Assembly (NCBI GenBank): GCA_020852515.1 | Contig: JADZAS010000013.1 | Coordinates: forward strand, 558,001-622,000 | Source of the DNA: Phycisphaerales bacterium | GTDB lineage: Bacteria; Planctomycetota; Phycisphaerae; Phycisphaerales; UBA5793 | Direction of reading: 5' to 3' | Length of the DNA: 64,000 nt | Shown here: positions 1 to 64,000 of the stretch, piece by piece | Numbering within the stretch: the first letter of the stretch is position 1 | Layout of the letters: every line of letters begins with the position of its first letter | Program-made: the position numbers and the translations under genes | The notes under the pieces: model-generated | The model's input: only the letters and a program-made list of their open reading frames with translations | What the model was told of the DNA's origin: nothing | The model's database searches: none

Positions 1-2
1 CG

Positions 3-509
3 AAGTGGGCGGGACTGACGGGCTCGAGCCTGCTCGTGTTCCGCGGCGACGGCCAGGCCGTGAGTATCGATCTCGATACTGCAGCCATCACCGCCCAACC
101 GATGATCGCCCCGATCGACAGCGGCGAATCCGATCCGCGCATCGTTCGCCACATGGACCGCTTCGTGCTCAAGGCGCACAACGGCGTGTACGTGATCGAA
201 AGCGACGGGTCGATCTCCGGTCTCATGGCCGGTTCGGGCCGCGTGAACGCCACGGTGCAAGGCGTTGCGTGCGCCGCTGACCGCATCATTGTCGTTGTCA
301 CGGTGGACAATGCCGCCCGGGGCCTGCCGCGCTCCGTCGAGATGCACACGCTCGATCTCACCGGCCGCCGCATTGATCAGCCTTACGAACTCGACGATCG
401 AACGGAACTGCCCGGGCCCAACGGCATCCAGGCGCTCGACGGGCTGGTGGTGGTGGATGCGGGGCGTGATATCGTGTTCATGCCCGCGCCGGTGGGCTTG
501 GGGCCGTGA
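3..509 (+). CDS. C-terminal part of an unknown protein (5' truncated)
   Basis: The reading frame is already open at the first bases of the window and ends with TGA at 507-509, so only the last ~168 residues are present. A GTG at 36 lies inside the frame but is probably not the real start, because coding continues upstream of it. The protein is rich in short beta-strand-like stretches with alternating Asp/Gly turns, such as GVYVIESDGSISGL, and ends in VVVDAGRDIVFMPAP. That pattern suits the last blades of a WD40/PQQ-like beta-propeller, but I cannot assign a family. Function is unknown. Confidence 0.6.
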   Translation, partial: KWAGLTGSSLLVFRGDGQAVSIDLDTAAITAQPMIAPIDSGESDPRIVRHMDRFVLKAHNGVYVIESDGSISGLMAGSGRVNATVQGVACAADRIIVVVTVDNAARGLPRSVEMHTLDLTGRRIDQPYELDDRTELPGPNGIQALDGLVVVDAGRDIVFMPAPVGLGP

Positions 510-640
510 GCGCTGAGGCGCGCGGTGGGACGCGGTCGCGCTCCGCGGCGCAGAGCCTCCGCGTCGCCGCTCACTGACATCCTCGGCGCCTTGTTGCCTC
601 GATGCCTCGATGCCATCGCCCACGCTACACTTGCCGCGTC

Positions 641-895
641 ATGACGAACTACGAAACCACGAGCCTTCACGCGATCCGCATGTGGTGCGAAGCCAACGGA
701 TACTGGCCCGGACATGTGGCCGGGGACAAGACTCGCATCCGCATCGGCGGCGGCACTTTTGCCCCGCCCGAAGAACTCGAACTCATGGACTGGGAAGACT
801 GGTACGAACAGTTCAGCAAGCGTCAACTCAAGTTCGTCTACGATCCCACGCAGGGCTGGTACGACCTGCAGTCGCGGAACGTGAAGCCGGATTGA
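641..895 (+). CDS. Small hypothetical protein (84 aa)
   Basis: An 84-residue acidic, aromatic-rich protein starting MTNYETTSLHAIRMW and ending in a charged tail. I chose the ATG at 641 because the in-frame codons before it (602-640) give an unlikely Arg/Cys-rich extension. There is no signal peptide, membrane segment or Cys pair. The Trp/Tyr-rich middle (MDWEDWYEQFSKRQL) and regular codon use argue for a real gene. It stands alone between the gene ending at 509 and the decayed FG-GAP gene. Family not recognised. Confidence 0.55.
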   Translation: MTNYETTSLHAIRMWCEANGYWPGHVAGDKTRIRIGGGTFAPPEELELMDWEDWYEQFSKRQLKFVYDPTQGWYDLQSRNVKPD

Positions 896-1050
896 AGGGC
901 CCTTCGATTGGAGATCCCGCATCGCGCCGGGGGTCAGGGCCCGCCTGCGTGGAAGTGTCGTACTTTTTCTCGCCAGACCCGCCAGGTGAACCAACGTTGA
1001 TGCCATGCAGGGGTTTTTCCTTGACAGGCGGTCAGAAATCCGGACAATGA

Positions 1051-1561
1051 ATGGCGTGTATTGAGATTTCGCCGGAGAGGGCTCATCCCGGGAGTTTGGC
1101 TGTGGGCAAGGTCTACCTCTTCGCGGGGGCGTCGACTATCCCAGCACCGAACAGGATGCAGAGGCCTACGCCAAGTTCGTCTTCGATGGCGAGGCGACAG
1201 GCGACAAGTTCGGCCAGGCCCTGGCGTCGGGAGGAAACATCAACGGCGATGGTGTTAACGACATCTTGATCAGCAGCAACCTCTACGACGTCACCGAACA
1301 GAGCCCCCAGACCGATGTCGGCCGAGTCTACGTCTTTCCGCTTCCTGATTACGCGACCAATGGGTGGCCCGAGGAGCAAATCGACTGTCTTGCTTCGAAC
1401 GAACGACTATCGCCCTACTTGGGTCGATCCATCATTTTGCGGGTGATGTAGATGGTGCATCGCCGCACAACGATGATCTCATGATCGGCTGTCCTGGGTG
1501 GGACGCGGTGTTGGCACCGAACAAAGACGACCGAGGCGGTGTGTACTACCGAGACTTCTAA
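1051..1561 (+). pseudogene. Decayed FG-GAP repeat gene (at least two frameshifts)
   Basis: Pieces of an integrin-alpha/FG-GAP beta-propeller are spread over all three forward frames. Frame 1 gives VGKVYLFAG near 1102-1128. The next frame gives GDKFGQALASGGNINGDGV followed by NDILISS (about 1205-1280) and then VGRVYVFPLPDY. The third gives HHFAGDVDGASPHNDDLMI and GCPGWD (about 1430-1500), ending with TAA at 1559-1561. Each piece is a recognisable FG-GAP element (FG..L, DxNGDG, VGAP-like). No single frame joins them, so at least one indel lies near 1120-1135 and another near 1425-1440. It sits directly before two intact FG-GAP genes and is probably a dead relative or an eroded fragment. Sequencing error is the alternative. 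Confidence 0.7.
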
Positions 1562-1657
1562 TGGTGTTTTGTGTCGGATGCAGAATCCGATCCGACACAC
1601 CCCGCAAACTAACGGGACGAATCGAGGACGCACGTTTGCGTGGAATGGGAGTCGAAG

Positions 1658-3364
1658 ATGGTCATTCGGTCACTTGGTCTTAGCGTGCTTGGCACCATGA
1701 CTGGACTCGCCGCCGCTGCGGGTGCTCCGACCAATCTCCCGCCCTGTCCACCAATGCAGCTCGAACAGCTAACCGCACCTTCGTGCACCGAATTCCAGAC
1801 GTTTGGTCGGCGACTGGCGGTGTTCGATGGACGACTCGCGGAGGGGCACTACGAGCAAAGTGGCGGCAAGGTGCGGACGTATGTGCTTTCGGGTCCATCG
1901 CAATGGACGTTCGAATCAGAGTTGAGCCCGCCCGGCTTGCACCCCATCGACAACTTCGGAGCCTCCATTGAGCTCGCCACGCCAGACCTGTTAGCGGTCG
2001 GACGATCGCAGGAAAGTGGCGATGTGTACACGGCTGGAGTCGTCGATCTGTTCAGTTTTGATCACCAGATGGGGCAGTGGGCTTACATCCAAATGCTGAC
2101 TGCGCAACCCCGAGTGGCCAATTCTTGGTTCGGTCATGAAGTGACTTGGGCAAGAACCGGTGAACGTTCCGTGTGCGTTGTTGGCGCGCCGGGGTCAGAT
2201 GGACATGGTCTAATCGGTGCCGTACATGGGTTCACAGCAGATGTGCAGGGTGTCTGGAGTCAAGCGTGGAGCATTGAAGCCCCTGATCAAGCGCCCGAAG
2301 ATGCCTATGGCTTTGCACTCGATCACATTGAGGGAAACGGCGTAAGTGTTCTGGCGGTGGGAGCGCCAGGCCATGCGTATGTTGCTCGTCAGTTGCCCGG
2401 CACCGTCTACTTCTATCGGTTTGATGCAGTCAACGATGAGTGGATCGTCGAAGCGCAGTTCCAGGCTCCCGTTCCTTACGACCAGGATTTCTTCGGCTAT
2501 GACGTCGCAATTGGTCTCGTAAACGATGTACCGGGCGTCACCCATCGCGTGGCCGTCGGTCGACCACACGAAGGCGGCAATGGGGCACCCACGGGACGAG
2601 GCGCGGTTTATGTGTATGACCGGCAAGACGACGGCTCATGGACGCTTGAGGCGCACATCACGCCGCCGACTCCAAACCCCGGTCAGATACGCTTCGGTTG
2701 GTCGGTGGACCTGAACAAGGATGGAGCGAACCGTCTTATCGTCGGCGCCCCAGTGGACTCAGCGTTCGGTGGTGGATCGGGATCGGCGTACGTACTTGAG
2801 CGCGACAGTCGAACTGGCGAATGGGTTGCGGTTCAAGGCTTGAACGGACACGACAGCACCGCCAACGATCTGTTCGGCTCCGAACTTGTTCTCGGCAACG
2901 GTGAGTCAGAAGGTCAGGCCATTGTCGGCGCCGAGCAGTGGAACTGCCCAGATCGCGGCGATGAGTTCACGGTCGGCGCGGCGTACATCTTCGACCTCAA
3001 GCCCGGGCAGCCCGGCAGCTGTCCGCCGCCGGTGCTTACCTTGCAGAAGGTTCCCGACTGCTTCAGCGGGCCGGGTGGGGAGATTGAAGTCCGCTGGTTT
3101 CAGGCCACGCCCGACCAGCGGGCCCGCATCGCCATCCTCTACGCCAAGCGCACCGGCGGCTTCGTCATCCCCAACGGCAACCCCTGCGCCGGCACATCGC
3201 TGGGCCTTGGCTCGCTGGAACTGCAAGTCGCCTTTACCGGCTCGGCCGGCCAGTTCGGCGCCGGCCGCGTCAAGACCAGCATCCCCCGAGCCGCCTGCGG
3301 CGGCTACCTCCAACTCCTCGACGTCACCCGCTGCAGCCTGAGCAATGTCGTGAGGATTGAATAG
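1658..3364 (+). CDS. Secreted FG-GAP beta-propeller protein with shared Cys-containing C-terminal domain (copy A)
   Basis: A predicted exported protein of 568 aa. The ATG at 1658 has GGAG six bases upstream (1648-1651) and gives a good signal peptide (MVIRSLGLSVLGTMTGLAAA). Residues ~40-450 hold FG-GAP-type blades with phrases such as FGHEVTW, VVGAPGSDGHG, FGYDVAIG and LIVGAPVDSAFG. The last ~114 residues form a separate domain: CPPPVLTL, ATPDQRARIAILYA, FVIPNG.PCAGT.LGLG, AACGGYLQLLDVTRC and the end SNVVRIE. Four other proteins in this window share that tail. Thirty-one bases separate it from the paralogue starting at 3396, so the pair is probably co-transcribed. The 5' part of the gene is less GC-rich than its final ~450 bases. 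The propeller probably binds a surface ligand; the ligand is unknown. Confidence 0.85.
   Translation: MVIRSLGLSVLGTMTGLAAAAGAPTNLPPCPPMQLEQLTAPSCTEFQTFGRRLAVFDGRLAEGHYEQSGGKVRTYVLSGPSQWTFESELSPPGLHPIDNFGASIELATPDLLAVGRSQESGDVYTAGVVDLFSFDHQMGQWAYIQMLTAQPRVANSWFGHEVTWARTGERSVCVVGAPGSDGHGLIGAVHGFTADVQGVWSQAWSIEAPDQAPEDAYGFALDHIEGNGVSVLAVGAPGHAYVARQLPGTVYFYRFDAVNDEWIVEAQFQAPVPYDQDFFGYDVAIGLVNDVPGVTHRVAVGRPHEGGNGAPTGRGAVYVYDRQDDGSWTLEAHITPPTPNPGQIRFGWSVDLNKDGANRLIVGAPVDSAFGGGSGSAYVLERDSRTGEWVAVQGLNGHDSTANDLFGSELVLGNGESEGQAIVGAEQWNCPDRGDEFTVGAAYIFDLKPGQPGSCPPPVLTLQKVPDCFSGPGGEIEVRWFQATPDQRARIAILYAKRTGGFVIPNGNPCAGTSLGLGSLELQVAFTGSAGQFGAGRVKTSIPRAACGGYLQLLDVTRCSLSNVVRIE
2912..3364 (+). repeat. Near-identical 3' module, copy 1 (partner 4656-5108)
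   Basis: The last 453 bases of FG-GAP gene A match the last 453 bases of its neighbour without any length difference. Long stretches are identical, for example around 3160-3205 against 4904-4949. The upstream propeller-coding parts match far less well at the DNA level. The module codes for the end of the last blade plus the shared C-terminal domain. This suggests gene conversion or recent exchange of the module. Confidence 0.75.
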
Positions 3365-3395
3365 CGAAGCGATTGGGAAAGAGAGATCAACTCGC

Positions 3396-5108
3396 GTGCC
3401 TATTTTCATCCAAAGCATTCTGATCGCGGCGTCGAGTGTGCTGTGGACGTCAGCAGCGCTCGCGCAGTCGCTGTCGTGCCCGCCGGAGCAGTTGCAGCAA
3501 TTGACGGCGCCCTCATGTGACGGGTTCCAAACGTTTGGTCGAAGACTCACCGTATTAGATCACCGAATGGCTGAAGGACACTTTGAGAGCGGCGGCGGTC
3601 AAGTGAGGACGTATCTTCTTGAAGGACCGCGCCACTGGGAGTTCGAGGCTGTTCTTCGTCCAGGCGATTTGACTGCGTTCGATGCGTTTGGCAGTGCTGT
3701 CGCTTTCCTTCGTGACGAGCAGGGAAACGAACCATTGCTTGCTTGCGGCAGTCAGAGCAAAAGTGATCTTGCGCCAAGCGCGGGCAAGTCGTACGTATTC
3801 GCACTGAACGGATCTGGTGAGTGGATCGAGCAAGCGGCAGTGCTGCCCGATGTGATGGTTGAATACGGGTGGTTCGGCCGGGCGCTGGCGTGGGCAACAG
3901 CCAGTCAGCGCACATTCGTCATTGTCGGGGCGCCAGGCTCCGATGGGCACGGCGTGCTCGGGTCGGTCTATGCCTTCCGCCAAGATGGTCAGGGGAATTG
4001 GAATCAGGCCGCGCACCTTCAGGCGCCGGACGGCACTTCTGACAACTCGTTTGGACTGACCCTCGATGCTGTCGAAGGAAACGGACAGACACTGCTTGCG
4101 GTCGGCGCACCGGGTCAGGGATATGTCGGTAATCGTCAGCCAGGTACCGCCTACTTCTATCGGTTCGATCCTGTCAATGAACAGTGGACGCTTGAGGCGC
4201 AATTCGAAGCGCCTCAACCCGTCGATCAGGACTTCTTTGCTTACGACGTTGCACTTGGTCTGGTGAACGATATCCCCGGTGTGACCCATCGTGCGGCAGT
4301 AGGTCGCCCGCATGAAGGCGGCGGCGGCGCGCCGACCGGCTCGGGGGCGGTCTACATCTATGATCGTCACGAAGATGGCACATGGACGCTCCAAGCCCAC
4401 CTTACTCCTCCCGTCGCGAACCCCGGACCAATCCGCTTCGGTTGGGCCTTGGATATCGAAGAGGTTGGGGCTCATCGCCTCATTGTCGGAGCGCCGGTGG
4501 ATTCCGCATTTGGGAGCGCATCCGGCTCGGGTTTCGTGTTCGAGCGAGATGGCGGCACGGGAGCGTGGAATCCAGTCCAGGTTCTCTTCGGTCACGATAC
4601 CGATGGCAACGACCTCTTTGGCTCAGAGTTGATTCTGGGCAATGGCGCTTCGGCCGGTCAGGCCATTGTCGGAGCCGAGCAGTGGAACTGCCGAGATCGC
4701 GGAGATGAGTTTACCGTCGGCGCCGTCTACTCATTCGACCTCGACCCCGGCAGCGGCGGCGCCTGTCCGCCGCCGGTGCTCACGTTGCAGAAAGTCCCCG
4801 ACTGCTCCAGCGGGCTGGGCGGTGAACTCGAGGTCCGCTGGTTCCAGGCCACGCCTGACCGCAGCGCCCGCGTCGCCATCCTCTTCGGCCGGCGCACCGG
4901 CGGCTTCGTCATCCCCAACGGCAACCCCTGCGCCGGCACGCCGCTGGGCCTTGGCTCGCTGGAACTGCAAGTCGCATTCACCGGATCATCCGGCCAGTTC
5001 GGCGCCGGTCGCGTCAAGACCAGCATCCCCCGAGCCGCCTGCGGCGGCTACCTCCAACTCCTCGACGTCACCCGATGCGCCACCAGCAACGTCGTGAGGA
5101 TTGAGTAG
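3396..5108 (+). CDS. Secreted FG-GAP beta-propeller protein with shared Cys-containing C-terminal domain (copy B)
   Basis: A tandem paralogue of the gene at 1658, 570 aa. An in-frame TTG at 3357 overlaps the previous stop. I prefer GTG 3396, which is preceded by a GGAAAGAGAG-like ribosome site and opens a classic signal peptide (PIFIQSILIAASSVLWTSAA, cleavage near ALA-Q). The FG-GAP blades repeat the pattern of copy A (FGRALAW, VGAPGSDGHG, FAYDVALG, LIVGAPVDSAFG). The C-terminal ~114 residues again carry CPPPVLTL, PCAGT.LGLG, ACGGYLQLLDVTRC and SNVVRIE. The four Cys of this domain (C of P-D-C, P-C-A-G-T, A-C-G-G, R-C) could form two disulfides outside the cytoplasm. The specific ligand is unknown. 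Confidence 0.85.
   Translation: MPIFIQSILIAASSVLWTSAALAQSLSCPPEQLQQLTAPSCDGFQTFGRRLTVLDHRMAEGHFESGGGQVRTYLLEGPRHWEFEAVLRPGDLTAFDAFGSAVAFLRDEQGNEPLLACGSQSKSDLAPSAGKSYVFALNGSGEWIEQAAVLPDVMVEYGWFGRALAWATASQRTFVIVGAPGSDGHGVLGSVYAFRQDGQGNWNQAAHLQAPDGTSDNSFGLTLDAVEGNGQTLLAVGAPGQGYVGNRQPGTAYFYRFDPVNEQWTLEAQFEAPQPVDQDFFAYDVALGLVNDIPGVTHRAAVGRPHEGGGGAPTGSGAVYIYDRHEDGTWTLQAHLTPPVANPGPIRFGWALDIEEVGAHRLIVGAPVDSAFGSASGSGFVFERDGGTGAWNPVQVLFGHDTDGNDLFGSELILGNGASAGQAIVGAEQWNCRDRGDEFTVGAVYSFDLDPGSGGACPPPVLTLQKVPDCSSGLGGELEVRWFQATPDRSARVAILFGRRTGGFVIPNGNPCAGTPLGLGSLELQVAFTGSSGQFGAGRVKTSIPRAACGGYLQLLDVTRCATSNVVRIE
4656..5108 (+). repeat. Near-identical 3' module, copy 2 (partner 2912-3364)
   Basis: Second copy of the 453-base 3' module described at 2912. 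Differences are scattered single bases, mostly in third codon positions, with no insertion or deletion. Confidence 0.75.
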
Positions 5109-5179
5109 GAAGGGATCAAGGGCTTAACTTTGCGATCTGGCCGCGACGCAGGTATGAGCGAGCATCGGGGCCTCTCTGG

Positions 5180-5199
5180 ATGCCCGCCTGCGCGGGCAT
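5180..5199. repeat. REP-like 20-base hairpin
   Basis: ATGCCCGC-CTGC-GCGGGCAT forms a perfect 8-bp stem with a 4-base loop. The same element with one paired base change lies at 11122-11141, and both are followed by GACGA. It contains an in-frame ATG for the downstream gene, but that is not a credible start. It resembles the scattered extragenic palindromes common in bacterial genomes. Confidence 0.65.
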
Positions 5200-5281
5200 G
5201 ACGAGGAAAACGCGATCGCAGCCTGCGTGGCGCCGTGCCGTCGTCCCGCCATCCGGCCGTCACCACGGACGCGAAAGCCCT

Positions 5282-6547
5282 ATGATCGGCGCCATGTTCC
5301 CATGGGGCTCGGCTGACATTCCACTGCTGCTCGTTCTGCCCGTCGCGGTAGTTTTCAGCGCTGCGTTCAGCGGGACGGAAACGGCGCTGTTCGGCCTGCG
5401 GGCCCACGAGCGCCGCGACCTGGCCGAGCAGAACGACGCCGTCTCCCGCGCCGCCGCGGCCTTGCTGGCCAACCCGCGCATGCTCCTCATCACGCTGCTG
5501 CTGGGCAACATGACCGTCAACGTCACCTACTTCGTCGTCTCCTCGGTGCTGCTGCTGCGCATCGACGACACGACCGCGGGCCAGGCGGAGGCGGTGCTCG
5601 CCTCGGTGGTCATGCTTGCGGCGATCATCCTCTTCGGCGAGGTGCTGCCCAAGCTGCTCGCCGCCGCGCACAGCCGGCTGTGGGTGCGCTGGACGGCGGT
5701 GCCGCTGCTGGCCCTGCACGGCTTTCTGGCGCCGGTTCGGCTGCCGCTGAGCCGCTTTATCATCGAGCCGCTCATTCGCCTGGGAGTCTCGCCCGGCCGC
5801 CTCGCCGCCATCAGCCACGACGAACTCGACTCGCTGCTGGAAATCTCCCGCGATGCGCACGTCATCGACCGCGATGAGTACGAACTGCTCAGCGACATCG
5901 TGCGCCTGAGCCGGCAGACGACGCGCGACATCATGACGCCGCGCGTGCGCATGGGCGCGTTTCCGATTGACGTGGAGCGTGGCCAGCTGCTCGACGAGGT
6001 TCGCCGGTCGCGCCTGGCGCGCGTGCCGATCTTCGAAGGCAGCCTGGACACGATCGTGGGGGTGCTCAACATGCGCCGGTTTCTGCTGGACGAGTCGCTC
6101 ACGGTGCCCGCAGCCATGGAGCCGCCTACGTTCATTCCCGAACTGGCCACGCTCGACCGCCTGCTCGAGCACTTCCGCACGACGCAGACGCGCCTGGCGC
6201 TGGTGGTCGATGAGTTCGGGCAGACGACGGGGATGGTGACGCTCGACGACGTGATGGGCGAGTTGTACGGCCGGGCCGCCGAGCACGCCTCTGACCGGCA
6301 CCTGGTCATGCTCATCGGCCTGGGCCGATGGATCATCGACGGCGATCTGAACATTCACGACTTTGCCGACGCATTCGCGATCGACATCGAGTCGCCGCGC
6401 ATCTCCACCGTGGCCGGGCTCGTCTCGCAGGAACTGCAGCGCGTGCCGAAGCTGGGCGATTCGGTGGTGGTCGGCGCGTATCGGCTGATGGTGCGCGCCG
6501 TGCGCCGTTCGCGGGCGGTGTCGGTCGAAGTGGAGGTGATCGAATGA
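5282..6547 (+). CDS. CNNM/HlyC-CorC family membrane protein with CBS pair
   Basis: 421 aa. The N-terminal ~190 residues are a CNNM (DUF21) membrane domain with the signature FSGTETALFGL near the start and FGEVLPK in the third helix region. A Bateman module of two CBS domains follows (VPIFEG..DTIVGVLN and VVDEFGQTTGMVTLDDVMGEL). The protein ends in a CorC/HlyC C-terminal domain (GLVSQELQRVPKLGDSVVV). The family is linked to divalent cation (Mg/Co) efflux. I chose ATG 5282 because the earlier in-frame ATG at 5180 lies inside a repeat hairpin; ATG 5294 is also possible. The stop overlaps the ATG of the next, paralogous gene (ATGA), so the two are translationally coupled and may form a hetero-oligomer. 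Confidence 0.88.
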   Translation: MIGAMFPWGSADIPLLLVLPVAVVFSAAFSGTETALFGLRAHERRDLAEQNDAVSRAAAALLANPRMLLITLLLGNMTVNVTYFVVSSVLLLRIDDTTAGQAEAVLASVVMLAAIILFGEVLPKLLAAAHSRLWVRWTAVPLLALHGFLAPVRLPLSRFIIEPLIRLGVSPGRLAAISHDELDSLLEISRDAHVIDRDEYELLSDIVRLSRQTTRDIMTPRVRMGAFPIDVERGQLLDEVRRSRLARVPIFEGSLDTIVGVLNMRRFLLDESLTVPAAMEPPTFIPELATLDRLLEHFRTTQTRLALVVDEFGQTTGMVTLDDVMGELYGRAAEHASDRHLVMLIGLGRWIIDGDLNIHDFADAFAIDIESPRISTVAGLVSQELQRVPKLGDSVVVGAYRLMVRAVRRSRAVSVEVEVIE

Positions 6548-7578
6548 GCGTCCTGACGATCGCCTCGGCCCCCGCTGCGGCGCCGGCGCCCGAGTGGTGG
6601 TGGTGGCTCGTGTATGCGGTGCTGTTCGCGGCGGGCCTGCTCGGCTCGGCATTGTTTTCCGGGCTTGAAACGGCCATCTACTCGATGAGCCGGCTGCGAC
6701 TGATCGTTCGCCAGAGCCGGGGCGAACGGGCCGCCGCCACGCTGCGCGGCGAGACTGCCGATGCGCAGCGCATGATTTCGACGCTGCTCATCTCCAACAA
6801 CATCTGCAATTTCGTCGTGTCGTTTGCCATCACGGCCATTCTGACGGCCGGGCTGCGATGGGGCGAAGCGAAGTCGATTATCGTGCAGGCTCTGCTGCTC
6901 ACGCCGGTGCTGTTCATTTTCGGCGAGACGATCCCCAAGGAGATCGGCCGGGCCCGCGCCGACGTCGTGGCATATCCGCTGGCGCCAATGCTGCGGTTCG
7001 TCCGTCGCATCTATTCGTGGACGGGCATCCTGTGGTTCTTTCAGAGCGCGAGCCGGCTGCTCTCGCAACTCGTGGGCGGCAGCATGACCGGCGCGGTGCT
7101 CAGCGCGCGGGCCCGCATTGCGGCGCTCATCGAAGAGGGCGTGGGGCACGGCACACTTTCGGCCCGGCAGACGGACATCGTGGACCGCGCGCTGTCGCTG
7201 CGGCAGATCACGGCCGGCAGCCGCATGGTGCCGTGGAAGCGCGTGCAGGCGCTCGATGCGCAGGACACGCTCGAGAGTCTGCGGCGGCGGCACGCGACGC
7301 TGGGCTATGCGCGCTATCCGGTGGTCGATCGCGGCGGCCGGGTGGTCGGCGTGATCGAACTCATTGACCTCATCGCCGCCGGACCAGGCGCGACGGCGGG
7401 CGAGGTCTGCCGGCCGGCGCCGTTCGCAGGGGAGTCGATGGATGCGCGCGCGGCGATCGCGATGCTGCGCAAGCTCGGCGCCGTGATGGGTGTGGTCGGC
7501 ACGCCCCAACAGCCGCGCGGCATCATCACCCTGCGCGGCCTCGTCGAACCATTGATGGCCGAAGAGGAAGGTGAGTGA
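6544..7578 (+). CDS. CNNM-family membrane protein with CBS pair, lacking the CorC domain
   Basis: 344 aa, starting at ATG 6544 inside the stop codon of the upstream paralogue. The CNNM membrane domain carries FSGLETAIYSMSRLR and FGETIPKEIGRARADVV. Two degenerate CBS motifs follow (YARYPVVDRGGRVVGVIELID and the last ~60 residues). The protein stops right after the CBS pair, so the CorC/HlyC C-terminal domain seen in its neighbour is absent. Paired CNNM genes of unequal length occur in many bacteria. A role in cation export or homeostasis is likely from the family, not from anything specific here. Confidence 0.85.
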   Translation: MSVLTIASAPAAAPAPEWWWWLVYAVLFAAGLLGSALFSGLETAIYSMSRLRLIVRQSRGERAAATLRGETADAQRMISTLLISNNICNFVVSFAITAILTAGLRWGEAKSIIVQALLLTPVLFIFGETIPKEIGRARADVVAYPLAPMLRFVRRIYSWTGILWFFQSASRLLSQLVGGSMTGAVLSARARIAALIEEGVGHGTLSARQTDIVDRALSLRQITAGSRMVPWKRVQALDAQDTLESLRRRHATLGYARYPVVDRGGRVVGVIELIDLIAAGPGATAGEVCRPAPFAGESMDARAAIAMLRKLGAVMGVVGTPQQPRGIITLRGLVEPLMAEEEGE

Positions 7579-7628
7579 TGCCTTGAGCCGAGAGCCCCGA
7601 CCGGGCACCACGCTCATCTACGTTCCGG

Positions 7629-8915
7629 TCATTCAACGATCGCCACATTGCTCGGCCTACACGACTCCACATCGAACAGCTGTATGGAGCCTCCGCATGC
7701 TCCTGCGCCGTGATCAACCACCATCTCACCACGCCCGGTCAAGTCGGAGAAGCCGGAATCGACGATGCGGAGGTACGCTCGCTCGAGGCCAAGCACCGTA
7801 CCGGCGCATGGCCCACTGGGAAGAGTGAAATTTCCAGGTCCCGCAGCATAGAGCAAATGCACCTCTCCTCCGGGCGTAGCGCAGGCCCAAGCCACGGCTC
7901 CATCGCCACCGCCCGGGCAACCGGAATAGAGGCTTCTCATGTGGATGGTCCCGGAGCAGCCATGGAATGCCCATGTATCCGCAAACACCTGCCGGGAGGC
8001 TTCGCCGCCGAAGAGGAGCATTTCGCCCCGTGCCCTGTCGAACGCCATAGCATGGGCCGATTGAGCATCCGGGCCGGAAAGTGAAATCCGAGTCCAGCGC
8101 TGGCCGTCCCACTCCCAAGTGTCGCCGAAAACTTCGGGACTGTCGTAGCCTCCGTAGAGGACCGACACTCCGCGAACGCTGTCGTACGCCATGGTGGCTT
8201 TATGGCGGCGCGATGGCCCTTCCTCTGACCTCAATGTCCAGGCGATTCCATCCCAGGCGTAGGTACTCCCTCCAGCGAAGAGAACGGTCTCGTTCCTCAT
8301 CTCGTCGAAATCCATCACATGGAAATAGGACACCGTCGGTCCATCATTGTCAATAAGAGTCCATTCCTGCCCGTTCCATTCCCATGTGTCCTTTCGCCGA
8401 AGCGTCCCGCTGTACCCGCCATAGAGCACGGCGACATGTCGAGCGCTGTCGTACGCCATGGCGGTCCCGAATCTTTTTGAAGGTCCCGTGTCGGCGACCT
8501 GTGTCCACTGGGCTCCGTTCCATTCCCATGTGTCATCATAAACGTCGCCATACTGGAGGCGTCCGCCGAACATGAGCACGACACCACGTTCGCTGTCGTA
8601 GACCATCGAGTGCTCGGCTCGCGGCGACGGACCGTCCTCCGCGACCAGCCTCCACTCAGTGCCATCCCACTCCCAGGTGTCTCCGAAATCCCCGCCGAAA
8701 TGCGAGCTTGAACCCCCGAAGAGAACGACGACCTCTCGATCGCTGTCATATGCCATCGCGGCGTCGATTCGCGCCGCCGGGCCAAGTCGAGACCGAAGTT
8801 CCCACTCGCCGCAACACTGAGCGCGCACAGCCGCAGCGGGACACAAAACACCGAAGAACATGGCGAGACTCGTGATGAGGGCGAGTCCGATTCTGCGCAG
8901 AGCAACCGGTTTCAT
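7629..8915 (-). CDS. Secreted Kelch-repeat protein with shared Cys-containing C-terminal domain
   Basis: 428 aa with an N-terminal signal peptide (LALITSLAMFFGVLCPAAA, cleavage near VRA-Q). About six Kelch motifs follow, each of the form AMAYDS.R...VLFGG......DTWEWDG..W, giving a six-bladed galactose-oxidase-like propeller at about residues 35-310. The last ~110 residues switch to the domain found on the FG-GAP proteins of this window: GCPGG, ATPGGEVHLLYA, LPSGPCAGTVLGLE, ACGGSIQLFDVESC and the end SNVAIVE. It is the only Kelch member of that set, which shows the tail is independent of propeller type. It is convergent with the CNNM pair, 50 bases away. Confidence 0.85.
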   Translation of the reverse strand: MKPVALRRIGLALITSLAMFFGVLCPAAAVRAQCCGEWELRSRLGPAARIDAAMAYDSDREVVVLFGGSSSHFGGDFGDTWEWDGTEWRLVAEDGPSPRAEHSMVYDSERGVVLMFGGRLQYGDVYDDTWEWNGAQWTQVADTGPSKRFGTAMAYDSARHVAVLYGGYSGTLRRKDTWEWNGQEWTLIDNDGPTVSYFHVMDFDEMRNETVLFAGGSTYAWDGIAWTLRSEEGPSRRHKATMAYDSVRGVSVLYGGYDSPEVFGDTWEWDGQRWTRISLSGPDAQSAHAMAFDRARGEMLLFGGEASRQVFADTWAFHGCSGTIHMRSLYSGCPGGGDGAVAWACATPGGEVHLLYAAGPGNFTLPSGPCAGTVLGLERAYLRIVDSGFSDLTGRGEMVVDHGAGACGGSIQLFDVESCRPSNVAIVE

Positions 8916-9147
8916 CGTTCACTCCTCCATAAGGGCTGGGGTCTTTGCGGTCCATGAAGGACTGCGATTTGGCGCACTCTAACAGAAAGTCCACCGGACT
9001 GTCAAGCGGCGTCTTTGAGGAAAGAGCCGCACGACGACCGTACCGACCCTCAGGCCCACAACCGAAGCAGAACCGGAACTCCGTCGGGTGGCGCAGCGGA
9101 AAAAAGCGCAGGCAAGGCATTCCTGCGTGAGCAGCCGTCGCGCGAAG

Positions 9148-10167
<1,020 letters not shown>

Positions 10168-10234
10168 GCGAATCCTCCTCGTGTGGGCGATGATAGGCGG
10201 ACAGCAGCCTCGCCGGGGACGGCCCTGCGGCCCG

Positions 10235-10978
10235 CTAGTCGATGGCGTACTCCAGCGTGACCACGGCCTTGGTCACCTTGCGCAAACTCTCGGTGTCGTT
10301 CATTCCCGTCGAACTCACCTCGGTCGAGTAAGCGGGGGTAATCTGGAAGACGCCCTGGCTGGCGCCGCGCAGCGCGCCGACGTGATTGCCGCTGCCCGTG
10401 ACGAGGCGCGCCGCGCGCTCGCGGCCGTTGGCGGTGGCTTCGGCCAGCAGTTCGAGTTTGAGGTCGTCGAGTTTCGTGTAGAGGTACTGCGGGGCGTTGG
10501 CCTGCAGTTCCACGCCGCGCCCGATGAGGGCGCTGGCGTCGCGCGCAGCCTCGGCCACCGTCTCAACCTGGGGTGATTCGATCGACAGACGCTGGGTGAG
10601 GACGTACGACTCGATGGCGTTGGTGGCGTTGCCGCGCTCGTCATGCGCGTGCAGCGTGTCGATCTCCACGGGCGCCAGCGCCACGCCGGCGGCGCTGAAG
10701 CCCTTTGACTCAAGGTAGGCGAGCAGTTGTGACCGGTTCTCTTCAAGGCGCGCGTACGCCGCGACGAGTTCCGGCTCGCGACTGACCAGGCGGGCCGACC
10801 ACGTGGCGAGGTCGGAAGTGATGTCGCGCTCGGCATATCCCTTGACGGTGATCGTCTGGCCGCGGATGCGGACGCGCTCGAAGCTCCGCCTCGCCAGTTG
10901 CGTGGAGATGACGACGCTGAGGGGCAGCGTGAGGCCGAAGATGATGAGCCAGAAGAGATTGAGGCGCGACGATGACAT
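10235..10978 (-). CDS. SIMPL-domain (DUF541) membrane-anchored protein
   Basis: 247 aa. One N-terminal membrane helix (LNLFWLIIFGLTLPLSVVIS) is followed by a SIMPL domain: ITVKGYAERDITSDLATW, then a helical middle, then a second half with LKLELLAEATANGRERAARL and the end VTLEYAID. Bacterial SIMPL proteins (YggE type) are periplasmic, form large assemblies and have been tied to oxidative stress; the molecular role is uncertain. It precedes moxR in the same direction with a 67-base gap, so the two may share a transcript. Start ATG 10978. Confidence 0.8.
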   Translation of the reverse strand: MSSSRLNLFWLIIFGLTLPLSVVISTQLARRSFERVRIRGQTITVKGYAERDITSDLATWSARLVSREPELVAAYARLEENRSQLLAYLESKGFSAAGVALAPVEIDTLHAHDERGNATNAIESYVLTQRLSIESPQVETVAEAARDASALIGRGVELQANAPQYLYTKLDDLKLELLAEATANGRERAARLVTGSGNHVGALRGASQGVFQITPAYSTEVSSTGMNDTESLRKVTKAVVTLEYAID

Positions 10979-11121
10979 GACCGACTCCTGTGGGCGGCGC
11001 GAACGGCAGAATTGAAATGGAGAAGCAGCCGTCTATCGACGCAATGGGCGCGAGAGCCGCAATCGATAACTGCGGACGTGGAGATCGCCGGGGAGCAACG
11101 GTTGTCGTTGACCGGACGTTG

Positions 11122-11141
11122 ATACCCGCCTGCGCGGGTAT
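11122..11141. repeat. REP-like 20-base hairpin, second copy
   Basis: ATACCCGC-CTGC-GCGGGTAT. It is identical to the copy at 5180-5199 except at the third stem position, where G-C has become A-T on both sides, so pairing is kept. It lies in the 181-base gap between the ccsA stop and the SIMPL gene start. Confidence 0.65.
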
Positions 11142-11159
11142 GACGACGCCCTGTCTCGC

Positions 11160-13001
11160 TCACGCGTACGCGTGCAGCCCCGGCAGGAGGAGGTTCACGC
11201 CGAAGTAGGTCCAGAGCATGATGAAGAAGCCGACGATGCTCAGCCACGCGGTCGTCAGGCCGCGGTTGGGCGCGGCGAAGCGCACGTGGATCACGATGAG
11301 ATAGACGATCCAGGTGATCAGCGCCCAGGTCTCCTTGGGGTCAAAAGCCCACCATCGGCCCCAGCTGTGATCAGCCCACCATGCGCCCAGCAGGATGCCC
11401 ACGCCGAGGATCCAGAACGCGAGTTGGAGGATGACCATCTGCGCGTGGTCGAGGTCGCTGAGCAGGCGCTGGCGGCCGACGTTGACGGGCCCCCCGCCGT
11501 CGCCGGCGCTGACGGTCACGGTGCCGACCCCGGCCGCGGCAAGCTGGACCGTGGCGGCGCTGCGGCCGGCGAGGTAGTGCACGAGCAGGTACACGATACT
11601 GACGATGAACCCCAGCGCGATCATGCCATAGCTGAACAGCACGATGTTCACGTGGTAGAAGAGGATGTAACTCGTGTTGAGGATCGCCGCCTCGCGGCCG
11701 ATGTCGGCGCCCGGAATACCCTTGAGCGTCGCGGCCATGAGCGCCAGGAAGCCCACCCCCGCCGCGGCGACGCCGAAGATCGGCTGGCGGCGCACGAACA
11801 TGGTGATGGTCGCAAAAAGGCAGGCGCCCAGGCTCAGGCCCCACATGGACTCAAACTGATTCTGAATCGGAATGCGCTCAGCCAGCACCCAGCGGATGAC
11901 AAAGCCCGTGAGGTGGATGGCCAGGCCGGCCAGCAGCAGGCCCACGCCGAGGCGCTGGAGCGTGATGCGGCCGGTGCCGAAGGCGATGAGCAGCGCGACC
12001 AGCGCGAGGAAGTAGAACGTGTAGCCGAAGATGAAGTTGTTGCCGCCGTTGTAGAGGCGCTCGAGTTGCCCGCGCCAGGCGGGGGGATAGTGCTCGGCGT
12101 TGATGGCCGGCACGATCACGGCGATGTCGCGCACAAGCGTGTTGACCTTCTGCGCGTCGCGGGCCCGCCAGGCGTTGCCGAGCTGGACGAACTTCGAGTT
12201 GAGTTCGGCGTTGCGCGAGACGTGCATCCAGTCGCCGTCCTCGCTGGCCGGGGCGATGAGCAGCAGCGTGGCGTGCGGGTCGCTGAAGCGGTTGAAGGAG
12301 GTGAGCAGTTGCGACATGCCGCGCGCAAAGGTGAGATCAGCGCGGAACGGGCCGTTGATGAGTTCGGCCTGGCTGATGATGATGTTGGGGGAGAGGCGCG
12401 TGGCTTTCATCCACCGCTCCTGCGTGCCCGGGTCCTTGGGAAACGCGGTCTCGACGATGCCTCGTCGCATCGGCAGGTACTCGACGCTGATGATCGGCTT
12501 GTCGAGGTAATACGGCTGGTCGGCCATCAGATCGAGGTAGGTGAACAGCGCCGCATACTTGAGTTTGTGCGGCGAGGAATCGCCGCTGCTCTGCACGACG
12601 TCGTGGTAGTAGCTGTGGCCGGTGATCTCGCTGATCGTGTCGCGCGCGACGGTGTCAAGAATGGCCACGCGGCTGTTGTGCATCACCGCCAGTCCGGCCA
12701 GGGGCGAAAGGTCAACGCTACGGGCAAAATCGTACTTCTGAGCCGGGCTCGAGTCAGACTTGAACCGCTGCGGCGAGGCGGCCAGCGGGTTGCTCATCGC
12801 GGCGTTGAACATCTCGGTCGGATGCGCGTTGCCCGCCGGGCCGCGCTGCGGCGCTGCCGCGGCGCCTTCGCTCTGGCTGCCCAGACCGGCGTGCGGGTCG
12901 GGCGCCGCGTCGTCCTGCGCCAAAGCGCCCGCGGGCGCGAGCAGCGAGGCCGTGGCGGCTGCGAAGACGGCCATGATTCGGGCGGCGGCGGTGATACTCA
13001 T
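11160..13001 (-). CDS. ccsA: Cytochrome c biogenesis protein CcsA (System II) with large N-terminal extracytoplasmic domain
   Basis: 613 aa. It has a signal-like N-terminus (AAARIMAVFAAATASLLAPA), then about 290 periplasmic residues, then roughly eight membrane helices that form the CcsA/CcmC-like domain. The haem-handling tryptophan-rich motif is WGRWWAFDPKETW at about residues 540-552. CcsA and ResB together carry haem across the membrane and attach it to apocytochrome c. Usual CcsA proteins are ~320 aa, so the first half is an extension. Its start overlaps the ResB stop by four bases (12998-13001), which shows coupling. Product site: cytoplasmic membrane. Confidence 0.88.
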   Translation of the reverse strand: MSITAAARIMAVFAAATASLLAPAGALAQDDAAPDPHAGLGSQSEGAAAAPQRGPAGNAHPTEMFNAAMSNPLAASPQRFKSDSSPAQKYDFARSVDLSPLAGLAVMHNSRVAILDTVARDTISEITGHSYYHDVVQSSGDSSPHKLKYAALFTYLDLMADQPYYLDKPIISVEYLPMRRGIVETAFPKDPGTQERWMKATRLSPNIIISQAELINGPFRADLTFARGMSQLLTSFNRFSDPHATLLLIAPASEDGDWMHVSRNAELNSKFVQLGNAWRARDAQKVNTLVRDIAVIVPAINAEHYPPAWRGQLERLYNGGNNFIFGYTFYFLALVALLIAFGTGRITLQRLGVGLLLAGLAIHLTGFVIRWVLAERIPIQNQFESMWGLSLGACLFATITMFVRRQPIFGVAAAGVGFLALMAATLKGIPGADIGREAAILNTSYILFYHVNIVLFSYGMIALGFIVSIVYLLVHYLAGRSAATVQLAAAGVGTVTVSAGDGGGPVNVGRQRLLSDLDHAQMVILQLAFWILGVGILLGAWWADHSWGRWWAFDPKETWALITWIVYLIVIHVRFAAPNRGLTTAWLSIVGFFIMLWTYFGVNLLLPGLHAYA

Positions 13002-15436
13002 GCGTTGGCTCCCACCAGTTCTTCAGAAGGCGTTGCGGCGCTTTGGCGCGCGGGTCGGGGGTACTGGCCCTTTTCGAGCTGCTCCTGGATGACTCTCTTG
13101 CGCCGGCGATTGAGCGCGGGCTTGATGTAGAACGCCCACGGGATGCCCACGCCAATGAGAATCGCCCCCACTGCAATCACGTAGATGCCCGGGTTGTTGC
13201 CCACGCCCAGCACGGTGAATCGCTGATTCACCGGGTCCCATCCCGCCTGGCTGAACTTGTACTGCTCGGGCACCACGAAATTGCCCAGCCACGCGAGGCT
13301 GTTGGCGGCGAAGTTGCGCTCGTCATTCCACTCGAACGGCCGGCGGTAGATGTAGGGGCGATTCAGTTTGGTGATGTGCTCAGAGCCCTCGCGGTCGTCG
13401 GGTCCGCTGTAGACCTGCACGGTCGAGATGTAGTCGCGCGGCGTCTCGGTGCCGGGATAGGGCACCATCTCGAAATCCTTGAGCGCCAGGGCGAAGCTCG
13501 GCAGGGCGCGGCGAAGCCGGCCGAACGCGAGGTTCACCAGCCCCACCTCCGGCACATCCACGCGCTCGATGCGCAGAAACTCGTAGTCGGAATCGAGATA
13601 CTGGTTGAACGGCAGCCAGCGCTGCATCGTCGTCTTGGTGCCGTCGGCGCGGCGGACGGAAATCTCGACGTCGAGAAAGGCGTGGAAGTACGTGCCGCGC
13701 GCGCTGCGGTCCTGCTCCTCGGCGGGCACGGAGATGACGTCGAGGCGCTGCGTGGTGCGGGCCCAGAAGTCGTCGAATCGGAAGCGCATTTTCGTGCCTT
13801 CGAGTTCGCCGACGATCGAGTCGCCGTCGGACACCGCAAACTCCTGCACCTGCCCGCCGGGCACGCGCTCGATGACGCGGTACTCGGGCTTCTGTGCGTC
13901 CTCCTGCACGACCCAGAGATACGTCTGGCTCGCGTCGAGATAGACCACTTCGATGGCAGGATCCGGCGGCACGCGCCGGGGCTGCTGGCCCGCAGCGCCG
14001 GGCAGGAAGTCCTGCGAGAGTTCGGGGTACTGGTGCAGCACGCTGCGGGTGAACGTGCGGCCGTCGGGGGCGGTGAGTTGAAAATTGAGCCTCGCCGATG
14101 AAGCGCCGCGGTACCCGGCCGACACCAGGGCGAGACCTTCGCTGGGCGCCTGCATCTGCTGCATGTCAATCTTCCAGCCCGTGTCGCCGACGTCGATGTG
14201 CTGGCCTGGGCGGATGGTGTAGGTCTGCTCGAATTCGGGACCCGGCAGCCGCACGATGATGGCGTGATCGCCCTCGCCGGGGAAAGGCGTGGTGAGGTCG
14301 GCCAGTCGCTTTGCGGTTGGCTCGACGAGATGCTCGACGGTGAGGCCGGGCAGATGGGCCGCGCCGGAGGCGCGGCTCTGGGGCATGCCGCCGATGAGGC
14401 GCTGGTTCCAGTTGAAGTTTCGGCCGTCGCTGCCTTCGAGTTCGAGGTGCACATCCAGAGACGGGTTGATGGCGCCGTCGCCGTTCACCCAGGTTGGATG
14501 CTGCACGCCGTAAGGGATCACGCCGACCACGTCGATCTCCAGCGAAGGCGGGAAGAGCTCGGCGAAGTGTTCCTGCGCGTGCATGGCGATGTCCGGCGCG
14601 TACTCCGAGCCCGCGGGGGCGTCGTTGTAGCGGGCCAGGCCCTTGAGCGGGTGCACGAAGAGGCGCGCATCGCCCTGCCGCCACGCGTACACGGCCGGGA
14701 CAATGGCGTCGTAGAAGACACTCTTGGGCGGGCTGTTGCGCACGAGCCGGATGTCACCCTCGACCTTGCCACGCTCGTAGAAGATGCTGCCCAGCGCGAT
14801 GAGCACGATGCCGGTGTGCACGGTGAGAACGCCGATGTTGAGGAAGGTGAACTCAATGCGGCGGATGGTCGCGGTGACCATGTTGAGAACAAAGGTGACG
14901 AGCACGAGTTTGAAGGGCCACCAGGCGTAGAACTCGATCTCGCTCATTTCCCACGAGGGCAACTGGCGGAGCACCGTGCCTCGGTACTGCTCGACGAAGT
15001 CGGCAAAGAAGCGCACGCCGCGCGCCGGATGGCCGGTGGCTGCGACGGCCGGCTCGTAGCGGATCAGCGGCCAGAGGGTGACGTACCACAGTTCAAAGGC
15101 CGCCAGCGCCACGCCCAGGCCGAGGACGAAACGGAGCGCAAACCTCCACTCGCGGCTCAGTCCCTGGCCGATGACCACACCCAGGCACCACTGCGTGCCG
15201 CCGACGGCGACGACGACGAACAGCAGCAGGGTGAAAAGTTCGAAGAGTTTGGTGGGGATCATCGCCCACAGCCCGATCGGGACGCTGGCCAGTGAGCCGT
15301 AGAGGGCGATGAGCACGAGCAGGATCACCGCAAGGGTGATCGAGCTGAAGGCGGTGAGGATCCACCGCACCGGGGTCAGCGCGCCGGTCAGGTGCTGCTG
15401 GTCCCACGATTTGACTCGCCGCCACTTTGCGCTCAT
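12998..15436 (-). CDS. resB: ResB/Ccs1-like cytochrome c maturation protein
   Basis: 812 aa. N-terminal helices include VRWILTAFSSITLAVILLVLIA and LFELFTLLLFVVVAVGG, with further helices near residues 95-115 and 180-215. About 500 extracytoplasmic residues rich in beta structure follow, then a last membrane helix close to the C-terminus (GIYVIAVGAILIGVGIPWAF). This is the ResB topology, enlarged in the periplasmic part. It directly precedes ccsA with a 4-base overlap, the standard System II gene pair. It probably holds apocytochrome and haem during ligation. The amidohydrolase gene upstream runs in the same direction with a 116-base gap. Confidence 0.85.
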   Translation of the reverse strand: MSAKWRRVKSWDQQHLTGALTPVRWILTAFSSITLAVILLVLIALYGSLASVPIGLWAMIPTKLFELFTLLLFVVVAVGGTQWCLGVVIGQGLSREWRFALRFVLGLGVALAAFELWYVTLWPLIRYEPAVAATGHPARGVRFFADFVEQYRGTVLRQLPSWEMSEIEFYAWWPFKLVLVTFVLNMVTATIRRIEFTFLNIGVLTVHTGIVLIALGSIFYERGKVEGDIRLVRNSPPKSVFYDAIVPAVYAWRQGDARLFVHPLKGLARYNDAPAGSEYAPDIAMHAQEHFAELFPPSLEIDVVGVIPYGVQHPTWVNGDGAINPSLDVHLELEGSDGRNFNWNQRLIGGMPQSRASGAAHLPGLTVEHLVEPTAKRLADLTTPFPGEGDHAIIVRLPGPEFEQTYTIRPGQHIDVGDTGWKIDMQQMQAPSEGLALVSAGYRGASSARLNFQLTAPDGRTFTRSVLHQYPELSQDFLPGAAGQQPRRVPPDPAIEVVYLDASQTYLWVVQEDAQKPEYRVIERVPGGQVQEFAVSDGDSIVGELEGTKMRFRFDDFWARTTQRLDVISVPAEEQDRSARGTYFHAFLDVEISVRRADGTKTTMQRWLPFNQYLDSDYEFLRIERVDVPEVGLVNLAFGRLRRALPSFALALKDFEMVPYPGTETPRDYISTVQVYSGPDDREGSEHITKLNRPYIYRRPFEWNDERNFAANSLAWLGNFVVPEQYKFSQAGWDPVNQRFTVLGVGNNPGIYVIAVGAILIGVGIPWAFYIKPALNRRRKRVIQEQLEKGQYPRPARQSAATPSEELVGANA

Positions 15437-15552
15437 TGAACTCGATCCACCGGGAGGTTTCGCCGCGCCTGGGCGACGGGCCCAGAACTATAGTGCGCGC
15501 CGGGGGCGATCAGGGCGCAAAAAGGCCGTGATCGGGGCTCGACCCCAGCCAA

Positions 15553-16797
15553 TCACCACGCTTGCACCACCCACTCGATCGGCCCGGGCTCATGGAGCAC
15601 CTGTACGAGCGCATCAGCCGGGTCGTTCGGATCGAACTCGACGGCGATGAGCCCCGCGCAGGGGCCGGGCTGGAGGGTGACCAAATCCCAGTCGAATCCA
15701 AGCGACGCCGCGCCGCCAATCGTCGCACACGCAAGCAGAGCCACTGCGCCTATCCGATCGCGGCGGTGCAGCAGTGACACTTCATCAAGAATCGAGATGC
15801 GGTCGGTGCGGTCGAGATTGATCGCCGAGTCCGTACCCAGCGCGAAGCGACGCCACACTGGTTCGGGCGGGAAGCGGTAGGGAGCACGTCCAAAATAGGC
15901 GGTGGCGCGAGGACAATGCACGATCGACATTCCCCGCAGTTCAGGAAGAAACTGCAGGCGCTGGTCAACGTCTACGTGGTTCATGTGAACGGCCAGCCAT
16001 CGCACCGGCCTGATGAATAGGCCGGCGATCGCTTCGAGGGGATGTTTGCCCAGCGGCTCAATGGACTCATCCCATCGGTCGATGCGCCGCAGGAAATCGG
16101 CGAAGGGCCCGGTCGCAGTGCGCGCGAACTCGATTTCGGCTTCCGTCTCGGCGAGGTGGGTCGAGAACGGCACGCCTCGTGACTCCGTCAGGCGAATCGC
16201 GGCCTTGTACACGTTCAGTCCCGCGCTGTACGGTGCGTGAGGCTGAAGACCGAGTTGGACGCGGTGATTCCGGTCCACTGGAAACTCGGTGCACGTGCGC
16301 TCCATCGCCTCAATCGCCTGCTGCTGGCGGCTGCCGAGGCCGAAGAACTCGACGAAACTCACGCCGTGGAGCCGGCCGTCGGCGCGGAGCGTCTCAAGAG
16401 GCACGGTCGAACCGACGCCGGCAATGTCGCCGATGATCGCCGTGCCCCCGGCGATGCTCTTTTCGATTCCCAGCCGCACCGCCGCCTTGATCGCCTCGCG
16501 TCCGATCGGCCGGCTGGCCATGACCATTTGGATCCACTCGATGAAGTCGCCGCAGTACGGCATCGGGCCGATGCCGGTCAGATCGAGATGGGCGTGGGCG
16601 TTGACGAGGCCGGGCAGGATGAGATGGCCCGGCCGCTCGATCACGGTCGCGCCGCCCGGGCACGGGACGGCCTCGGGCGGGCCGAAGGCGATGATCCGCC
16701 CGTCACGCCAGTGGATGGCGCCGGGGCGGGCTGGCGGGCCGATGGCGTCCTGAATGGCTCCGGCGAGGATGTAGAGGTCGTTTTTGACGCTGGACAT
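15553..16797 (-). CDS. Amidohydrolase of the TRZ/ATZ type, possibly aminodeoxyfutalosine deaminase
   Basis: 414 aa, cytoplasmic. The metal-binding HxH is in LPGLVNAHAHLDL (H68, H70). Further ligand motifs are LQPHAPYSAG, STHLAETEAE and the Asp in ALGTDSAINLD. I chose ATG 16797; the frame stays open far upstream, but that part overlaps the divergent lipoprotein gene. Family members deaminate nucleoside-like or triazine substrates. The GDFIEWIQ segment after the HxH resembles aminofutalosine deaminases (MqnF/MqnX) of the futalosine menaquinone route. A mqnP-like gene lies at 31449 and cytochrome c maturation genes lie directly downstream. The exact substrate is not proven by sequence. Confidence 0.7.
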   Translation of the reverse strand: MSSVKNDLYILAGAIQDAIGPPARPGAIHWRDGRIIAFGPPEAVPCPGGATVIERPGHLILPGLVNAHAHLDLTGIGPMPYCGDFIEWIQMVMASRPIGREAIKAAVRLGIEKSIAGGTAIIGDIAGVGSTVPLETLRADGRLHGVSFVEFFGLGSRQQQAIEAMERTCTEFPVDRNHRVQLGLQPHAPYSAGLNVYKAAIRLTESRGVPFSTHLAETEAEIEFARTATGPFADFLRRIDRWDESIEPLGKHPLEAIAGLFIRPVRWLAVHMNHVDVDQRLQFLPELRGMSIVHCPRATAYFGRAPYRFPPEPVWRRFALGTDSAINLDRTDRISILDEVSLLHRRDRIGAVALLACATIGGAASLGFDWDLVTLQPGPCAGLIAVEFDPNDPADALVQVLHEPGPIEWVVQAW

Positions 16798-16923
16798 GCG
16801 ACTTGGCCGATGCAGAGCGGCGCGGGAGAGTTTCTCGCCAGACCCCCGTACGATACACTCCATCGCGGTCGCGGCGACGCTTTCGCTGCCGCTGATGCCC
16901 CCCACGAGGAAGGATGGACCACC

Positions 16924-17772
16924 ATGAGGTTTCTCACCGCGACGCTGAGCCTGGCCGCATTGATCGGCGCTTCGAGCCTGACCGGCTGCACCCAGGGCAC
17001 CGTGGATGATCTGCGCAACGCTAACCGCGTGCAGGCGGCGCGGATCGCCGAACTTGAGCAGAATGTCGAGTCGCTCAACTCGACGACGCAGGCGCTTCGG
17101 CAGCAGGTCAAGCAGGCCGACTCCAGCGCCCTCGAGGCGGAACGCCGCCGCGCCGAGGCGGCGTCGCAACTGCAGTCTGCCATGGCGATGTACGCCGATC
17201 TCGAAGAGCGCCTCAACAGCATCGACCCGGTTATGCTGCCGCCCGAACTCGACGAGGCCCTGCGCCAGCTCGCCGCGGCCCATCCCGAGCTCATGGTGTA
17301 TGACCCGAAGCGCGGCATGGTGCAACTGACCAGCGATCTCACCTTTGACCTTGGCAGCGCCGATCTCAAGGGTGAAGCGCAGAGTTCGCTGCAGCAACTG
17401 GCTGACGTGCTCAAGGGCGCTTCGGCCTCGACCTATGAAGTGCGCATCGTTGGCCACACCGACAACGTGCCCATTCGCAACGTCGGCACGCGCGCCAAGC
17501 ATCCCACCAACGTGCACCTTTCCGTCCACCGCGCCATCAGCGTGCGCGATGCGATCGTCGGCGCCGGCGTCGCGCCGGGACGATGCAGCGTCGCGGGCTG
17601 GGGCGAGTTCCGCCCGGTGGTGGCCAATCCGGCGGCCGGCGGCGCGCGGGCCAACCGGCGCGTCGAGATCTTCCTCGTACCCTCCACATACACGGGCGGG
17701 GGAAGCGAAGGCACGCCTGAAGCCGCGCCCAGCGCCGAGCCGGTTTCCGCCGAACCCGAGCCGCTGAAGTAA
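16924..17772 (+). CDS. OmpA-family peptidoglycan-binding lipoprotein with coiled coil
   Basis: 282 aa. It has a lipoprotein signal with lipobox LTGC (Cys22). A coiled-coil stretch at about residues 28-100 (RIAELEQNVESLNSTTQALR and following) resembles the trimerising helix of Lpp/Pal-like anchors. An OmpA C-terminal domain follows (DLTFDLGSADLK, VRIVGHTDNVPI, AGWGEFRPVVANPAAGGARA, NRRVEIFLVP), which binds meso-diaminopimelate in the wall. A Pro/Ala/Glu-rich tail ends it. ATG 16924 follows an AGGAAGGATGG-like ribosome site. It is divergent from the amidohydrolase; the ~126-base gap should hold both promoters. Confidence 0.9.
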   Translation: MRFLTATLSLAALIGASSLTGCTQGTVDDLRNANRVQAARIAELEQNVESLNSTTQALRQQVKQADSSALEAERRRAEAASQLQSAMAMYADLEERLNSIDPVMLPPELDEALRQLAAAHPELMVYDPKRGMVQLTSDLTFDLGSADLKGEAQSSLQQLADVLKGASASTYEVRIVGHTDNVPIRNVGTRAKHPTNVHLSVHRAISVRDAIVGAGVAPGRCSVAGWGEFRPVVANPAAGGARANRRVEIFLVPSTYTGGGSEGTPEAAPSAEPVSAEPEPLK

Positions 17773-17829
17773 CCCATCCCATCCAGTAGTCCGATCTCTT
17801 ACGGCTCATCCCTGCGGAGCGGTCTAGAG

Positions 17830-17848
17830 TTGCCATTCAAAGTGGCAA
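17830..17848. promoter_or_regulatory. Inverted repeat upstream of sodC, candidate operator
   Basis: TTGCCA-TTCAAAG-TGGCAA is a 6-bp perfect inverted repeat with a 7-base spacer, centred about 37 bases before the sodC ATG. It could be a repressor or activator site, or the leader fold of the mRNA. No regulator is known. Confidence 0.3.
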
Positions 17849-17875
17849 GTTTGACCAAACCGACAGGGGAAAGCA

Positions 17876-18454
17876 ATGTACAGGCAGCAACTCTTCGCGC
17901 TGACGACGGCGATCGCGCTGAGCGCTTCATCGGGGCTGATCGGATGCTCGTACAACGATCATGATGCAGAGCCGAGCCAGGCGTGGATGGGCATCCACCG
18001 CGCCACCGCCGCCGTCCAGCCGACGGAGGGCAGCACGGTCTCGGGCGTCGTCACGTTCGAAGACGTCAGCGGCGGCGTGCGCGTGCACGCGGAGATCACG
18101 GGCCTGACGCCCAATTCCAAGCACGGCTTCCACATCCACCAGTACGGCTACTGCGGCTCGACCGATGCGCTGTGCACCGGCGGGCACTTCGACCCCGCGA
18201 ACACGAATCACCACGCCATGCCCGGCGCCGGCGAACGTCATCACGCCGGCGACATGGGTAACCTCGAGGCCGACGCCAACGGCAAGGCCGTATATGACGC
18301 GGTGATCAAGGGCTTGTCCGTGGCGGGCAGGCACGGCGTGCTCGGCCGGGCCGTGATCATCCACGCCAACCCGGATGACGGCGGACAACCGACGGGCAAC
18401 GCCGGCGGCCGAATCGGCGTGGCCACCATCGGCATCGCCCAGCCGGGCCAGTGA
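17876..18454 (+). CDS. sodC: Cu/Zn superoxide dismutase lipoprotein
   Basis: 192 aa. Lipobox GLIGC places the lipid on Cys24, so the enzyme is outside the cytoplasm and converts superoxide to peroxide and oxygen. Copper ligands are H86 and H88 (GFHIHQYG), with bridging His104 (GGHFDP) and His163 (IIHANPDD). Zinc ligands are in NHHA, RHHAGDMGN (His plus D126). The active-site Arg is R179 in GNAGGRIG. The canonical disulfide partner late in the chain (Cys in the usual R-L-A-C-G) is Val182 here. Instead two cysteines lie close together, C93 and C100. AGGGGAAAG precedes the ATG as the ribosome site. Confidence 0.93.
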   Translation: MYRQQLFALTTAIALSASSGLIGCSYNDHDAEPSQAWMGIHRATAAVQPTEGSTVSGVVTFEDVSGGVRVHAEITGLTPNSKHGFHIHQYGYCGSTDALCTGGHFDPANTNHHAMPGAGERHHAGDMGNLEADANGKAVYDAVIKGLSVAGRHGVLGRAVIIHANPDDGGQPTGNAGGRIGVATIGIAQPGQ

Positions 18455-18466
18455 GTTGCTGTCTGT

Positions 18467-18491
18467 CCCGGCCCGGAGTGCCGGGGCTTTT
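18467..18491 (+). terminator. Intrinsic terminator after sodC
   Basis: CCCGGC (18467-18472) pairs with GCCGGG (18480-18485) across a 7-base loop and is followed by GCTTTT. It lies 12 bases after the sodC stop. Confidence 0.6.
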
Positions 18492-18514
18492 CGCCCCGAC
18501 TATGCCCAGGACAC

Positions 18515-19282
18515 TCATTCCGCCGGCTGCACTTCGAACTTCGACACCTTCTGCTGGCGGGCGAACTCGCCGGTGATCTTCATTTCGCCCGATTCGGGCT
18601 CGCGGCCGTGGGCGCTGAGCCAGCGCTGGCCCTCGGCGAACATGACGCCGAAGTCGTCGCCGGACATCTCCGCGGCCGAGTACTCCGCCCGCGCGATGGG
18701 GATCAGGCGAAACAGGGGCTCGCCCTCCTTGATCACGACGCGGTCGATCGGCGAATCTTCGATGCGCGGCAGTTCGATCACGCCGTGCCACGGATGGGCC
18801 GGGTAGTACCAGTCGCACTCGATGATCGCCTCGATGACCGACCACCGCCGGGGCGGCGAGATCGCGTGCGTCGCGGGCACGGCCTTGATGAGCAGCATCT
18901 CGTCGGGCTCCGTGCGCAGGTACAGAAACGTGCTGACCTTCACCTGGTGGCGAATCTGCGCGTACACCTCATCGGTGATCACGTGCGGCCGCTGCTGGGA
19001 GCGCTCCCAGAACCACGCGTTGAGTTGAGGATGCGGCGTGACGCCGTCATCGAACTCGACGTCGGATTCGACTTCGACCGCTTCTTCAATGTCCCAGTTG
19101 CCTTTCTTGTCGCGCAGAAACGTCATGGTGAACGGGTTGATGACGTCCCAGCCAAAGGCGTTGGCGGCGCGGATGGGCGGGCAGTGCTCCGGCCAGCCGC
19201 TGCCCTTGCCGCGCTTGATGTACGCGGGCTTGGCGGGACGCGGGTGGGGCAGATCGGCGTGGAAGCGGAAGTATTCGAGCAT
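18515..19282 (-). CDS. Conserved hypothetical protein (DUF6065-like)
   Basis: 255 aa, soluble, no signal peptide. Features include a Pro-rich start (MLEYFRFHADLPHPRPAKPA), then WPEHCPPIRAANAFGWDVIN, a central VEVESDVEFDDGVTPHPQL and many Trp/Pro/His residues. The pattern (ANAFGWDV near the N-terminus, then a beta-rich body) recalls the DUF6065 family, which has no known activity. I make that link from memory only. It sits downstream of the S1 gene but is separated from it by a strong hairpin, so it is likely transcribed alone. Start ATG 19282. Confidence 0.65.
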   Translation of the reverse strand: MLEYFRFHADLPHPRPAKPAYIKRGKGSGWPEHCPPIRAANAFGWDVINPFTMTFLRDKKGNWDIEEAVEVESDVEFDDGVTPHPQLNAWFWERSQQRPHVITDEVYAQIRHQVKVSTFLYLRTEPDEMLLIKAVPATHAISPPRRWSVIEAIIECDWYYPAHPWHGVIELPRIEDSPIDRVVIKEGEPLFRLIPIARAEYSAAEMSGDDFGVMFAEGQRWLSAHGREPESGEMKITGEFARQQKVSKFEVQPAE

Positions 19283-19327
19283 GCGGCGATTGTAGTGTGG
19301 CGGCGGCTCACGTTGCGCGCATGAAGA

Positions 19328-19352
19328 GGCCCACGTTCAGCGAACGTGGGCC
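19328..19352 (-). terminator. Hairpin downstream of the S1 gene
   Basis: GGCCCACGTTC-AGC-GAACGTGGGCC is a perfect 11-bp stem with a 3-base loop, 28 bases after the S1 stop. On the minus strand it is followed by TCTTCAT, a weak U-rich run, so it is probably an intrinsic terminator or an mRNA 3' end barrier. Confidence 0.6.
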
Positions 19353-19380
19353 CCTGTAAAAGCGAAACTGGCGACTTGAT

Positions 19381-21150
<1,770 letters not shown>

Positions 21151-21588
21151 GGAGTTACCACTTCTGCGATATGCAAAAACAACAGAGTTGCCCCGAACAG
21201 AAGCGGCCCGGCTTCCAAAACCGGGTGAAACCGCATTCGAAGGGCATTCGAATAGGATAGCGCCGCCGGCCGAGTTCGTCCTCGATTCCGGGAGCTGGTT
21301 CGGGCAGCGGCACGGGGCAGCGTTGCGAGAGTCCGGCAGGCCGTATCGGGCCAAAGTCCTCGTATTTGTTCAGAGCGGGGGAATCGAGGCGCAGTTTTTG
21401 CTAAATCGGGTGAAATCCACTTTCATTTCGCCATCTTCGGCGCATAATGTTGCCCGAGGGGATCATCTCGCGCTTCGGCGGTCCTCATGTCGTACCGCCC
21501 GTTCGCATCTGCCAGGAGCCGATTCAGGCCGAGGCACACATTCGCGAGCGACCGGGTGCACCGTAGCGCGGGTTCGGGAGAGATAGCC
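21151..21588. other. Intergenic region between divergent rpsA and sugar transferase genes
   Basis: About 440 bases without a supported gene. It must carry the rpsA promoter and leader and the promoter of the rightward gene. Possible -10 boxes are TATCCT on the minus strand near 21250-21260 and CATAAT on the plus strand near 21440, but neither has a convincing -35. A short rightward ORF from 21149 looks like non-coding sequence. Confidence 0.4.
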
Positions 21589-23607
21589 TTGACAGGCTTT
21601 GGGTCGATTCAACTTTCCGCTGCGGTGGCGGCTGCCGCGTGTCTGCTCTGTCCGCTTGCCGGGCGCCTGATCATCAAGTGGCAGGCGCCGGATGGCTGGC
21701 GCCGGCCGCTGCATCCTGCGCTGCTGTTTCTGGCTTTGTGCCTGCTGGGCGGCGCGACGATGGTGGTCGGCTGGGCGGACACCTTCACCCGCGCCGACGC
21801 CGTCATGCTCGCCGTCATCAGCCTGGCCATCGGCTTTGGGCTGACGGGTGAGCGCTTCCTCGCCCGCCGCGCCGTCAAGGTGACAGCCCAGTTTGTACTC
21901 GCCTGCATGATCGCCCTCGTCGGCGTGCACCTGCCGGTAACCGCCGGCGCGTATCCCGTCATCGACGGCCTGTGCACGGTGCTGCTCATCGTGGGGCTGC
22001 TCAATCTGCTGGTCGTCATCAACTTCCTTGACGGCCTGACTTCGCTGGTCGTCTTTCTGCTCTCATCGTGCTCGGCGATCATCCTCAACCTGAGCATGGG
22101 CACCGGCCAGCTGGGCGATCCGGCGGGGGTGGTGTTTGCCTTGTCGCTGTGCGGATTGAGCCTGTGGTTCTTCATCTACTCGCGGCCGAGTTCAAAAGCG
22201 TACGTCGGCGACTACGGCACGATGATGCTCAACATCGGCCTGGGCCTGCTGCTCATCCGCATCGCCGTGGTGCGCGATGAAGTGCTTTCGGGCGCGGTGT
22301 TCAACAGCCCCGCTCTGCTGCTTCCCCTGCTGCTCACCATTCCGCTGCTGCTGGCAAGCGTGCACCGCGAGCAGAAGGCGTTCTTCCGCCGCTCGCGCCT
22401 GGCGCTGATCCTCATTCTGCTGGGCCACCTGCCCTACCTGCTGCCCCTGCTGACGGATTCGCCCAACCGCGTGATCATGACCGCGAGCCTGATGATCGGC
22501 TCGGTCATTCTGTGGACCGGCGTGGTCACGCAGGGCCGGATGCTGCGCGGCTGGTCGATGCGGTGCATGGCCGAACCGATCGCCGACACGATCTGGATCG
22601 CCGCGCGCATGCTCATCGTGAGCCTGGTCGTGGCGTGGCTGTTTGGCATCAGCGCGTGGGTGGTGGTCGGCTCGGTCGTGGCGACCAGCGGCCTGCTCAT
22701 GCTCCAGGTCGCCTTCTGGCGCCGGAACATAGACGCGGAGGAACTGCCCGAAGTGGTCATCTTCGGCCGGCACGAGGATTACCGCAAGGCCCAGTTCATC
22801 TTCCTCAACTGCGAAGACCTGTTCGGCCGGCGGCGGGCCCGGCGATCGCGCATCGGGCTCAACTCCAAGCACCTGCGCAGCGAGGTCATGGCCGAACTCA
22901 AGGCCGGGCACACCTGCCTCATCCTCGCGCGCACAGCCCGAGCGTCGCTGCTGGGCCTGCAAAGCTACGAGGATCTTATCTTCGCCGGCGACTGCCTGCT
23001 GCTGCGCCACCTTGACGAGACGATTCGGCCGCGGCGCATCCCGCACGTCGTCGATTTCATGCAGGACGCCACTCACCGGTTGGCCGCGCTCATCGGCATC
23101 CTCTTCTTCGCGCCGGTGTGCCTCGCGGTCGCGGCGGCGATCCGGCTCGAAGACGGCGGGCCGATCTTCTTCCGCCAGCGGCGCCTCGGCCAGAGCGGCA
23201 GGCGCTTCACGCTCTACAAGTTCCGCTCCATGCGAGTCGATGCGCCACGCTACGGCGAGAGCCCGACGACCAGCGCCGACGCCCGCGTCACCCGCGTCGG
23301 CCGCATCATCCGCAAACTGAGCATCGACGAACTGCCCCAACTCATCAACGTGCTGCGGGGCGACATGCGGCTGGTCGGTCCGCGGCCCGAAATGCCCTTC
23401 ATCTGCTCGCGCTACACGCCGCATCAGCGCCAGCGCCTGCTCGTTCCCGCCGGCGTGACCGGCCTTTGGCAGATCAGCCCGCATCGCAACGCGCCGATCC
23501 ACGATCACGTCGAATATGACCTCGCCTACGCGCAGGCGCGCGGGCCGGTTCTCGACGCGGCTGTGATCATCGCCACGCTGCTCAGCGCGCTCAAGAGCGG
23601 GTTCTGA
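21589..23607 (+). CDS. Membrane fusion of WecA/MraY-like GT4 domain and bacterial sugar transferase
   Basis: 672 aa from TTG 21589, which has GGGAGAG a few bases upstream; an in-frame ATG at 21487 is less convincing. The N-terminal ~400 residues are multi-spanning and look like the WecA/MraY (glycosyltransferase 4) family. They carry NFLDGLTSL near residue 145 and AYVGDYGTMML near 204, the counterparts of N-x-x-D-G-x-x-G-L and F-x-G-D-x-G-S. The Asp pair usual before them is replaced by GLTGERF (~84). The last ~180 residues form a complete polyprenyl-phosphate sugar-1-phosphate transferase (FRQRRLGQSGRRFTLYKFRSM, LSIDELPQLINVLRGDM, LVGPRPEMP, VTGLWQIS). It probably starts polysaccharide assembly on a lipid carrier. 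Confidence 0.82.
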   Translation: MTGFGSIQLSAAVAAAACLLCPLAGRLIIKWQAPDGWRRPLHPALLFLALCLLGGATMVVGWADTFTRADAVMLAVISLAIGFGLTGERFLARRAVKVTAQFVLACMIALVGVHLPVTAGAYPVIDGLCTVLLIVGLLNLLVVINFLDGLTSLVVFLLSSCSAIILNLSMGTGQLGDPAGVVFALSLCGLSLWFFIYSRPSSKAYVGDYGTMMLNIGLGLLLIRIAVVRDEVLSGAVFNSPALLLPLLLTIPLLLASVHREQKAFFRRSRLALILILLGHLPYLLPLLTDSPNRVIMTASLMIGSVILWTGVVTQGRMLRGWSMRCMAEPIADTIWIAARMLIVSLVVAWLFGISAWVVVGSVVATSGLLMLQVAFWRRNIDAEELPEVVIFGRHEDYRKAQFIFLNCEDLFGRRRARRSRIGLNSKHLRSEVMAELKAGHTCLILARTARASLLGLQSYEDLIFAGDCLLLRHLDETIRPRRIPHVVDFMQDATHRLAALIGILFFAPVCLAVAAAIRLEDGGPIFFRQRRLGQSGRRFTLYKFRSMRVDAPRYGESPTTSADARVTRVGRIIRKLSIDELPQLINVLRGDMRLVGPRPEMPFICSRYTPHQRQRLLVPAGVTGLWQISPHRNAPIHDHVEYDLAYAQARGPVLDAAVIIATLLSALKSGF

Positions 23608-23721
23608 TTTACATTCCAACCGCCTCCCACCTGGATCGCCGCCTGCAGGCGGTCGCTGGCACCCGCCCCGCCGCCGGTGTACCGTTTCGCTTTGTCCGAA
23701 CCTGCGGCGGAAGGAACCGAA

Positions 23722-24699
23722 ATGACCAGTGCCGTCGATCGCACCCACGTGCTGCGCGAGCAAACCTATGACTCGATCCTCGGCGTGATCGGCAATACGC
23801 CAATGATCCGCCTGAACCACCTGGCGCCCGAAGGCGGTGCGACGGTGTATCTCAAACTCGAGTTCCTCAACCCGCTGGCGAGCGTAAAAGACCGCATCGG
23901 TCTGGCGATGATCGAAGCGGGCGAGCGCGATGGTCGAATCAATGCCCAGACGCACATCATCGAACCCACCAGCGGCAACACCGGCATCGCCCTCGCGTTC
24001 GTCTGTGCCGCCCGCGGCTACCGGCTGACGCTGACGATGCCCGAGTCGATGAGCCTCGAACGACGCGCGATGCTGCGGCACCTGGGAGCGACCATCGTGC
24101 TCACGCCGGCGGCCCAGGGCATGGGCGGCGCCATTGAGCGGGCCCGCGATCTTGTCGCCGCCGACTCCAATGCGTTCATGCCTCAGCAGTTTGACAATCC
24201 GGCCAACCCGGCAATTCACGAGATGACGACGGGGCCGGAGATCTGGGAGGATTCCGGCCGCGACATCGACGCCATCGTGGCCGGCGTGGGAACGGGCGGG
24301 ACCATCACGGGCGTGACGCGTTTCATCCGCCGGCACAATGCGGACTTCAAGGCGATCGCCGTGGAGCCGGCGGACTCGCCGGTGATCTCGGGCGGCAAGC
24401 CGGGCCTGCACAAGATCCAGGGCATCGGGGCCGGATTCATCCCGCGGAACCTCGACACGACGCTTCTCAACGAGACCGTCACGGTGACCAACGACGAGGC
24501 GTTCGAGTGGAGTCGGCGGCTGGCGCGGCACGAGGGCATTCTGGGCGGCATCAGCACCGGCGCCAACGTGTGCGCAGCGCTGCGCGTGGCCGCGCGTCCT
24601 GAGTATCGCGGCCGGAAGATCGTGACGATTGCATGCAGTTTCGGCGAGCGCTACCTGAGCACGCCGCTGTTTGCCGGCGAGACCGATCCGCGGCCGTAG
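23722..24699 (+). CDS. cysK: Cysteine synthase (O-acetylserine sulfhydrylase)
   Basis: 325 aa, PLP-dependent, cytoplasmic; makes cysteine from O-acetylserine and sulfide. The PLP lysine is in NPLASVKDRIGLAMI. The substrate/phosphate loops are EPTSGNTGIALAF and GVGTGGTITGVTRF. The C-terminal S of CSFGERYLSTPLF contacts PLP. ATG 23722 follows GGAAGGAACC. The residue pattern fits CysK; a CysM-type or cystathionine beta-synthase-like enzyme is possible but there is no CBS domain. It stands alone and ends at a strong terminator. Confidence 0.92.
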   Translation: MTSAVDRTHVLREQTYDSILGVIGNTPMIRLNHLAPEGGATVYLKLEFLNPLASVKDRIGLAMIEAGERDGRINAQTHIIEPTSGNTGIALAFVCAARGYRLTLTMPESMSLERRAMLRHLGATIVLTPAAQGMGGAIERARDLVAADSNAFMPQQFDNPANPAIHEMTTGPEIWEDSGRDIDAIVAGVGTGGTITGVTRFIRRHNADFKAIAVEPADSPVISGGKPGLHKIQGIGAGFIPRNLDTTLLNETVTVTNDEAFEWSRRLARHEGILGGISTGANVCAALRVAARPEYRGRKIVTIACSFGERYLSTPLFAGETDPRP

Positions 24700-24716
24700 C
24701 GGCGCAGAAAACGAAC

Positions 24717-24743
24717 GGCGCCCCGAACGGGGGTCGGGGCGCC
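24717..24743. terminator. Terminator hairpin between convergent cysK and fibro-slime genes
   Basis: GGCGCCCCGA (24717-24726) pairs perfectly with TCGGGGCGCC (24734-24743) around a 7-base loop. There is no clear T-run on the plus side. AAAAC precedes the stem, giving a short U-run for the minus strand, so it may serve both convergent genes. Confidence 0.6.
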
Positions 24744-24799
24744 GCGAGTGTCGATCCTCCAACAACCGGCCCGCATGGACAGGCCGCGATCGCTGTGCA

Positions 24800-25672
24800 T
24801 CAGTCGTACAGAGCGCTGACGGTCGGCATGGTGTCCGATTCGAGTTGGAGGCTCGTATCAATCCGGAAGTTCGACTCGGTGCGGTGGCGTTCGGCGAAGA
24901 AGAAGTCCAGAGTGCAGGCCTGGCCGTCGGTCAGGTCGAGACGATCGAGTTCGACCACCTGGTTGACCTTGCCGTGGACGCCGCCGATGTCAATGACAAG
25001 TTCGCCATTGATGAACACCCACACGTCGTCGTCGCCGTAGAAGGAGAACACCTGGCCGGCGCCTTCCTTGTAGGTGAACTTTGTGTGCAGCTCCATGGTG
25101 AAGTGGAAGTTGTGGTCCGGCGAGCCGCCCGAGTTGCCGTACAGCTGGTGGTCGATCGGGAAGAACGAAGTGTTCTGATAGGTGTAGATGGGCATCTCTT
25201 CCGTGCCGCCCGACTTGGTCAGGGTGACGGTGATGGGCTGGCTGAGATTCAGGCCCGGCACGTCGCGGTACCACTGGGCGAAGGATTCGGCGGACGTGAT
25301 GCCGCCCTTGTCTACGGCCGAACCGAGGCTGCCGGCGGTGTCGCCCATCGAATGGTCGTAGAGCGCGGGCAGGATGGCCTGGCCGGCCGCGTTGCGCCAC
25401 TGGCTGAGCACCTTGTGGCCGCCGCCAACAAAGACGGGCTTACGCTCTTCATCGAGCACCGATGAGATGTTGCCCATGTAGTGGCCGTAGCCGCCTGCGG
25501 GCACCGCTTCGAAGTCGGGATGGCCGCCGTTCTTGGTGCGCTCGATGAAGTCGCGGACGACGCCGGACAGTTCGAGCGTCTCCGGCGGACCTTCTTGCGC
25601 CAGCAGTGCGCCCGTTGGCGCGAGAAGGCCCATTCCCACGATCGCGAACAAGGCTTGGTTGCGTTTCATCAT
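24800..25672 (-). CDS. Secreted fibro-slime domain protein
   Basis: 290 aa with signal peptide (LFAIVGMGLLAPTGALLA-Q). The body is a single fibro-slime domain (PA14-like fold). It opens with LSGVVRDFIERTKNGGHPDF and closes with FSFYGDDDVWVFINGELVID, IGGVHG and LDFFFAERHRTESNFRIDTS. Such domains occur in Fibrobacter and Myxobacteria surface or slime proteins and in planctomycetes; they are presumed carbohydrate- or Ca-binding. The GDDDVWVFING motif is complete. No anchor or sorting tail follows, so it may be released. Start ATG 25672, or the next codon. Confidence 0.85.
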   Translation of the reverse strand: MMKRNQALFAIVGMGLLAPTGALLAQEGPPETLELSGVVRDFIERTKNGGHPDFEAVPAGGYGHYMGNISSVLDEERKPVFVGGGHKVLSQWRNAAGQAILPALYDHSMGDTAGSLGSAVDKGGITSAESFAQWYRDVPGLNLSQPITVTLTKSGGTEEMPIYTYQNTSFFPIDHQLYGNSGGSPDHNFHFTMELHTKFTYKEGAGQVFSFYGDDDVWVFINGELVIDIGGVHGKVNQVVELDRLDLTDGQACTLDFFFAERHRTESNFRIDTSLQLESDTMPTVSALYD

Positions 25673-25929
25673 TGCTTCCTTCCATCAACAGATCAGACTG
25701 CAAGGCTTTGACAAGGCCTTCTCAATCCAACACCCTCCAATGTACAATTCATTGCCGCGCCTTGCCGGGCGTGAAGATCAGAAAGCCGGCGAATGGCGTG
25801 AAGCCGTAACGCCTGTGCCGCCTGGCGAAACTTCCCGCGATTCCTGCAGCCGCAGAGGCCTCCCGGACGATGCAATGGCGTTCGGACGCGATAGGATGTG
25901 CACGGCCAGGCGAACTGAGCGGGGCGATT

Positions 25930-27258
25930 ATGGATACCTTTGTCATCGAAGGCGGGCGACGCCTCAAGGGGCGACTGACGGTCAGCGGGTCCAAGAACGC
26001 GACCCTGCCGATCATGGCGGCCGCGCTGCTCACGGATCAGCCGCTCACGCTGCGCGATGTGCCCGACCTGCGCGATCTGAGCAACATGCGGGGATTGCTC
26101 ACCGAGCTCGGCTGCGACGTTCAGCAGGACGGCAACCTCACCCGGCTCCACGTCGTCGATGAGACCGCCAGCCACGCCCGATACGAAATCGTCCGCACCA
26201 TGCGCGCGAGCATCTGCATTCTCGGACCGCTGCTGGCCCGCCGCAAAAAGGTCCGCGTCTCGATGCCCGGCGGCTGCGCCATCGGTGACCGGCCGGTCGA
26301 TCTGCACCTGCGCGGCCTGCGCGCGCTCGGGGCCGATATCCACCTCGAAGGCGGCGACATCGTCGCCACCGCCGAGGAACTCACCGGCGCGACGATCTTC
26401 CTCGGCGGGCCGGCGGGCTCGACGGTTCTCGGAACCGCCAACGTCATGTCCGCCGCCACGCTCGCCAGGGGCACCACCACAATAGAGTGCGCCGCGTGCG
26501 AGCCGGAGATCGTCAACCTCGCCGACACGCTCATCGCCATGGGCGCCCGCATCGAAGGCGCCGGCACGCCGCGCATCACGATTCATGGCGTCGATGAACT
26601 CGGACCCGCCGAGATGCGCATCATGCCCGATCGCATCGAAGCCGGCACGTACATGATCGCCTCGGCCATCACCAACGGCCAGGTCACCATCGACAACTGC
26701 CCGCTCGATGCGCTGCTCGCGGTGCTCGACCGGCTCGAGGAGATCGGCGTGTCGGTGACCCGCCTCGACCCAGCTCAGCCGGCCAGCCGCTGCAGCGTGA
26801 TGGTCGAGACGAGCCGGCGTCTCAACCCCGTGCAGGTGACGACCCAGCCTCATCCGGGCTTCCCGACGGACCTGCAGGCCCAGACGATGGCGCTGCTGTG
26901 CCTGGCGGACGGCAACAGCATCGTGACCGAGCGCATCTACGAGCAGCGCTTTCTGCACGTGGCGGAGTTGAGCCGCATGGGCGCGAGCCTTCACCGCCAG
27001 GGTTCGACCGTGGTGGTTTCAGGCGTGCCGCACCTCATCGGAGCGCCTGTGATGGCCAGCGATCTGCGCGCCTCGGCTTCGCTGGTTCTGGCCGGTCTCG
27101 CGGCCCGCGGCCGCACCGTCATCTACCGCGTCTACCACCTCGACCGCGGCTACCAGCGGATGGAAGAGCGCCTGCGGGCGCTGGGCGCTTCCATCGAGCG
27201 CGTGCCCGAAGACCAGGTGCCCAGCGACGTGGCGCACGCCGCCGGCGCCGCCGGCTGA
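25930..27258 (+). CDS. murA: UDP-N-acetylglucosamine 1-carboxyvinyltransferase
   Basis: 442 aa. It transfers enolpyruvate from PEP to UDP-GlcNAc, the first committed step of peptidoglycan synthesis, in the cytoplasm. Conserved K22 is in SGSKNATLPI. The catalytic cysteine is C116 in MPGGCAIGDRPVDLH, so the enzyme should be of the fosfomycin-sensitive type. The C-terminal active-site Asp is in HPGFPTDLQAQ. ATG 25930 gives the standard N-terminus (MDTFVIEGGRRLKGRLTVSG). It shows that this organism makes a wall precursor. Confidence 0.95.
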   Translation: MDTFVIEGGRRLKGRLTVSGSKNATLPIMAAALLTDQPLTLRDVPDLRDLSNMRGLLTELGCDVQQDGNLTRLHVVDETASHARYEIVRTMRASICILGPLLARRKKVRVSMPGGCAIGDRPVDLHLRGLRALGADIHLEGGDIVATAEELTGATIFLGGPAGSTVLGTANVMSAATLARGTTTIECAACEPEIVNLADTLIAMGARIEGAGTPRITIHGVDELGPAEMRIMPDRIEAGTYMIASAITNGQVTIDNCPLDALLAVLDRLEEIGVSVTRLDPAQPASRCSVMVETSRRLNPVQVTTQPHPGFPTDLQAQTMALLCLADGNSIVTERIYEQRFLHVAELSRMGASLHRQGSTVVVSGVPHLIGAPVMASDLRASASLVLAGLAARGRTVIYRVYHLDRGYQRMEERLRALGASIERVPEDQVPSDVAHAAGAAG

Positions 27259-27379
27259 TCGCCAGCAGGCGCCACCACCCGACGGATCGCAATTGGCAGC
27301 GGCGTCTCGGCTGATGCAGGGGTAACATTGCCCCACAATCTGGCCTGAGCTGCTCAGCACTGTCACCCAAAGACCCTGG

Positions 27380-28213
27380 ATGGATTTTGCGATGACGACG
27401 GCGCCGAAGATGGATATGCCCGCACTGCCCCGACCTGCCGCTCAATCCGATCTGACGCGGACGCGGATCCACGATCTGCCCGTCGTTGTCTGGCTCGGCC
27501 TGCCGCTGGCTCTTGTGGCGCTGCGACTTCTCTCACCGATGCTCGGGCTGGAACGCTGGGAGATGATCATGTCCGACGAATTCGGGCTTGTCGAACTGTG
27601 CACCGCGGCGGTGCTTGTGTTCGGCATCATCATCGCCTGCATGATCATGCGACGCCGTCGCTCGCTGCCCCGGCTGGCAAGCGTGGCGATGGCGCTGGGC
27701 GGATTGAGCGTGCACTACTTTCTGGGTGAGGAGATCAGTTGGGGACAGCACTATCTCGGTTATGCCACGCCCGAGAGCATCGCAAGCCTGAACTCGCAGG
27801 AAGAGTTCAATCTGCACAATCTTGATCTGCCGGTCGATCTCTTCGACAACATTCCCCGGCAGATCATGCTCATCGCCACGTTTATTGGAGGCGTCTTCCT
27901 GCCTCTGCTTTGGCGCCAGCGCCTGGAGCGGCCCGAGGCGCGCCAGACGCTCGAATACTGGATCGTTCCCAACTATCGACTGGTTCCGATCTCCCTGCTC
28001 GCCGTGTTCTCCAACATTCCCGCCAAGTTGATTGGCGAAGACGCGTCCGGAGCGTTTGCCGAGGGGTCATACCTGTCCATGGTGTTCCTCCTCGACATCG
28101 GCGAAACCAAGGAACTTGCCTTCGCGGGCGTGATGACGCTCTATCTCTTGTCCGTTCTGCTGCGCGTCCGATCACTTCCCTCGCAACAAGCGACAGACGC
28201 TTCGACATCCTGA
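27380..28213 (+). CDS. Multi-spanning membrane protein of unknown function (EEISWGQ motif)
   Basis: 277 aa with about six predicted membrane helices (VVVWLGLPLALVALRLLSPM, LCTAAVLVFGIIIACMIM, others near 165-185, 205-220 and 240-262). Between helices lies a conserved-looking stretch, HYFLGEEISWGQHYLGYATP and then NSQEEFNLHNLDL, rich in Glu/His/Trp/Asn. I have the impression that this EEISWGQ...NLHNL pattern recurs in unnamed bacterial membrane proteins. The acidic and His residues could bind metal or substrate. ATG 27392 is an alternative start. It follows murA by 121 bases. Confidence 0.65.
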   Translation: MDFAMTTAPKMDMPALPRPAAQSDLTRTRIHDLPVVVWLGLPLALVALRLLSPMLGLERWEMIMSDEFGLVELCTAAVLVFGIIIACMIMRRRRSLPRLASVAMALGGLSVHYFLGEEISWGQHYLGYATPESIASLNSQEEFNLHNLDLPVDLFDNIPRQIMLIATFIGGVFLPLLWRQRLERPEARQTLEYWIVPNYRLVPISLLAVFSNIPAKLIGEDASGAFAEGSYLSMVFLLDIGETKELAFAGVMTLYLLSVLLRVRSLPSQQATDASTS

Positions 28214-28300
28214 CCTGAGGCAGCCGGCCGGATCCATCGGCTCCCTCCAACGGCCAGAGCCTCTCACCCGCTCGCCCCGTCACGCGCTCACCTCCGCGGC

Positions 28301-28573
28301 TTACTCTTCGTCAAAACCTCGCTCGACGAGTTCGATGAGCGCCTTCAGGGCCTCGCGGCAGTCTTGCCCGCTCACTTCGATGGTCAATTCCGTGCCTTTG
28401 GTGGCGGCGAGCATCATCATCTGCATGATCGACTTGCCATCGACCTTTTGCGCATCGCGGCGGACGCAGACGTCGGACTTGAAGTTGCTGGCGGTTTCGA
28501 CAAAGGACATCGCCGGACGGGCGTGGAGTCCGAGCCGGTTGCGGATGATCACTTTGGCCGTGGCGTTGGACAA
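28301..28573 (-). CDS. HPr-family phosphocarrier protein
   Basis: 90 aa. HPr passes phosphate from Enzyme I to EIIA proteins. The phosphorylated His is H17 in NRLGLHARPAM. A regulatory Ser (S48) is present in DGKSIMQMMML, so HPr kinase control is possible. I chose TTG 28573 because GGAGG lies 9 bases upstream and the product has the standard HPr length; the longer frame from 28651 adds a non-homologous Arg/Pro-rich leader. It is the last gene of an hpf-EIIA-HPr cluster with no sugar permease nearby, so regulation is its likely job. Confidence 0.9.
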   Translation of the reverse strand: MSNATAKVIIRNRLGLHARPAMSFVETASNFKSDVCVRRDAQKVDGKSIMQMMMLAATKGTELTIEVSGQDCREALKALIELVERGFDEE

Positions 28574-28582
28574 GCGCCGAAA

Positions 28583-28587
28583 CCTCC
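28583..28587 (-). promoter_or_regulatory. Ribosome binding site deciding the HPr TTG start
   Basis: The minus strand reads GGAGG here, 9 bases before TTG 28573. It supports the non-ATG start over the ATG at 28651. Confidence 0.6.
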
Positions 28588-28669
28588 GGGGGAGACTGCA
28601 TCTCGGCCGGCAGACACGAGCCGGCCGCTCGGGATGGCGTGCGATGATCACCTGACTCGGCGCGGCCGC

Positions 28670-29143
28670 TCAGCCCAGTTGCTGGTTATCCGCTTCGCGA
28701 ATCAGGGTAATGATGTCGTCCACGCTCGAAACCTGGCGCAGGAATCGACGGAACGTATCCTGGCTGAGGTTCTGGAAGATGATCTCCATGGCCCGCAGGT
28801 GATCTTCGGGCTGATCACCCGGGCTCAGCAGCAGCACCACGGAGTAGACCGGCTGACGGTCGAGGGCGTTGAAATCGACGCCCTTGCTGCTCACGCCGAT
28901 CGTGGCGGCCATGCGCTTGACCGACGCGTGCTTGACGTGAGGGACGGCGACGCCCTTGCCGAATCCCGTCGAGCCGCGCCGCTCGCGCTCGAGGATGGCC
29001 TCGATGAGTTCGTCGCGGTGACCTTTCTCAACGACGCCGGCGGCCAGCAGGGCGTCCACCAACTCCGCCACCACCTCGTCGCGGGTGACCGCCGCGAGAG
29101 ACGGCACCAGAGCCGACTCGACCATGATCTCGTGCAATTTCAT
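28670..29143 (-). CDS. PTS EIIA (fructose/nitrogen-type, PtsN-like)
   Basis: 157 aa, soluble, single EIIA type-2 domain. The phosphoryl-accepting His is H69 in GFGKGVAVPHVKHASV; RERRGSTG precedes it as in PtsN. No EIIB or EIIC gene is nearby. The placement between HPF and HPr mirrors the hpf-ptsN-npr part of the proteobacterial rpoN region, which points to a regulatory nitrogen-PTS-like role rather than sugar uptake. Start ATG 29143. Confidence 0.9.
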   Translation of the reverse strand: MKLHEIMVESALVPSLAAVTRDEVVAELVDALLAAGVVEKGHRDELIEAILERERRGSTGFGKGVAVPHVKHASVKRMAATIGVSSKGVDFNALDRQPVYSVVLLLSPGDQPEDHLRAMEIIFQNLSQDTFRRFLRQVSSVDDIITLIREADNQQLG

Positions 29144-29174
29144 TGGCGATTGTACCCCGATTCCCAGCCCCGCA

Positions 29175-29477
29175 TCAGCCCGGATGCTTGCGGTTGCGCG
29201 TCATCTCCTTGTACTCCGCCAGCTGCCGGCTCAACTTATCGACGACGGAGTCCAGGCAGGCATGATAGTCCATGCCGTGCTCGCGACCGATGAACGGATC
29301 ATGCCGGTCCACGTGGGCGATGACTTCGATCTCGAATTCGCGGCCGGGCTTGTCGATGACGACATCCACCTGCTGGATGCGATCGTAATAGCGGGTGAGC
29401 CGGTCGCACTTCTTGGAGGCGTAATCCTCCATGGCGGCACTGACGTCGAGATGCTTTCCCGTCACAGTGATCTGCAT
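29175..29477 (-). CDS. hpf: Ribosome hibernation promoting factor, short form
   Basis: 100 aa. It has the HPF/RaiA beta-alpha-beta-beta-beta-alpha pattern: MQITVTGKHLDVSAAMEDYA, then KKCDRLTRYYDRIQQVDVVI, then DYHACLDSVVDKLSRQLAEY. It binds the 30S subunit and silences ribosomes in starvation. The length is that of short HPF, without the dimerising C-terminal domain of long HPF. EIIA follows 31 bases downstream in the same direction, and HPr after that. Confidence 0.92.
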   Translation of the reverse strand: MQITVTGKHLDVSAAMEDYASKKCDRLTRYYDRIQQVDVVIDKPGREFEIEVIAHVDRHDPFIGREHGMDYHACLDSVVDKLSRQLAEYKEMTRNRKHPG

Positions 29478-29544
29478 GTCTGAATCCTTAGCACCGGATT
29501 AGCGGGTTTGTCAACACGGTTGAGTCTCTGCTTTGCGAACCCCT

Positions 29545-30471
29545 TCAGGCCGGGCTGCCCTGATCAGGCGTCTGGACCGGGGCCTTGGCCGGCCCGGCCG
29601 ACCGCTTCGCCGGCGCTGCCTGCGCCACCGCAAGCACCTGGCGATCGGGGATCAGCACGCCGCCGCTGACAGTGAATCGAAGCGCTTCCTCCACGGTAAT
29701 GTTCAGTTCGCAGATCTCGCTGCGCGGCAGAGTGATGGTGTAGCCCGTAAATGGCGTGGGCGAACTCGGGATGAAGACGGTGACGAGCTCGCCTGGCTGG
29801 GCTTGGGCCATCGGCGCCATGTCGATCATCGCGGGTCCGGTCAGGAAACCCAGCGACCAGATGCCTTTGCGCGGATACTCGACGATGACGACCCGGTTGA
29901 ACTCGACCTTCGTCTCGCCGAGCATGAAATCGACGAGTTGCTTGACGTACGGGTACACCTGCTTGAAGATGGGAACGCTCGAGACGATGCGCTCCAGCCG
30001 GGCGGCGATGCGCCGGCCGACGAACCCGCCGAACACGCGGCCGGCGAGATAGAACAGCAGCACGGCCACGATCAGGCCGATGGCATTGAGCCAGATGTGC
30101 TGGTCCCACCACGTCTTGAGGTCGTTGCGACGGACCTCCGCCTTGAGCGCCTCGCCTTCGAGCCGGGGCAGCTTCTGCACGTTGCGGCGATCGATCTCCG
30201 CCTGGACCTCTTCATCCGTAACGTGGTACCACGCCGGATAGTGAGCCGCCGCCCAGGCCGGATCGTCGCCCGGCCCGCGGATGATCAGCGGCGTGGTCTT
30301 GATGATCGCCAGGCGCGTGACCGAGTTGATCGGCTCGGCGATGCGGGTGCTGACGAACTGGTAGGCGTAAACGACGATCCAGATGGTGAGCACGGATGGG
30401 AGCAGAATCGCCAGCCCACGCAGGAAGAACACCTTGAAATCGCTCGAGAACGATCGTTTGGGCGACTTCAT
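29545..30471 (-). CDS. DUF502 membrane protein with inter-helix insertion
   Basis: 308 aa from ATG 30471 (MKSPKRSFSSDFKVFFLRG); an upstream ATG at 30516 adds 15 unlikely residues. The first helix is LAILLPSVLTIWIVVYAYQF and the second is WLNAIGLIVAVLLFYLAGRVFGG. The DUF502 core follows: ERIVSSVPIFKQVYPYVKQL, then YPRKGIWSLGFLTG, VFIPSSPTPFTGYTITLPR. DUF502 proteins are usually ~200 aa. Here about 75 extra hydrophilic residues sit between the two helices, and an Ala/Pro-rich tail is added. Function of the family is unknown. Confidence 0.85.
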   Translation of the reverse strand: MKSPKRSFSSDFKVFFLRGLAILLPSVLTIWIVVYAYQFVSTRIAEPINSVTRLAIIKTTPLIIRGPGDDPAWAAAHYPAWYHVTDEEVQAEIDRRNVQKLPRLEGEALKAEVRRNDLKTWWDQHIWLNAIGLIVAVLLFYLAGRVFGGFVGRRIAARLERIVSSVPIFKQVYPYVKQLVDFMLGETKVEFNRVVIVEYPRKGIWSLGFLTGPAMIDMAPMAQAQPGELVTVFIPSSPTPFTGYTITLPRSEICELNITVEEALRFTVSGGVLIPDRQVLAVAQAAPAKRSAGPAKAPVQTPDQGSPA

Positions 30472-30562
30472 CGTCGTCAGCAGGCCCCCTGGTGCGGACG
30501 CCGCGCAGGCGCCCATGCCACGACAAGTGTAGGAGAGCGGCCTGAACCTTCAATGCAGCCGC

Positions 30563-31429
30563 TCAGGACGCGAGCGCATCGTCGCAAAAACGCAGCACCG
30601 TGACGAGAAAGTCGCGCAGTTGCGGCGATGGCTCGCCATTTATTGGGAATGGGTTGGGCGTGTTGAACACGTGATCGCCGTCCTGGATCAGTCCCAGCCG
30701 GTGCTCGACTGCGTCATCCGCCATGGCGGCGATCTCCGAGGCGTCGCGCGGCGGGACGGTGGGGTCGGCCGTGCCGTGCACGACCAGCAGCGGGCATTCG
30801 ATGGCCCGCACGTGGCGCGCGATATCGTGCCCCGCCGGGTCTGCCTCCTGCTCATCAAGGAACGCCCGGCCGATGCGCAGGTCCTGGCCTGTGCGGCCGC
30901 TCTTGACGGCCAGATAGCCGCGCTCGAGGATCTCGCGCCTCTGCGACTCGGCGAATCGCCACGGCCGGCTCGGCGCCGAGGCGGAGATGACCGCCGCCGG
31001 CAGCGGCTCGCGATGCTCGAGATACCGTCGCCCGGCCGCAAGCAGCACGCCGACGCCGCCGCGGCTGTGGCCCATGAGCACCAGCGGCCGGTTCGCGCCC
31101 TCCAGCGTGCCGTCGCGCACGGCGTCGATCACGGCGTCGATGTCGATGACGTTGTTGTTCCACGTGCCGAGTTCGAACAGGTCCGGCCGCTCGAAGGTCG
31201 CGAAATTGTTCGTGATGCCCGAGGTGGTGAGATTGAAGCGGTGCGCGAGAAAGCCGGCCCGGGCGAACTGATCGGCGACGAACGGGAACAGGCCGTAGTC
31301 CTTGTACCCCATGAAGCCGTGCACGAGCAGCACCACTCCGCGCGCAAAGTCCACGTCTGGGACGTGCGTGTTGCCGTAAATCGGCAGGTCGCGCCAGCCG
31401 GAAATGGTCCAGTCGTTTATCGCGGGCAT
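30563..31429 (-). CDS. Alpha/beta hydrolase
   Basis: 288 aa, cytoplasmic. The nucleophile elbow is MGHSRGGVGV, the acid is in VHGTADPTVP and the catalytic His in DGDHVFNTPN. The oxyanion region is LVHGFMGYKDYG. The HGFMG...DYGLFP opening and NNFATFERPDLFE segment suggest an esterase/peptidase of the dienelactone-hydrolase-like group. Substrate unknown. It overlaps nothing and lies 19 bases from the mqnP stop, in the same direction, so the two are probably co-transcribed. Confidence 0.85.
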   Translation of the reverse strand: MPAINDWTISGWRDLPIYGNTHVPDVDFARGVVLLVHGFMGYKDYGLFPFVADQFARAGFLAHRFNLTTSGITNNFATFERPDLFELGTWNNNVIDIDAVIDAVRDGTLEGANRPLVLMGHSRGGVGVLLAAGRRYLEHREPLPAAVISASAPSRPWRFAESQRREILERGYLAVKSGRTGQDLRIGRAFLDEQEADPAGHDIARHVRAIECPLLVVHGTADPTVPPRDASEIAAMADDAVEHRLGLIQDGDHVFNTPNPFPINGEPSPQLRDFLVTVLRFCDDALAS

Positions 31430-31448
31430 GTTGCAGGATAGGCGAGCG

Positions 31449-32387
31449 TCAGTGCATCACCACACTGGCGATTCCCAACGCGCCAACGAGGCAACTGATC
31501 ACGCCGTTTAGCGTGAAGAAGGCGAGTTGGATGCGGCCCGTCGCGCCCCCGGCCGTCACCGCGTGCTCGACGATGAGCAGCACGACGACCACGGCGACAC
31601 CGATGGCAAACAGCGAGCCGAAGCGTGGATCAATGACGACGATCGCCGTGAGCGAACCGGCGCTGATTGCGTGCAGCAGCCTGCTGATCCACAGCGCCGG
31701 CCCGACGCCGAGGCGACTAGGCAGGCTGTGCAGCCGCTGCTGCCGATCGACCTGCACATCCTGCAGGGCGTAGACGACGTCAAAGCCGGCCACCCAGCAG
31801 AGCACGTTCAGACTCAGCAACCACAGCGCCGGCTGGGCCGCGAGAGCCGCAGGCTCGATGGCCAGCGCGGCGGCGAGCGGCGAGATCGCCAGCGACGAAC
31901 CCAAAAAGACATGGCACATCCACGTCCATCGCTTCATCCAGCCGTACGAGCCAATCCACGCAAGCACGGGGATTGACAGCACCGTCGGCCACCAGTTGTC
32001 AAACACGAAGCCGAATGCGACGCAGCAGACGATGAACACGCCCGCCGACCAGAGCAGCGCCATGCGCGCGTGGCGCAGCGCCACGCGGCCGCTGGGCAGC
32101 GCCCGCCCGCTGGTGCGCGGGTTGAGCGCGTCGATGTCGCGATCGATGATGCGGTTGGCGAGCATGGCGAACGTGCGGGCGCTGACCATGCAGACGACAA
32201 TCAACGCCATCTGCCCGGCAAAGCGGGACCAGGCGCCGCCCGCCGGCCGGGCCATGAATGCGGCGAGCAGCGCAAAGGGCAGAGCGAAAAGACTGTGGCT
32301 GAGTTTGATATCTGCCGCCAGCGCCTTGAGCGACGCACCCGGACCCGGGGAATCGGCAAGCGAGGTGGCTGGAGCCGCGGAAGCCAT
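31449..32387 (-). CDS. mqnP: UbiA-family prenyltransferase, probable MqnP
   Basis: 312 aa, about eight or nine membrane helices. The first Asp-rich Mg-diphosphate site is ANRIIDRDIDALNPRT and the second YALQDVQVDRQQRLHSLPS. The phrase KLSHSLFALPFALLAA and the FDVVYALQDVQVD...LHSLPSRLG block match the UbiA-like enzymes annotated as MqnP in futalosine-pathway genomes, which prenylate the naphthoate ring. 4-hydroxybenzoate prenyltransferase is the alternative. It is divergent from the phenolic-lipid-type operon (52-base gap), so I cannot exclude that it prenylates a product of that operon. Confidence 0.85.
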   Translation of the reverse strand: MASAAPATSLADSPGPGASLKALAADIKLSHSLFALPFALLAAFMARPAGGAWSRFAGQMALIVVCMVSARTFAMLANRIIDRDIDALNPRTSGRALPSGRVALRHARMALLWSAGVFIVCCVAFGFVFDNWWPTVLSIPVLAWIGSYGWMKRWTWMCHVFLGSSLAISPLAAALAIEPAALAAQPALWLLSLNVLCWVAGFDVVYALQDVQVDRQQRLHSLPSRLGVGPALWISRLLHAISAGSLTAIVVIDPRFGSLFAIGVAVVVVLLIVEHAVTAGGATGRIQLAFFTLNGVISCLVGALGIASVVMH

Positions 32388-32439
32388 CGCTTGAATCGTA
32401 GCCCATGAGCGCCGCGCCGCCGTTCACCTACCATCGGAG

Positions 32440-33168
32440 GTGAGCACGCTCGCGCCCAATCTGCGGCAGCGGCATCGCGAGCCGGAGTGGATGGACCAGC
32501 CGGATCTCGATCCGTCGCTGCACGATCGGGCTCTCACGGCGCTGGCGCGACTGAACCGCTGGGCCGGCAGCGCGCGGATCGTCTGGCCGGCGATCCGAAG
32601 CGTTGCAAGAAGCATGCCCGACGAGACCTGCCGCGTGCTCGACATCGCCACCGGCGCCGCAGACGTGCCCCTCGCCCTGTCGGAACGCGCCGCCGGCGCC
32701 GATCTCGACGTCCAGTTCACCGCGATCGATGTCAGCGCGCACGCCATAGCGCACGGCCGAAAGCGCGCCGACGCGTCCGGCGAGACGATCGATTTTCGCC
32801 GCTGCGATGTGCTGCGCGACCCATGGCCCGCGGGAGAGTTCGACGTCGTCATGTGCTCGCTTTTCCTGCACCACCTCGACGAGGCGCAGGCGATTCAACT
32901 GCTCGAGATGATGCACGCGGCGGCGCGGCGGCTGGTGGTCGTCAGCGATCTGCGGCGCTGCTCGTGCGGCCTGTGGCTCACGCAGATCGCAGCACACGCG
33001 CTCACGCGCTGCCCCGTCGTGCGCGCCGACGGGCCGCGATCGGTGCGCGCCGCGTTCACGATTGATGAAGCCGCTCAACTGGCCCGGCAGGCCGGGTGGA
33101 AGGGCGCCCAGGCGCAGCGGGCCTGGCCGTTTCGATTCCTGCTTACCTGCAAGAAGGACGAGCAATGA
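32440..33168 (+). CDS. SAM-dependent methyltransferase of a type III PKS operon (SrsB-like)
   Basis: 242 aa class I methyltransferase. SAM motif I is VLDIATGAADVPLAL, the acidic post-I site is FTAIDVSAHAI, and motif IV is FDVVMCSLFLHHLDE. The start is uncertain. GTG 32440 keeps the RQRHREPEWMDQPDLD segment that similar enzymes have before the Rossmann fold, but its ribosome site (GGAGG) overlaps it; ATG 32491 with GGAG upstream is the alternative. Its stop overlaps the start of the flavoprotein gene. In Streptomyces srsABC a methyltransferase acts on the alkylresorcinol made by the type III PKS; the same role is likely here. Confidence 0.82.
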   Translation: MSTLAPNLRQRHREPEWMDQPDLDPSLHDRALTALARLNRWAGSARIVWPAIRSVARSMPDETCRVLDIATGAADVPLALSERAAGADLDVQFTAIDVSAHAIAHGRKRADASGETIDFRRCDVLRDPWPAGEFDVVMCSLFLHHLDEAQAIQLLEMMHAAARRLVVVSDLRRCSCGLWLTQIAAHALTRCPVVRADGPRSVRAAFTIDEAAQLARQAGWKGAQAQRAWPFRFLLTCKKDEQ

Positions 33169-34391
33169 TGCCCGGCGCGATCGAAGGAAGCATCACGGCG
33201 GAAGACGCAGCCCGATCGACCTGGGATGCGATCATCATCGGCGCCGGGCCGGCCGGGTGCGTGACGGCAACGCTGCTCGCCCGCGGCGGGTTTGACGTGC
33301 TGCTCGTCGATCGAGCGGCGTTTCCTCGCGACAAGACGTGCGGGTGCTGCGTCGCCGCGTCCGCCATAGCCGCACTGTCGAGGCTCGATCTTGAGCAGGT
33401 GCTGGACCGCTGTCACGCCGCGCCGATGGATCGCTTCGATCTGCGCTCGGCGGACCAGGCCCTCGAGGCGCCGCTCCCGCCCGGGCGCGTGCTGTCGCGG
33501 CGGCAATTCGACGCGGCGCTGGTTGACGAGTCGTTGTCCGCAGGGGCAGCATTTCTGCCGCACTGCCTCGCAAGCACTGCCGATTCGGAAGAGTCGTATC
33601 GCCACGTGCGGCTGACTGCAGATGGAAACAATGTCGATGCGAAGGCGAGACTCGTGATCGCCGCGGGAGGGCTCGGCTTCTCCTTCGACGTCGACCCGCG
33701 ACATGCCCGCGCGCGCAGTCGCCCCTGGCGCCGCTCGCGACTGGGCGCTGCGACCCTGGTTTCAGCACACGGTATCGACCTGCCGCACGGCACGGTGCGC
33801 ATGCTGGTGGGCAGCCGCGGCTACGTCGGGATGGCGCGAATCGAGGACGGTCGTATCGCCATCGCCGGCGCGCTTGACCCGACGCGGGTGCGCACGTGCG
33901 GCGGACTGGCGGCGGCCGCACTGGAAGTGTTCGAGCAATGCGCGCACGCGCCTCCCGATGATCTCGCGGCAGCGCACTGGATGGGCGCGCCTGAACTGAC
34001 CCGGCGCCCGCGGCGCATCGCCGGGCAGCGCGTGCTGGCCGTCGGCGATGCAGCCGGCTTCGTCGAGCCGTTTACGGGTGAAGGCATCGCCTGGGCCATC
34101 GAAAGCGCGTCGGCCGCCGCCGGGCTGGCCGCAGAGTTTCTCGCTCGCAGCCAGGCGCCGTGGAGCCAGACCCTGGAATCGCGGTGGTCGCGAGCGCACG
34201 CTGCGCTCCTCGCCGCGCGGCAGGTGCGCTGCCGCGTCATCGCCGAAGCGCTGCGTCATCGCCTGGTGCAGTCGGGCTGCATGCGGCTCGGCCGGGCGCT
34301 GCCTGCACTGTCGCGGTTCATTGTCAACCGCTTGCACGCCCCGATGCCGGCGATGGGAAACAGCAATCGGCTGGCGCGAGGCGGCACGTGA
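33165..34391 (+). CDS. FAD-dependent oxidoreductase of the geranylgeranyl-reductase/hydroxylase type (SrsC-like)
   Basis: 408 aa. The FAD dinucleotide site is WDAIIIGAGPAGCVTATLLA. FPRDKTCGC follows, a hallmark of the geranylgeranyl reductase group. The second FAD motif is VLAVGDAAGFVEPFTGEGI. The start ATG 33165 overlaps the methyltransferase stop (ATGA) and has AAGAAGGA upstream; the next codon is also ATG. Its own stop overlaps the PKS start (GTGA). In a polyketide operon it probably hydroxylates the aromatic ring to a quinol or quinone; double-bond reduction of a lipid chain is the alternative. Confidence 0.85.
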   Translation: MMPGAIEGSITAEDAARSTWDAIIIGAGPAGCVTATLLARGGFDVLLVDRAAFPRDKTCGCCVAASAIAALSRLDLEQVLDRCHAAPMDRFDLRSADQALEAPLPPGRVLSRRQFDAALVDESLSAGAAFLPHCLASTADSEESYRHVRLTADGNNVDAKARLVIAAGGLGFSFDVDPRHARARSRPWRRSRLGAATLVSAHGIDLPHGTVRMLVGSRGYVGMARIEDGRIAIAGALDPTRVRTCGGLAAAALEVFEQCAHAPPDDLAAAHWMGAPELTRRPRRIAGQRVLAVGDAAGFVEPFTGEGIAWAIESASAAAGLAAEFLARSQAPWSQTLESRWSRAHAALLAARQVRCRVIAEALRHRLVQSGCMRLGRALPALSRFIVNRLHAPMPAMGNSNRLARGGT

Positions 34392-35527
34392 CTCCGCGCC
34401 TGACGGGCATCGGGCTGGCCACGCCCCCGGGCGGGCTCGACCAAGCCGAGGCGCTGCGCCTCGCCGAGCAGTGCTGCGCCGCCTCGTCTGATGAAGCCGA
34501 TCGCCTGCGGCGCCTTTTTGAGCACTGCGGCGTGCAGAGGCGCCAGTTCGTCGTCGCGCCCGAGCTGGCGCAGACGGAGAGCGCGATGCGCCGCAACGGC
34601 CACGGCGCCAGTCAGACGGATGAACCCGTGGTGCCGTTCTTCCCGCCGCGACTCCATGACGAAGATCTCGGGCCGAGCACCGCCCAGCGCCTGGCCGTGT
34701 ATGACCTCTGGGCGAGCCGACTGGCGGGCCAGGCCGCGGCGGCGGCGCTGGCGCAGGCCGGCTGTGCCGCGGCGCGCATCACGCACCTGATCACCGTCTC
34801 GTGCACCGGCATGCATGCGCCTGGCGTGGACATCGCGCTCATCGACGAGCTCGATCTTCCCCGGAGCGTCAGGCGCGCCAACATCGGCTTCATGGGATGC
34901 CACGCGGCGATCAACGCCCTGCGCCTCGCGGCCGATGCCTGCCGGGTCCAGACCGACTCGGTCGTGCTGGTGGTGTGCGTTGAACTGTGCAGCGTGCACT
35001 TTCAGTATCGCGGCGATGGCGACCGCCTGCTGGCCAACGCGCTCTTTGCCGACGGCGCCGCTGCGGCGGTGGTGTCGAATGACCCTTCGCGCCCGGGTCA
35101 GTCGCCGCTCGCGATGGGCGACTTCGCATCGGTCGTCGTGCCGGATTCGCGCGAGTGCATGTCGTGGAGCATCGGCGATCACGGCTTTGAGATGCGACTG
35201 TCGCTCGATGTGCCGGCGCGGATTCGCGAATGCGCGAAGCCTTGGATGGAGCAGTGGCTGGCGCGGCGGGGCCTGGCGATCAGCGACGTGGGATCGTGGG
35301 CGGTGCATCCCGGCGGGCCGCGCATCCTTGACGCCTTCGCGGCCGCGCTGGACCTGCCCCCGGCGGCGCTGCAGGCCTCGCGCGATGTGCTGGGGCGGTT
35401 GGGCAACATGTCTTCGCCGACGGTGCTGTTCATACTCGATGAGCTGTTGCGCCGCCGGGCGCCGCGGCCGGCCGTGGCGATCGCGTTCGGCCCGGGTCTG
35501 ACGATCGAAGCGGCCCTGCTGGAGTAG
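34388..35527 (+). CDS. Type III polyketide synthase (chalcone/alkylresorcinol synthase family)
   Basis: 379 aa from GTG 34388, which overlaps the previous stop. The full catalytic triad is visible: C171 in IGFMGCHAAINAL, H307 in AVHPGGPRIL and N340 in RLGNMSSPT. THLITVSCTGMHAPGVD and FADGAAAAVVS are also typical. These enzymes extend an acyl-CoA starter with malonyl-CoA and cyclise it to alkylresorcinols or alkylpyrones. With the coupled methyltransferase and flavoprotein, a methylated and oxidised phenolic lipid is the best guess. It acts in the cytoplasm, with the product likely going to a membrane. Confidence 0.93.
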   Translation: MTPRLTGIGLATPPGGLDQAEALRLAEQCCAASSDEADRLRRLFEHCGVQRRQFVVAPELAQTESAMRRNGHGASQTDEPVVPFFPPRLHDEDLGPSTAQRLAVYDLWASRLAGQAAAAALAQAGCAAARITHLITVSCTGMHAPGVDIALIDELDLPRSVRRANIGFMGCHAAINALRLAADACRVQTDSVVLVVCVELCSVHFQYRGDGDRLLANALFADGAAAAVVSNDPSRPGQSPLAMGDFASVVVPDSRECMSWSIGDHGFEMRLSLDVPARIRECAKPWMEQWLARRGLAISDVGSWAVHPGGPRILDAFAAALDLPPAALQASRDVLGRLGNMSSPTVLFILDELLRRRAPRPAVAIAFGPGLTIEAALLE

Positions 35528-35641
35528 GGTTGGAGTCGGAGCCGGTTGCACGCCGGCGCTTGTCTTCGCAGAGCCTTCGGGGCGCGGCCAGACGGTTGTG
35601 ATTTGCTTCGCCAGGCGCACCGAGACCACATATCCTTTCGC

Positions 35642-36619
35642 ATGAGCAGCACGCCAATCAGCGATTTCATCCGAACCCACTACCGCCACTTCAACGCCGC
35701 GGCCCTCGTCGATGCAGCCGAGGCGTATCGAAAGCACCTCGACGGCGGCGGCAGGATGTTCGTCACGCTCGCCGGGGCGATGAGCACGGCCGAACTGGGC
35801 GTGTCCCTGGCGGAGATGATCCGCCAGGACAAGGTGCACGGAATCTGCTGCACAGGGGCCAACCTCGAAGAGGACATCTTCAATCTCGTGGCGCACGAGC
35901 ACTACGTCCGCATCCCCCACTACCGCCAGCTCACCCCGGCCGACGAGCAGAGGCTGCTCGAGAAGCACCTCAATCGAGTCACCGACACGTGCATTCCTGA
36001 AGAGGAAGCGATCCGCCGGCTTGAAGGCGCGGTGCTCGATCACTGGCTGAAGTCGGACAAGGCTGGGCGACGGATGTTCCCGCACGAGTTCTTTTTCGAG
36101 GTGCTGCTCAGCGGCGCGCTCGAAGAGCACTACCAGATCGACCCGAAGGATTCGTGGCTGCTGGCGGCAGCGCAAAAGAACCTGCCCGTCTTCGTGCCCG
36201 GCTGGGAAGACTCGACGCTTGGCAACATCTTCGCCTCGCACGTCATCACCGGCGAGATCAAGAACTCGACGACGATGCGCGGCGGCATCGACTACATGAT
36301 CGAACTGGCGAAGTGGTACACCGAGCTGACGGGCAAGCACTCGCTGGGCTTCTTCCAGATCGGCGGAGGCATCGCGGGCGACTTTCCCATCTGCGTCGTG
36401 CCGATGCTCCACCAGGATCTCGGCCGCACCGGCGTGCCGCTGTGGGGCTACTTCTGCCAGATCAGCGATTCAACGACGAGTTACGGCTCGTACAGCGGCG
36501 CCGTGCCCAACGAAAAAATCACCTGGGGCAAACTCGCCGAAAAAACGCCCAAGTTCGTCATCGAGTCCGACGCAACCATCGTCGCGCCGCTCATCTTCGC
36601 GTACGTCCTGGGGTGGTGA
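35642..36619 (+). CDS. Deoxyhypusine synthase-like protein
   Basis: 325 aa. Deoxyhypusine synthase fold: TLAGAMSTAELGVSLAEMIR, ICCTGANLEEDIFNLVAH, VFVPGWEDSTLGN, GGIDYMIELAKWY, IGGGIAGDFPI and the catalytic-type lysine K297 in EKITWGKLAEKTPKF. The eukaryotic and archaeal enzyme moves an aminobutyl group from spermidine (NAD-dependent) to eIF5A. Bacteria lack that target, and homologues are thought to act on small polyamines (for example to homospermidine). No polyamine gene is adjacent. It follows the polyketide synthase by 114 bases in the same direction, probably with its own promoter. Confidence 0.88.
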   Translation: MSSTPISDFIRTHYRHFNAAALVDAAEAYRKHLDGGGRMFVTLAGAMSTAELGVSLAEMIRQDKVHGICCTGANLEEDIFNLVAHEHYVRIPHYRQLTPADEQRLLEKHLNRVTDTCIPEEEAIRRLEGAVLDHWLKSDKAGRRMFPHEFFFEVLLSGALEEHYQIDPKDSWLLAAAQKNLPVFVPGWEDSTLGNIFASHVITGEIKNSTTMRGGIDYMIELAKWYTELTGKHSLGFFQIGGGIAGDFPICVVPMLHQDLGRTGVPLWGYFCQISDSTTSYGSYSGAVPNEKITWGKLAEKTPKFVIESDATIVAPLIFAYVLGW

Positions 36620-36637
36620 GCCGCTTGCGGCTTCGCG

Positions 36638-37153
36638 TCACGCAGCGCACTTCATCGCGCGGTCAAAATCGCGCAGCAGTTCGAGCGGCAGGCGCTGGCG
36701 GCGCTGGATGTCGCCGAGCATCTTGCGCAGCACGTGCGGCTTCCAGAGCAGTGCCTCATGCACGAGCGGCAACTGCTCGAAGCGGAACCAGCGGAGATCG
36801 CGAATCTCGCGCCCGTCGAAGCGCGGCCGGCCGCCGACGATCGAGGCGCTGAAGCAGAACCGGGCCCGCGGGCGCCCTGAATTGCCAGTGTATGAGTAGA
36901 CGCCGACGAAGCCGTCAATCTCGACCTCAAGCCCCGTCTCTTCGAGCGTCTCGCGAATCGCAGCCCGGGCAAGCGTCTCGCCCGCGTCCAGCCGGCCGCC
37001 GGGCAGCGTCCAGCAGCCCGCCGACGGGCCGCGCCCCTGCTGGACGAGCAGGATGTGGTCGTGGCGGACGATCGCAGCGCACGCCGTGATCTTGCGATCG
37101 CTGCGCAGGCGCGGAACGGAAACAGCGGTGGCGCGGAGGCTGGTCTGGGTCAT
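36638..37153 (-). CDS. Nudix hydrolase
   Basis: 171 aa. The Nudix box is complete: GGRLDAGETLARAAIRETLE followed by ETGLEV. The preceding WTLPGG is also standard. ATG 37153 has GGAG seven bases upstream; a TTG at 37174 is less likely. Nudix enzymes hydrolyse nucleoside diphosphates linked to another group, such as NDP-sugars, ADP-ribose or oxidised dNTPs; the preference cannot be read from sequence. It is convergent with the deoxyhypusine synthase-like gene, 18 bases apart. Confidence 0.88.
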   Translation of the reverse strand: MTQTSLRATAVSVPRLRSDRKITACAAIVRHDHILLVQQGRGPSAGCWTLPGGRLDAGETLARAAIRETLEETGLEVEIDGFVGVYSYTGNSGRPRARFCFSASIVGGRPRFDGREIRDLRWFRFEQLPLVHEALLWKPHVLRKMLGDIQRRQRLPLELLRDFDRAMKCAA

Positions 37154-37270
37154 GTTCACTCCGAGGTTCGGCAATGATGCCGTAGCCGTGTTTCCTCGGC
37201 GCTTCGGATGAGTGAGTTGAGCGCGAGCATCGCGCGCGAGGCGACGCTGGGGCGCAAGACCTGCGCGGCG

Positions 37271-38227
37271 TCAGCCGGCGATGATGAGTTTGAGCACCGC
37301 CATGCGAATCGCCACGCCGTGCGTCACCTGGCGCAGGATGATCGAGCGCGGCCCGTCGGCGACTTCGCTGTCGAGTTCGAGGCCGCGATTGATCGGCCCG
37401 GGGTGCATGACCACGGCATGCTCAGGGAGCAGGCGCGTGCGCCGCTCGGTGAGCGCGTAGCCGTCGCGATATTCCTGGATGGAGGCAAACGCCTGGCCGC
37501 CGAGACGCTCGAACTGCACGCGCAGCATCATCACCACATCCACCTGAGGCAGCACGGTCTCGAGATCGTGCGCCACTTCCACGCCCAGCGTGCTCAGCGA
37601 CGCCGGGGCCAGTGCCGGCGGGCCGACGACGATCACGTGTGCTCCGAGCGTGCGCAGGCCGAAGATGTTGGACCGCACCACGCGTGAATTGATGATGTCG
37701 CCGACGATGGCGATGCGCCTTCCCGCGAGGTCCGGCCCGAAGTGGCGCTGGAGGGTGAAGATGTCGAGCAGGCCCTGGGTGGGGTGCTCGTGGCGGCCGT
37801 CGCCGGCGTTGATCACGCCGCAGTCGACGTTGTCGGCGATGTTGACGGGTACGCCCGCGCTGGAGTGGCGCACGACGATCGCGTCCACGCCCATGGCTTC
37901 GATGTTGCGCGCCGTATCGACCTCGGTCTCGCCCTTGCTGGTGCTCGAACCTTCGCCGCTGACCTGGATCACGTCAGCCGAGAGGAGTTGAGCCGCGCGG
38001 GTGAAACTGTTGCGCGTGCGGGTGGAGTCTTCAAAGAAGATGTTGGCGACGCAGCGGTGGAGCAGGTCATCGGACTTGCGGCCCGGCTCCATCACCAGCG
38101 GCAGGTAGCGCTCCGCCGTGGCGAAAACCTGCTGCATCTCCTCGGCCGCGACGCCTTCAAGCGACAGCAGATGGCGGCGGGTCCAGGATGAGGCCGGCGG
38201 GGCAGCGGGCGCAGTCGCCTGTTTCAT
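37271..38227 (-). CDS. pyrB: Aspartate carbamoyltransferase catalytic subunit
   Basis: 318 aa. It joins carbamoyl phosphate and aspartate in pyrimidine synthesis. The carbamoyl-phosphate site is FFEDSTRTRNSF (residues 64-75). HPTQGLLD and VMHPGPINRGLE are the other family marks, and RHSSAGVP is in place. No pyrC or pyrR gene is adjacent here, and there is no pyrI. Start ATG 38227. Confidence 0.95.
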   Translation of the reverse strand: MKQATAPAAPPASSWTRRHLLSLEGVAAEEMQQVFATAERYLPLVMEPGRKSDDLLHRCVANIFFEDSTRTRNSFTRAAQLLSADVIQVSGEGSSTSKGETEVDTARNIEAMGVDAIVVRHSSAGVPVNIADNVDCGVINAGDGRHEHPTQGLLDIFTLQRHFGPDLAGRRIAIVGDIINSRVVRSNIFGLRTLGAHVIVVGPPALAPASLSTLGVEVAHDLETVLPQVDVVMMLRVQFERLGGQAFASIQEYRDGYALTERRTRLLPEHAVVMHPGPINRGLELDSEVADGPRSIILRQVTHGVAIRMAVLKLIIAG

Positions 38228-38302
38228 GCGGGGAAGTGTAGGGAGCGGAAATGTGGCCGAGCAACGATCCGGGGCGGCGCGGAGCCGGGTCGCAGTGGTC
38301 TC

Positions 38303-39508
38303 TTACAACTTCTTCAACGCCGCGATGAGTCGGTCGATATGTTCGCGCTCGTGGGCGGCGGAGATCTGCACGCGCAGCCGGGCGTGGCCCTCGGGCACAA
38401 CCGGATAGCCGAAGCCGATGACGAAGACGCCCAGTTCGAGCAGGCGCTTACTCATGGCGATCGCCTTGGCGGTGTCGTGGACGATGATGGGGCAGATCGC
38501 CGTGGGGCTGTCGAGGACGTCAAAGCCCGCGGCCTTGATGCCCTTGCGCGCGTACTGGACGTTCTCGCGCAGTTTCGCGACGCGCTCGGGTTCGCGGGCC
38601 AGAACTTCAATCGCCTTGTTGGCGCTGCAGGCGACGGAGACGGGCAGGGCGTTGGAGAACAGCGTGGGCCGGCCGCGCTGCACGAGCAGTTCGATGCCGC
38701 GCTTCGTGCCGGCGACGTAGCCGCCCGCGGCGCCGCCCAGGGCCTTGCCCAGTGTGCCGGTGTAGAAGTCGATCGCCTTGCCCGGCAGGCCCCAGTGCTC
38801 GTGCGTACCGCGCCCCGTCTGGCCCATGACCCCGGTGCCGTGCGAGTCATCAACAACAAGAATGGCGCCGAACTCATCGCACGCCTTGCGCATCGCGGCG
38901 AGATCGGCAATGTCACCCTCCATGGAAAACACGCCGTCAGTCACGACCCAGATGGCGCCGGTTACTTCGGGATTCTTCTTCGCCGCCGCGAGCGTCTCAC
39001 GCAGTGCTTCGATCGTGTTGTGCGTGTAGACGGTTTTGAGCACGCCTTTCTTGATGACGCTGGTCAGTCGGATGGAGTCGATGATCGAGGCGTGGTTGAG
39101 TTCATCGGAGATGATGAGATCGCCGGGCTCGCACAGTGTGGGGAAGATGGCCTCGTTGGCGTTCCAGCAGGAGACGAAGGTGTAGGCCGCCTCGACGCCG
39201 AGGAAGCGCGCGATGGTGGTTTCCAGTGTCTCGTGAGGCGTGAAGGTGCCGCAGATGAAGCGCACCGACGCCGTGCCGGCCCCCCACTTCTTCAGCCCTT
39301 CGACGCCGGCGGCGACCACCTCGGGGTGGTTCGCCAGGCCGAGGTAGTTGTTCGAGCAGAACACGGCACATGCGCCGTAGCCGCGGATCGTCGTCACCGC
39401 GTCCATCGGGCCTTCGAGCATCTGGAGGTGCTTGTACTGCCCCGTGTCGCGCAGCATGGTGAGCACTTCATCAGCGCGCTTCGTAAACCGATCCAGACTC
39501 GCGTTCAT
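38303..39508 (-). CDS. kbl: Glycine C-acetyltransferase (2-amino-3-ketobutyrate CoA ligase)
   Basis: 401 aa, PLP-dependent alpha-oxoamine synthase. It cleaves 2-amino-3-ketobutyrate with CoA to glycine and acetyl-CoA in threonine breakdown. The PLP lysine is in YTGTLGKALGGAAGGYVAG. Family blocks are FCSNNYLGLANHPEV, GTASVRFICGT, DELNHASIIDSIR and VVDDSHGTGVMG. Threonine dehydrogenase (tdh) is not in this window. The length and the RFICGT signature favour Kbl over serine palmitoyltransferase or BioF. Start ATG 39508 with GGAGGAG upstream. Confidence 0.93.
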   Translation of the reverse strand: MNASLDRFTKRADEVLTMLRDTGQYKHLQMLEGPMDAVTTIRGYGACAVFCSNNYLGLANHPEVVAAGVEGLKKWGAGTASVRFICGTFTPHETLETTIARFLGVEAAYTFVSCWNANEAIFPTLCEPGDLIISDELNHASIIDSIRLTSVIKKGVLKTVYTHNTIEALRETLAAAKKNPEVTGAIWVVTDGVFSMEGDIADLAAMRKACDEFGAILVVDDSHGTGVMGQTGRGTHEHWGLPGKAIDFYTGTLGKALGGAAGGYVAGTKRGIELLVQRGRPTLFSNALPVSVACSANKAIEVLAREPERVAKLRENVQYARKGIKAAGFDVLDSPTAICPIIVHDTAKAIAMSKRLLELGVFVIGFGYPVVPEGHARLRVQISAAHEREHIDRLIAALKKL

Positions 39509-39616
39509 GGCATCTCCTCCCGATGGAATTTGCGGCGCCGCCGCACCCGCTCCTTTTTAGCAGGCTCGATCGCTGCAGTCATTCAGGGGCGAGACCGCGA
39601 AGTCCGCCAGCGGCCC

Positions 39617-40207
39617 TCACTTCTTCCCGGGACCGTTGCGAGCGGGATCGTGGTCGCGGTAGAGGTCAAGGTAGAAGTCCAGAATACGCTCGCCGCGCAC
39701 CGTGCGGGTGCGGTTCAACTGGAAACTGAACCGCTCGAAGAGCGTGATGGCGCGTTCGGCGGTCACGCGCGCGTCGAGCACGACTTTGAGGTAGTTCTTC
39801 TCGCGACAGAATGACACGGCGTGCTCGATGAGCCGCGTGCCCACGCCCCGCCGCTGGTGGGCCGGCTCGACGCGCAGGCGGCGGATCACGGCCGTGTTCG
39901 CGTCTTCGCACTGCACGCCGACCATGCCGATGATCAGCCCTTCGGCCCGGCGCGCCCGCTCCTTCAGGTTGAGTTCGGCCACCCAGAAACACGAGCGGCC
40001 TTCGTCGTTGCAGTACGCCTCGTGAAAGTTGTGCACGTCAGCGCCGGTGTCGTTGTCCATCCAGTCCCCGCCGTCCAGCCCGGCCTCGAACAGCGCCACG
40101 ATCGACGGCAGGTCGCGCTCGACCTCGGCCGTGCGGATGCGCAGCCGCTGGCCGTACGCATCGCGCGGCGACGGAGCAGCCTCGGGTGTCTCAGATTCGT
40201 TGGACAC
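39617..40207 (-). CDS. GNAT-family N-acetyltransferase
   Basis: 196 aa. The acetyl-CoA loop is RRLRVEPAHQRRGVGTRLIE, matching R/Q-x-x-G-x-G/A. The strand before it (GLIIGMVGVQCED) and the later ALTLFERFSF-like segment complete the fold. Substrate unknown. It sits 10 bases after the stop of the phosphoesterase gene, in the same direction, as third gene of a metallopeptidase-phosphoesterase-acetyltransferase run. Start ATG 40207. Confidence 0.85.
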   Translation of the reverse strand: MSNESETPEAAPSPRDAYGQRLRIRTAEVERDLPSIVALFEAGLDGGDWMDNDTGADVHNFHEAYCNDEGRSCFWVAELNLKERARRAEGLIIGMVGVQCEDANTAVIRRLRVEPAHQRRGVGTRLIEHAVSFCREKNYLKVVLDARVTAERAITLFERFSFQLNRTRTVRGERILDFYLDLYRDHDPARNGPGKK

Positions 40208-40217
40208 GGCCAGCCTT

Positions 40218-40748
40218 TCATCCGTGGCGCGCGGCGTGGGCTTGGACGGGGATCACGTCAAGCCGTCCGGCGCAGGGCTCCAGCCTTACCACAGTATAAC
40301 GAGCCGCGCGGAAAAGTGCGCCTGGATTGATCAGCCGCGTCGCACCCGCCAGCTCATCGCGGAAAACGTGCGTGTGGCCGTGGAAGAAGTAGTCAGCGCC
40401 CGCCTCGACGGCCTGGCGCTCGTGGGCAGGGTCGTCGCCGTGGGCATACGTGAGCGTTCGTTCACCCACCACCATCCGGCCGCAGGGGTGGTCGATGTGC
40501 AGCCCCAGCGAAGAGCCGTACTCGCCCAGACGCCGCCAGTCCCAGTCGCAATTCCCGAACACGACGTGCGCCGGCGTCCCCGCCAGGGCGTCAAGAACCG
40601 TATCGGCGCACACATCGCCAAGATGGATGAGCACTTCGGCCCCGGCCTCGAGCAGGCATTCGACGGCGAGCCGGGTCGTGTCCGCCCGGCCGTGGCTGTC
40701 GGCCAGCAGACCCAGCACCGTCCCGGCGCCGTAGTGGTGCTCATTCAT
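40218..40748 (-). CDS. YfcE-like metallophosphoesterase
   Basis: 176 aa. Metal-binding motifs in order: LLADSHG (D-x-H), HLGDV (GD), FGNCDWD (GNxD), TYAHGDD and FFHGHTHVF (GHxH). That order and the size match the YfcE/MJ0936 phosphodiesterase group. The natural substrate is unknown. Its start overlaps the stop of the metallopeptidase gene by four bases (40745-40748), so the two are translationally coupled. Confidence 0.9.
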   Translation of the reverse strand: MNEHHYGAGTVLGLLADSHGRADTTRLAVECLLEAGAEVLIHLGDVCADTVLDALAGTPAHVVFGNCDWDWRRLGEYGSSLGLHIDHPCGRMVVGERTLTYAHGDDPAHERQAVEAGADYFFHGHTHVFRDELAGATRLINPGALFRAARYTVVRLEPCAGRLDVIPVQAHAARHG

Positions 40749-41818
40749 CGGCCGTCGCTTCGGACGGTAGGGGTGATCGGGCTGCGGCCCTGGAGCATCC
40801 GCTGGCGCGCGCCCGAGGCGACGATCATGCCGACAAACGAGCGGTACTCGCGATCGACCGCGTCGAGGTCGTCGTTGAAATAGACCTCAAAGAGCGCGGT
40901 GTTGCCGTCGTCGCTGACGGCGTGCTCGCCCGCCCTGGCTCGCTTGCGCATGGTGGCGCTGACGCGCTGGCGGATCTGGCCCTTGCTCGCGTCGAGCAGC
41001 ATTGTCTGCAACCGCTCGTGGTACTTGCCCTTCTCGCCTTCATTGAGGAAGTGCACGAGCGCCCAGACCTGCGAGTAGTAGTTGAGCACGTCGGTGTTGC
41101 GGCCGCCGAGCATGTCTTCGGGCCGCAACTTGAGCAACTCGCTCAGCGGATTCAACTGATCGCGGTAGTACGCCCGGCGCAACTGGTCGAACCGCTCGGG
41201 ATTCGACCACGGCAGGAATTCGGGCGTGCGGCCGCGCCAGCGGTGCCCCTCCATGAACGTGCCCAAGCCCTCCTCGAGCCAGACCGGCAGCGAGTCCTTG
41301 AACGTCCGCTGGGTGTACTGGTGCCAGCCCTCGTGTGCGGCGATGGCCATGGTGTCGAACAGGCCGATGTCCCAGAACACCGCCCGCCCGCCCGTGGAGT
41401 AGCCGCCGCGGCGGATCTGCTCGTACTGCGAAGACCGGTCGCCCATGAGTTGCTTGGTAAACGCGATCCACTGCTGGCGGTTGGCGAAGACGAACGAATC
41501 GAGCCGCCGCTCGGGCGCCGGAAGTTCGACGATGACGGAGCGATAGTGCTGCAGCGCCGCTTCGACGAAGTCGGGAAAGCGCAGCGCCATTTCGTTGCTC
41601 TCGGCCGTGGTGTGGATGCGGTAATTGGGCGTGCGGGTGATCGTGCCGGGGATGCCGGCGAACTCCCAGGTCTCGACGCCGGTGTCTTCTTCGCCGGATG
41701 CGAGCACGGTGGGGCGGGCCGCCTGGCCGCTCGTGCAGCCGCCGACCACGCCCAGACTCAGCAGTGCACCCACCAGCGCCAGCGCGAGCCCCTGATTTCG
41801 AATCCGCTCCGACGCCAT
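40745..41818 (-). CDS. Lipoprotein with HExxH metallopeptidase motif (DUF1570-like)
   Basis: 357 aa. It has a lipoprotein signal with lipobox VGGC (C28), so it is anchored outside the cytoplasm. The zinc motif is HEGWH (H162, E163, H166), followed by PVWLEEGLGTFMEG, which supplies the downstream Glu ligand as in gluzincins. The upstream region (YRIHTTAESNEMALRFPDFV) resembles DUF1570-type proteins common in planctomycetes. No substrate is known. ATG 41818 opens the signal peptide; the longer frame upstream runs into valS. It lies 13 bases downstream of the valS stop. Confidence 0.8.
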   Translation of the reverse strand: MASERIRNQGLALALVGALLSLGVVGGCTSGQAARPTVLASGEEDTGVETWEFAGIPGTITRTPNYRIHTTAESNEMALRFPDFVEAALQHYRSVIVELPAPERRLDSFVFANRQQWIAFTKQLMGDRSSQYEQIRRGGYSTGGRAVFWDIGLFDTMAIAAHEGWHQYTQRTFKDSLPVWLEEGLGTFMEGHRWRGRTPEFLPWSNPERFDQLRRAYYRDQLNPLSELLKLRPEDMLGGRNTDVLNYYSQVWALVHFLNEGEKGKYHERLQTMLLDASKGQIRQRVSATMRKRARAGEHAVSDDGNTALFEVYFNDDLDAVDREYRSFVGMIVASGARQRMLQGRSPITPTVRSDGR

Positions 41819-41831
41819 GTCCGATCCCCGA

Positions 41832-44800
41832 TCAGGAGCCAAGCCGTTCCAGCGCCTGGATGATACTGTCCAACTCGGCCTGCGCTTCAGCCAATTGTTG
41901 CTTTGTCTCTTCAACGAGTTTCGGCGGGGCCTTTTCGATGTAGCCCTTGTTTGCCAGGCGGCCCTCAAGGCCCTTGATCTTTTTCTGCACCTCGGCCTGT
42001 TGCCGCGTCAGGCGGTCGCGCTCGGCGGAGAGGTCGATGGCGTCGGTCAGGTCCGTGAGCTGATGCTCGACGTTGCCGAAGAGGAACGTCACGCCCCCTC
42101 TGGCGCCTGCAGCATCGCGACTGACTTTGCCCAGGCCCGCCAGCGCCTCGACGACGCCGTCGGCCCGCCTGATCAGTTCCATCGTCGCGTCATCGCTCAC
42201 GTGCAGCGTGATCTGGCGGCGGTCGTGAACCTTCTGCACGCTGCGCACCTCGCGAATGATCGTGACCAGTTCCTGCAGGCGCGCAAACTGCGCCTCCACG
42301 GCGTCATCCACGTAGAGCGACGGCACACTCGGCCACGGGGCCGTCGCCGCCAGACCGCCTGGCCGCAGGTCGACGTCTTCGAGCGGCTTGACGGGCAGGG
42401 CTTCGATCGACGCGTGCAGCGACTCGGTGACGAAGGGCATGATCGGGTGAAACATGCGGTGCACCGCGCCAAGAGCCGTGCGCAGCACGCGCTGCTGCGT
42501 GGCGTCGTGCCGCACCGTCGGCTTGATCGCTTCGAGGTACCAGTCGCACAGGTCGCGCCAGAACAGATCGTACATCTGCTGGGCGTACACGCTGAAGTCA
42601 TACTGGCGCATGGCCGTCGAGACGGCGTCGAGCGTGCGCGCCAGCCGCGACAGGATCCAGCGATCGATGAGGCGCGTCGGCACGCCGGAAGGTGGAACGG
42701 GCGTCTCGCCCGTTGAATTGCTAAGAATGCCGATGGCAAAGCGCGTCGCGTTCCAGATTTTGTTGGACAGCCGCCGGCCAAGTTCGAACTTCGGGCTCGT
42801 GTTGGCGCCGATGGTCTCGTCGTACTCGACGGGCATGCGGACATCCTGCGTCTGCGTGGTCATCTGCACGAGCGTGAAGCGCATCGCGTCGGCGCCCTTG
42901 GAGCGGATGATGTCGCGCGGATCGACGCCATTGCCCAACGACTTGCTCATCTTGCGGCCTTCGCCGTCCTGGATCATCGCGTGGATGAAGACATCGCGGA
43001 ACGGCAGGCGCTGTCCCTTCTCCGTATCTTGCGTGAAGTAGAGGTTGAACATCGCCATGCGCGAGACCCAGAGGGTGATGATCTCGCGGGCGGTGCAGAG
43101 CACGCTGGTGGGGTTGAAGAAGTCGAGCAGGTTCGGCGCGCCGTTGTCGCCGCGCGTTTCGTCGTAACTCTCGGGGTCGGGCCAACCCATCGTCGAAAGC
43201 GGCCAAAGCGCGGAGGAGAACCAGGTGTCGAGGACGTCGGGGTCTTGGGCGAATCCTCGCTGTTCAAGCAGGTGAACGATCCAGCCGTGCTCCGCTGGAA
43301 GCACGCAAACATGAACCAGGTTGCCATCCACGTCCGATTCAACGAATGGAATCTCCTGCCCGTTGATGTTGGTGAGCAACACTCCGGAGTCGGATCGGCG
43401 AACAGTCTGAAACAAGTCGACTGATGCGTCACGGCTACCGGTCCACACCGGTATCCGGTGCCCCCACCAGAGTTGTCGCGAGATGCACCAGTCACGGATG
43501 TTCTCGTGCCAGTTCTCAAACGTCTTCGCGTAGCGGTCGGGGTGGAAATGCAGCTGGCCGTGCCAGGAGCGGTCATCCAACGCCGCTTCCTCACCCTTCG
43601 ATGAGCTCAGAGTCTGCAGACAGTCGCGGCTCGTCTCGGCGCTGCGCTTCTCGTTGCTGCGCTGATCCGGCGCCATCGCGCGCAGCGCGTTGCCGCGCAT
43701 GCGATCATCCGTCACCTTCACGTACCACTGGTCGCTCAAGTACGGCTCGATGATCGCCTTGCTCCGATCCGAGTGCGACACGCTGTGTCGATACGGTTTG
43801 CGCTCGGCGAGCACGCCCGTCTCTTCGAAGCGCCGGACGATCGCCTTGCGCGCATCGAAGCGGTCGAGTCCGAGCAGGAACCCGGCGTCGCCGATGTCGC
43901 TCCAGCCGTGCTTGTCCGAGACGCTGGCGTCGGGGGCGAAAATGTTGACGGCTTCGAGACTGTGCCGCTGACCGATTTCCCAGTCGTTGGGATCGTGCGC
44001 AGGCGTGACCTTCAGGAAGCCGGTCGCGAACTGCGCCTTGGGGTCCTTCTCGTCGCCGCCCATCGACACGGGCAGCACGACGTAATCATCGACGACGATC
44101 GGAATCTCGCGGCCCACCAGCGGCAGCTTCACTTTGCGACCGGCGAGCGCCGCAGCACGCGGGTCTTTCGGGTTCACTGCCACGCCCGTGTCGCCCAGCA
44201 TCGTCTCCGGCCGTGTGGTGGCGACGGTGATGTGATCGATCGGGCTGCCGTCGGGCAGTTTCACCGGCTCACCGATCAGCGGGTACCGCAGGTAGTAAAA
44301 CTGCCCCTCGATCTCCTCGTCGTAGCACTCATCGTCAGCAACCGCGGTCTGCAGCACCGGATCCCAGTTCACCAGCCGCTTGCCGCGATAGATCAGCCCG
44401 TCCTTGAACAGGCGAAAGAAGGCTTCGCGCACGGCACGCGCGCACATCTCATCCATCGTGAAGCGCGTGCGCTCCCAGTCGCACGAGCAGCCCATCATCT
44501 TGAGTTGCTCGATGATGGTCGCCTCGTACTCGTCCTTCCACGCCTGGGTGATGGCGACGAACTTCTCGCGCGCTTTATCGAGATCGGGATCGAGGTCTTT
44601 GCGGCGCTTGCCCTGGTCTTCCCAGATGCGCTTTTCAATGACGGCCTGGGTGGCGATGCCGGCGTGGTCGGTGCCGGGCATCCACAGCGTCGGCCGGCCC
44701 TGGGCGCGGTGGTAGCGAATGAGCACGTCCTGGAGCGTGTTATTGAGCGCGTGGCCGAGGTGCAGCGCCGCCGTCACGTTGGGCGGCGGGATGAGGATGC

Positions 44801-44945
44801 AGTACGGCGGCGGGCCATAGACATCGGCCGAGGCTTCGGCATGAAAGGGCTTGGCCGCATCCCACTTGGCGCGAACCTTGGGTTCTTCGACCGCTGGGTC
44901 ATAGGATTTCGCCAGTTCGCCCGGGTTGGTCATCGATTGGCCCAT
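41832..44945 (-). CDS. valS: Valyl-tRNA synthetase
   Basis: 1037 aa, class I synthetase. HIGH motif: HLGH at residues 62-65 in PPPNVTAALHLGHALNNTLQ. KMSKS motif: GRKMSKSLGNGVDP near residue 665. The editing (CP1) domain carries TVATTRPETMLGDTGVAV. The anticodon-binding domain and the C-terminal coiled coil typical of ValS (RDRLTRQQAEVQKKIKGLEG) are complete. ATG 44933 is an alternative start. The upstream neighbour is divergent, 53 bases away. Confidence 0.97.
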   Translation of the reverse strand: MGQSMTNPGELAKSYDPAVEEPKVRAKWDAAKPFHAEASADVYGPPPYCILIPPPNVTAALHLGHALNNTLQDVLIRYHRAQGRPTLWMPGTDHAGIATQAVIEKRIWEDQGKRRKDLDPDLDKAREKFVAITQAWKDEYEATIIEQLKMMGCSCDWERTRFTMDEMCARAVREAFFRLFKDGLIYRGKRLVNWDPVLQTAVADDECYDEEIEGQFYYLRYPLIGEPVKLPDGSPIDHITVATTRPETMLGDTGVAVNPKDPRAAALAGRKVKLPLVGREIPIVVDDYVVLPVSMGGDEKDPKAQFATGFLKVTPAHDPNDWEIGQRHSLEAVNIFAPDASVSDKHGWSDIGDAGFLLGLDRFDARKAIVRRFEETGVLAERKPYRHSVSHSDRSKAIIEPYLSDQWYVKVTDDRMRGNALRAMAPDQRSNEKRSAETSRDCLQTLSSSKGEEAALDDRSWHGQLHFHPDRYAKTFENWHENIRDWCISRQLWWGHRIPVWTGSRDASVDLFQTVRRSDSGVLLTNINGQEIPFVESDVDGNLVHVCVLPAEHGWIVHLLEQRGFAQDPDVLDTWFSSALWPLSTMGWPDPESYDETRGDNGAPNLLDFFNPTSVLCTAREIITLWVSRMAMFNLYFTQDTEKGQRLPFRDVFIHAMIQDGEGRKMSKSLGNGVDPRDIIRSKGADAMRFTLVQMTTQTQDVRMPVEYDETIGANTSPKFELGRRLSNKIWNATRFAIGILSNSTGETPVPPSGVPTRLIDRWILSRLARTLDAVSTAMRQYDFSVYAQQMYDLFWRDLCDWYLEAIKPTVRHDATQQRVLRTALGAVHRMFHPIMPFVTESLHASIEALPVKPLEDVDLRPGGLAATAPWPSVPSLYVDDAVEAQFARLQELVTIIREVRSVQKVHDRRQITLHVSDDATMELIRRADGVVEALAGLGKVSRDAAGARGGVTFLFGNVEHQLTDLTDAIDLSAERDRLTRQQAEVQKKIKGLEGRLANKGYIEKAPPKLVEETKQQLAEAQAELDSIIQALERLGS

Positions 44946-44998
44946 AAGAGCCGATTGTAGCCGAGTTGCCGAAAACGGCCGATGAATCAGAGGCTGGC

Positions 44999-46063
44999 AT
45001 GAGTTCTGATCGACGCACCATCTTCACCCTCGCGCTGCTCGCCGTCGTGCTGCTCGTGGGCTCGGGTCTTGGCGTGTGGCTGCTGGGCCGCCCGGTGCTC
45101 AACGATCCGCAGCGGGCCGCGGCCACGACGACCGAGCGCCTCGCGGCGCTTCAGGCCGGGCTCGAAGCCGCAGCGCAGTACGTGAACACCGAGCACGATG
45201 AGCAGGCCGCGACGATCCTCGAAAAACTCGCCAAGGAGTTCCCCGACGAGCCGCAGGTCTGGCAGCAACTGGCCGAGGTGCGCCTGCACCAGGGCCGGCA
45301 GGAAGACGCGTACGCCATCTACACGAAGGTCATCGACCTCGGCGTGGACAGCCGCGACATCCGCTTCAACGCCGGGCTGATCGCGGCCCGGCTCGACAGG
45401 ATGGACGAGGCGATCATTCACCTTGAGCAGGCGCGGCGGCTATCGCCCACGGATGTGCAGGCGCCGCTCTACCTCGCCAGCCTCTATCGCAAAACGAACG
45501 AAATCGCCAGGGCTCAAGCCGAACTGCTGCACGTGATCGACATCGACAAAGACATTCACGAAGCCTGGGGCGGGCTGGCGCAGATCGCGTTTATCGAAAA
45601 CAAACTCGAACTCGCCGAGCAGCACCTGGCCAAGGCGCGCCAACTGGCGCCGCAGTTTACGACCTGGCAGGTGCTCGAGGCGAAGATTCTCCGCCGCCGC
45701 GCCAAGCCGGAGGCCGCGATCACGCTGCTCTCAGCTCTGCCCGAGCAGGCGCGCTACCAGCAGGAAGTGGTCGATGAGATCGCCCAGTGCTGGGGCATGC
45801 TGCTCATGCCGCGCAAGGCCGCCGAAACGCACGTGGAGTATCTCAACCGCTGGCCCGAATCGCTCAGCAGCGCCGTCGCCGCAGCCCGGTTCTTTGAACT
45901 CGCGGGCGATCACGACGAGGCGCTGTCGTGGCTGGCGTTTGCCCAGCGGCTCGATGCGGCGGCGCCGGAAGTGGAGGCTTTGGCCAGGCAACTGGGCGCC
46001 GAGCCGGCCGCGCCAGAGCCAGCGGGCAACCCGGCCGTTGACCCGGCCGACGACGGGCCCTGA
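44999..46063 (+). CDS. Membrane-anchored TPR protein
   Basis: 354 aa. One N-terminal membrane helix (IFTLALLAVVLLVGSGLGVWLL) anchors a chain of TPR-like helical repeats over residues ~60-320, for example EPQVWQQLAEVRLHQGRQED and DVQAPLYLASLYRKTNEIAR. The tail is Ala/Pro-rich. ATG 44999 with CAGAGG upstream is preferred over the first in-frame ATG at 44966. TPR proteins are adaptors; no partner can be named. The M32 peptidase gene follows after 90 bases. Confidence 0.8.
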   Translation: MSSDRRTIFTLALLAVVLLVGSGLGVWLLGRPVLNDPQRAAATTTERLAALQAGLEAAAQYVNTEHDEQAATILEKLAKEFPDEPQVWQQLAEVRLHQGRQEDAYAIYTKVIDLGVDSRDIRFNAGLIAARLDRMDEAIIHLEQARRLSPTDVQAPLYLASLYRKTNEIARAQAELLHVIDIDKDIHEAWGGLAQIAFIENKLELAEQHLAKARQLAPQFTTWQVLEAKILRRRAKPEAAITLLSALPEQARYQQEVVDEIAQCWGMLLMPRKAAETHVEYLNRWPESLSSAVAAARFFELAGDHDEALSWLAFAQRLDAAAPEVEALARQLGAEPAAPEPAGNPAVDPADDGP

Positions 46064-46153
46064 AGCAGCGCGCCGCAGCCTCAACGGCTATCATCCCGAT
46101 CTGTACAACACAATGGCCCTGAAGATCGCTATTGATCGGGAGAAACCTGCGCC

Positions 46154-47665
46154 ATGGCCAGCAAAGCCTATGAAAAGCTCGTCACCCTCCAGCGGCAGAC
46201 CGCCCTGCTGGGCAGCGTCGATGAACTCGTCCACTGGGACCAGGAGACGCTCATGCCCTCCGGCGGAGCCAAACTCCGCTCCGAACAGTGCGCCCTGCTT
46301 TCAGGCCTCATCCACGAGCGCGCCACGAGCAAGGAAGTCGGCGAACTGCTCGAGCAGTGCGCCGGCGAAGAGATCCCGAAGGATTCCGTCGAGTTCGCCA
46401 ACGTGCGCGAATGGAAGCGCGACTTCGACCGGGCCCGCAAACTGCCAAAGGAACACGTCGAGGAACTCAGCCGCTCGCGCTCGCTGGCGCAGCAGGCGTG
46501 GCAGAAGGCCCGCAAGGAATCGGACTTCTCGATCTTTGCGTCGCATCTCGAGAAGATGATCGACTTGACGCGCAAGAGCGCCAAGTACTACGGCTGGCCC
46601 GAGGGCGGCGAACCCTACGACGCGCTGCTCGAAGGCTACGAGCCCGGCGCAACCGCGGCGCAGATCGAGAAGATCTTCGCCCCGCTGCGCACGCGGCTCA
46701 CGGCGCTGATCCATGACATCGCCAACAGCGGCCCGCAGCCCGACAACACCATCCACACGACCGACGTGCCCCGCGCCCAGCAGGAGGCGTTCGTGCGCTT
46801 CGTCGCCTCCGGAATCGGCTTCCGCTTCGAAGACGGCCGGCTTGATGTGTCGGCTCACCCGTTCTGCTCGGGACTCGGGCCGGGCGACTGCCGCATGACC
46901 ACGCGCTTCCACGCCAACAACGTGATGGATGCGCTGAGTTCGACGATGCACGAATCGGGCCACGGCATCTACGAGCAGAACCTGCCCAAAGAGGCGTTCG
47001 GCACGCCATGCGGCAGCGCGGTCAGCCTCGGTATTCACGAGAGCCAGTCGCGCGGCTGGGAGAATCTCGTCGGCCGCAGCCGAGCCTTCTGGGAGTGGTG
47101 CCTGCCGCACGCCAAGAACCTCATGCCTGAACTCATGGAAGGGCAGACGGTCGATTCCGTGTACGCGGCTCAGAACATCGTCCAGCCCAGTTACATCCGC
47201 GTCGAGGCCGATGAAGCCACCTACAACCTGCACATCATGCTGCGCTTCGAACTCGAGCGGGCGCTGATCAAAGGCGAACTGAGCAGCAAGGACGTGCCGC
47301 GCGAGTGGAACAGGCGCTTCAAGGACTACCTCGGCATCGAAGTAGACAAGGACAGCAACGGCTGCCTGCAGGATGTGCACTGGTCGTTCGGCCTGATCGG
47401 CTACTTCCCGACCTACACGCTGGGCAACCTCTATGCGTGCCAGTTCTTCGAAGCCGCGCGCGAGCAACTCGGCGACCTCGACGCGATGTATCGCGAGGGC
47501 GAGTTCGAGCCGCTGCGGCAGTGGCTCACCGACAACATCCACCAGCACGGCCGGCGCTACTCGGCGAGCGAACTGTGCCAGCGCATCACGGGCAAGCCGC
47601 TCAGCGCCGACCCGCTCATGCGGCACCTCGAAGGCAAACTGCGCCCGCTCTATGGACTGGCGTGA
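46154..47665 (+). CDS. M32-family carboxypeptidase (Taq type)
   Basis: 503 aa, the usual family length. The zinc motif is HESGH (H266, E267, H270) in SSTMHESGHGIYEQNLPKE. GIHESQSRGWENLVGRS, the M32 HES(x)RxWEN block, follows. The N-terminal helical lid (VDELVHWDQETLMPSGGAKL) is typical. It removes C-terminal residues from peptides in the cytoplasm; no signal peptide is present. Confidence 0.95.
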   Translation: MASKAYEKLVTLQRQTALLGSVDELVHWDQETLMPSGGAKLRSEQCALLSGLIHERATSKEVGELLEQCAGEEIPKDSVEFANVREWKRDFDRARKLPKEHVEELSRSRSLAQQAWQKARKESDFSIFASHLEKMIDLTRKSAKYYGWPEGGEPYDALLEGYEPGATAAQIEKIFAPLRTRLTALIHDIANSGPQPDNTIHTTDVPRAQQEAFVRFVASGIGFRFEDGRLDVSAHPFCSGLGPGDCRMTTRFHANNVMDALSSTMHESGHGIYEQNLPKEAFGTPCGSAVSLGIHESQSRGWENLVGRSRAFWEWCLPHAKNLMPELMEGQTVDSVYAAQNIVQPSYIRVEADEATYNLHIMLRFELERALIKGELSSKDVPREWNRRFKDYLGIEVDKDSNGCLQDVHWSFGLIGYFPTYTLGNLYACQFFEAAREQLGDLDAMYREGEFEPLRQWLTDNIHQHGRRYSASELCQRITGKPLSADPLMRHLEGKLRPLYGLA

Positions 47666-47731
47666 ACGGGTTGCGGCGCCGCGCCGGACGCGCCGGTCGC
47701 GGCTGCACCACCCGGGGAGTATGATTGCGCG

Positions 47732-48229
47732 ATGCACACGGCGTGGATGAGTCTGATGCGATCGGGGATGGCGGCGCTGACTGCCGTTCTCACTTCCGGC
47801 TGCGTCGAGCGCACCATCCGCATCACCTCCGAACCCGAGGGCGCGCTGGTGTACGTCAACGATGAAGAAGTCGGCCGCACGCCCTGCGAGACCGCGTTTC
47901 TGCACTACGGCACCTATGACGTCCGCGTGATCAAGGACGGCTACGAGCCCTACATGGGCCCGGCCGAGGCTTCTCCGCCGCTCTACGACCTGCCCGGCCC
48001 CGATCTGGTAGCCGACCTGCTGCCCGTGCGCTTGCGAAGCCAGGTCGACTGGCACTTTACGCTGCTGCCGGTGCAGGATGACGAAGCGGCGATGATCGAC
48101 CGGGCCCGACAACTGCGCTCGCGCATGCACCAGGAGATGGGGCCGCCAGCCGAGGCGTCGCAGCCGGCAGAGGCATCCCAGCCGGCGTCCGCCCCACCCG
48201 AAGCGGCGCCCGAAGAGAGCGGCGGCTGA
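47732..48229 (+). CDS. PEGA-domain lipoprotein
   Basis: 165 aa. It has a lipoprotein signal with lipobox LTSGC. A PEGA domain follows directly: IRITSEPEGALVYVNDEEVG, RTPCETAFLHYGTYDVRVIK and DGYEPY. The remainder is charged and ends in a low-complexity tail with PAEASQ repeated. PEGA domains are thought to bind surface polysaccharide or wall material. Whether the start is the first Met (47732), M6 or M9 cannot be decided. Confidence 0.82.
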   Translation: MHTAWMSLMRSGMAALTAVLTSGCVERTIRITSEPEGALVYVNDEEVGRTPCETAFLHYGTYDVRVIKDGYEPYMGPAEASPPLYDLPGPDLVADLLPVRLRSQVDWHFTLLPVQDDEAAMIDRARQLRSRMHQEMGPPAEASQPAEASQPASAPPEAAPEESGG

Positions 48230-48381
48230 GGCGTAACGCCGCATTTTCTGCCAAAGCGCCGCCGGCCTGCAAAAAGCCGAATATCCACGCCTTTCGAGTC
48301 GTCTAGTCTTTGGAGAGCGGCCGGCCCGTCCAGCGGGCCCGGACGCCTTGGGCGAGAACGCGCACTGCGAGGAGCACGACC

Positions 48382-49326
48382 ATGACGTTGCAGGGAATCA
48401 AGAGGATGTTGGCGCTGAGCATCGCAGGGGCGCTGGCCGCCGCGGCCATTGCCGGCGCGCAGGAGCCGGTCGAATCGCCGCCGCCGCCTGTCGAGGTGAC
48501 CGCCAAGCGGGCGATTGAGGAACTCATCGACATCAACGCCAAGCTCGCCGCCGAGAATCAGCGGCTCGTCGCCGAAAACCAGCGCCTCGCCGCCGAAGTC
48601 GCGCGAGTCAAACTCGACACCGCCCGCATCGAAAAGCAGCGCGATGAACTGCAGAACTTCATCCGCGATCACGAGGAGTACGCCGAGAACTACGAGCAGT
48701 ACACCTTCTTCCGCGAAAAGGCCGAGCGCGAGGAGCGGGCCCGTCAGGCCGCCGAGGCCCAGGCCCGGCGCGAGGCCGAAAAACTCCGCCAGCAGCAGGA
48801 GCGCGAAGAGCGACTGCGCCAGCGCAGCGGCGCCACTTCGGAAGAAGACACCGTGCTCGCCAAGCGCATCGACGTCCTCCGGCGGGCCGGTTACACGCGC
48901 GTGGGCGATCGCGTCTTCGTCGGCGAGATGGGCTACTCCTACCGGACCGAAACGCGCGAAGAAATCCGCTACAGCCCGCTCATCGACTTCTGGTATGTCG
49001 ATCGCGATGAGGAAATCCTCTACAACGAGATGACGGTCTCGGGCAGCGTCATCCACGCCGGAACGGAAGAGCGCAATCTCTCCGTGGCGCTGGCCTTCTA
49101 CGACGCAACCGGGGCGCAGATCGGCACCACAACGGTCCGCGTCGATGGCGCCAAGCCGGGCACGCCCTATCCGTTCACCTCGGTCGTGACCATGGCGGCC
49201 AATCGCCCGTTCAAGCGCTACTCAGCGTGGGTGCTCTACGACGATCCCACGTCGCCGCCGCCTGATGTGCCGCCGGCCGAAGCGCAGCCGATGCAGCCCA
49301 ACTCGCCGCCTCCCGCGGATGGCTGA
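48382..49326 (+). CDS. Secreted coiled-coil protein with C-terminal beta domain
   Basis: 314 aa from ATG 48382, with GAGGAG upstream. It has a signal peptide (LALSIAGALAAAAIAGA-Q). A long coiled coil at about residues 45-160 starts with AENQRL repeats (KLAAENQRLVAENQRLAAEV) and becomes an Arg/Glu/Gln-rich single helix. A globular part with a YSYRTETREEIRYSPLIDFW segment and an FxxLxxxFYDATGAQIG beta-rich end (about residues 185-290) is followed by a Pro-rich tail. The C-terminal part resembles domains seen in DUF-type exported proteins. Function unknown; likely a periplasmic scaffold. Confidence 0.7.
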   Translation: MTLQGIKRMLALSIAGALAAAAIAGAQEPVESPPPPVEVTAKRAIEELIDINAKLAAENQRLVAENQRLAAEVARVKLDTARIEKQRDELQNFIRDHEEYAENYEQYTFFREKAEREERARQAAEAQARREAEKLRQQQEREERLRQRSGATSEEDTVLAKRIDVLRRAGYTRVGDRVFVGEMGYSYRTETREEIRYSPLIDFWYVDRDEEILYNEMTVSGSVIHAGTEERNLSVALAFYDATGAQIGTTTVRVDGAKPGTPYPFTSVVTMAANRPFKRYSAWVLYDDPTSPPPDVPPAEAQPMQPNSPPPADG

Positions 49327-49338
49327 GCCGGCGCCAGT

Positions 49339-50562
49339 CTATTTGCGCGCGATGGCGATGATGTCGCGGTAGATGCCCGTGATCTGCGCGCGGTTAGCGA
49401 TGCGCATGACTGTGACGGCCTCGATCTGCCGTTCGAGTTCGGCCATGGTGTATTCCGTGACGTGATAGGTCGGATCGGAGCAGCCGCCGAACTGCCACGC
49501 CGGCGTCGAGACGATAAGGTGCCCGCCGGGCTTGATGATCCGCGCCGCTTCGCGCAACACCGCGGTCGGATTGGGCAGGTGCTCGATAACGTCGAGCATG
49601 AACAGCGTCTGCGCCGCGGCGTCGGCCAGCGGAAGCGGGCCGGCGCTGATCCGCTCGAAGCGGGGCCGAGCGCCGGGATACGTCTGCGCCGCCGTGGCCT
49701 GATGCGCCTGGTCAATCGCGCTGGCCTCGGGGTCCAGACCGATGACTTCGACGCCCTGTTTTGCGAGCAGGTGGGCATACAGCCCGTCGCCGCAACCGAG
49801 ATCGACGGCCGGGCCGGTGGGCGTGAGGCTGCAGATGATCTTCACGAGGTGATCGGCCCGCTGGCGGAAGGGTTCGACCTCGGCATAACTCTTCCAGTGC
49901 AGGGCCGGTCGCTGGTCGTACTTTTCAAACGGAAGCGCCGCCCCCCACCACCGCGGATTCCATAGCAATCCAGTGCCGGCGTAGCGCTGCCGGACCACGT
50001 CGAGATCGGGCGAGCGCCGATCGAACCCCCAGCGCCGGGCGAACTCCGCGTCGTGTGCAGACTGGTTCGGCAGGGTCGCCGGATCTTCAACGATCACATC
50101 GGGCACACAGAGGCAGCGCCGGCCTATCTTGCGAATGCGCAATGAAAGATCGAGCAGGGCGAGTTCGCCCAGCGAGTGGTCGAGTCCGCCGACCGCGTTC
50201 CATAGATCGCGCTCCACGGCGACCAATCCGGCGGCGATGGCATCGACTTCTTCCGGAAACCGGAAGGCATCAGCGGACAGGCCGTGTCCAAGGCTGTGAC
50301 AACCCTTGGGATGAATGATGAACTCACCCATCGACACGAGTTGGCGATCAGCGCGGATGCGCTTGGCGCCGACGATGCCAAGATGAGGCAGGTCGCGCAG
50401 ATACATCGCGAATCGATCGCGCCAGTCGTGTGGAGTGATCGCAGATTCGTCGAAGCCGGCGCGGCTGATGACGACCGCGCGCCAAGCCGGATCAACGTCG
50501 ATCTGCCAGCACAAGGCAGCAGGTTGGGTGGCGTGAGCGGCTGCGAGCGAGGCGGTAGACAT
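49339..50562 (-). CDS. Fusion of a truncated GT2-like domain and a SAM methyltransferase
   Basis: 407 aa. The last ~180 residues are a class I methyltransferase: AVDLGCGDGLYAHLLAK, VIGLDPEAS, FMLDVIEHLPNPTAVLREAA and IKPGGHLIVSTP. The first ~170 residues look like the second half of a family 2 glycosyltransferase: LGIVGAKRIRADRQLVSMGE, EEVDAIAAGLVAVERDLWNA and VGGLDHSLGELALLDLSLRI. The N-terminal SVVIPTYN/DxD nucleotide-sugar half of such enzymes is missing, so this part may no longer transfer sugars. It probably modifies a surface glycan or lipid. Start ATG 50562; opposite to the coiled-coil gene. Confidence 0.72.
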   Translation of the reverse strand: MSTASLAAAHATQPAALCWQIDVDPAWRAVVISRAGFDESAITPHDWRDRFAMYLRDLPHLGIVGAKRIRADRQLVSMGEFIIHPKGCHSLGHGLSADAFRFPEEVDAIAAGLVAVERDLWNAVGGLDHSLGELALLDLSLRIRKIGRRCLCVPDVIVEDPATLPNQSAHDAEFARRWGFDRRSPDLDVVRQRYAGTGLLWNPRWWGAALPFEKYDQRPALHWKSYAEVEPFRQRADHLVKIICSLTPTGPAVDLGCGDGLYAHLLAKQGVEVIGLDPEASAIDQAHQATAAQTYPGARPRFERISAGPLPLADAAAQTLFMLDVIEHLPNPTAVLREAARIIKPGGHLIVSTPAWQFGGCSDPTYHVTEYTMAELERQIEAVTVMRIANRAQITGIYRDIIAIARK

Positions 50563-50690
50563 AGCACCGCTATCGGCTGCGCATCGCGAGACTCATGAAC
50601 CGCGCGTGACTTGTTGCGAATGCGACACAAGGAGCGGACGCGCCGGGCCGGCCGCGGTAGAGTCGATGACACAGCCCTTGAGAATGCGCG

Positions 50691-53300
50691 CTATGCGGCC
50701 TTGGCGAACACGAACGACCGCCCCTGATAGTCGATTTCGACCTGGTCGCCGGGGCCGAATTCGCCGGCGAGCAGGCGCGACGCCAGGGCGTTTTCGATCT
50801 GCTGCTGGATCACGCGCTTGAGCGGGCGGGCGCCGTACACCGGGTCGTAGCCGAGGTCGGCAATCGCGTCGATCGCCGCATCCGTGAGTTCAACGTGGAT
50901 CTCGCGTTCGGCCAGGCGCCTGCGGAGCAGGTTGACCTGGATGTGCACGATCTCTCTGATCTCTTCCCTGGTCAGTTGGTGGAAGACAATCGTCTCGTCG
51001 ATGCGGTTGAGCAGCTCCGGCCGGAGCGTGCGCTTGAGTTCATCCTTGACGGCGGCCTCGATCTCCCATTCGGGAGCCTGGCGCGAGGCGAGTTCCTGAA
51101 GATGCTGACTGCCGATGTTGCTCGTCATTACCACGATGGTGTTCTTGAAGTCCACCGTGCGGCCATGGCCGTCGGTCAGTCGGCCATCATCGAGCACCTG
51201 CAGCAGCACGTTGTACACGTCGGGGTGCGCCTTCTCGATCTCGTCGAGCAGGATGACGCAATACGGCCGGCGGCGCACGGCCTCGGTGAGGCGGCCGCCC
51301 TCTTCGTAGCCCACGTATCCGGGCGGCGCGCCGATGAGGCGGGCCACGGAGTGCTTCTCCATGAACTCGCTCATGTCGATGCGCACCATCGCGTCTTCGG
51401 TATCGAAGAGATACTCAGCGAGGACCTTGCACAGTTCGGTCTTGCCCACGCCCGTCGGGCCGAGGAAGAGGAATGAGCCGATGGGCCGGCGCGGATCGCC
51501 CAGGCCAGCGCGGCTGCGGCGCACGGCGTCGCTCACGGCACGAACCGCTTCGTCCTGGCCCACCATGCGGCGGCCGAGGTACTCCTCCATGTGAACGAGT
51601 TTTTCCTTCTCGCCCTGCACGAGTTTGGAAACGGGAATGCCCGTCCACTTGCTCACGATCTCGGCGATGTGCTCGGGCGTGACTTCTTCGCTCACCATCA
51701 TCGCGCCCGATGCCTGGCGCTTGCGCAACTCGGCCTCGGCGACTTGCACGTTCTTCTCAAGCTCGCGCAGTTCGCCGTACTGAATGCGGGCGGCACGCTC
51801 GAGATCGCCGAGGCGCTGGGCCTGTTCGAGTTCGGTGTGCTTGGCCTCGATCTTTTCTTTCATCGCCTTGACGGTGTCGAGTTCCTTCTTCTGTGCTTCC
51901 CACTGGGCGAAGAGCGAAGAACTCTTCTCGCTCAGTTCGGCCAGTTCCTTCTGCACCGCGTCGAGTTGTTTGCGCGAGGCTTCGTCGGACTCCTGCTTGA
52001 GCGCTTCGCGTTCGATTTCCAGGCGCATGATCTCGCGGCGGAGTTCGTCGAGTTCGCTGGGCATCGAGTCGTTTTCGATGCGCAGGCGAGCCGAGGCTTC
52101 GTCGAGCAGGTCGATGGCCTTGTCGGGCAGGAAGCGGTCGGCGATGTAACGGTGGCTGAGCGTGGCCGTGGAGATGAGCGCCGGGTCGGTGATGCGCACG
52201 CCGTGGTGGGCTTCGTAACGCGACTTGAGGCCGCGCAGGATGGCGATGGTGTCTTCGAGGCTCGGCTCGCCGACGAATACGGGCTGGAAGCGGCGCTCGA
52301 AGGCGGCATCCTTCTCGATGTACTTGCGGTACTCATCAAGAGTCGTGGCGCCGATGCAGCGGAGTTCGCCCCGCGCCAGCGCGGGCTTGAGCATGTTCCC
52401 GGCCGAGACAGCGCCTTCGGCGGCACCGGCGCCGACGATGGTGTGCAGTTCGTCGATGAAGAGAATGATCTGCCCGTTGCTCGCCGCAACTTCGCGCAGG
52501 ACCGCTTTGAGGCGCTCCTCGAACTCGCCGCGGTACTTCGCCCCGGCAAGGAGCGCGCCGACGTCGAGCGCGACAATGCGCGACTGCTTGAGCGACGCGG
52601 GGCAGTCGCCGTTGACGATGCGCTGGGCCAGGCCCTCTGCGATGGCCGTCTTGCCCACGCCCGGCTCGCCGATGAGCACCGGATTGTTCTTGGTGCGGCG
52701 GCTGAGCACCTGCATGCAGCGGCGGATCTCCTCGTCGCGCCCGATGACGGGATCGAGCTTGCCTTCCTGGGCCTTTTCGTTGAGGTCGATGGCGTACTTC
52801 TTGAGCGCTTCGTACTGGCTCTCAGCGCCAGGGTCGTGGACGTTGGACACGCCCGAGGCCTGCCGCATCGCCTTGATGGCCTTGAGCAGGACATCGCGCT
52901 TGACGGCGTTGACGGAGAGCACTTCCTTGGCGTCGGACTTGACGTCGGCCAGCGCCAGCAGCAGGTGCTCGGTGGAGACGTAGGAGTCGCCCAGCGCCTT
53001 GGCTTCGGCGTCGGCCTTGTTGAGCACGGCGATGGTGTCCGAGGCGGCCGAAGGCTGGGCGCCCGAGACCGTCGGCAGGCGGCGCAGTTCGCCGCGCGCG
53101 ATCTCCGCAATCCGGTCCGGGTCGGCGGCCGTACGTTCGATAATGGAGTGGGCGATGGACCGGCCGCTCTGGCCATCGGTCTCAAGCATCGCGGCCAGCA
53201 GGTGCAGCGGGCGGAGTTCGGCGTGCTGCATGCTCAACGCCAGTTGCTGGGCATCGGCAAGCACCTGCTGGGCCAACACGGTAAATCGATCCATCCTCAT
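50691..53300 (-). CDS. clpB: ClpB disaggregase
   Basis: 869 aa Hsp100. It has an N-terminal Clp repeat domain, AAA-1 with Walker A GEPGVGKT and Walker [11 protein letters not shown], and the ClpB-specific middle coiled coil ([20 protein letters not shown] onward). AAA-2 follows with GPTGVGKT and [13 protein letters not shown]. There is no ClpP-binding IGF loop evident, as expected for ClpB. ATG 53300 has GGAG six bases upstream; the reading frame is open further but not homologous. It works with DnaK to rescue aggregated proteins. No dnaK or grpE is adjacent. Confidence 0.95.
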
Positions 53301-53650
53301 GTGCAACTCCCTCATGCGCGGCGGACGTCGTCGCCCCAAAGATCTAAGCAAGTCCGGGACCGGGCGGAAGTCGGGTAAAGGCCGCTTTTCAGGGAGCCGA
53401 CGGGGCTTTCCCGGCCGCTGGCTGCAGATTGGACGCACCGGCCGAGTAAGGCTGTCGAACTGGCAGGCTGGCGCTGCAGGCAGACTCGGCCGGCTGGGTG
53501 ACCGGGCACGCAAGAATTAACGCAGAAAGAGACATAGAAAACGGAAACTCCGCAGCACTCACGCCGGTCTGACGTATTCTGTATCCTGCAGCGTCGGGGG
53601 CGCGCTGGCGGCGAGCGGATCGTGGTGGAACAATGGAAAGGACGGGCGTC
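53301..53650. other. Intergenic region between divergent clpB and sulfatase genes
   Basis: About 350 bases without a supported gene. It should contain the clpB promoter on the minus strand. I found no CIRCE palindrome (only a lone GCACTC at 53555) and no convincing sigma-32 type promoter. An AT-richer stretch near 53515-53550 could be a promoter or an old repeat remnant. Confidence 0.4.
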
Positions 53651-55657
53651 ATGAAGTGGGGTCTGACATCGCTTTTTTGCCGATTTGAGGCCACGGCTGC
53701 GGCATCGCTGTTGGTCGCAGCGGGTGCTTCGTTCGCGGACCGACCCAACATCATCTTTATTCTGGCTGATGATGTGGGCACCGAAGCCATCGAGGGCCCG
53801 CACTGGGACAATGCCCTCAACTGCCACACGCCCAACCTCGCCCAGTGGGCGGCCAATGGGCGGTCGTTCACCAGCGCCCGCTCCTACCCCAACTGCTCGC
53901 CCACCCGGGCGGCGCTGATGAGCGGCCGCGAGGCGCTTCGCACGGGTGTTGTCGGTGTGATCTGGCCGGAGACGACGCCATCTATTCGCCAGGCGCTTTC
54001 TCTGCAGCCTCAGGAGACCACCCTCGCCGAGGCCCTCCGGGCTGAGAGTTACAACACGATTCTGATCGACAAATGGCACCTCGGCTGGGACCAGGGCGTG
54101 GGCATTCTGCCGCAGGAACAGGGCTTCGACGTGTTCTACCACTACGAGGACACGCTGCTGCTCGACGACCCGCTGGAAGTCGGCGACGAACATATCAGCC
54201 TCTCGGTCGATCAGGCGGTGGATGCCGTGCTGCATCGGGCGCGTCCCGACGATCCGTACGCCCTGTTCTTCTGGTCGATCGACGCGCACCAGCGAGAGGA
54301 CCCCTCAGGGCGCGAGCCGAGGCCGTGGTGGAAGACCGATGAGCGGCTGCTGCCCAGCGGTGAACGCTACTACGACAATGACACCGACCGCAACCGCTAC
54401 CGGGCCGTGGTTGAAGCACTCGACACGGAGTTGCTGCGCCTGCTTCAGGAACTTGATGTCGTAGACAGTCGCGGCCGCTATCGCGAGAGCAGCAACACCG
54501 TTGTTTTCTTCATGGGCGACAACGGCACGCCCCCCCCGGTATCTGTGCACGGCCAGCGGGCCAAGGGCAGCCTGTACGAACCCGGCATCCGTGTGCCGCT
54601 CTTCGTGTTCGGTGAAGATGTTTCGCACGACGGCCGGGCGGAGGACCGCCCCGTCAGCGCTTCGGACCTCTTCGAGACGATTGCCGACGTCGCAGACGTG
54701 TCGCTGGGCGCGCGCGGCGACGCGCCGCGCGACAGCCGGAGCTTTGCCGACCGCATCGGGTATTCGCCCACCGGCCCGGCTCGTACGCTGAGCATGTCGT
54801 TCGACGGCCAGCCGGATGACCCATCGCGGTCCCGCGTGGCGCTGACCAACGGCCGGTACAAACTCATCGCGCGCGGCGGCGGGCCGGCCCTGGCCCCGCT
54901 TTCGACCGACGAGTTCTACGACCTCGATGCCGATCCAGACGAGCGCGACAACCTCGTCCGCTCTGGCATGAACGGGAGCGAGCGCGCCGAGTACCTCGCC
55001 ATGCGCGATCAACTCGTGGACTATTGGCCCTGCGCCATGAGCGAGCGGCTGTCCACGCAGGTTGACATCCCCGTCAAGGACGTCATGTGGATCGACGAGG
55101 AGAATAACCGGGGCACCTCCACGCTGACTCTGGGCACCTACCACCCCGAGCAGAGCGATGCCCGCGAATCGCGCGTGCTCATCAAGTTCCATATCGAGCG
55201 GCTCGAGTCGTTGCTGCCGCAGGGCAAGTCGGTCGATGACATCATCTCGGCGCAGATCGCCTTCGGCTTTGCGCGCGAATCGACCGAGCCGGATGAGACC
55301 GACACGGGCGTGATCCGCATCTATCCGATGACGGGGTCGTGGTCGTCGTCGGGGCAGACCAGTTGGTCCGACATCAACGAAGCGTTTGACTCGCAAACGG
55401 AATTGGGCCTGGTGGACCTGCCGCCGCACATCATTCCCAATCCGCCAGGCAGCAAGCAGTTTGGCGTGCCGCTGACACTCGGCACTCCGCTGAGCCTCGG
55501 CCGCAGCGAAGCGCTGGTCAATCAGGTTCGCTCCTGGCACGCCGGACCATCGAGCAATGATGGCGTGGTCCTCATCGCCGACGTCGTTCCCGGCCTGCAC
55601 GGCGACCAGCGCGTCTTCCTGATGAACATCGCGGCGATCCGTGTGACACTGCGGTAG
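53651..55657 (+). CDS. Secreted sulfatase with C-terminal DNRLRE-like domain
   Basis: 668 aa from ATG 53651, preceded by GGAAAGGA; an ATG at 53633 adds six residues. Signal peptide near AAASLLVAAGASFAD. The sulfatase/alkaline phosphatase fold opens with PNIIFILADDVG (metal Asp pair D40-D41). The formylglycine site is C82 in NCSPTRAALMSG (C-x-P-x-R), so a formylglycine-generating enzyme elsewhere must activate it. YNTILIDKWHLGW and FFMGDNGTPP are further family blocks. From about residue 465 a beta-sandwich-like domain follows (RVLIKFHIERLESLLPQG, ISAQIAFGFA), similar to DNRLRE. It probably desulfates polysaccharides outside the cell. Confidence 0.88.
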   Translation: MKWGLTSLFCRFEATAAASLLVAAGASFADRPNIIFILADDVGTEAIEGPHWDNALNCHTPNLAQWAANGRSFTSARSYPNCSPTRAALMSGREALRTGVVGVIWPETTPSIRQALSLQPQETTLAEALRAESYNTILIDKWHLGWDQGVGILPQEQGFDVFYHYEDTLLLDDPLEVGDEHISLSVDQAVDAVLHRARPDDPYALFFWSIDAHQREDPSGREPRPWWKTDERLLPSGERYYDNDTDRNRYRAVVEALDTELLRLLQELDVVDSRGRYRESSNTVVFFMGDNGTPPPVSVHGQRAKGSLYEPGIRVPLFVFGEDVSHDGRAEDRPVSASDLFETIADVADVSLGARGDAPRDSRSFADRIGYSPTGPARTLSMSFDGQPDDPSRSRVALTNGRYKLIARGGGPALAPLSTDEFYDLDADPDERDNLVRSGMNGSERAEYLAMRDQLVDYWPCAMSERLSTQVDIPVKDVMWIDEENNRGTSTLTLGTYHPEQSDARESRVLIKFHIERLESLLPQGKSVDDIISAQIAFGFARESTEPDETDTGVIRIYPMTGSWSSSGQTSWSDINEAFDSQTELGLVDLPPHIIPNPPGSKQFGVPLTLGTPLSLGRSEALVNQVRSWHAGPSSNDGVVLIADVVPGLHGDQRVFLMNIAAIRVTLR

Positions 55658-55681
55658 TTGCAGCAGATCGGAGCAGAAAAT

Positions 55682-55728
55682 AAGTCCTGCGAGCTCAAGT
55701 AAATCCGAAACTTGACCTCGCAGGACTT
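55682..55728. terminator. Long two-part terminator hairpin between convergent genes
   Basis: AAGTCCTGCGAG (55682-55693) pairs with CTCGCAGGACTT (55717-55728). After one C.C mismatch, TCAAGT (55695-55700) pairs with ACTTGA (55710-55715) around a 9-base loop. On the minus strand it is followed by TATTTTC, so it ends the FG-GAP gene; it also lies just after the sulfatase stop. Confidence 0.75.
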
Positions 55729-55759
55729 TGTGCGTACATACAGACTCGTGCCGCAGGTC

Positions 55760-57358
55760 CTATTCGACTCGGGCGGTGTTGCTGACACGGCAGGTCGCCA
55801 GATCAAGCAACTGCAGATAACCGCCGCAGGCCTCCGCGGTCGTGTTCGAGAACAGCGTGCGGCTGCCATCCGCTCCCGACCCGAATGAAGTCCCATGGAC
55901 CAGGTGGATGCCCTGCCAGCCAAGGCCCAGCCGCGTGCCTTCGCACGCATAGCCGTTGGGAATCACAAAAGCTCCGGTCGCGACGGCAAAGAGGATGGCC
56001 ACCTGGCTGTTTGGCGTGGCGTTCTCCCAACTCACGCGGATCGGTCCACCGTCCGGACACGTGGCGTCCACGGTCAACGTCGGATTGCAGTCTCCGATCT
56101 CGTTGACATACACCATCCCCCGGCCGGAATCATGACGGGGAGAACCGACGGCGACTACGTCTGCCGAAATATCCGTCGAATTGCCGTAGAGGTCCTCCGG
56201 GGCACTGTCGGATGCGTGCAGTTTACCGTTGAACAACCACACCCCACCTGACCGGCTGAACAGGTACGCCGCCCCCGCCTGCGTGCCCAGTTCATTATCC
56301 CCGCGAGCACCAATGACGAGGTTGTCGCCATCGAGGCCCAGGTCGACGCCGAACAGTTGCTCGGCCTCGCCGTCAAATGGCAACAACTTCTGCGTTTGCA
56401 CCCACGCCTGTCCGTTGTACTCAAAGACATACGCTGATCCGGAGTTCGCACCATTGGCGGCGTCGTGCCACTTTCCGATGAGAGCGCGATCACCTTGCAC
56501 ATCGACGGCGTTGCCGAAATCTTCGAAGTCCAGGAGGTCTGTGGAGCGGAGCTTCTGCTCAAAGGTCCACACGCCGTTGACGCGCCGGTGCACAAAGACC
56601 ACGCCATGGTTGCCGGGCTGGCCGGGGTCCTCGACCTGGGGGGCGCCGAGCATGGCGACGTGTCCATCGAGGGCCACGGCATAGCCGACCTGATCGCCGC
56701 CCTCACCGCCGAACTCTGATCCGAGCTTCGCCTCCTGAGACCATGCGTTGCCTTCTCGCCGGAAGACATACGCGGCTCCGTGCTGCAAGTTCTCCTTGGG
56801 AGCGCCCACGAGAATCCCATCGCCGTCAATGGCGACGGACGAACCAAACTGAGCAAACTCCTCCGGATCACCCGCGAACAGTCGGGCCTCCTGCACCCAG
56901 TCAGAGTTGTTGCGACGGAAGACGTACACGGCTCCTGATTGCGTGCCGAACTCGCTGTCATCACGCGCGCCTACGACAATCAGATCGCCGCTGATGTCAA
57001 CTGACCAGCCGAACCGATCTCCGTCGTGCGGGCTGTTGGCGATCAACTTGTCTTCATAAACCCAGTTGTTGCCGCTTCGCACGTAGACGTACGCCGCTCC
57101 GGCGTCAACAAACCCGGAGTGATCGTCGAGCTGTGCTCCGACGACCATGCGATTGCCTTCAATCCGGATGTCGTTGCCCAGTCGATCATCTGCGGCTCCA
57201 TCGGGCGCCTGCAGGCGGACTCGCTCGCACTGGGCCAGGGCCACCTGGCCAAAGCCCACGCAGGCGAGCATTGCCGTCGCTCCCAACGTGCACCAACGGA
57301 TCCGTCCTTGCTCAGCGACTGATGACTTGCGTTCAACCATTCCTGTGTGGCTCTTCAT
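55760..57358 (-). CDS. Secreted FG-GAP protein with shared Cys-containing C-terminal domain
   Basis: 532 aa from ATG 57358, with GGAAGG upstream; the earlier in-frame codon at 57430 is less likely. The signal region is long, with hydrophobic core TLGATAMLACVGFGQVALA. About seven FG-GAP-type blades follow, each with a RFGWSVDISGDLIVVGARDD-like pattern (also FGSSVAIDGDGILVGAP, VGYAVALDGHVAMLGAP). The last ~110 residues are the shared domain: CNPTLTVDATCPDGG, ATPNSQVAILFA, FVIPNGYACEGTRLGLG, EACGGYLQLLDLATC and the end SNTARVE. It is closer in blade style to integrin-like Phycisphaerae proteins than to copies A and B. Convergent with the sulfatase. Confidence 0.85.
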   Translation of the reverse strand: MKSHTGMVERKSSVAEQGRIRWCTLGATAMLACVGFGQVALAQCERVRLQAPDGAADDRLGNDIRIEGNRMVVGAQLDDHSGFVDAGAAYVYVRSGNNWVYEDKLIANSPHDGDRFGWSVDISGDLIVVGARDDSEFGTQSGAVYVFRRNNSDWVQEARLFAGDPEEFAQFGSSVAIDGDGILVGAPKENLQHGAAYVFRREGNAWSQEAKLGSEFGGEGGDQVGYAVALDGHVAMLGAPQVEDPGQPGNHGVVFVHRRVNGVWTFEQKLRSTDLLDFEDFGNAVDVQGDRALIGKWHDAANGANSGSAYVFEYNGQAWVQTQKLLPFDGEAEQLFGVDLGLDGDNLVIGARGDNELGTQAGAAYLFSRSGGVWLFNGKLHASDSAPEDLYGNSTDISADVVAVGSPRHDSGRGMVYVNEIGDCNPTLTVDATCPDGGPIRVSWENATPNSQVAILFAVATGAFVIPNGYACEGTRLGLGWQGIHLVHGTSFGSGADGSRTLFSNTTAEACGGYLQLLDLATCRVSNTARVE

Positions 57359-57826
57359 TCGGCACCTTCCCCTTCTGTTGAGGTGGACTTCAGTGAAGGG
57401 TCGCCCGTCAAAAGTTGAAACGAGCAACACCCGCTCGTGGAGTATGACGCATTTGCGGAGAGCTGTCCATCCCCAATCCCGAGAATTCCCACTCGAACCG
57501 GGGGGAAATCATCGCGATTTTCTCCACAAGGTCTTGCGATGTAAAATGTTGCGCCAGTTCTTCAGGCGGCAAAACCGGTGTCAAATCCCCATGGGCGACG
57601 CGCGGTGCGCCGCTCCTTGATCAGGAGATCAACGCTGGCCACGACGGCCGCCGAGCAGATTTCCACGCCGAATGCGGCCGCCGCTGAGGGGCGGAGCACT
57701 TGCTTGAAAGTTCGCTCCGGCCCCACCTGCCCCGGCCTACTGTACTTGTCCAACTGACCGATCTGGCCGATGCGGACCCAGAAAAGAGCGCCGGCCGCCG
57801 CCAGTCCGCCTCATTGGAGCCACACC
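57359..57826. other. Gene-poor region with no supported coding sequence
   Basis: About 470 bases between the FG-GAP gene start and the sulfatase-tail remnant. It should hold the FG-GAP promoter (minus strand). A 63-codon minus-strand frame (57562-57753) shows no recognisable family or ribosome site. The region may contain further eroded sequence of the former sulfatase gene, but I cannot align any to it. Confidence 0.4.
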
Positions 57827-57976
57827 GTGGATCTCCTGGACCTGGTGCAGGAACGGCACGATCGCCCGTGGACGAACGACGGGGTGGTGCTCATCGCCGA
57901 AGTTGTGCCCAACCTCGGGGGAGATCAGCGGGTGTTCCTGATGAACATCGCGGCTCTGCGCCTGACGATTGACTGA
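57827..57976 (+). pseudogene. Orphan C-terminal fragment of a sulfatase-like gene
   Basis: From GTG 57827 this frame gives 49 residues ending NDGVVLIAEVVPNLGGDQRV, FLMNIAALRLTID. The end of the intact sulfatase reads NDGVVLIADVVPGLHGDQRV, FLMNIAAIRVTLR. The DNA is also close, including an identical run TTCCTGATGAACATCGCGGC. No sulfatase catalytic sequence lies upstream, so this is most likely the remnant of a deleted paralogue or of another gene with the same C-terminal domain. A GGAG lies upstream of the GTG, so translation of a tiny peptide is possible but unlikely to matter. Confidence 0.7.
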
Positions 57977-58065
57977 GCCGACCGGCGAAGCCGTGGCCGA
58001 AGCGAAACCGAGCCGCATGCACGCGCGGCCCGGGCGGACGAGCCGTCCGCCGATGAGGGGCTGCA

Positions 58066-58545
58066 TCAGACGTTGGCGCCGGCCGATTGCGTGTGGTGCC
58101 GCCGCTGAGCCTCGATTCGCAGCGCCTCGCCGCGCCCCGTGAGGAGTCGCCGCAGATGCCGCGCCAGCACCAGCCGGTCAATCACCGGCCCGATCAGCCA
58201 GACCGGCGCAGCGAAATCGAGCACATCGATCATGAGCGTCCCGCCCTCGATGGCGTCAAACTGGTGGAGGTGGTCGAACGAACGGAATGGCCCGCGAACC
58301 TGGCGATCACGAAAGAGCCGCGGCGGATCGAACTCGGTAATGCGCACCGTGAGGCGCTGACGAATGCCCAAGTGCCGCGCTTCCCAAGTGACGGCCTCTC
58401 CCATCCCGATGAGGCCCGAAGTGACACCGCCGACCGCGCGCTCACCAGTATCGCCCATCGAGGCGAGGTGAAAGTCGATGTCGCGCGCCAGGTCGAAGCA
58501 CACTTCGCGCGGAGCGTCGATTATTGTCCTGACCTCAATTCGCAC
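58066..58545 (-). CDS. SRPBCC/START-like cyclase-dehydrase family protein
   Basis: 159 aa from GTG 58545, with GAGG five bases upstream. The fold signature is VRTIIDAPREVCFDLARDID at the start, a middle RQRLTVRITEFDPPRLFRDR, QVRGPFRSFDHLHQFDAIEG, and a long C-terminal helix (VIDRLVLARHLRRLLTGRGE). Such proteins hold hydrophobic ligands or act as aromatase/cyclase; here no ligand is implied by neighbours. The frame stays open far upstream, but that part is the complement of the decarboxylase gene. Divergent from uxs. Confidence 0.75.
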   Translation of the reverse strand: MRIEVRTIIDAPREVCFDLARDIDFHLASMGDTGERAVGGVTSGLIGMGEAVTWEARHLGIRQRLTVRITEFDPPRLFRDRQVRGPFRSFDHLHQFDAIEGGTLMIDVLDFAAPVWLIGPVIDRLVLARHLRRLLTGRGEALRIEAQRRHHTQSAGANV

Positions 58546-58800
58546 GGAGACCTCAACCGCGTGGGAGCAGAACCCTAGGCGGCGCGGCGAAGACGGCTCG
58601 CGGGAGTCCCGCCGGGGACTTGGTCGAGGCCCGGCCTCACCCGATCGCGGCGTCGGCCGCCTACTGTTGTCAATCGCGAACTGCTTCCGCCCGATGTTGA
58701 ACGGGCTCGCTGAGATCTGCGCGGCCGAATGTTGCGCCACAGGCTGCATGAATCGCGTTCCGTCACTGCCATCCGGAGCCACACCGTGTCGATCTCGAAG

Positions 58801-59766
58801 ATGAAACGCATTCTCATCACCGGCGGAGCCGGGTTTCTCGGCTCGCACCTGTGCGACCGGCTCGTCGCCCAGGGCCACGACGTCATCTGTCTCGACAACT
58901 TCTTCACCAGCCAGAAGATCAACATCTCCCATCTGCTGGGCAAGCCCAACTTCGAACTCATCCGCCACGACGTCACCCACCCCATCTGGCTTGAGGTCGA
59001 TGAGATCTACAACATGGCCTGCCCGGCCAGCCCGATCCACTACCAGTGGAACCCGATCAAGACAATGAAGACCAGCGTGATCGGGATCATCAACGTGCTG
59101 GGCATGGCCAAGCGCACCCGCGCCAAGGTGCTGCACGCTTCGACGAGCGAGGTCTACGGCGACCCGGAGGTGCACCCGCAGCCCGAGTCGTATCGCGGCA
59201 ACGTCAATCCCATCGGGCCGCGCGCCTGCTACGACGAAGGCAAGCGCGCCGCCGAAACGCTCTGCTTCGATTACCACCGATCCAACGGCCTGAACATCCG
59301 CGTCATCCGCATCTTCAATACATACGGGCCGCGCATGCATCCCTATGACGGCCGCGTGGTGTCCAACTTCATCCGCCAGGCGCTCACCGGCGAGGACATC
59401 ACCATCTACGGCGACGGAAGCCAGACGCGGTCGTTCTGCTACGTCGATGACCTCGTCGAGGGCATCATCCGCATGATGAACGGGCCGGATGATTTCATCG
59501 GCCCGGTCAACCTCGGCAACCCAAACGAGTTCACCATCAAACAACTCGCCGAGATGGTGGTCGAGATGACGGGCACGCGCTCGAAGATCATCTACGAGGA
59601 CCTGCCTGCGGATGACCCGACGCAGCGTCAGCCGGTGATCGATCTGGCGAAGGACAAGCTTGGCTGGGAGCCAAAGATTCAGTTGCGCGAAGGACTCGGC
59701 AAAACCATCGAGTACTTCAAGGGCGTGGACCTGGCGCAGTTCCGCGTGCCGACGCCCAACGGGTGA
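58801..59766 (+). CDS. uxs: UDP-glucuronate decarboxylase (UDP-xylose synthase)
   Basis: 321 aa, extended short-chain dehydrogenase fold. The NAD site is [18 protein letters not shown]. The catalytic Y144 and K148 are in [20 protein letters not shown] supplies the Ser/Thr. [20 protein letters not shown] is a block specific to UDP-glucuronate decarboxylases, and [20 protein letters not shown] follows. It makes UDP-xylose for surface polysaccharide, from UDP-glucuronate. ATG 58801 removes a non-homologous leader; earlier in-frame starts exist. No UDP-glucose dehydrogenase is in this window. Confidence 0.93.
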
Positions 59767-59825
59767 GGGCGAGCCGGCAGTGAAGGTCGGGGGCCCATTG
59801 CGCAGGCCGCCGCACGACGCATCGT

Positions 59826-60599
59826 TCAACGAGCCGAAGGCAAGCGCAGCACCGCGCCCGCGCCCGCAGCGGCTTCATCGACGTGCCCTGCAACCGTCCG
59901 CCCGTCAATGTCGACAACGGCGTGCAGATGCACTGCGGTGGCGTGGTGCGTCATGACGCCGGCTGCGTCGGGCGCGTAGAAGCCGACGATGACCGCCCGC
60001 CCCGGCGCCGGGCTCGACCAGACCCACGGCTGGGCGTCGATCGTCGCCGGATCAACCGCGCTGGGGCAATAGCCGTTGACGACGTGCAGATCGACGCGGA
60101 TCGCATCGCCTTCGATCACAAACGGAAACGGCTTGCTCGTGTCGATTCCCATGTCGCGCGCCGCGGCTTTGATGGACGACTCGAGCGCGGCTCCTTCGAT
60201 GGTCGTTGTCACTGGAACCGACTCCCAGCTGGCAATATGCGCCAGCGTCAGAAGCGTGGCCTGATCGTGTGCGAGCGGCGCCGGCCCGCTCACATCCACG
60301 CCTTCATGCGCCACCCGGGCGACCCAGACCGATCCATCCACGATCGTGACTTCGCCCGTCAGGCCTTCCAGCGCGCCCACGCCATAGGCATGCGGCGCGG
60401 CGACGGCATCCGTCAGGCGGATGCGAGGCTCGGTCTGTCCTTCGCGCATGACCTGCCGCATGGCGCCGTATTGCGCCACGCTGGTGGTGCGGGTCGTGCA
60501 GCCGCCAGGCACGGCCGCGGCTGCGAGGATGCAGACAGCACTGCAAAACCGGAAGAGCAAAAGCGAAGGCGAGGGAGCGCTGGAGGCGAGATTGTTCAT
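59826..60599 (-). CDS. Acetolactate decarboxylase-like lipoprotein
   Basis: 257 aa. It has a lipoprotein signal ending VPGGC. The body matches alpha-acetolactate decarboxylase (AlsD/BudA): AYGVGALEGLTGEVTIVDGS near the start, a PAPGRAVIVGFYAPDAAGVM segment and the zinc-type HLH...GHVDE near the end. In the known enzyme the three His are spaced H-x-H-(10)-H; here two more residues lie before the third. The known enzyme is cytoplasmic and makes acetoin, so an exported lipoprotein form is unusual and may have another function. ATG 60599 is the chosen start; ATG 60608 is possible. Confidence 0.7.
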   Translation of the reverse strand: MNNLASSAPSPSLLLFRFCSAVCILAAAAVPGGCTTRTTSVAQYGAMRQVMREGQTEPRIRLTDAVAAPHAYGVGALEGLTGEVTIVDGSVWVARVAHEGVDVSGPAPLAHDQATLLTLAHIASWESVPVTTTIEGAALESSIKAAARDMGIDTSKPFPFVIEGDAIRVDLHVVNGYCPSAVDPATIDAQPWVWSSPAPGRAVIVGFYAPDAAGVMTHHATAVHLHAVVDIDGRTVAGHVDEAAAGAGAVLRLPSAR

Positions 60600-60663
60600 G
60601 CGTGTCATACTCCGCTGAAACCATCCACGTTGCACGATCGCGCGAAGATCCTGCTGCGCGCCG

Positions 60664-61650
60664 TCACACCAGATCCGGCCGGGGATGCGGGTGCATCCAG
60701 CGCTGCCAGAACATCTTCAGGGCTGGATCGTCGAGGCCTTGGAACGGCACGATCGTGTGCCCCTCCGGCCCGACGAGTTCGGCGGCGACCATGTCGTTGA
60801 GGCCGACGCGCATTGAGTAGATGTAGACGGTGGAGTCGAGAATGCTCCAGCGCCGACCCTTCCAGTCGGAGTAGACACCCATGCCCAGCACGGGCGCCCG
60901 CGCTTCGGAAACATGCACGCCGTGGGCTCGGAGAAGTTGCACGCCAAACGCCGCCACCCCGACGGCCAGGCAGGCCGTGACGATGAAGTCGCCGCGCATG
61001 GCGCTACTGATCATCAACCACAGAAAGAACAAGACGAATACAACCTGGATCCAGTATTGCCGAGACCGGCGCGACATGCCGCCGAGCATCCGCTCCGGCT
61101 CGACAAAGGCGTCGTCCAGCGGAATCGCCTGGACCGGGTTGCTCACCTCGTGTTGGAGAATGACCAGCGCCGGCGGGAGGCCGGCGCTTCGCAGCAGTTC
61201 CTGGAACCGATGCCGCCAGCGCTGATCGGCGCGGCCGGTGAGCCAGTGGTACCGGCACAGCCCGCCGACTTCCAGCAGCGCCCCGCGCACCACGGATGAG
61301 CGATCATCAGGGTCGAGCGGCGTCTGGGTGTGAATGCGCCAATCCTCGCGCCATTGGCGGCGGCGCCGGATCATGCCGGGAATCACGAGCAGTGCAAAAA
61401 AGGCGGACTGCGCGACAATGATCCCAACCACGCTCGGAGTGATGCCGGAGCCGCGCACCCAGTGCACCAGCATCACGCCTCCGGTCATTCCGGCGAGCAC
61501 GAAGCCAGCCATGCGGATGCCGCCGACGAGGTTGTTGGAGTAAGCGAGCGTCGTGGAACCGGACTGGGACTTGACGACGACGACCGGCGGCGGGGCTGCA
61601 GGTGCCGCGTCGGCCGCCACGCCAGTGTGCCGGGCAAGCGCTTCAGTCAT
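60664..61650 (-). CDS. Membrane protein of unknown function
   Basis: 328 aa from ATG 61650. Two helices near residues 45-100 (MAGFVLAGMTGGVMLVHWV, VVGIIVAQSAFFALLVIPGM) are followed by a soluble segment, then two more (YWIQVVFVLFFLWLMI, FIVTACLAVGVAAFGVQLL). The C-terminal ~80 residues look like a small beta domain (MGVYSDWKGRRWSILDSTVY, EGHTIVPFQG) and end in a basic tail. It lies between the acetolactate-decarboxylase-like gene and a VCBS gene, all on the minus strand. Family not recognised. Confidence 0.6.
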   Translation of the reverse strand: MTEALARHTGVAADAAPAAPPPVVVVKSQSGSTTLAYSNNLVGGIRMAGFVLAGMTGGVMLVHWVRGSGITPSVVGIIVAQSAFFALLVIPGMIRRRRQWREDWRIHTQTPLDPDDRSSVVRGALLEVGGLCRYHWLTGRADQRWRHRFQELLRSAGLPPALVILQHEVSNPVQAIPLDDAFVEPERMLGGMSRRSRQYWIQVVFVLFFLWLMISSAMRGDFIVTACLAVGVAAFGVQLLRAHGVHVSEARAPVLGMGVYSDWKGRRWSILDSTVYIYSMRVGLNDMVAAELVGPEGHTIVPFQGLDDPALKMFWQRWMHPHPRPDLV

Positions 61651-61719
61651 CGTGGGCGATTGTACCCCGGCGCCTCGGCGCGCCGCCCGCTTCGGCTTCA
61701 CAAACCTATTCGCCGCGCC

Positions 61720-63207
61720 TCACCGGATCGTTGCCACGCTGCTCGTCGTGCACGTGGCGGCGTCTAACAACTGCAGGTAGCCGCCGCACGCGCTCGGTCC
61801 GACGCTGGCGCTAATCGTCCGCGTGCCGCGCGGTCCGGCGGCGCCGCGATAGGCCACGCGCAGTTGCGATGCGCCCAGACCCAGAACTGTGCCGGCGCAC
61901 GGGCTGCCGGGCCGGATGACGTATGACCCGAGTTCCGCGGCGAAGATGAGCCCGACCTGCGCGTTGGGCGTGGCGCCGCACCAGGTGATCATCATCGCGC
62001 CGCCATCGGGGCAAGTGGCGTCCACCGCCAGCGCCAGCTGCGGCACCTGCAGCAGCACGGAGATCGAGGGTGTGTCACCAAAGTTGCGGCAGGTGATGAG
62101 CAGGTCGTCGAAGCCATCTTCATTCAGATCCGCCGCGACGATGCCCGTCGGCTGCGGGCCGGCGGCAAACTCGACGCGCGGCATGAGCGCGCCGCTGCCG
62201 TCGCCGGCGTTGAGGAACACCTCCGCCCCGGTGCTGTCGCCGGTGGCGACGCAGACATCGATGTACCCGTCGCGGTTGAGATCGGTCGCCGCGACGCCCG
62301 ACACCGTGCCGCCGGTGGCGTAAGGCGTGTTGCTCGAGAAGCCGTTTACGCCGTTGCTGATGCACACGATGATGCGGTTGTTGTACTGCTCGGCCGTGAC
62401 GACGTCATCGATCCCGTCGCCGTTGATGTCGCCGGCTGCGACGGCATGTTTGAGCGCCGAGCCGCCGGTGCTCGCGTACACGGTGAACTGGCCGGCGCCG
62501 TCACCCTGCAGCACCGTCACGCCGGAGTAGTGCGAGATGGCCAGATCTGCCTTGCCGTCGCGGTTGAAATCTCCCTTGCACATGTCAGTGGCGAGCAGGC
62601 CGGCCGCGGCGGGAATGTGCGCCGCGGGCTCGAAGGTGCCGTCGCCGTGGCCGAGAAAGACCGTGGCGCCGTGCGTGACGTTGTTGGCAATGACGAGGTC
62701 ATCCATGCCATCGCCGTTCCAGTCTCCGGCAACGGCAGCGACGGGAAAGCGGCCGGCGGTGAGGCTGGCCATCAACGCGAACGCGCCGCCGCCGCTGCCG
62801 CGATAGACGTGCACCGCTGTATCCGCGTTGCCCCCGACGGTGCCGACGATGTCGCGATGCTGGTCGCGATTAAAATCGCCCGAGGCCAGACCCCACCAGT
62901 GGAGCGTGTTACCGAAGTCGGTGTTATCGACGAGCGCGCCCGATCCATCGCCGAAGAGAACGGTGATGAGGCCCGGGCTGCTGTCGGTGCCCCACATCGA
63001 CACGACGGCGTCGAGATGTCCGTCGCGATTGAAGTCATCGCTCTGGATGCGGCGCGGCTCGCTGTTGGAGGCCTCGTACGAAACCATCGGCTCGAACGAG
63101 ATGTGCGGCGTCTGTCCGAGCGCCGGCGCGGCAATCAGCAGCAGGCAAGCGACGAGATGCACGGGCTCGTGGTTGATCGCGGCGAATGGAATCGGTTTGC
63201 GGATCAT
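61720..63207 (-). CDS. Secreted VCBS/FG-GAP protein with shared Cys-containing C-terminal domain
   Basis: 495 aa from ATG 63207, with GGAG eight bases upstream. Signal peptide LVACLLLIAAPALG-Q. About seven VCBS/FG-GAP repeats carry the calcium-type DFNRDGHLDAVVS, DWNGDGMDDLVIANN, DFNRDGKADLAISHY, DINGDGIDDVVTAE, DLNRDGYIDVCVATG and DLNEDGFDDLLITCR motifs. The last ~110 residues are the shared domain: LALAVDATCPDGGAMMITW, ATPNAQVGLIFA, YVIRPGSPCAGTVLGLG, SACGGYLQLLDAATC and the end SSVATIR. The blades differ strongly from the FG-GAP proteins near 1-5 kb, yet the tail is conserved. Confidence 0.87.
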   Translation of the reverse strand: MIRKPIPFAAINHEPVHLVACLLLIAAPALGQTPHISFEPMVSYEASNSEPRRIQSDDFNRDGHLDAVVSMWGTDSSPGLITVLFGDGSGALVDNTDFGNTLHWWGLASGDFNRDQHRDIVGTVGGNADTAVHVYRGSGGGAFALMASLTAGRFPVAAVAGDWNGDGMDDLVIANNVTHGATVFLGHGDGTFEPAAHIPAAAGLLATDMCKGDFNRDGKADLAISHYSGVTVLQGDGAGQFTVYASTGGSALKHAVAAGDINGDGIDDVVTAEQYNNRIIVCISNGVNGFSSNTPYATGGTVSGVAATDLNRDGYIDVCVATGDSTGAEVFLNAGDGSGALMPRVEFAAGPQPTGIVAADLNEDGFDDLLITCRNFGDTPSISVLLQVPQLALAVDATCPDGGAMMITWCGATPNAQVGLIFAAELGSYVIRPGSPCAGTVLGLGASQLRVAYRGAAGPRGTRTISASVGPSACGGYLQLLDAATCTTSSVATIR

Positions 63208-63377
63208 GGCGTTCACTCCACAGCAGCCGGCGCGCAACGCAGCACCATCTGCCGGAATGTTAACGCCGCGATTGCCGCCGCCTTGCATCGCCGCACGCCG
63301 GCGCCTCTCAATCAGCGCATGGCGCGGCCATGCAGCGCCGAAACGGGGCGGTTTCCCTGATCAATCCGGGGCGGCGA

Positions 63378-64000
63378 TCAGCCTTTGAGCGCATCGGGAT
63401 TGAGCCCCTTGAGATCATCTGCGATAAACAGGCCGTCCTTGCGGATCACCTCGCCGTCGAAGGCAATCGTGCCGCCGCCGTAATCGGGCCGCTGGATCAT
63501 CACCATGTCCCAGTGGATCTCCGACGAGTTGCCGTTGCTCGCTTCGTCGTAGCACCGGCCGGGCGTGAGGTGGATCGAGCCGGAGATCTTCTCATCAAAG
63601 AGAATGTCCTTCATTGGATGCATGATGTACGGGTTGAAGCCGATGGCGAATTCCCCGACGTATCGCGCGCCGTCATCGGTGTCGAGGATCGAATTCAGCT
63701 TGGCGGTCTTGTCGCGGGCCCTGGCGTCGACCACCTTGCCCTTCTCGAAAGTGAGGCGGATGTTGTCGAACGTCAGGCCGTTGTAGAGCGTGGCGCAGTT
63801 GTACTGGATGACGCCGTTGATGCTATCGCGCACCGGCGCGGTGAAGCACTCGCCGTCCGGAATGTTGCGCCGGCCGCAGCAGGGAATGGCGGGAATGTCC
63901 TTGATCGAGAACTTCAGATCCGTCTCGCCCGGCCCCTTGAGATGGACCTTGTCAGTTCGGTTCATGCGGTCGCGCAGCTTCAGGCAGGCCGATTCCATGC
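63378..64000 (-). CDS. M29-family aminopeptidase, partial (runs off window end)
   Basis: The C-terminal ~207 residues are present; the N-terminus lies beyond 64000. The second half of the M29 fold is clear: [40 protein letters not shown], then [12 protein letters not shown] with a metal-type His, and [20 protein letters not shown] with the H-x-D pair. Related enzymes (AmpT/AmpS/PepS) remove N-terminal residues using Co or Zn. A cytoplasmic role is usual. An ATG complement at 63996-63998 is internal, not the start. Confidence 0.85.

Follow-up and report, generated by a model that had tools for sequence, protein, structure and literature searches.

Three overlapping genes in the window, the 64,000-nucleotide stretch of DNA analysed here, encode a methyltransferase, an FAD enzyme and a type III polyketide synthase (PKS), and raise the question of which family of operons they belong to and what compound they would make. 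They lie on one strand in the order methyltransferase, FAD enzyme, PKS, with the PKS gene last. The first-pass annotation had described them as an srsABC-like operon in a probable planctomycete; it placed all three genes correctly, and the overlaps it named, ATGA (33165) and GTGA (34388), were confirmed by reading. We interpret the trio as a hierridin-type (hidABC-like) alkylresorcinol operon whose product would be a decorated membrane phenolic lipid, a reading to which we give a probability of roughly 85%.

Table. Coordinates of the trio, its junctions and its neighbours in the window.
Feature	Position	Strand	Remarks
Class I SAM-dependent methyltransferase (UbiE-like, HidA position)	32440..33168	+	GTG start
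FAD-dependent oxidoreductase (geranylgeranyl-reductase-like/FAD monooxygenase fold, HidB position)	33165..34391	+	ATG start at 33165
Type III polyketide synthase (predicted HidC-like alkylresorcinol synthase)	34388..35527	+	GTG start at 34388
ATGA start/stop overlap, methyltransferase/FAD enzyme junction	33165..33168	+	Read directly
GTGA start/stop overlap, FAD enzyme/PKS junction	34388..34391	+	Read directly
UbiA-family prenyltransferase, probably menaquinone-type (MqnP-like)	31449..32387	-	Divergent neighbour, judged outside the operon
Deoxyhypusine-synthase-like protein	35642..36619	+	Downstream neighbour, judged outside the operon; PF01916, 149 bits

The interpretation of the three genes as an operon is supported. 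Start/stop overlaps at both junctions also occur in the three congeners read (L032, L033, L034), and because both recur there, the coupling of the trio appears to be conserved within the genus rather than a product of chance. A promoter scan returned no sigma-70-type site, and terminator-like sites were slightly more numerous than in shuffled sequence. The genome comprises 4.72 Mb in 39 contigs, in which a single type III PKS was found. Its planctomycetal origin was borne out as well: a congener with 70% PKS identity is Phycisphaerales bacterium UBA5793, of the class Phycisphaerae. Elsewhere in the window, genes for HPr, a PtsN-like IIA protein and a hibernation-promoting factor cluster on the minus strand (28301-29477), an arrangement that resembles the nitrogen-PTS group.

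Operons of this kind have been described from planctomycetes. Milke et al. 2024 reported 96 type III PKS genes in 131 planctomycetal genomes; 58 of the 96 stand last, after genes for a methyltransferase and an FAD oxidoreductase, and the authors related this operon to hidABC of Cyanobium (PMC10896814). Expressed in C. glutamicum, the PKSs of Gimesia maris, Rhodopirellula baltica and Stieleria maiorica gave pentadecyl- and/or heptadecylresorcinols (C15/C17), and co-expression of the Gimesia methyltransferase and FAD enzyme with the PKS led to a product with one more methyl group, probably attached to carbon (PMC10896814). The same three genes are carried by cyanobacterial hierridin-like clusters (PMC8086630). 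By its protein families and gene order, the trio of the window is a predicted member of this hidABC-like/planctomycetal alkylresorcinol operon. The suggestion that the product may be a compound not known from this group is thus wrong for the phylum, given the 58 planctomycetal operons and the products made heterologously (PMC10896814). For the class Phycisphaerae no product has been shown so far, and the planctomycete compounds reported to date all come from the class Planctomycetia (2025 review, PMC12078418).

We surveyed the distribution of the trio among related genomes and in a named genome collection. A PKS was present in 54 of 101 genomes among relatives and in 54 of 248 genomes sampled across the class, and profile matches placed homologues of the methyltransferase and the FAD enzyme next to the PKS in the relatives' loci. 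A lack of conservation among relatives had been named as grounds for refuting the operon, but the trio proved to be conserved: contiguous methyltransferase, FAD enzyme and PKS genes in the same order were found in 19 of the 20 same-order loci read and, among the best 80 loci from the named collection, in 57, these 80 being top matches rather than a random sample and including three that repeat loci already read. Among the 75 of these best 80 loci with at least 2 kb of upstream sequence, 56 carried the trio, 11 the PKS alone, five all three genes but not contiguous in that order, and three only one partner.

Carriers of the trio include Gimesia, Aphanothece, Synechococcus, Halomonas and Vreelandella, with four cyanobacterial genomes among them, as well as metagenome-assembled genomes (MAGs) assigned to Acidobacteriota, Gemmatimonadota, Elusimicrobiota and Hydrogenedentota. 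The presence of the same trio in Halomonas sp. McH1-25 and Vreelandella rituensis (L088, L100) suggests transfer into gammaproteobacteria. Other arrangements were also encountered: in a Gemmataceae MAG (L110, 5007-7969) the PKS gene comes first, followed by those for the methyltransferase and the FAD enzyme, which recalls the second arrangement known from cyanobacteria, hidC-hidA-hidB, and in two further loci (L111, L128) the PKS lies ~2.5 kb downstream of the methyltransferase and FAD enzyme genes.

Both chalcone/stilbene synthase domains, PF00195 and PF02797, are recognised in the PKS above their cut-offs. Its catalytic triad C171-H307-N340, described as intact in the first-pass annotation, is so, and is invariant across 99 aligned sequences. 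Identity to the cyanobacterial relatives is 43-55%, and in the alignment the active-site positions 139, 171, 201, 204, 207, 217, 220, 258, 260, 267, 269, 307 and 340 carry the same residues here as in the Gimesia, Rhodopirellula and cyanobacterial enzymes. Position 205, which corresponds to the acyl-tunnel residue A209 of PKS18, is occupied by Phe in the enzyme of the window and by Gln in that of Gimesia. In a quick tree, the PKS of the window and those of three congeners formed one fully supported branch and the cyanobacterial enzymes grouped elsewhere; the deep forks of this tree are weak.

PKS18 of Mycobacterium tuberculosis bears on another possible outcome, in which the PKS would mainly make tri- or tetraketide alkylpyrones by lactonisation, as PKS18 does, and the methyltransferase would O-methylate the pyrone. 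The mode of cyclisation cannot be read from sequence, and chains of the PKS18 type were the top phmmer matches to the PKS among solved structures. Like our enzyme, PKS18 is a type III PKS with a long acyl tunnel, and it has the catalytic triad and Cys205 (C201 here) in common with it, but it makes alkylpyrones and differs at N208 (H204 here) and A209 (F205 here), the active-site residues of PKS18 being taken from PMC6274091. In the quick tree it also stood apart from the family, at the end of a very long branch, and the operon-borne planctomycetal enzymes that were tested gave resorcinols (PMC10896814). An alkylpyrone product is therefore improbable.

The methyltransferase decides against the assignment that the first-pass annotation had put forward. 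The srsABC operon of Streptomyces griseus resembles the trio in that the alkylresorcinol of a type III PKS is modified by a methyltransferase and a flavin enzyme; SrsB is a relative of isoprenylcysteine carboxyl methyltransferases (ICMT), and SrsC is a monooxygenase (PMC6669644). The methyltransferase of the window belongs to another family, class I: it matches PF13649 (53.7 bits, above cut-off) and related class I domains, and reached 199 bits against PRK06202, under the cut-off of 243. The profile comparison gave no ICMT match for it, and the sole PF04140 match in the genome lies under the cut-off and on another contig. That the genes form a true srsABC operon making methylated alkylquinones as in S. 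griseus is thus very improbable, although the PKS, methyltransferase and flavoprotein functions are shared and a hydroxylase could give a quinone; the Gimesia trio, for its part, formed no quinone in C. glutamicum (PMC10896814). Membership in srsABC was rejected on the basis of the methyltransferase family and the PF04140 result. The label "srsABC-like" therefore holds for the broad functions and fails for family membership, a distinction drawn from the family description of SrsB.

On the question of an SrsC-type aromatic hydroxylase the profiles are mixed: the FAD enzyme matches PF01494 (FAD_binding_3) above cut-off, but its best NCBIfam family is TIGR02032, of the geranylgeranyl reductase superfamily, under cut-off. 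In an alignment of 24 relatives, its GxGxxG and EPFTGEG motifs vary little or not at all. At 14-23% identity, the solved folds nearest to its AlphaFold model (mean pLDDT 90.6) are those of FAD halogenases (phenol and pyrrole halogenases among them), of a geranylgeranyl-reductase-like protein and of aromatic hydroxylases. The phenol and pyrrole halogenases among these folds would fit an enzyme that chlorinates the ring, as in hierridin C. We find this hardly credible: where CmlS has WVWMIP, the FAD enzyme has YVGMAR, and GYxG is conserved throughout its family in the aligned relatives. Identity as a halogenase was rejected, since the WxWxIP motif of halogenases is absent.

The divergent UbiA-family gene beside the trio had been proposed to supply a prenyl chain. 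The possibility that this enzyme prenylates the alkylresorcinol draws on its position, since in each of the four trio-carrying members of the genus the gene lies next to the trio and points away from it, and on a known cyanobacterial hierridin-like cluster with a prenyltransferase (PMC8086630). Outside the genus, however, UbiA is not found near the trio. A single UbiA relative per genome occurs in 37 of 41 genomes, many of them without a PKS (G002, G005, G008, G009 and G013 among these), and the genome of the window has two genes of the MqnA/MqnD family above cut-off alongside its five UbiA-family genes. The protein itself scores 223.5 bits against TIGR01475, above cut-off, and 165-189 bits against three MqnP models, under cut-off. 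In the congener G002 (L059, G002:C165:8000-20000, ~5624-7631), the UbiA gene directly adjoins the deoxyhypusine-synthase-like gene; the trio is absent and the stretch contains no N.

A part for UbiA in tailoring the lipid was rejected on this conservation pattern and the trio-free site of G002, and we regard it as extremely improbable; most likely, UbiA is a menaquinone gene. Because the two flanking genes adjoin each other in G002, the trio appears to have been acquired or lost here as a self-contained block, which points to gain or loss of the three genes as a unit in Phycisphaerales. The deoxyhypusine-synthase-like protein is 90-97% identical between congeners, and is thus far more conserved than the trio.

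Within the alkylresorcinol reading, the product is most likely a long-chain 5-alkylresorcinol that is methylated and probably hydroxylated, as judged by analogy; the phenolic lipid foreseen in the first-pass annotation is supported by homology to expressed enzymes. The mechanism follows from the published planctomycetal enzymes. The PKS would load a long-chain fatty acyl thioester, probably C16-C18, and add three malonyl units to give a tetraketide, which an aldol condensation would close to the 5-alkylresorcinol. Ring methylation by the methyltransferase, at a carbon or an oxygen, would follow, and the FAD enzyme would probably add a hydroxyl group.

Several points weigh against this reading. 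Outside the genus, PKS identity to family members is only ~38-55%, so that no expressed enzyme is close; the PKSs of the genus form a well-supported branch of their own, with a residue at position 205 that differs from Gimesia; two of the six planctomycetal PKSs expressed gave no product, both of them lacking the operon; and in the sole published co-expression no effect of the FAD enzyme was detected (PMC10896814). It is conceivable, if unlikely, that the phenolic lipid made by the operon in this Phycisphaerales genus carries other decorations, being for instance a methylated alkylhydroquinone or a quinone that acts in redox processes or in the membrane; such a lipid would be the first product demonstrated for the class.

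Overall, these results indicate that the alkylresorcinol operon, known from cultivated Planctomycetia, is common among uncultivated Phycisphaerales as well. As far as the cited descriptions go, hidABC of Cyanobium sp. LEGE 06113 (Costa et al. 2019) has the methyltransferase, oxidoreductase and type III PKS in this order (PMC10896814, PMC8086630); the sequences compared here were those of cyanobacterial relatives with the trio. In the same accounts, HidA O-methylates both hydroxyls, whereas the Gimesia methyltransferase probably C-methylates. The planctomycetal operon (PMC10896814) comes from the same phylum and agrees with the trio in its three protein families and in their order, which ends with the PKS; it differs in that its products were shown for other families and not for Phycisphaerae, and the PKS of the window stands on a separate genus branch.
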